Shown: piece by piece, positions 1 through 22,743 of the stretch
Position numbering within the stretch: position 1 is the stretch's first letter
How the letters are laid out: the number at the start of each line of letters is the position of its first letter
Source: a virus
IMG/VR virus record: IMGVR_UViG_3300044638_005925
Coordinates: 1-22,743 of that record
DNA length: 22,743 nt
Reading direction: 5' to 3' (one strand)
Program-made: the position numbers and the translations under genes
Notes under the pieces: model-generated
Told to the model about the DNA's origin: nothing
Seen by the model: only the letters and a program-made list of their open reading frames with translations
Databases searched by the model: none

Positions 1-1235
1 CCAGAAGTAAATCCGTAAGAATCTGCCCATACTGTTTTACCATCTACAGCTTCTGTATCTTCAATATCATACCATCCTCCGAATATAGTAACTCTATTTA
101 CAAAGGTTGTACCAGGTTCTTGTTCACCTATAGTGAATTCATAGAGAACATCTCCTGTATTAGTATTAGCCTCTGTGGCGACTCCTTCTGCATCAGAGCT
201 ATAAGAAGATCCACCACCTGTTGAAACGTTATCTGAGCATCCCCCTATACCTAACGTTAAGCCGTTTGATATATCAGATCTACCCTCTGTGATAACCTGG
301 CCTGTTATATCTCTTTCAAAAAGCTGACCGTTATTTTGATCATTAACTTGAGATTTGTTAGATACGTTTAAATTCATATCAGCGTTATAAGGATTGTATC
401 TATAGGCCTGTTCGTATTGTCTAAAGCAATCACCCATAGACCCTGCTACTTTTTCTAAAATCTTAGTAGATGCTGCCGTGTGATCTAAATATGACTTATA
501 ATCGGTAGTGAAGATACTACTACCTGCTTTTGTACCACCTCGTAAGGATATTTTTCCTTTCGCTTTTTTAATTAATTCATCTTTATCGTCTTTAGTAAAC
601 ATATTTACAGACTCTGCAAACGCAGCCTGTCCTATAGCAGCTAATTCAATCGAACTCTTTTGAAATGCGTCAGGTATCTTATTAAAAAGATTTTTACCCA
701 TACCACCTATAACAGTGCTAATTTCTCCAAATAATTCTTTAAAAGGAGGCATAGTACCGTTGTTAGTATTTGCTGTAGCTTCTGCTAGTTTACCTACTGA
801 ATCAGAAGTAGCTGCAAAATAATTACATGGCGAGTTTAAACAATCTTTTAATGCATCAAGTAATTTATTAATAAATCTTGACTCACCAGGATTATAATCT
901 ACCTTACTTTCACCTATTCTATTTACATATCCAAATACATAATACACTCTTTCGATCTGAGAGTGCCATATAGGGTATTGATACATTTTTTTTACATAAA
1001 AATTTATAGTAGAAACGTCTAGAGAGGGTCCATTAATAATAAAATCCTCTGTAAATAAATTAGCAGCTTCTATATCACCATTTAACCCTTTATTAAAATT
1101 TATAGCTAAGTCAAAATCTATTTTTAAATTCGGATCATCTAAAAGATCACAAAATGGAGAGCTATACTTTAAATACTCTCTGCTAATCGCATATCCGAAA
1201 AGTTTTTCAGCAAAGTTATTAGAATATATTAGCAT
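1..1235 (-). CDS. Unknown tail/baseplate-region protein, 3' end cut off by the window edge
   Basis: Reading from an ATG at 1235 the minus strand stays open for about 411 codons to base 1, so the C-terminus is missing. The protein begins MLIYSNNFAEKLFGYAIS. It has a mixed alpha/beta N-terminal part, a central stretch rich in Ala, Gly and Lys (about residues 140-250), and a Ser/Thr/Gly-rich later part with beta-type sequence. I recognise no catalytic motif, signal peptide or membrane segment. It is the last visible gene of the tail-to-baseplate run, 26 bases after the hub candidate, so a baseplate or tail-associated virion role is the natural guess from context only. A GATAAATA octamer lies 6 nt before the ATG. 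The family was not identified. Confidence 0.85.
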   Translation of the reverse strand, partial: MLIYSNNFAEKLFGYAISREYLKYSSPFCDLLDDPNLKIDFDLAINFNKGLNGDIEAANLFTEDFIINGPSLDVSTINFYVKKMYQYPIWHSQIERVYYVFGYVNRIGESKVDYNPGESRFINKLLDALKDCLNSPCNYFAATSDSVGKLAEATANTNNGTMPPFKELFGEISTVIGGMGKNLFNKIPDAFQKSSIELAAIGQAAFAESVNMFTKDDKDELIKKAKGKISLRGGTKAGSSIFTTDYKSYLDHTAASTKILEKVAGSMGDCFRQYEQAYRYNPYNADMNLNVSNKSQVNDQNNGQLFERDITGQVITEGRSDISNGLTLGIGGCSDNVSTGGGSSYSSDAEGVATEANTNTGDVLYEFTIGEQEPGTTFVNRVTIFGGWYDIEDTEAVDGKTVWADSYGFTS

Positions 1236-1241
1236 GTAAAA

Positions 1242-1249
1242 TATTTATC
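1242..1249 (-). promoter_or_regulatory. Weak late-promoter-like octamer (GATAAATA) before the leftmost gene
   Basis: On the minus strand GATAAATA is followed by 6 nt and then the ATG at 1235. It differs from T4 late consensus TATAAATA at the first base, and the spacing is one base longer than in the best examples of this window. Confidence 0.4.
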
Positions 1250-1261
1250 TTGAAAATCTGG

Positions 1262-2926
1262 TTATGTAGTAGTAGGAGGAGGAGGAGGAGGAGGTCCATA
1301 CTGTTCTACATCCTGCAATGCTTTTCCTTTCGCTCCTGGCAATCCTTCAGTTTCCATAGTCGCGCTAGTATTAATCACTCCGGGTGTTGTATTAGTAGTA
1401 ATGTTTGCAGACTCTATGGGCGCTGCAGTCTTTTCTGAAGTAGCAGCGACATTCGCAGTATTGGTAGCTGTTGAAGGCTTAGATGTACCGGAAATTAAGT
1501 TAGAGATAAAGCTAGAAGTATTATTCTTGTTTATTTTTTGATTTTTATTTAGCTTAACCGCTATAATTTCATTTTGGTAATTTTCTCCGGAAAAAATATG
1601 CTTAATAGATATTATAAAATAATAACCACTTATATCTTGAGTCTTATCCTTTACTTCTTGATTCTGCTCTACTTTAACCTGAATAAAGTAACCAGCTTCT
1701 CTGTAGAGGTTGCCAGGTACTTTAAAGGAAATAGCTGTATTATCATATATAAAGCTCTTTAACACCATAGCTTTAATAGCGTCTTTCCATTCTGCTATTT
1801 CGGGTATTACCGTAACTATAGCATTAACATTAGATGTATTTTCTACACCTGGAGAAGACTCAGAACTAGCACTTAAGTTAGAAACTGTGGTGCTTATGTT
1901 TCTGTCTGGTAAATTAGAGGTGTAAGTATCGCCTAGAACCTGTGATTCGAATAAATTTTTAGCATATTCATAAGGATATACATCTGTACTTACTACACCA
2001 TCTACAGAGCAAGATTGAGGTGCTATATTATAATCAACCCATTTTTTTGCTAATACCTCCTTTAAATTAGGTCTAATAATATCATACTTATCTATAAAAT
2101 TTGATCCGAAGGTTACCGATGAGGTCGCATCACCAGCTATAAAAGTTTCTAGCAAGTATTTTGATAAATCTACATCTGTACTACCGCTAGAGATTTTAGT
2201 ATAAAACTCACTAATAAACTTACCTAAATTCGTTAGTTTGTATTTTCTTTTAACGTCTTTATTTTCATATACGTTGTGTATTTGTAATAATCCTGGAATA
2301 CCTTCATCAAAGTAACAGTGTCTCATCAACAGTCTTAAAATTTCATAGCAAGATTGCGTCTGTTTAACTATACTACCTGCAGGTGCTGGTACATTAGTAT
2401 TTAAAATATCTCCTGTGTCCCTTTCCACCTCAAAAACATTTTTTATTTCTGTTTCTCCTAATCCCGTCAATATTACCTTTTTTATATAATCCGAGCAGGT
2501 TCCGTCTCCTAAATCTTTGTTTTCTATAAACCTATTTCTTAAGTACCCTACATTAAACTCTTCAAAAGTAAAAGTTAGTTTTTTATCTACTATATTATTA
2601 GAATTTTCACCAGCTTCTCCAATAATAGCCTCAAAAGCTAATTTTATAGGTAATGCGCCTGATGTCTCTGTATCCTTATTATTAATATCGATAATTAATA
2701 AATTAATATCATTACTAATATCAAAAAGTTCTAGTTTTTGTAAAATACCAAAAAAGTTAGATAAACTAATTGTACCTCTCAATCCTGGAAATGATAGGCT
2801 ATCTTCTATTTCAAGATATTCTATTATACTTTTGGGTATAGGAAATATAGATCCCTTATTGTTGCTGTTTGCTAAAAAAGCATTAAACTCATAGGTACTA
2901 TTGTTAATAGTTACATAGTTACTCAT
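1262..2926 (-). CDS. Baseplate hub candidate with polyproline C-terminus
   Basis: This is a 554-residue protein. The N-terminal ~150 residues are beta-rich, with a VGYLRNRF stretch followed by a helix-like segment. That resembles the layout of tail hub proteins (T4 gp27 / P2 gpD group), where a barrel domain leads into a short helical linker, but the resemblance is structural guesswork and not a motif match. The last ~100 residues are low-complexity Ser/Thr/Asn/Ala and end in seven consecutive prolines followed by TTT. The start ATG overlaps the TGA of the gp53-like gene by four bases, indicating translational coupling. CACAAATA lies 5 nt before the start. Position downstream of the tape measure and gp48/gp53-like genes fits a baseplate protein. 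It could equally be another baseplate component. Confidence 0.4.
   Translation of the reverse strand: MSNYVTINNSTYEFNAFLANSNNKGSIFPIPKSIIEYLEIEDSLSFPGLRGTISLSNFFGILQKLELFDISNDINLLIIDINNKDTETSGALPIKLAFEAIIGEAGENSNNIVDKKLTFTFEEFNVGYLRNRFIENKDLGDGTCSDYIKKVILTGLGETEIKNVFEVERDTGDILNTNVPAPAGSIVKQTQSCYEILRLLMRHCYFDEGIPGLLQIHNVYENKDVKRKYKLTNLGKFISEFYTKISSGSTDVDLSKYLLETFIAGDATSSVTFGSNFIDKYDIIRPNLKEVLAKKWVDYNIAPQSCSVDGVVSTDVYPYEYAKNLFESQVLGDTYTSNLPDRNISTTVSNLSASSESSPGVENTSNVNAIVTVIPEIAEWKDAIKAMVLKSFIYDNTAISFKVPGNLYREAGYFIQVKVEQNQEVKDKTQDISGYYFIISIKHIFSGENYQNEIIAVKLNKNQKINKNNTSSFISNLISGTSKPSTATNTANVAATSEKTAAPIESANITTNTTPGVINTSATMETEGLPGAKGKALQDVEQYGPPPPPPPTTT
1274..1294. repeat. (AGG)7 trinucleotide microsatellite encoding Pro7
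   Basis: Seven perfect AGG units on the plus strand read as seven CCT proline codons on the minus strand, just before the three final Thr codons of the hub candidate. Slippage here would change the proline count without shifting frame. Confidence 0.9.
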
Positions 2927-3303
2927 TTTGGTATTTGTGTTTGAATACTATCAACTACCTGCGTTATATAGTCTGGCTTTACGTACTCTATTTCACTTCC
3001 TGCTTCCGCATAAAATATATTTTTTGGTTTATTTAGAAGAAATAATAGCCACCAAAGATATTGTGTACCATATAATTTGTAAGAAAGAGTTGTCCATGGA
3101 AGCTTAACATTAATATCTAACTTACCAACAATATCTCTATCAAGAGTATCAGGCATTTCGATCTTTTTAAGTATATTATAAAAATAATAAAAATTATTAG
3201 ATGATTTTTCTATTTCATAGACCTTAAAAATATTCTCATACCGTTCTTGCTCTAAAGAGGGTAAACTTAATATATTAGATTGAAAATCTCCAAATTCTTT
3301 CAT
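2923..3303 (-). CDS. Baseplate wedge protein, T4 gp53-like (candidate)
   Basis: This 126-residue protein has the look of the T4 gp53 baseplate wedge family. It contains an LSYKLYGTQYLWWLLFLLN segment, then a short acidic turn and a VKPDYITQVVDSIQ tail. In that family a gene-product core with Tyr/Trp-rich 'LYWVILLxN'-type helices is followed by a LysM-like strand-helix end. It is shorter than T4 gp53 (about 196 residues), so it would be a minimal version. It lies 4 bases after the gp48-like gene and overlaps the hub candidate by ATGA, consistent with a co-translated baseplate operon. No Shine-Dalgarno is seen before the ATG. The assignment is from remembered family pattern, not from a search. 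Confidence 0.5.
   Translation of the reverse strand: MKEFGDFQSNILSLPSLEQERYENIFKVYEIEKSSNNFYYFYNILKKIEMPDTLDRDIVGKLDINVKLPWTTLSYKLYGTQYLWWLLFLLNKPKNIFYAEAGSEIEYVKPDYITQVVDSIQTQIPK
2932..2939 (-). promoter_or_regulatory. Degenerate octamer CACAAATA 5 nt before the hub candidate
   Basis: The minus strand reads CACAAATA, five bases, then ATG at 2926. The 3' half (AAATA) and the 5-nt spacing match the strong examples, but the first bases do not match TATAAATA. It lies inside the upstream gp53-like gene. Confidence 0.25.
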
Positions 3304-3307
3304 ATAT

Positions 3308-4384
3308 TCATTCTATAATTATTGAGCTAGCACCAAATCCATCATCCACCATGGTGTTACCTATATTAGCTAGCAAACTAGTAAATGTAAGATTTACTTG
3401 ATATGCTTCAGGTATAGGAGGCTTAACAGTCTTACCGTTAGGTAGTGTTACATCTAATAACCTTTTAGTTCCTACAAAGTCTACAGTCATATCACTTATA
3501 TAAGCATAAGGCACAAACCGTACACCAGGAACATATACAGAATATAGCTTAGGTGGTAAAATTCTCGAGAACGATGTTCTATACGGCTTATTTTGATAGG
3601 ATAATATCCAGAGAAGCTCGTAATTTTGAACATAAGGTAAATAATTTTTACTAGTAAAGGTATTAAGAAGTGGAAAACTTATAGTAAACGTTTCTCCTTC
3701 ACCAGGATACTGGAAGTATTTAGGTTTTTCAATATATGTCCCTGGTGTGAATAAATTACCCGTTGCAGCTGCCGTATCAACAAACGGCATGAGTGTATCT
3801 GTTACTACTCCTGCTCCAAACCCGGGATTTTGCTGAGCCGCATCAAATCTGTTACTTTGCTTAATAAAGCTACTATCTAAATACGGTAGTACGTACTTAA
3901 AGGATGTAGGCTGTGTAAAGTAAATGCCTATATAAGATTGAAGTAAATCGCCTAGTAAAGACTTATCATTAGCAGTAGATGCTAGACTTGTTATTTTTGA
4001 TCTAAATTTATCGAGTTTAGCCTTAGCAGATTCTGCAGTAGCACCCGCATCCGGACTTATTTTTGCCAATATAGATGTGAGTTTATCCGCTATATTATCA
4101 ATATTTCCAGATGATGTTAACGCATTTACATAATATAGAGCTGAAGATATTAAAGAGTTTTGTTGCAGCTCCCTTTCTACTAGATAGCATGCCGGTACTT
4201 TATCTAAAACTTGATGTTTAGGTGAAACTGTCCAGGAGAAATCTTTACGCACATCTATATACCCCCTAGGTACTAATTTATGATAATTATCAGTATTAGG
4301 TATATGCATTTTTTCAACAGACCCTACCTTAAACAATGGGGTTGTTGTTTTCTCTGTATACGATGCGTAGTAGGGCCCGGGCAT
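3308..4384 (-). CDS. Baseplate tube-cap/tail tube initiator, T4 gp48-like (candidate)
   Basis: This is a 358-residue protein, close to the length of T4 gp48 (about 364). The N-terminus is followed by a helical, Ser/Ala-rich linker (about residues 75-160). The C-terminal third is beta-rich, with PPKLYSVYVPGVRF, then a 'DMTVDFVGTKR' strand and 'PEAYQVNLTFTSLLAN'. This is the kind of tube-fold domain seen at the distal end of tail tubes in T4-like phages. It starts one base after the tape-measure stop and ends 4 bases before the gp53-like gene. No Shine-Dalgarno precedes the ATG, so coupling from the upstream gene is likely. In T4, gp48 caps the hub and starts tube polymerisation. That role here is inferred from pattern and position. 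Confidence 0.4.
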   Translation of the reverse strand: MPGPYYASYTEKTTTPLFKVGSVEKMHIPNTDNYHKLVPRGYIDVRKDFSWTVSPKHQVLDKVPACYLVERELQQNSLISSALYYVNALTSSGNIDNIADKLTSILAKISPDAGATAESAKAKLDKFRSKITSLASTANDKSLLGDLLQSYIGIYFTQPTSFKYVLPYLDSSFIKQSNRFDAAQQNPGFGAGVVTDTLMPFVDTAAATGNLFTPGTYIEKPKYFQYPGEGETFTISFPLLNTFTSKNYLPYVQNYELLWILSYQNKPYRTSFSRILPPKLYSVYVPGVRFVPYAYISDMTVDFVGTKRLLDVTLPNGKTVKPPIPEAYQVNLTFTSLLANIGNTMVDDGFGASSIIIE

Positions 4385-4385
4385 A

Positions 4386-6272
4386 TTAAATTGTTGCTAA
4401 ATTACCAGCAAAGTTAAAACTAGGTGATGTATCGACATCAAATTCCGATCTATTAAACTTCACTAAATTGTTAGTACCTGTATTAGCTCTGTTAGACTGC
4501 TGAGCTGGTCTATTATTTAATTTCTGAAGCAGTAAATTAGCGTTATATGTATTTTCTACTATCTTCTGTAATAAGCTTACTTGCTTTCTCGATTCTATTA
4601 AGATCTGTCTAGTATCAGTTATTAAAGCATCGTCTTTTCTACCCAAAACTCGATCTATCGATCCTCCATCTTTGAATCCCAAGACATTATCTTGATTTGA
4701 AAAGTTAACAAAATCACCGCGCTTACTTACTAAGAAGTCATTCGCCTTTTTACCAACTCCAAAAAAGTTTTTCGTAGCTTCCCAAGCGCCACCTACCTTC
4801 TCACTTATTGTTGAAGCGCCTTTTTTCACTCCCGCTTTTACTCCTTCATATGCTTTATATGGAGCTGATTCCTTTACCATTTGTTTACCTTTATCTTTAA
4901 TATAGCCTACTGGGTCGTTTATAACCTCTCGAGCTGAATCAGAAGTCTCTCTAGCAGAAGCTGCAGCACTACTCACCTCGGCAGCTGCAGCAGACACAGA
5001 AGCAGCTGCACCAGCTATAGCAGCTGCAGCAGCATTTATCGCACCTATACAAGCCGCGCCAATAGACCTGACCTGAGATATCACCTCACTAGTTATCTGA
5101 TTTAGTTTATCTTTTATAACTCCTGTTATTTCTGTTAACTTTTCATTAATACTTTTTTCAAGGCTTTCGCGTAGAGCAGTGAGCTGTTCTTTTATTATAC
5201 CTATAAGTTGTTCTTTCAATTGAGGCCAAACCTGCTCTCTGAATTCTTTTACCATTTCACTAATATTTTTTACCAGCTCATCTGTATTAGTTACAATACG
5301 CAAAGCAGCGTTACCTAAGAACTCACCGTGTTCGGCTATCCAATCTGATAGTTTACGGAAATTCGCTATAATGGCCTCTACCTCAGGAGATTCAAGAAAA
5401 TCCATAAAGCGATCTGCTACTACTATTGCTCTATCAAAGGTACTTTTAAAATCTTTAAATATACCGTTAATATCCCACTCTTCTAACTTTTTATTAACCC
5501 AGTCACTTACCGATTGCCACACATTTCCTAATTTCATCTTTATCCAATCCCACAAAGACTGCTCACCTTCTTTAGGTTTAAACATTTCTTTAATAGATCC
5601 CTTTAAGTCCTCCCAAGCATCTGATAAAAATTTCATTTTATCTGGAGCTTCAAAAAAACTTTTTACCCAATTAAATGTAGCTTTAAGTTTTTCCCAAACC
5701 CATGAAAAGGCCTTTTTCACTGTATCAACGATACCAGCTATAACCTCATATGTTTTAGGAAAAGTCTCCTTAAACCACTTTAAGAAACGAGCCTTTAAAT
5801 CATCTACAATAGATACTATAGGATCAAATATCGCAAAAAGCGTATTAGTGATAACATTTTTGCCAAAGAATTTCTCTATAAAAGGTTTTGCTAGTTTATA
5901 GAGTGATACATAATTAAGAACTTTAAAGATAGAGCCTATAACCTTGCCTATCATACCTAGTATACTAAATCCTCCTCCTTGTTGCACTGGTCCTCCTGTT
6001 ACAGCCGCTACATTAGGTCTAATAGCAGCTGGCGTTAAATCTTCGAGCTTACCTTTAGATGCATAATTACCTATACCTAAAGCTTTACCAAATTCTATAG
6101 CTTTTTGACGCTCACGTGATTTTTCACGTGGTGTAAGTACAGGGCTCTCCTCTCTTTTAAAGGTGCTACCGCCATCAGAAGGTATAATGCTCTGAGTACC
6201 TTTAATCTTCTCACCCAGTATATTAATTTGCTGGGTGAGTCTTTCTATAGGCCTTTCTAGTCTATCTTCCAC
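4386..6272 (-). CDS. Tape measure protein candidate (GTG start)
   Basis: This is a 628-residue, mostly helical protein. Residues 1-60 are charged. Residues 98-210 hold hydrophobic and Trp/Lys amphipathic helices (GFSILGMIGKVIGSIF, then a W-rich stretch). Residues 330-405 look like a coiled coil, 406-440 are strongly Ala-rich, and residues 532-570 carry FKDGGSIDRVLGRKDDALI, a type of C-terminal segment often seen in phage tape measures. It follows a tube gene and two chaperone-like genes, the usual place for a tape measure. At about 1.5 angstrom per residue it would suit a tail of roughly 90-95 nm (T4 gp29 has 590 residues). The frame opens with GTG at 6272. An overlapping ATG at 6274 is out of frame. 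ATTAAATA plus 5 nt precedes the GTG. Confidence 0.6.
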   Translation of the reverse strand: MEDRLERPIERLTQQINILGEKIKGTQSIIPSDGGSTFKREESPVLTPREKSRERQKAIEFGKALGIGNYASKGKLEDLTPAAIRPNVAAVTGGPVQQGGGFSILGMIGKVIGSIFKVLNYVSLYKLAKPFIEKFFGKNVITNTLFAIFDPIVSIVDDLKARFLKWFKETFPKTYEVIAGIVDTVKKAFSWVWEKLKATFNWVKSFFEAPDKMKFLSDAWEDLKGSIKEMFKPKEGEQSLWDWIKMKLGNVWQSVSDWVNKKLEEWDINGIFKDFKSTFDRAIVVADRFMDFLESPEVEAIIANFRKLSDWIAEHGEFLGNAALRIVTNTDELVKNISEMVKEFREQVWPQLKEQLIGIIKEQLTALRESLEKSINEKLTEITGVIKDKLNQITSEVISQVRSIGAACIGAINAAAAAIAGAAASVSAAAAEVSSAAASARETSDSAREVINDPVGYIKDKGKQMVKESAPYKAYEGVKAGVKKGASTISEKVGGAWEATKNFFGVGKKANDFLVSKRGDFVNFSNQDNVLGFKDGGSIDRVLGRKDDALITDTRQILIESRKQVSLLQKIVENTYNANLLLQKLNNRPAQQSNRANTGTNNLVKFNRSEFDVDTSPSFNFAGNLATI

Positions 6273-6277
6273 ATTAT

Positions 6278-6285
6278 TATTTAAT
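6278..6285 (-). promoter_or_regulatory. Degenerate octamer ATTAAATA 5 nt before GTG start
   Basis: The minus strand reads ATTAAATA, then five bases, then the GTG at 6272. It keeps the AAATA core and the 5-nt spacing of the strong examples, which supports the GTG over the out-of-frame ATG two bases upstream. It overlaps the stop codon of the preceding gene. Confidence 0.3.
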
Positions 6286-7006
6286 CGCTAGTCAGCAAAC
6301 TAACGTCAAGTGTTAGATCGTCGCCTTGTATCTTTAAATAATTGTCGTCATAATTCTTAATTTTTGTAATAGTAGATAGAATCTCTTTATTAAGAGCTAA
6401 CGGTAGCACATCTACCACGTCTTTCTTATTCTTAAGAGATAGTGTGCTAAATTCTATGACCTCATCGTTAAATTCAACACTTTCAATATACTTAAGAATT
6501 TCGTAAGCATACATAATGTCTACAACATCAGCAATCTCTTCGGCTTGCTTATTTTTAATCTCCTGAGCACATTTTTGATTAATAGCTGTATCAGTCTTCA
6601 GAGTAGGTATAGAGAGCTTCACATTAATACCCTTATAATCTATATCTAAATTTGGAGCTTTTGGAATCTCTACGAATGAACTTGTTAAATCGTAGGTTTT
6701 ACCATCTTTAATATATGTCGATCCTAGAGCGTTATTACGTAGTTGAAGAATAATGTAAACTCTATCTTGAATGGTAAATTCGACTGACTCTTCACAGTTT
6801 TCTTCTAAGATGGTGGTTATTGTGTTGAAAAATAATAGTGTGCCGTGAACTCCTGCTAAGCTAGCTTTTAGAGCATCTTTTTGCTGTCTAACAGAAAGCG
6901 GCTTAAATTTAACCGCTTTATTAATAGATGGTACTATAATATTGATTGTTTCCTTATTAGCTAAATCTTTTAAATCAGAAATAAAGCTAGATACATTGTT
7001 ACTCAT
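6281..7006 (-). CDS. Tail/baseplate assembly chaperone candidate (T4 gp26/gp51-like), second of pair
   Basis: This is a 241-residue protein. The N-terminal region contains 'VKFKPLSVRQQKDALKASLAG', which resembles the 'LP-LT-V-Q-Q-K-E' start of the T4 baseplate protein family containing gp26 and gp51. Those proteins act as assembly factors rather than abundant virion parts. The remainder is beta/alpha with no catalytic motif. It lies between the tube-like genes and the tape measure, the position occupied by tail assembly chaperones in most long-tailed phages. A perfect TATAAATA sits 5 nt before the ATG and no Shine-Dalgarno is present. Family assignment is by recalled pattern. A tail chaperone by position alone is the fallback. 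Confidence 0.5.
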   Translation of the reverse strand: MSNNVSSFISDLKDLANKETINIIVPSINKAVKFKPLSVRQQKDALKASLAGVHGTLLFFNTITTILEENCEESVEFTIQDRVYIILQLRNNALGSTYIKDGKTYDLTSSFVEIPKAPNLDIDYKGINVKLSIPTLKTDTAINQKCAQEIKNKQAEEIADVVDIMYAYEILKYIESVEFNDEVIEFSTLSLKNKKDVVDVLPLALNKEILSTITKIKNYDDNYLKIQGDDLTLDVSLLTSD

Positions 7007-7011
7007 AAGGC

Positions 7012-7019
7012 TATTTATA
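7012..7019 (-). promoter_or_regulatory. T4-type late promoter octamer TATAAATA, 5 nt before ATG at 7006
   Basis: This is a perfect TATAAATA on the minus strand, followed by GCCTT and the ATG. It overlaps the TAA stop of the upstream chaperone-like gene. T4 late promoters use exactly this octamer at about -13 to -6, so the predicted transcript start falls on or next to the A of the ATG. Confidence 0.6.
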
Positions 7020-7845
7020 TACTATGTTGCGTTTTTAAACTATCGTTTTGCTCTTTAATTTCAGCGTTAAGTATATTAAGTAATATCTTACTATCTATAG
7101 GAGGTAAAGAATAAAACAAATTACTGTCAGCTTTCATCTTATTAACAAAGACATAGAGCATTTCAAAAAAGGATACTGTATTAAAGCCGTATATATTAGA
7201 AATAAAAGATATTAAATTAGAAGAAATTAAATTAAAGGAGATCTTATCCATATTAAACTCTGTGTTTTCTTCGACTACTATAAAATCTTCAAATGCCTCC
7301 GTTATATCTTTAAAATGATTATATAAAACAGATAAGCATTTATTAGGCAAGAAATTTAAAATTTCTGTTTTCTCTTCGCTAGATATATCATCAAATAAAA
7401 CAGTCTTATTGTTTAAAGTTAGAGAAACTATAATGCTATCTAAATAACTATCAATATTTGAGTAGAACAAATTATCAGGGTACCCTAACTCTAATTGTAT
7501 ACCGTCAACATTATAAATTTTAGTTTCTAATTCTATTTTATCTAAATTAGCTAAGACTTTATATAAAGATAGGGTTATTTCTTTATCTTGTGATAGTATA
7601 GTTATAGATTCATCTATAAAGAATATCCTTAAAGCAATAAGAATATAAAATTTATCTATACAGTTAAGTTTATGCGTTATCTTACTAAAAACTAAGGTTT
7701 CAAACAAACTCTCTAACCCCTCATAATCATTAATAGCGCAATACTTTATAATCTCTTGATACTGTCTATTTGTTATACCTTCTAACCGCACATCTTTACC
7801 GGATGGCGTAGTTATAGGTACGGTAAATTTCGTTAAACTAGACAT
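7015..7845 (-). CDS. Tail/baseplate assembly chaperone candidate (T4 gp26/gp51-like), first of pair
   Basis: This is a 276-residue, mostly helical, rather acidic protein. It starts with a short beta region (FTVPITTPSGKDVRLEGI) followed by 'TNRQYQEIIKYC'. That is the same layout as the next gene: short strands, then an '(L/I)(S/T)xRQxx' helix, then alternating beta and helix. A later segment reads 'SSEEKTEILNFLP'. The shared layout suggests two diverged members of the gp26/gp51 group, or functional analogues of the frameshift-linked chaperones of lambda-like phages, here encoded as separate genes 8 bases apart. It begins 6 bases after the upstream tube-like gene, with no octamer and no Shine-Dalgarno, so it is probably translated by coupling. 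Confidence 0.45.
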   Translation of the reverse strand: MSSLTKFTVPITTPSGKDVRLEGITNRQYQEIIKYCAINDYEGLESLFETLVFSKITHKLNCIDKFYILIALRIFFIDESITILSQDKEITLSLYKVLANLDKIELETKIYNVDGIQLELGYPDNLFYSNIDSYLDSIIVSLTLNNKTVLFDDISSEEKTEILNFLPNKCLSVLYNHFKDITEAFEDFIVVEENTEFNMDKISFNLISSNLISFISNIYGFNTVSFFEMLYVFVNKMKADSNLFYSLPPIDSKILLNILNAEIKEQNDSLKTQHSI

Positions 7846-7851
7846 AGAGGG

Positions 7852-8541
7852 TTAACCTAATAGTCTTGTAGTACTGTAATGCGTAAACGCAAAAGAAACC
7901 CGCTTTAATAAATCACTATAGTCCATTCCTTCGGTTTTAAGGTTATCACCTTCTACTTGAAATGGTACTACATTATGAAAGGTAAAGTGTTTTCTAACCT
8001 TTAATTTTCTATTAACAATATTTGTTGAAGAGGTAGAAGACTGTGAATCTCTTGAAAAAAGATAAGCCTCAACAGTACATTTTATATTGGTTGATGTATC
8101 TCCATCATCTATAAGGCCTTTATGCGAAGCAGCAATAATCCACGGTCTTATAAAGTAATCAACAAAATCAATATTTGTCTCTAGAAAGGTAATGCCTAGA
8201 TTATTTGAGCCACCATATCCTGATCTTGTGTCACCGTAATATCCTGGTAGAAATCCTCCATTGCCTACCTCAAGATTTCCAACATTAAAAGAATCTTGTG
8301 GAAAATTTACGTTCTGTGCTAGTAAGAATCCAAAGTTATCTGAACTAAAAGACTCTATACTAGCTGCATCAGGAGTAGTCCATTCATCTCGTCTACGCTT
8401 CTCGTAGTAATCATTAACAGCGTTAATGTTATCACTATCTACACCATATATATCAATAGCCCAAAGAAACTTAAGAGGTATATCTGAAGACCAAGCTTCA
8501 GATAATAAATTGAGCCTTTCTCTTATAGGACCTACAGCCAC
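7852..8541 (-). CDS. Tail tube-like structural protein (gp19/gp54 type, candidate)
   Basis: This is a 229-residue protein starting with GTG. The beta-rich pattern fits the tail-tube fold: an 'IPLKFLWAIDIYGV' strand near the N-terminus, a Gly-rich loop (about residues 90-115), 'NLGITFLETNIDFVDYFIRPWIIAAS' in the middle and 'VSFAFTHYSTTRL' at the C-terminus. The middle part matches the strand-plus-helix that packs tube hexamers in gp19-like proteins. It directly follows the main tube gene, 11 bases away. Larger than gp19 (163 residues), it may cap or initiate the tube (gp54-like role) or connect to the baseplate. AATAAATA lies 5 nt before the GTG, supporting that start. No Shine-Dalgarno is seen. 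Confidence 0.55.
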   Translation of the reverse strand: MAVGPIRERLNLLSEAWSSDIPLKFLWAIDIYGVDSDNINAVNDYYEKRRRDEWTTPDAASIESFSSDNFGFLLAQNVNFPQDSFNVGNLEVGNGGFLPGYYGDTRSGYGGSNNLGITFLETNIDFVDYFIRPWIIAASHKGLIDDGDTSTNIKCTVEAYLFSRDSQSSTSSTNIVNRKLKVRKHFTFHNVVPFQVEGDNLKTEGMDYSDLLKRVSFAFTHYSTTRLLG

Positions 8542-8546
8542 AAGAT

Positions 8547-8554
8547 TATTTATT
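8547..8554 (-). promoter_or_regulatory. Late-promoter-like octamer AATAAATA, 5 nt before GTG at 8541
   Basis: The minus strand reads AATAAATA, ATCTT, then the GTG start. It has one mismatch (first base) to T4 TATAAATA and the same 5-nt spacing. It overlaps the stop codon of the upstream tube gene. Confidence 0.55.
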
Positions 8555-9098
8555 AACCTTCTACGGTATAGAAGTGATATGCAAAGGTCACATCAATAGG
8601 CACTGTATTACCAGTACCTTCAGCAATATTATAACCAATATTTTCTATGCTTCTGATAGAAACGCCGTTCAACTTATACTTACCACCTTTAATTACTTCA
8701 AGCTTTTTATCTAACTGCTCAAGAATGATATAACTATCAATATCTGGAGTACCATAACCACCAGTTGATGATTGATCATCAAATAGCTGGCGTGAAGCTT
8801 GTTCAAAATAATTTCTTAAATTGCTATTAGCATCTAAGTAGAATGATATTGGATAGCTTTCTGAGCCTGGGTAAGTTGCTGCACCAGGTACATTTATATT
8901 CAAGCCCATATATGGTACAGCTACGTTAGTTATAGCTCTTCCAGGTAGAGCTGCTGTTTTTGCATAGACGAGATCACCATCACCAAGCTCGGTGACTCCT
9001 TGTAATTTCAAAGATGTAACTCTGAATAAGAAGTCACGTGAGAAGTCTCTAGCTGCTGCTTGTCTGTAGAACTGCTGAATGTTTTGATTTACTGGCAT
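8553..9098 (-). CDS. Tail tube protein, T4 gp19-like
   Basis: This 181-residue protein lies immediately downstream of the sheath gene, as gene 19 follows gene 18 in T4. It reads 'FSRDFLFRVTSLKLQG' at the N-terminus, 'YAKTAALPGRAITNVAVPYMG', then 'YPISFYLDANSNLRNYFEQASRQLF', ending 'PIDVTFAYHFYTVEG'. These strand, loop and helix elements fit the gp19 tube family (163 residues in T4), whose hexameric rings stack to form the DNA-conducting inner tube inside the sheath. AATAAATA sits 5 nt upstream of the ATG and no Shine-Dalgarno is visible, in line with a strong late signal for an abundant protein. Two other tube-like proteins flank it, so which one is the major tube is inferred from position and length. 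Confidence 0.75.
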   Translation of the reverse strand: MPVNQNIQQFYRQAAARDFSRDFLFRVTSLKLQGVTELGDGDLVYAKTAALPGRAITNVAVPYMGLNINVPGAATYPGSESYPISFYLDANSNLRNYFEQASRQLFDDQSSTGGYGTPDIDSYIILEQLDKKLEVIKGGKYKLNGVSIRSIENIGYNIAEGTGNTVPIDVTFAYHFYTVEG

Positions 9099-9103
9099 AA
9101 TAT

Positions 9104-9111
9104 TATTTATT
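9104..9111 (-). promoter_or_regulatory. Late-promoter-like octamer AATAAATA, 5 nt before tail tube ATG
   Basis: The minus strand reads AATAAATA, ATATT, then the ATG at 9098. It lies in the 21-base gap between the sheath and tube genes. Confidence 0.55.
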
Positions 9112-9119
9112 CTATTGGA

Positions 9120-11426
9120 TTAACCTCCCACTAATTCTTGGAAGTTGGTATCTGTTCTTGTTGCGTAGAAGTTAACAAGGATGAATTCTGCAGCCTTGAC
9201 CGGTTTCAGATAAATGTCAACAACTAATTCGTTGTTATCAATAACTTCTGGTGTATTGTTACGCTCATCGCAAACGATGAGGTAGTCATATAACCCATCT
9301 GCTACTTTGACTCTTTCAAAGAATGGTATGAGTGTATTAACAACTCTTGTTCTTGTAAACAATGTGTTGTTCTCGAATAAGAAGAACTTCATTACTTGCT
9401 TCGTTACCTTTTCAAGATATAAGAAGTTTCTACGTACGTTAATTCTATCAAATGCACTTGGCTTCTTAAGAAGTGTCTTTTGTCCAAATACTACCAAGCC
9501 TTGATCTGGGAATTTAGTAATCGGGTTAATGTTAATCTTATAAAGCTCATCACGTTGTCTTTGATTAGGTGAAATCGCTAAATCAATAGCATCTGTAATT
9601 ATACCTCTATTAAATCCTGCTGGCGCACCCCATGGTCCGACATCTGAGTCTGTAGATGCAAGCTTAGCAGCGATAAAGCCGGAAGACGGAACGTAAATGT
9701 ATAGACCACTATAATCATCATATACCTTCATGTAGTTAGCATATGTAGTAGCATACGAAGTATTGATATTTTCAAACTGGTGTCTTAGCGCCCAGTAAAT
9801 ATCGGTTGAGAAGTTCTTAGAAGGATCATCTATGACCTTTGATTGTTTACCAGTTACTAATATTTGTCTGATTGGATCAGCTACGAATAAGCAGTCACCT
9901 CTACCACCATCTTTAATTGGTCCGCAGAAAGTTACAAACTGACTAGCAATAGTAGTGTAGTAATCTCTAACATCTGTATCTACTAGTGTATTAGATGTTC
10001 TAAGAGCATCGAACTTAGCGCTCGTCTTTGTATCATCAAAGAAACCTTGACTTGTAGCGCACACTGTAGCCCAGATAGTGCCTAAACCGCCTTCTGCTAG
10101 AACATCAAGATCAAACACTTCATCATTTTTAATACCGTCAAGTGCACGGGTAAGCTTTTGAGGTAAATTACCTACTTCTTTTTGATTTAATTTTACTTCA
10201 CCGTATGCTCCAAGCGGGAATAGTGAGTCAGCATATCCTAATGCTGTAGCTGCAGCGTCAAATGCTGTGAGATTAACTCCAGCTACAGACTGTCCTAATG
10301 TAGGATTGTCTGATAATAAAGTTCTTAATTGATTTGATATAACTCTAATTTTCTTTTTAGGTGTTCCGTCACTATTAAGTTGAATACCTGAAAATACATC
10401 AGAAATATATGGATTAACTAATATCTCTACATTTCTAGAATCATTTTCTACATTTTCTAAGAAGAAGTTAAGAGGTTGGCCGCCATTTTCACTATTTACT
10501 TGTCTATAATAACCGATAGAGCCGTTGTATCCCTCTTCCAGCAAATAATCTAGTTTAGTAGCATCGTTAGAAAATACTGATTGTCTAAGCTTGAACACTC
10601 CAACATTAAGAGTATCGTCGAAATCTCTGGTAGAAATATCATACCCTGTAATTTTCTCTTCCATTACTTGCGAAACAGAATTTTGTGCTGGGTTATTTCC
10701 AAACGCTGGTGTAGCAGTTAACGAGAAGTCAAATCTGCTGCTAGGTATTGTAATGTAACTGGTAAGACCTGTAGATTGTGCAGATTGAGCTACAGTAGAT
10801 ACCGTTCTAATAGCATCGTAACTACTAGCAGGATTTATGTTAGTATTATCAGCAATACCTACATAGTAACCATTAAACTTGCCATCGATTACAGACTGAC
10901 CTTTGTTAATAACAATAATACCAGCAGCTGATAAGCTAGCAACACTGTTAAAGGTAGCAGATGATTGTTCACCCCAACCGTTAGTAAAAGTTGTACCATT
11001 AACTAACTCAAGATACTGAGATTCTGTTAAATTAAATTGAGTTGGCTTACCTACTAAATATGTACCAGATGTAACATTAAAGGTTGAAGAGCCAACAGTT
11101 GAAACTGGATATGCTAGTACTGAGTAAAGGGATCCAAAGCCTTGACCTGACCCTGCACCGTAAGGTAATCTGTTAACTTTAAGTCTAGCTGTTGAATTTA
11201 ATGTTGCTTTAACAGTGTGGTAGAAGTATCTCTCTGCTGGTGTTTTAGGTGTGCCGTAGATATTTTCAAACTCAGTAATTGAGCCTATATCTACTACTTC
11301 ATCTAAAGGACCTTGATCAGCATAACCAGTAACATAGACATTTGTCCCTGCACCTGCTGGTACTCTTAATGATAAATCTCTTTCTCTAATCTCAACACCA
11401 GGAGAATTTATTGTACGTTTAGCCAT
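9120..11426 (-). CDS. Tail sheath protein, T4 gp18-like
   Basis: This is a 768-residue contractile sheath protein. The N-terminus 'SPGVEIRERDLS' followed by 'VYVTGYADQGP' is the classic sheath opening, and the C-terminal ~170 residues are the conserved core (DAIDLAISPNQRQRDELYKI, 'GLVVFGQKTLL', 'DRINVRRNFLYLEK', 'FLFENNTLFTRTRV', ending in a beta strand rich in aromatic residues). These terminal parts interlock neighbouring subunits in the sheath family. The central region (about residues 100-350) is variable and makes it longer than T4 gp18 (659 residues), suggesting extra surface domains. A perfect TATAAATA is placed 5 nt before the ATG. The tube gene follows. The family is certain; the domain limits are approximate. 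Confidence 0.96.
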   Translation of the reverse strand: MAKRTINSPGVEIRERDLSLRVPAGAGTNVYVTGYADQGPLDEVVDIGSITEFENIYGTPKTPAERYFYHTVKATLNSTARLKVNRLPYGAGSGQGFGSLYSVLAYPVSTVGSSTFNVTSGTYLVGKPTQFNLTESQYLELVNGTTFTNGWGEQSSATFNSVASLSAAGIIVINKGQSVIDGKFNGYYVGIADNTNINPASSYDAIRTVSTVAQSAQSTGLTSYITIPSSRFDFSLTATPAFGNNPAQNSVSQVMEEKITGYDISTRDFDDTLNVGVFKLRQSVFSNDATKLDYLLEEGYNGSIGYYRQVNSENGGQPLNFFLENVENDSRNVEILVNPYISDVFSGIQLNSDGTPKKKIRVISNQLRTLLSDNPTLGQSVAGVNLTAFDAAATALGYADSLFPLGAYGEVKLNQKEVGNLPQKLTRALDGIKNDEVFDLDVLAEGGLGTIWATVCATSQGFFDDTKTSAKFDALRTSNTLVDTDVRDYYTTIASQFVTFCGPIKDGGRGDCLFVADPIRQILVTGKQSKVIDDPSKNFSTDIYWALRHQFENINTSYATTYANYMKVYDDYSGLYIYVPSSGFIAAKLASTDSDVGPWGAPAGFNRGIITDAIDLAISPNQRQRDELYKININPITKFPDQGLVVFGQKTLLKKPSAFDRINVRRNFLYLEKVTKQVMKFFLFENNTLFTRTRVVNTLIPFFERVKVADGLYDYLIVCDERNNTPEVIDNNELVVDIYLKPVKAAEFILVNFYATRTDTNFQELVGG

Positions 11427-11431
11427 GTAAT

Positions 11432-11439
11432 TATTTATA
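11432..11439 (-). promoter_or_regulatory. T4-type late promoter octamer TATAAATA, 5 nt before sheath ATG
   Basis: This is a perfect octamer on the minus strand, followed by ATTAC and the ATG at 11426. It lies in the 29-base gap between the upstream tube-like gene and the sheath. No Shine-Dalgarno lies between it and the start. Confidence 0.65.
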
Positions 11440-11455
11440 GAATTTCGGATGAAAA

Positions 11456-12034
11456 TTACGAATTTAACATCGAAATATATAATTGTGAGTAAACGAACGT
11501 AAATGATGATTCTATTTCGTTAGATTGCCTGTAGTTATAGCTTATTTCATCAAGATCAGTAGGAAACGCTTTGGTATACTTAAACTCTACTACAGGCTTC
11601 TCATATTCATCTAAACCAAAGATAGATATATCTGTTTGATAGTCTCTAAATACCTCATCTTCTATTAATTCATTTGCATCAAAAAGGCCTGTTCGCTGAT
11701 CATGCATTAGATTCAACCACGAATACATAGTCCAGTAATTGTTAAACATGTTATCAACGGTAAAATTAACCGTTACAGGAGGATATGAGTTTTTACTATG
11801 AGTGGAATTATATAATGTACTGCCACCATAACGTATTTCTAACGCAGGCACTGTTATTCTTGGCACTATTGACCCGTAAACTGAAAACTGTACAGAATCC
11901 TGATTAACAACTGTATTGCCTCTATCATCACGTGTGTTAATAGATTTTAATGCGTTTGGTAATTGAAATACCAGCTTAAACTTATCAACGCGCGACTTAT
12001 TTAAGCTCGATTGTATGTACGTATTAGCTGCCAT
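11456..12034 (-). CDS. gp19-like tail tube-family protein between terminase and sheath
   Basis: This is a 192-residue beta-rich protein. It reads 'VDKFKLVFQLPNALKS', then 'FSVYGSIVPRITVPALEIRYGG', 'YPPVTVNFTVDNMFNNYWTMYSWLNLM' and a C-terminal 'SSFTFVYSQLYISML' strand. The strand order and the central strand-plus-amphipathic helix parallel those of gp19-like tube proteins, so I place it in the tube superfamily. It overlaps the terminase gene by 11 bases, which suggests coupling. AAGGA occurs about 10 nt upstream of the ATG but inside the terminase frame. In T4 no tube gene lies between genes 17 and 18, so this is an extra copy. It may be a tail terminator or tube-end protein. Function is unproven. 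Confidence 0.6.
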   Translation of the reverse strand: MAANTYIQSSLNKSRVDKFKLVFQLPNALKSINTRDDRGNTVVNQDSVQFSVYGSIVPRITVPALEIRYGGSTLYNSTHSKNSYPPVTVNFTVDNMFNNYWTMYSWLNLMHDQRTGLFDANELIEDEVFRDYQTDISIFGLDEYEKPVVEFKYTKAFPTDLDEISYNYRQSNEIESSFTFVYSQLYISMLNS

Positions 12035-13733
12035 ATGGTTTCCATCCTTGCGAAATTAAGTCATCCATTTCAGATAGTTGTTCTGAGCCATCACCACCAA
12101 AAACAATAGGTGTAATAGCATTTGTATTTATTCCAGCTACTTCGTTATCTAAGTATATTGAAGTGGGGTTCTCAAACATAGCTATACCGAAATCCATAGG
12201 TTCAATGAGTAGGGGCTTGCCTTGATCGTCCAACTCTACAATATCGAAATATCTTTCTGTTATTTCTTTTTCGAGAATATACAAAGCATATAAAAATGAC
12301 ATTACCCTATCATCATGTGACCCTGATTTCGCTTTCCAAATACCATTAGGATGCCTTACAAAGTCTTTAAATTCTTTGAGAGTTTCTATATCTCTAAACT
12401 CTACAACCCGCATTTCATTAACAAAGTATCTCATATTAATAACACCTTTATACTTTGTATTAGTATGTGCTATCATACCCATTTGTGGTCGTGTTCTGTT
12501 TGCTACTTTAGATCCATACGAGACTACTTTTTCATATCCCATATCAAATGCAAGTCTATCAACCACTTGTGCACCACAGTTATTACGTTCAATTAAAGCT
12601 AAAGGCGATCCCCAGTTTCTAAGTATAGAATATACTTTATTTGCAAACTCTAAAGGTGGTATTTGTCTATTATGATATACTGCTACTTGTTTAATAGCTC
12701 TAATATCAGTTATATCTAATATTTGAATTACAGAAGCATCTATACCGACTCCTTCAGATATATCAACGCCTGCGACATAGACTCTAGACGGATCTGGTTC
12801 TTCCCATATTTTGTAATGACCATCGTCTAAAATTATCTTAGCATCAGTACATTTTTGAGATAACTCATAAAATAGTTCTTCATCAATAGAAGAGTCTCCT
12901 AGAGATAGGAATTGACATTCATACTCCTGTAAGAATGATTCCATACTACCGAGAGCTCTTAATTGCTCTTGTTTCCATTTTTCATCTCTACCTGGAACCT
13001 CCGACCATATAACGCGCTCGTATACAAAGCCGTTCTCGTTTTTTTCAGCTCCATCAACCAACCGGTGAAACAGATTACCAGTGCCATTAGGCGTAGATGC
13101 AATTAACACTTTAGATTTCTTCGATCTCGAGATAGTCGGAAACACAGAACGCCAGAAATCTTCTAATATTGATTCAGGTTCAATGAAAGCCATCTCATCA
13201 ATAATAATACAGTTAATAGAAGCACCACGAGCTGCAGAGCCTGTCGTTGTACTAATACTTATACGTGAACCATTTTCAAACTCACAAGACGTTTTACCAT
13301 ATTCTTTTACTCCTGGCTTAATCCAGTTAGGCAACTCTTCATATGCTAATCTAATTCGCCGGAAAATTTCAATAGCAGTAGCTTCCTTGTTAGCTACGAT
13401 AACAATATTTTGATAATCATTAAAACAGGCAATCCAAAGAGCGTAGATAGTTAACACGGTCGTCTTACCGACTTGACGACTAGCTAGTAATATAGCCTTT
13501 CTATTATCTCTGATAGTTCTTAAGCAGCGCTTTTGATAAGGAAATAGTTCTATACATACCTTACCTGCATCAGGATCAATAATATAGAAGAAATTTTCAG
13601 CAAAGTGTAATAGGTTTTGCTTACTCTTTTTAAGATGATTAACCATCTCTTTGGTATACTCACCTTTCCAGTGTTTGTTTGGTAGGTTTGGATTACCTAA
13701 ATAAAATTCATTTTTAGTAGAGTTTGATGGCAT
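12024..13733 (-). CDS. Terminase large subunit (packaging ATPase-nuclease), T4 gp17-like
   Basis: This is a 569-residue packaging motor. Walker A is SRQVGKTT at residues 85-92, Walker B is IIIDE with D179-E180, and a coupling motif STPNGTGN sits at 213-220. The RNase H-like nuclease domain shows its acidic triad: D324 (AGVDISEG), E382 (LIERNN) and D474/D475 (GSHDDR). All catalytic residues are present, so it should be active. It pumps DNA into the prohead using ATP and cuts the concatemer. It is slightly shorter than T4 gp17 (610). Its ATG lies 16 bases from the divergent start at 13750. The stretch in between shows no obvious Shine-Dalgarno on this strand. It overlaps the next gene by 11 bases. 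No small terminase subunit gene was recognised in the window. Confidence 0.97.
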   Translation of the reverse strand: MPSNSTKNEFYLGNPNLPNKHWKGEYTKEMVNHLKKSKQNLLHFAENFFYIIDPDAGKVCIELFPYQKRCLRTIRDNRKAILLASRQVGKTTVLTIYALWIACFNDYQNIVIVANKEATAIEIFRRIRLAYEELPNWIKPGVKEYGKTSCEFENGSRISISTTTGSAARGASINCIIIDEMAFIEPESILEDFWRSVFPTISRSKKSKVLIASTPNGTGNLFHRLVDGAEKNENGFVYERVIWSEVPGRDEKWKQEQLRALGSMESFLQEYECQFLSLGDSSIDEELFYELSQKCTDAKIILDDGHYKIWEEPDPSRVYVAGVDISEGVGIDASVIQILDITDIRAIKQVAVYHNRQIPPLEFANKVYSILRNWGSPLALIERNNCGAQVVDRLAFDMGYEKVVSYGSKVANRTRPQMGMIAHTNTKYKGVINMRYFVNEMRVVEFRDIETLKEFKDFVRHPNGIWKAKSGSHDDRVMSFLYALYILEKEITERYFDIVELDDQGKPLLIEPMDFGIAMFENPTSIYLDNEVAGINTNAITPIVFGGDGSEQLSEMDDLISQGWKPYGS

Positions 13734-13736
13734 TTG

Positions 13737-13744
13737 TATAAATA
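13737..13744 (+). promoter_or_regulatory. T4-type late promoter octamer TATAAATA on the plus strand, 5 nt before ATG at 13750
   Basis: This perfect TATAAATA, followed by ATTAT and the ATG, is the only strong copy on the plus strand, and it serves the only plus-strand cluster, so orientation follows the gene. It fills most of the 16-base gap between the divergent terminase and acidic-protein genes. Confidence 0.65.
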
Positions 13745-13749
13745 ATTAT

Positions 13750-14601
13750 ATGTCGACTACGAAAAAGAAAGACTTAAACAGCCTAGGAAATATTTATGGT
13801 GATATTCTTAATAATGTCAAACGTAATATAGTTAAAGAATCTAAAGTAAAAGAAGGAGAGATTGGTGAATCGCCTTTATTAGATGGTGGTCCACAAGAAA
13901 AAGGTGGATTTGTACCAGCTAAGCTTGATAGAAAAAAGATGTCTAAAAAGGAATTAGATGATAATCTATATAAAATGAAAGATCTTTCTTATGATGATGA
14001 CTCTCAAGACAATGAAGAAGATGAAGAAATTCCCCTAGAAAGTAGAAAAATTGCACGCGAGAGCCTAAATAATTTTATGAGCAAAAAATCTATATTTGAT
14101 AGACTTTACGAAAACGTCATTGGTCAAACTGAAGGCCCACAAGGTCCTGAAGATACTTCTATGGAAGAACTTGATGCACTTGGTATTGAGGGTGATACAG
14201 AAGGTGAATCTGATGAAATTACCATTACACTTGATCGCGAAACTGCACAAAAGCTTCACGACGTCTTAATGCCGCTTCTAAGTGGTGAAGATGAAACAGA
14301 AGGCGAAGGTGAAGGCGAGTATGAAGGTGGTGAAGAGGATTACGAATCAATGGGTGGTTCAGAAGAAGACGAAGAAGACTTCGGACACGCTGTTAATGCA
14401 CCTAAAGAGCCTAACATGGGCAAGAATAACAAAGTTGGTAACCTTAGACCACAATCTGGTGGTGCTTCCTCGAAATACACTGATAAAGTCGGTGATGACG
14501 GTGATCACGGCCACGCTTTAGTTAATGCTAAAGAGCCTAATTATGGTAAGAATAACAAAGTCGGCAGTCTTAAGACTGGTAAATCAATGTTCGAGCAATA
14601 A
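13750..14601 (+). CDS. Acidic, low-complexity protein; prohead scaffold/core-like by composition
   Basis: This 283-residue protein is not recognised as a family. Residues 1-75 are Lys-rich and 80-95 acidic. Residues 100-125 (SLNNFMSKKSIFDRLYENV) form an amphipathic helix, 155-180 hold another short ordered stretch, and 180-212 are almost only Glu, Asp and Gly. The C-terminal third carries two copies of a motif ending in GKNNKVG (residues 211-233 and 253-275), each preceded by GHA. Strongly acidic proteins with helices occur in T4-like prohead cores (gp67, gp68), and the neighbours are terminase and neck genes, so a core or internal head protein is possible. TATAAATA lies 5 nt before the ATG. 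A hairpin terminator follows. Confidence 0.85.
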   Translation: MSTTKKKDLNSLGNIYGDILNNVKRNIVKESKVKEGEIGESPLLDGGPQEKGGFVPAKLDRKKMSKKELDDNLYKMKDLSYDDDSQDNEEDEEIPLESRKIARESLNNFMSKKSIFDRLYENVIGQTEGPQGPEDTSMEELDALGIEGDTEGESDEITITLDRETAQKLHDVLMPLLSGEDETEGEGEGEYEGGEEDYESMGGSEEDEEDFGHAVNAPKEPNMGKNNKVGNLRPQSGGASSKYTDKVGDDGDHGHALVNAKEPNYGKNNKVGSLKTGKSMFEQ

Positions 14602-14621
14602 TACTCAAATATAAACAATTT

Positions 14622-14656
14622 AAAAGGCCTGGTAGTTCATCTATCAGGCCTTTTTT
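14622..14656 (+). terminator. Rho-independent terminator after the acidic-protein gene
   Basis: A 14-base arm (AAAAGGCCTGGTAG), a five-base loop (TTCAT) and a complementary arm (CTATCAGGCCTTTT) with one G-T pair run into a stretch of T on the plus strand. It lies 20 bases after the stop codon, as expected for an intrinsic terminator. Being nearly symmetric with A-rich and T-rich flanks, it could also act for minus-strand transcripts arriving from the right. Confidence 0.88.
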
Positions 14657-14672
14657 ATTAAATATAAACGTA

Positions 14673-15029
14673 ATGACCTCTTTTAAACGCTTTTTCTTAG
14701 AGTACTATAAAGGAAATCCTATACTAAATCCTAAAATGGTAAACGGTAAGGATCCTAATAGAGCTCTAACAGGTAATCGTAAACATATTACTTCAGTAAG
14801 AAAAGAAGAGGAGTATGCAGATCCCCTTGTAAAAAGTGTAGCTCTTGGTCACGCTACTAATCAATTAGTACCTTATCAAAGACTAATGAAAATTTTATCT
14901 ATCTATAAAATTGATCCCGAATCAGGAATTAAAACTTTAGGTAATTCAAAAGTCGAAGTAGTCTTAGATTACGGCCCTGATGGTAAATTATTTGGAAAAC
15001 TAAGAAGGAGAGTGAAAAATGTCATGTAA
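14673..15029 (+). CDS. Small basic protein of unknown function upstream of the neck gene
   Basis: This is a 118-residue protein, basic overall. The N-terminus MTSFKRFFLEYYKG is an aromatic-rich amphipathic start that resembles short N-terminal segments of several T4-like head-region proteins, although that is weak evidence. The C-terminal part (SKVEVVLDYGPDGKLFGKLRRR) is a predicted strand, turn and strand followed by an Arg-rich end. It begins 16 bases after the terminator hairpin; a TATAAAC stretch close to its ATG is not at the spacing seen elsewhere. Its end overlaps the neck gene by 11 bases, so the two are likely co-expressed. No family was recognised. A head-neck role is inferred from position only. 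Confidence 0.75.
   Translation: MTSFKRFFLEYYKGNPILNPKMVNGKDPNRALTGNRKHITSVRKEEEYADPLVKSVALGHATNQLVPYQRLMKILSIYKIDPESGIKTLGNSKVEVVLDYGPDGKLFGKLRRRVKNVM
15005..15010 (+). promoter_or_regulatory. Strong Shine-Dalgarno (AAGGAG) for the neck gene
   Basis: AAGGAG lies 8 nt before the ATG at 15019, inside the end of the upstream gene. It shows that this phage does use conventional ribosome binding sites for some genes, in contrast with the octamer-preceded genes. Confidence 0.8.
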
Positions 15030-15792
15030 TACAAATAGAAATGTATCTATAACTACAGCATTTGCTGCAGTGGCAAATCCTGCTTGTGGGCAGTTCTTTA
15101 ATCCAGGTAACTTCTCTGGTGAACAAGTTATATACGATACAGCGTTTAAAGATCTTATTAACAACTTTGGTATACCTATTAACTATTATGTTAATACTTT
15201 TAATCTAACAGGAGGTGCTGATCCATTATATGGTGAACATCCAACTAGTAAATATACAGGTCCCTATGAACTGTTAATGTATATAGAATTAAACGAAAAT
15301 GCTATTAACTTAACAAAGTTTGGTTTTGCATCAGATGACGAATTAACTGGTTATCTTCATATACAAACATTTACTAGTAAAATGAGCGCATTAAATTATG
15401 ATACTTTTGCGCAATCTGTTGAACCTAAATCTGGCGATATTTTAGAATTGACTGCACTTGGTTGTGATAGACCTAATGGTAGGGGATCAAAATGGTTTGA
15501 GATTACTGAAAGAGTTGATCAGGATATAGCTTCTTTGAATCCACTGTTAGGTCACTATGTCTATCGTGTACGTGCTAAGAGATATGAGCCTTCTTTTGAG
15601 CCTGGACTATCTGGTGAAAGTGTTAATCAGCAGGTCTTTGAAAATTCCTTTAGTGGTGTTGTTTCAGCAAATATACCAGGCGTTAGCGCCTCAGAGGCTA
15701 AACCATATAACTTTGATGTAGATAATGAATCTAAAACAAGAGTATTAGATATGTCAGTTAATAACACTGATATATATGGTAATTACTATTAA
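15019..15792 (+). CDS. Neck protein, T4 gp14-like
   Basis: This 257-residue protein is almost the same length as T4 gp14 (256). Conserved-looking elements are 'DPLYGEHPTSKY' (residues 69-79), 'FGFASDDEL' (101-109), 'PKSGDILEL' (136-144) with a small turn, 'KWFEITERV' (158-166) and 'NPLLGHYVYRVRAKRYEPS' (174-192). This series matches the pattern of the T4 neck-protein family, in which gp13 and gp14 join the packaged head to the tail. The start is supported by AAGGAG 8 nt upstream. In T4 the neck gene is co-directional with the terminase and sheath genes, whereas here it is on the opposite strand. Its stop overlaps by four bases the stop of the convergent gene. The assignment is from recalled family pattern. 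Confidence 0.65.
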   Translation: MSCNTNRNVSITTAFAAVANPACGQFFNPGNFSGEQVIYDTAFKDLINNFGIPINYYVNTFNLTGGADPLYGEHPTSKYTGPYELLMYIELNENAINLTKFGFASDDELTGYLHIQTFTSKMSALNYDTFAQSVEPKSGDILELTALGCDRPNGRGSKWFEITERVDQDIASLNPLLGHYVYRVRAKRYEPSFEPGLSGESVNQQVFENSFSGVVSANIPGVSASEAKPYNFDVDNESKTRVLDMSVNNTDIYGNYY

Positions 15793-16118
15793 GCTAGAGG
15801 AACTAAATTATTTTTCCTTATATATAATTCAAGCTCTTCCTTGCTATCAGCAATATGCTGATAGATCAACTCATTATCAGCAATATATTGTTCAAGCTCT
15901 TCCTTGCTATCAGCAACAACAATAGTTAGGGGGCTTGAAGTATAGCCAGAGCATTGTTGTGGTTCTATAATTATTTGTTTAGATATGGCATCGTATATCA
16001 TCCACCAATCTTGTTCTGTAGTACACACTTCATCTGGGGAAGGAATTGCTTCTTCTACATCTAATTGTTTTGAATATATTTTAATCATAATATTAATTTG
16101 TTGTGACATTCCATCCAC
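15789..16118 (-). CDS. Small protein after the LRR fibre gene; possible fibre assembly factor
   Basis: This is up to 109 residues from ATG 16118, or 99 from the in-frame ATG at 16088 (MIKIYSKQLDVEE). The later start avoids a 26-base overlap with the upstream gene and lies 4 bases after its stop, so I favour it. A DWWMIYDAISKQ strand-helix part is followed by two copies of ADSKEELE.YI (21-codon offset). It is acidic, with no catalytic motif. Small genes directly downstream of fibre-tip genes are often fibre chaperones or tip adhesins (T4 gp38 and gp57 are examples), so such a role is conceivable but unproven. No family was recognised. Confidence 0.65.
   Translation of the reverse strand: MDGMSQQINIMIKIYSKQLDVEEAIPSPDEVCTTEQDWWMIYDAISKQIIIEPQQCSGYTSSPLTIVVADSKEELEQYIADNELIYQHIADSKEELELYIRKNNLVPLA
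15828..15916. repeat. Perfect 26-bp direct repeat, 63 bp apart, inside the 109-codon gene
   Basis: Copies at 15828-15853 and 15891-15916 are identical over 26 bases and encode the duplicated ADSKEELE segment. The offset is 63 bp, or 21 codons, so the frame is kept. Between them, 15844-15864 is a perfect inverted repeat with 9-bp arms (CTATCAGCA) and a 3-base loop. Confidence 0.9.
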
Positions 16119-17103
16119 GTGATATTAATGTCGTTTTATCAGTGAGCCCTTGACCAGTTGGCGCGGCGTTGCCAGTTCCGCCAAGATTCAATACACATGT
16201 CCCGCTTGCGCTTGTTCTTCCAGCCGCTACAAAAGCTGCAAGAATAGCATTCACCGTGCTTGCCGTTAATTGATTAGTATGCGCTTCAAATATACCTAAC
16301 GTGTTTGAAACAGATCCGCCAGCAAACCCATTTAACTGATTGCTATTACAATAAAAAAACTCTAGTTTTATATTGTTTATAAGATCTGGAATAGATCCAG
16401 TCAGTTGATTACTGTCACAAGCAAATATTATAAGGTTACTGTTATCGCTTAAACTTGGAATCGATCCTGTAAGTTTTGTTACGCCGTTTTGTGCCTGACA
16501 CCTAAAATCTGTTAGCTGGGTTAATCCATTTAAGCTAGGTATCGATCCAGTTAATCCATTGTTGAAACAATAAAAAAGACCAATACTAGTGGGAAAAGCT
16601 GGGATTGAGCCAGTAAGCTGATTGTCATTAAAAGTGCAATTAACTATACTAGTGGGAAAAGCTGGGATTGAGCCAGTAAGCTGGTTTTGACTACAATAAA
16701 AAACTCTTAGGTTGGAAAGTAATGATAAACTAGGAATTGCGCCAGTTAGCTGGTTTTCGGCGCAGTAAAAATTCGTTAAATTAGAAAATGACGATAAACT
16801 AGGAATTGAGCCAGTTAGCTGGTTCTTCTCACAATTTAAATAGGCAAGCGCACTATTAGCTGAAGAAATTGGAATTGAACCGGTTATTTTATTATCTCGG
16901 CAATCAAAACTTATTAATTGGTTATTTATTGTATGACCAGTAATGCTTGTAATATCATTACTCTGGCATCTAAACGTCGTAAGATTTACAAACTGAGATA
17001 AATTAATAGTACCACCGAGCCTTGGCGATGACATTCCACAATCTATTGCAACTACAGAAGAGTTACCGTTTTGTGGTATAATATTAATAGATGTATTGGG
17101 CAT
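16093..17103 (-). CDS. Leucine-rich-repeat tail fibre/adhesin protein
   Basis: This 336-residue protein is built from about eleven repeats of ~21-24 residues (residues 42-283) with the form FYCxxNQLTGSIPxLxxLxNLxx. The Asn-Leu-Thr-Gly-Ile-Pro core is like plant-type and bacterial LRRs, and a Cys precedes each unit, giving a Cys/Asn ladder. It ends with a cap-like segment (NAAPTGQGLTDKTTLISRGW, residues 312-331). LRR horseshoes bind proteins or glycans, and at the end of a fibre cluster this protein is a good receptor-binding candidate. There is no Shine-Dalgarno at the ATG. The reading frame is open upstream to 17166, and the preceding 204-codon gene ends 17 bases before the ATG in another frame, so a broken or fused origin is possible. 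Confidence 0.85.
   Translation of the reverse strand: MPNTSINIIPQNGNSSVVAIDCGMSSPRLGGTINLSQFVNLTTFRCQSNDITSITGHTINNQLISFDCRDNKITGSIPISSANSALAYLNCEKNQLTGSIPSLSSFSNLTNFYCAENQLTGAIPSLSLLSNLRVFYCSQNQLTGSIPAFPTSIVNCTFNDNQLTGSIPAFPTSIGLFYCFNNGLTGSIPSLNGLTQLTDFRCQAQNGVTKLTGSIPSLSDNSNLIIFACDSNQLTGSIPDLINNIKLEFFYCNSNQLNGFAGGSVSNTLGIFEAHTNQLTASTVNAILAAFVAAGRTSASGTCVLNLGGTGNAAPTGQGLTDKTTLISRGWNVTTN
16583..16683. repeat. Perfect 38-bp direct repeat inside the LRR gene
   Basis: Copies at 16583-16620 and 16646-16683 are identical over 38 bases, offset 63 bp (21 codons). They encode adjacent LRR units (...NQLTGSIPAFPTSI), while the other units are diverged at DNA level. This points to a recent unit duplication or gene conversion. 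Confidence 0.9.
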
Positions 17104-17120
17104 ATTATGTGTGTATTTAG

Positions 17121-17735
17121 TTAGACCGTGTAGAGTTTCGACGCTGTTCCGCCAGAAGCTATAGTATCAATTTTATTATCCCCCCAAAATATAGTTACAT
17201 TTCCCGGAGGATTAGTAGTTACAGAAAAATTATTTAAATTAGAATTAGAGGTATAGTTAAAATCCCAAACTCCCTTATCGAACAGAATAACACTAATATT
17301 TTGAGTTTTACTAGAAAATCTGTTTATAGAGTATTGATACCTTTTTTCGTTAGGGTTATCTGTACTACTTACCACCCACTGTGGCAAATCAGGTACCAGA
17401 TACGGCCTCGGAAGAGAATCATCTGTAAATAAATCTACCCCTGCAGTATCTGATGTACGAACTGGAATAGTTACGGTCTCCGATCCTACTGACCTATCAC
17501 CCCAAGGAGTGCTAAAAGTTTTAGTTGTAAAGTCAAATACTTGATTACCTGCTGAAAGATAGGTTATATAAGAATCATCGCTACGCCATGTATTAATACG
17601 CGGTCTATCATTCTCATTTACTTGAGGATCGTAAGCTGTTACAGTTGTATTAGTAGTGTTCCAACTAACATTAAAATCGATATTGGTCTTACTGCCTCCA
17701 TAAAGACCAACTAGTATTTCTTTATTCAATAACAT
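17121..17735 (-). CDS. Fibre-cluster protein of unknown function with a WGD strand near the C-terminus
   Basis: This 204-residue protein is Asn/Thr/Ser-rich and beta-type, with no signal peptide or membrane segment. The middle contains 'FTDDSLPRPYLVPDLPQWVVSSTD'. The C-terminal part (NPPGNVTIFWGDNKIDTIASGG) resembles the 'vtIDWGDG' strand of PKD-like repeats that often precede LRRs in bacterial surface proteins and phage fibres, but it stops shortly after the WGD, before the H-Y-type end of that domain. The start is strongly supported by AGGAGG 6 nt upstream, and the ATG overlaps the previous stop by one base (TAATG). Its neighbours are fibre genes on both sides, so a tail-fibre or adhesin component is likely. 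The family is not identified. Confidence 0.7.
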   Translation of the reverse strand: MLLNKEILVGLYGGSKTNIDFNVSWNTTNTTVTAYDPQVNENDRPRINTWRSDDSYITYLSAGNQVFDFTTKTFSTPWGDRSVGSETVTIPVRTSDTAGVDLFTDDSLPRPYLVPDLPQWVVSSTDNPNEKRYQYSINRFSSKTQNISVILFDKGVWDFNYTSNSNLNNFSVTTNPPGNVTIFWGDNKIDTIASGGTASKLYTV

Positions 17736-18364
17736 TATACACCTCCTACAGCAAATATATTTGAGTTAGATTTATAAACATAAGCACCAGAATATCTATC
17801 AATAAGTTTATTACCTACAGCATTATATTGTATATTTGATGATATATATAAGTAATTTGTACCTATATTCATAATAGCAGCATTGAATCCATTTGTTAAG
17901 ATTCCTGGAAAAGATGCAGTTAAAGGACTTGAAGTAGTATCAAAATGAAATACAGTATTAGTATCCGTATCAGCAAAAGTTATGTTTGTACTAGTAGTCG
18001 TTATAGTTACGGGTATAATCGATTTTGATGCTATGACAGATCCTCCAGCACTTATATTATCCGTTACCGTAGCAGAGCTTAGTAAGACCTTATTTGTTGA
18101 AAGATAGTTAGTTACAGTGGGTATAATTTCAGCTGATTCTTCCCAAGATGTACTTAAAGCACATACTGTCGCGTATGTACTTTGCCAATTACCTGATAAA
18201 GCACTTAGTTCCGAATCAGCAAGTAGAGCTCCTGATAAATATGTAATCAATGAACTCAAAGTACTTACTCTAGTCTCATTAGCTTGTACAATAGGAAATT
18301 GCTCTGATCCTACATACGGTAGTACAATAACAGGTAATTCAGTAATTTTTATACCATCACTCAC
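17735..18364 (-). CDS. Short tail-fibre protein, reduced paralogue of the next upstream fibre gene
   Basis: This is a 209-residue protein with a GTG start, supported by AATAAATA exactly 5 nt before it. The N-terminal ~40 residues are its own. It then carries GNWQSTYATVCALSTSW, EESAEIIPTVTNYLSTN and a C-terminal domain of about 95 residues, each closely similar to parts of the 562-residue fibre protein at 18425-20113. The last 42 residues are identical between the two. The C-terminal domain probably forms the tip or trimer-forming end, and NW repeats would form the shaft. It looks like a cut-down copy with the central shaft missing. The end of the coding sequence doubles as the Shine-Dalgarno for the next gene. 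Confidence 0.8.
   Translation of the reverse strand: MSDGIKITELPVIVLPYVGSEQFPIVQANETRVSTLSSLITYLSGALLADSELSALSGNWQSTYATVCALSTSWEESAEIIPTVTNYLSTNKVLLSSATVTDNISAGGSVIASKSIIPVTITTTSTNITFADTDTNTVFHFDTTSSPLTASFPGILTNGFNAAIMNIGTNYLYISSNIQYNAVGNKLIDRYSGAYVYKSNSNIFAVGGV
17742..17747 (-). promoter_or_regulatory. Shine-Dalgarno AGGAGG before the 204-codon gene
   Basis: AGGAGG is 6 nt before the ATG at 17735 and is contributed by the Gly-Gly codons that end the upstream gene. The paralogous fibre gene ends with GGCGG-type codons instead, so the site is specific to this copy. Confidence 0.75.
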
Positions 18365-18369
18365 TTAAT

Positions 18370-18377
18370 TATTTATT
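18370..18377 (-). promoter_or_regulatory. Late-promoter-like octamer AATAAATA, 5 nt before GTG at 18364
   Basis: The minus strand reads AATAAATA, ATTAA, then the GTG start of the short fibre gene. It lies in the 60-base gap between the two fibre paralogues, where I see no other signal and no hairpin. Confidence 0.55.
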
Positions 18378-18424
18378 ATTACAACGTAGTTTCTCTTAAA
18401 ATATAAAAAGATTGTTTAACTATG

Positions 18425-20113
18425 TTAAACGCCTCCTACTGCAAATATGTTTGAGTTTGATTTATATACATACGCTCCAGAATATCTGTCTATAAGCTTG
18501 TTTCCTACTGCATTGTACTGTATATTAGATGAAATGTATAGATAGTTAGTACCAGTATTCATAATAGCAGCATTAAACCCATCTGTTAGAGTTCCTGGAA
18601 AGGATGCTGTTAGAGGAGCTGAAGTAGTATCAAAGTGAAATATTTTATTTGTATCAGCATTAGTAAAAGTTTTATCTATACTTATATTAGTTACTGTGAC
18701 GGGTATAATCGATTCACTCGCACTTACACTATTTGTGATTAATGAAGTAGAGCTTAAAATACCACTAGTAATTGAATTGCCTTTTACATATAGACCTGCG
18801 CCGTTTAATCCTGCATTTAATGTTTCAGATAAAGTTGTACCTATTCCAACTTCGCCTGAAGAAAGAATGCTCATTTTTGCTATGTTGTTCGTTTCAAATC
18901 TAAGATGATATGCATCATTAGTACCTATAGTTAAATTAGCATTGCGTGTGTTTCCACCAGCTACCACATAAAGAGATGATGTGGTTGATACAAATGTATA
19001 TGTGTTTTGCCAATTAGCGCTATTAGCTATAAGATTAGTATAAGCGATATTACCCCCTACCCATCCACCTGAATTAGATTGAACAGTGCTATAAGTATCG
19101 TTCCAATTACCACTGTTACTATTTAAAACAGTATACCCTTCATAGCCTAGATTCCAATTAGCGCTATTACCGCTAGCATCGTATATAATATTGTTAGCGC
19201 TAATCTCTCCATTAACAGTAAGTGCTTTATTTGGATACGATGTTCTAACACCTACACCGGAACTGACTAGGCTATTTTCACCTCCTATATGCAATACCTC
19301 AACATCCTGGTCTATATCGTAGAAAGAGGCTATATCTCCAACGCCGTTGTTACCCACCCACATAGCTGTACCACTACCTACATTAACTACGCTAATTGCT
19401 GTAGTTGTTGTAAAGATGGTATTTGCAAAGGTTGATGTACCGGTAGCTGATAAATTACCATAAATTAAAACATCGTTATTAACCTGTAACCCACTAGTTA
19501 TTGTAGCAGAGCTTATTAATACGTTATTTGTAGATAGGTAATTTATTACCGTGGGTATAGTCCCGGCTGACTCTTCCCACCCCGCGCTCAGTGTAGATAC
19601 TGTAGCATAAGTATTTTGCCAATTAGCTGATACGCTTAAGAAGCTTAAATCTACACCGCTTAAATAAGCTGCGCTATTAGCCACTAAATTAGTATAAGCT
19701 ATATTTCCTCCAACCCATTCACCGGAGAGTGCTTTTAGATCCTCGCCTTGATAATTCCAAGTAATAGATGAATTAGATTGAACGGTACTATAAGCGCTAT
19801 TCCAATTAGCGCTATTACTATTTAAAACAGTATATCCTTCATAGCCTAGATTCCAATTAGCACTATTAGCTGTCATGGTCGTATAAGTACTTTGCCAATT
19901 AGCGCTTAATGCTGTAAGACCATTATAGCCTGTATAGCCTAAGTCCCATGTAGAGCTTAAAGTACTAACTGTAGCATAAGTACTTTGCCAATTAGCGCTA
20001 TTCGAAGTTACTGAAGTATGGGTATTATTCCAATTATTACTATTACCAGCCTTATCATAGATAATATCTGCTACGCTTAGAGTATTGTAGATTGTTAGAG
20101 GTCCTGTTGGCAT
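18425..20113 (-). CDS. Tail-fibre protein with NW-type repeats and shared C-terminal domain
   Basis: This is a 562-residue, Ser/Asn/Thr-rich fibre protein. Residues about 20-185 and 315-385 consist of short repeats built on SANWxxxYxTVxxLS, often with a GYEGY variant. A segment around residues 195-245 resembles the short fibre paralogue. Another carries the 'SGEVGIGTT' strand found in many phage and bacterial fibre-like proteins. The C-terminal ~95 residues are shared with the 209-residue neighbour. Such proteins trimerise into long shafts with a globular tip for host binding. It begins 4 bases after the stop of the long fibre gene and has no Shine-Dalgarno or octamer at the ATG, so it is probably coupled. 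Partner and host receptor are unknown. Confidence 0.8.
   Translation of the reverse strand: MPTGPLTIYNTLSVADIIYDKAGNSNNWNNTHTSVTSNSANWQSTYATVSTLSSTWDLGYTGYNGLTALSANWQSTYTTMTANSANWNLGYEGYTVLNSNSANWNSAYSTVQSNSSITWNYQGEDLKALSGEWVGGNIAYTNLVANSAAYLSGVDLSFLSVSANWQNTYATVSTLSAGWEESAGTIPTVINYLSTNNVLISSATITSGLQVNNDVLIYGNLSATGTSTFANTIFTTTTAISVVNVGSGTAMWVGNNGVGDIASFYDIDQDVEVLHIGGENSLVSSGVGVRTSYPNKALTVNGEISANNIIYDASGNSANWNLGYEGYTVLNSNSGNWNDTYSTVQSNSGGWVGGNIAYTNLIANSANWQNTYTFVSTTSSLYVVAGGNTRNANLTIGTNDAYHLRFETNNIAKMSILSSGEVGIGTTLSETLNAGLNGAGLYVKGNSITSGILSSTSLITNSVSASESIIPVTVTNISIDKTFTNADTNKIFHFDTTSAPLTASFPGTLTDGFNAAIMNTGTNYLYISSNIQYNAVGNKLIDRYSGAYVYKSNSNIFAVGGV
19116..19861. repeat. 47-bp near-perfect direct repeat pair inside the 562-codon fibre gene
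   Basis: Copies at 19116-19162 and 19815-19861 differ by a single base and encode the same NSANWNLGYEGYTVLNSN-type segment, offset 699 bp (233 codons). The interval between the copies is given as the feature span. The gene contains further weaker repeats of the same unit. Confidence 0.85.
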
Positions 20114-20116
20114 AAT

Positions 20117-22743
20117 TTAAAAGAATTTAGATACTAAGTTATACTGGCCATCTACTGTAACTGACGAATGCGGTAATACATTACCATATGTAGCTGTACT
20201 GTAGATAGTTGTTGATGATGGATATGAAGAAAGGCTAGGGCTACCTTTATCAGGCACGTGTAGCTTCACGTTATCTAAGAAAATATTTTTAAACACTCCT
20301 GTATTCTTGCAGATGATTGGCACGCTTGTAGTTGTTAGCGTTAAATCTTTTAGCGTTGCATGAGAACCTGCACTAAAGGAAAAGGCTATACATGATCCAC
20401 TACCAGCTAAATTAGTTCCTTTATAAGTAAAGGAACCAACTTGTGAAACATTAACTACATCCCTTGATGACGCTCCAGAAGCTTGCCATAAATCAATTGC
20501 AATACTACCGGAAGTATTACAATTTAAGAATTGGTTGCATGTTACACTGTATGAGTTGCGAATAATTAACGATCCAGACCCTGTAAGTACAAATCCATCA
20601 GCTTGGTTGGAGTTAATACTAATAAAACTTGTATTTAATGTACCGCCTGTTATGTTAAATAAAGTACCAGCAGAAGTGCCATCAATATTATTATATTCTA
20701 GAGTAATATTACCGTTAGCTTGTGAAAGTATACCTGCAGTATTTGTTAAAGTGAATTTACCAGAGCCGTTAATAAGCTTAGTTTCATTTGCTGTAAGAGA
20801 AAAGGCAGTAGTTGTTCCATTAATACTAGCTTCTGCACCAGTCTCAAAATAAATATTTCCCTTGCCGTCTAAAGGTATTTGAGAGACAATTGTATATGTA
20901 CCTGCTCTAATATATATAGTATCGTCTGTTGCTGAAGCGATAACTGCTGCTTCTATACTCTTAAATGGTTTAAATTGATCGTATTTTATTAGACCAGTCC
21001 TTGTATCAGTTCCAGTTATATTATCTACAATAATAACTCGTCCTGTAGGATCATTAATATAAGAGCTGCCTGATACAACCCCCGCTACTGTTAGATTACC
21101 ATCTATATTAACATCTCCCGATACATCAAACCCAGAAAGCTCATAGGTATTAATATTAAGATATCTTATATTAGCTGAAAGAGCTTCCAGCATTGTCGCT
21201 GATATTGTACCAGCAACGGTTAGATTCTGCGCTGATATTGTATCTAAGATACTAAGGTTCTGAGCTGTTATAGTGTCAGATACTGTCAAATTACCATCTA
21301 TATCAACATTACCAGTAGAGTGAAATCCAGAAAGCTCATAGGTATTAATATCGAGATACCTTATATTAGCAGATAAAGCTTCTAGCATTGTTGCTGATAT
21401 CGTACCTGTTATAGTAAGGTTTTGAGCAGACACCGTTCCTGTCACGCTTAAATTACCGTCTATATCAACATCTCCTGTTACATCAAATCCTGAAAGCTCA
21501 TATTGCTTAATATCAATATATGTGATATTTGCTGAAAGAGCTTCCAGCATAGTGGTAGAGAGAGTTCCAGCTACCGTTATATTTTGTGCTGTTATTGTTT
21601 GCGAAACACTTAGATTGCCGTCTATGCTCACATCTCCTGTTGAGTGGAACCCAGAAAGCTCATACGTATCGATGTTTAAAAACTTTATGTTAGCAGATAT
21701 AGCATTTAATGTAGTTGTAGAAATAGTATCAGCTATAGTCAAGTTACGACCTGTAATTGTTTCTGTAACAGTTAGATTACCGTCTATATCAACATTGCCT
21801 GTTGAGTGGAACCCTGAAAGCTCGTAAGTATTAATATCTAAATATCTTATGTTAGCTGAAAGAGCCTCTAACATAGTAGTTGATATAGTACCTGTTATAG
21901 TAAGGTTTTGTGCTGATATGAGGCCATTAACGGTAAGATTACCGTCCATAAACCCACCCTTAGCAAATTGTTTCGCTACTGAACCACCACCTGATGATAA
22001 TTCAATCAGCCTTTTTAGAGAAGCCATTTCGTTAGAAAATCTCGTACCTATAAGTTTTTCTAACTCAGACTTTATACCTTTTAGATCTACACCATTTTTT
22101 GCGAAGTTATTCTCAGAAATTAATTGAGATGCATTATTTTTAATTGATTCTGTCTCTTTAAGAACAGATTGCTTACTACTTCTTACTAGATCAAGAAAAT
22201 ATGGTTTATTTTCTACTAAGCTCTCTTCTAGTAAAGTTATTTTTTCATCATAAAATTTCTTTATCTTACTTTCAGCTAGTGTTATTGAAGCTTGAAGCTG
22301 ATTAGTTGCATCGCTTAACGATTCTTGTAACTCTGATCTTAGCTCTACGTTCGCTTTTTCTATTGTTAAAATAGAATCATCATATTTTTCTTCAATAACA
22401 TCATACAGCTCTTGTTTGCAATCTGCTATATGCCTGTTAATTCTACCCTCTAATTTTGCATTTTCTTCATACTTATGTAGTTGATCCTTAGTGCTCTTAA
22501 TCTCACTTGTTAGACTCTCACTACTATCATATACAATTTCTTCTACTGTATTACCTTTATCTGAATAGCGTATAGTACGAGGTGTTTGATAATTCTCTTC
22601 TACAGGTATATTACCTGTAGATCTACCTACTAATACTTCAAACTTACCTTTCGCTAATACAAAAGATAATGTTTCTTCTACACCCTCTACAATTACTGGA
22701 ATTTCAACTACAGGCGCTCCTTTATACTCTGTAACCTTTTCTG
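20117..22743 (-). CDS. Long tail-fibre protein (coiled coil, tandem repeats, beta-helix), N-terminus beyond the right edge
   Basis: The frame is open from the right edge through 20117, giving at least 874 residues. The ATG at 22027 is internal, because the frame continues upstream for 238 codons without a stop. Order of parts in the visible protein: beta-type segment (1-80), a long helical coiled-coil region (about 80-250), a Gly/Ser linker with FAKGG, five tandem 54-65 residue repeats, then a region of about 300 residues with FKSIEAAVIASATDDTIYI and 'AGTYTI', the signature of a parallel beta-helix of the pectate-lyase type, as in many depolymerase-like fibres. Catalytic residues cannot be judged. 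It heads the fibre cluster and may be the structural fibre attached to the baseplate, its missing N-terminus being the usual attachment end. Confidence 0.85.
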   Translation of the reverse strand, partial: EKVTEYKGAPVVEIPVIVEGVEETLSFVLAKGKFEVLVGRSTGNIPVEENYQTPRTIRYSDKGNTVEEIVYDSSESLTSEIKSTKDQLHKYEENAKLEGRINRHIADCKQELYDVIEEKYDDSILTIEKANVELRSELQESLSDATNQLQASITLAESKIKKFYDEKITLLEESLVENKPYFLDLVRSSKQSVLKETESIKNNASQLISENNFAKNGVDLKGIKSELEKLIGTRFSNEMASLKRLIELSSGGGSVAKQFAKGGFMDGNLTVNGLISAQNLTITGTISTTMLEALSANIRYLDINTYELSGFHSTGNVDIDGNLTVTETITGRNLTIADTISTTTLNAISANIKFLNIDTYELSGFHSTGDVSIDGNLSVSQTITAQNITVAGTLSTTMLEALSANITYIDIKQYELSGFDVTGDVDIDGNLSVTGTVSAQNLTITGTISATMLEALSANIRYLDINTYELSGFHSTGNVDIDGNLTVSDTITAQNLSILDTISAQNLTVAGTISATMLEALSANIRYLNINTYELSGFDVSGDVNIDGNLTVAGVVSGSSYINDPTGRVIIVDNITGTDTRTGLIKYDQFKPFKSIEAAVIASATDDTIYIRAGTYTIVSQIPLDGKGNIYFETGAEASINGTTTAFSLTANETKLINGSGKFTLTNTAGILSQANGNITLEYNNIDGTSAGTLFNITGGTLNTSFISINSNQADGFVLTGSGSLIIRNSYSVTCNQFLNCNTSGSIAIDLWQASGASSRDVVNVSQVGSFTYKGTNLAGSGSCIAFSFSAGSHATLKDLTLTTTSVPIICKNTGVFKNIFLDNVKLHVPDKGSPSLSSYPSSTTIYSTATYGNVLPHSSVTVDGQYNLVSKFF
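21110..21952 (-). repeat. Five tandem 54-65 residue protein repeats in the long fibre
   Basis: Each unit reads IDGNLTV...(S/T)AQNLTI.GTIS, then LEALSANIRYLDI.TYELSGF and ends GDV or GNV. Four units are 54 residues and the fifth carries an 11-residue insertion that duplicates its 'TISAQNLTV' part. DNA similarity between units is moderate, so they are not a recent amplification. Confidence 0.88.

Follow-up and report, generated by a model that had tools for sequence, protein, structure and literature searches.

Genes of the fibre cluster

The window (the whole stretch of DNA analysed here, 22,743 nucleotides) is a 22.7-kb fragment, and not the whole genome, of an uncultured virus recorded in IMG/VR. 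Comparison with PHROGs identified a terminase (phrog_2, 1e-55), a sheath (phrog_23, 4e-72) and a neck protein (phrog_679, 4e-10), which places the virus among the T4-like myoviruses. A fibre cluster on the minus strand encodes, in this order, proteins of 636, 562, 209 and 204 aa and a leucine-rich-repeat (LRR) protein of 336 aa (Table 1). The 562- and 209-aa proteins end in related domains, hereafter called tips, and the 204-aa gene overlaps the stop codon of the 209-aa gene by one base. The initial annotation of this locus was confined to positions 17735-20113 and leaves out this gene next door (17121-17735), which encodes the likely partner. Upstream of its tip, the 209-aa protein contains a segment 53% identical to an internal one in the 562-aa protein; it therefore looks like a short version of the latter in which the N-terminus differs and the part ahead of the tip is about 250 residues shorter.

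Table 1. Features of the fibre cluster in the window
Feature	Coordinates	Strand	Evidence
Upstream fibre gene, 636 aa, without tip domain, first of the visible cluster	20117..22027	-	phrog_4549 tail fibre, 2e-14
Long fibre gene, 562 aa, ATG start	18425..20113	-	ORF
Tip (candidate socket) domain, ~98 aa, C-terminus of the 562-aa protein	18428..18721	-	84% identical to the copy in the 209-aa protein
Final 42 codons of the 562-aa gene	18428..18553	-	Codon comparison
Short fibre gene, 209 aa, GTG start	17735..18364	-	ORF
Tip (candidate socket) domain, ~98 aa, C-terminus of the 209-aa protein	17738..18031	-	Alignments A1-A4; AlphaFold model with eight beta strands, pLDDT 84.9
Final 42 codons of the 209-aa gene, encoding the same residues as those of the 562-aa gene	17738..17863	-	Codon comparison
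Candidate plug/adhesin gene, 204 aa	17121..17735	-	N-terminus of the MLLNKEILVGLY type, common to tip-abutting genes in nine other phages
Candidate plug peptide MLLNKEILVGLY, first 12 codons of the 204-aa gene	17700..17735	-	Shared-N-terminus comparison
LRR protein, 336 aa, next after the candidate plug gene	16093..17103	-	Pfam LRR_4, 6e-19

The cluster is tightly packed except for a 60-nt A+T-rich gap ahead of the GTG start of the 209-aa gene (18365-18424), which contains AATAAATAAT, a sequence with a loose likeness to the T4 late promoter box. The 636-aa fibre, weakly bactofilin-like in Pfam, contains near-identical internal repeats around NLTITGTISxTMLEALSANI. Elsewhere in the window, two different tail-tube-like genes (phrog_45) lie on either side of the sheath gene (8553-9098 and 11456-12034, minus strand). 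The window gene at 15019-15792 has relatives in another locus, L040, where a single genome encodes two paralogous neck (gp14-like) proteins (1696-2610 and 5369-6280, minus strand) with 87.5% identity across the final 80 residues.

Identical protein ends encoded by diverged DNA

The identical C-terminal run of the 209- and 562-aa proteins is exactly 42 residues long and is followed by TAA. In a codon comparison, 19 of the last 42 codons are identical and 23 differ synonymously, with no non-synonymous difference, exactly as counted in the initial annotation, whereas the previous 53 codons comprise 27 identical codons, 11 synonymous and 15 non-synonymous differences (Fisher P = 5.2e-6 for the split of the two kinds of change between the two segments). 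Were the 15 replacements distributed randomly over the 95 codons, a replacement-free run of at least 42 residues would arise with P = 9e-4. In the absence of protein constraint, the probability that each of the 23 differences in the 42-codon end is silent would be about 1.6e-15. In NG86 estimates, dS is saturated and dN is 0 in the last 42 codons, with a dS of 0.64 and a dN of 0.15 in the previous 53. The strong protein-level constraint claimed in the initial annotation is thus borne out by the codon counts, the NG86 estimates and these P values. The longest DNA run common to both copies is 11 nt within the last 42 codons, and shared runs reach 19 nt over the whole tip domain. A search of the 22.7-kb record, a virus fragment, revealed no third full copy of the tip.

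The tip domain and its relatives

The identical 42 residues make up the C-terminal half of the ~98-residue terminal domain, for which an eight-stranded beta fold, a beta-sandwich, is predicted at good confidence (AlphaFold, pTM 0.76). In BFVD, the predicted tip matches portions of numerous viral tail and fibre proteins; among solved structures, it resembles the Pa223 capsid spike (E 9e-5) and a Klebsiella phage baseplate protein (E 6e-3). A Foldseek match to CBA120 TSP4-N is weak (E 0.05, TM about 0.58-0.6) and, judged by length, may involve the spacer domain XD1 rather than XD2 or XD3. At the sequence level, the tip gave only chance-like matches to solved structures and only weak matches, pointing to no function, in Pfam and PHROGs.

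Scans of 2.9 million viral contigs detected the tip in ten further phages, all of them uncultured and T4-like (loci L005, L078, L010, L080, L106, L081, L082, L104 and L103, and the divergent L110). Neither the tip nor the 562-aa fibre has a match in cultured phages, and no relative of the tip was found in prokaryote genome contigs. L005 and L010, the records searched over their entire length, carry one tip each, and no relative with two tips was found. The sheath-bearing records that were searched yielded a single, very distant tip-like match; the locus with a 100% sheath match does not cover the fibre genes.

The initial annotation had proposed dN/dS comparisons in relatives. Each of the five pairs of phages tested showed a lower dN for the last 42 codons than for the 53 preceding ones, so that the constraint is not special to the paralogues of the window; the stronger constraint on the C-terminal half is, in part, a property of the tip family. 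L081 and L082, which are different phages, differ at 1 of the 42 residues with a dS of 0.56. These residues do change between phages and are not universally frozen: L104 and L081 (dS above 2) show eight replacements in the same 42 codons, against none within the window. Since this pair has accumulated its replacements near silent saturation, the identity of the two window tips exceeds the family trend, on a small sample.

A conserved peptide opens the gene abutting the tip gene

In 10 of the 11 phages, including that of the window, the gene abutting the tip gene opens with a related peptide of about 12 residues (MLLNKEILIGIY type), hereafter the plug, and the distance between the two genes is -1 to +9 nt. 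The plug reads MLLNKEILVGLY in the window, behind the 209-aa gene, MLLNKEILIGIY in L005 and L078, MFHNKQALIGLY in L010, MLFDNKILSGIF in L080 and L106, MAINRNFLIGIY and MAINRNFLVGIY in L081 and L082, MALNINQLIGIY in L104 and MFLNKEQLIGIY in L103. The exception is L110, whose tip is divergent and is not followed by a plug gene. Of the tip genes seen, only the 562-aa gene precedes a second tip gene, in the place of a plug gene.

In a search for plugs across 1.24 Mb of fetched loci, 55 sheath-bearing relatives among them, these tip-abutting genes alone scored as plugs (59-63, against at most 29). Scored on one another, the plugs reached 25-49, against at most 21 for about 1,000 other N-termini. 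A DNA-pattern scan of the 2.9 million viral contigs for the plug motif returned 15 matches, and every one of those that start a fibre-abutting gene (five contigs, four phages) lies behind a tip; the remaining matches are short frames and look like chance. These scans were designed from known plugs and therefore demonstrate specificity rather than completeness. The divergence of tips and that of plugs are correlated (Mantel r = 0.53, P = 0.012, seven distinct phages), and both this correlation and the pairing itself can also result from plain co-inheritance of neighbouring genes.

At least three unrelated kinds of protein body follow the plug. L103 encodes a fusion of the plug with an LRR body that shares 50% identity over 155 aa with the separate 336-aa LRR protein of the window; this fusion connects plug, LRR and fibre tip. 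A scan with one of the body families recovered only phages already known for their tip and plug. The 204-aa plug protein of the window has no relatives in a scan with this protein alone, no match in cultured phages and no family match in Pfam or PHROGs, and its predicted model is unusable (pLDDT 41). A 694-aa plug protein encoded by L080 (8307-10391) includes long threonine-proline repeat stretches and has a body segment in common with the 204-aa protein.

In cultured cyanophages, one related body family occurs without the plug, behind other short N-termini that also precede different bodies; the combination of a short anchor and an exchangeable body therefore occurs elsewhere. The short N-termini MTLVWRPGF, MSPIYVPGK and MSW.ITG recur before different lectin-like bodies in L117, L118 and L120, which are cultured cyanophages, a recurrence that suggests further anchors of the plug type.

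A putative socket at the fibre tip

The observed basis for an interpretation consists of the 42-residue identity combined with silent divergence, the existence of a tip family, the near-invariable pairing of tip and plug, and the changing bodies behind the plug. We consider it probable that both tips of the window have to accommodate one short anchor peptide, that of a neighbouring receptor-binding protein, in a socket-and-plug design. At the distal end of the tail fibre, the ~98-residue C-terminal domain would act as a docking socket, and the protein encoded just downstream would be an adhesin, whose N-terminus of about 12 residues (MLLNKEILVGLY in the window) would be seated in the socket, the remainder forming a swappable receptor-binding body. 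In the window, a short and a long fibre would display the same socket and only one plug gene is present, so both sockets would be held to the same contact residues. If both have to fit one peptide, the last 42 residues would be frozen at the protein level and silent sites would drift. The last 42 residues would then correspond to the contact surface for the plug, physically docked in the tip, and both fibres would carry the same adhesin. Consistent with this design, the predicted tip fold resembles proteins of phage spikes and baseplates, and one of these, CBA120 TSP4-N, has other tailspikes docked to it.

The broader reading is more tentative: a standard plug of about 12 residues and a matching tip socket may allow uncultured T4-like phages to swap receptor-binding proteins of unrelated folds, the same socket on the two window fibres of different length enabling one adhesin to arm both. 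The initial annotation had suggested a shared binding partner, such as a chaperone, an attachment site or a receptor. The conserved pair of tip and plug genes gives this suggestion partial, indirect support and supplies a specific candidate.

Comparison with known systems

In T-even phages, the adhesin gene lies downstream of the distal fibre gene. In T2 and S16, the N-terminus of gp38 seats on the end of gp37 and must match it, and the receptor-binding part is variable; a chimeric gp38 with swapped N-terminal 113 residues restored the compatibility of T2 gp37 with PP01 gp38 (PMC12892980; PMC6851490). Ten of the 11 phages studied here likewise have the gene immediately behind the distal fibre gene. 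However, the anchor of gp38 is a helical bundle with three tryptophans, whereas the MLLNKEILIGIY-like peptide of about 12 residues has no tryptophan; gp38 contains a polyglycine sandwich, whereas the translations here have no glycine-rich motifs; and the bodies found here are LRR, WGDG-like or other, with a different beta-sandwich tip as the putative socket. The simplest reading is a socket and plug that would work like the gp37/gp38 pair, with a much shorter anchor. The plug protein is not a member of the gp38 family, since it has neither the helical anchor with three tryptophans nor the polyglycine domain.

T4 gp10 and CBA120 TSP4, the latter in branched tailspike complexes, dock other fibres or spikes by the beta-jellyroll domains XD2 and XD3, XD1 being described as a spacer (PMC8825819). 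The tip, a putative docking module likewise predicted to be a beta domain, has the weak structural match to TSP4-N; no sequence similarity was detected between the tip and the XD domains of T4 gp10 or TSP4. The XD domains are N-terminal to the receptor-binding body of their carrier, in contrast to the tip, which is at the distal C-terminus. Lectin-like genes of the cyanophages S-SRP02, S-CBS4 and KBS-S-2A are comparable in that the same short N-terminus precedes different bodies and related bodies follow different N-termini, but their anchor peptides are others, no related tip domain was found among cultured phages, and the phages are of other types.

Alternative explanations

The main rival of a docking socket is an intrinsic constraint of a trimeric tip: as trimer core or folding nucleus, the C-terminal half would tolerate the least change in such a beta fold. 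Two related tips, whether they stem from an old duplication or were separately acquired from related phages, would then remain identical there without any common partner. The uniformly lower dN of this half between phages and the single replacement between L081 and L082 fit this explanation well, but the eight replacements between L104 and L081 do not, and folding alone leaves unexplained why the abutting gene opens with a conserved peptide; we regard it as rather unlikely. We give still less credit to the next candidate, in which the abutting gene encodes a fibre assembly chaperone, Tfa-like or T4 gp38-like, and not a virion adhesin, the shared tip being its client surface. One chaperone serving two fibres would impose the same constraint, and T4 gp38 and Pam3 gp25 are chaperones of the distal fibre end (PMC9608196; PMC6851490). 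Tfa and Pam3 gp25 are likewise encoded beside the fibre, and some chaperones remain in the virion, as in Mu and Ur-lambda (PMC9608196). However, known Tfa-type chaperones have a conserved C-terminal helical domain (PMC9608196), the plug protein matches no Tfa or other chaperone family in Pfam or PHROGs, and the presence of at least three unrelated kinds of body, LRR included, fits a role in receptor binding better than a conserved role in folding.

Two further processes concern the silent sites. The adjacency of the two genes in one genome and their identical protein end would be expected from a recent duplication or gene conversion, but these are ruled out because silent sites are saturated in the last 42 codons, with 23 of 42 codons silently different and no shared run above 11 nt. 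The statement of the initial annotation that the domain is not a recent copy therefore holds. The old duplication proposed there is one of two histories that would look alike, the other being a separate recombinational acquisition of related tips. Selection against recombination between adjacent repeats could have favoured silent divergence, adding to the protein constraint without replacing it, and there is a precedent in Ackermannviridae, in which the addition of a docking domain resembling one already present caused tailspike genes to recombine (PMC11414711). We think this improbable: the silent changes are no more evenly spread than random, the longest run being 11 nt or less in 34% of shuffles, and the whole domain retains its longer shared runs. 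Selection for even spacing of silent changes was accordingly discarded, the shuffles giving no signal.

Implications

If the socket-and-plug design is correct, it would represent a compact, general connector for the exchange of phage receptor-binding proteins, recognisable from sequence alone. Adhesin genes could then be found in metagenomes without homology to known receptor-binding proteins, and the case of two sockets and one plug in the window would offer a direct test of which fibre-tip residues touch the adhesin.
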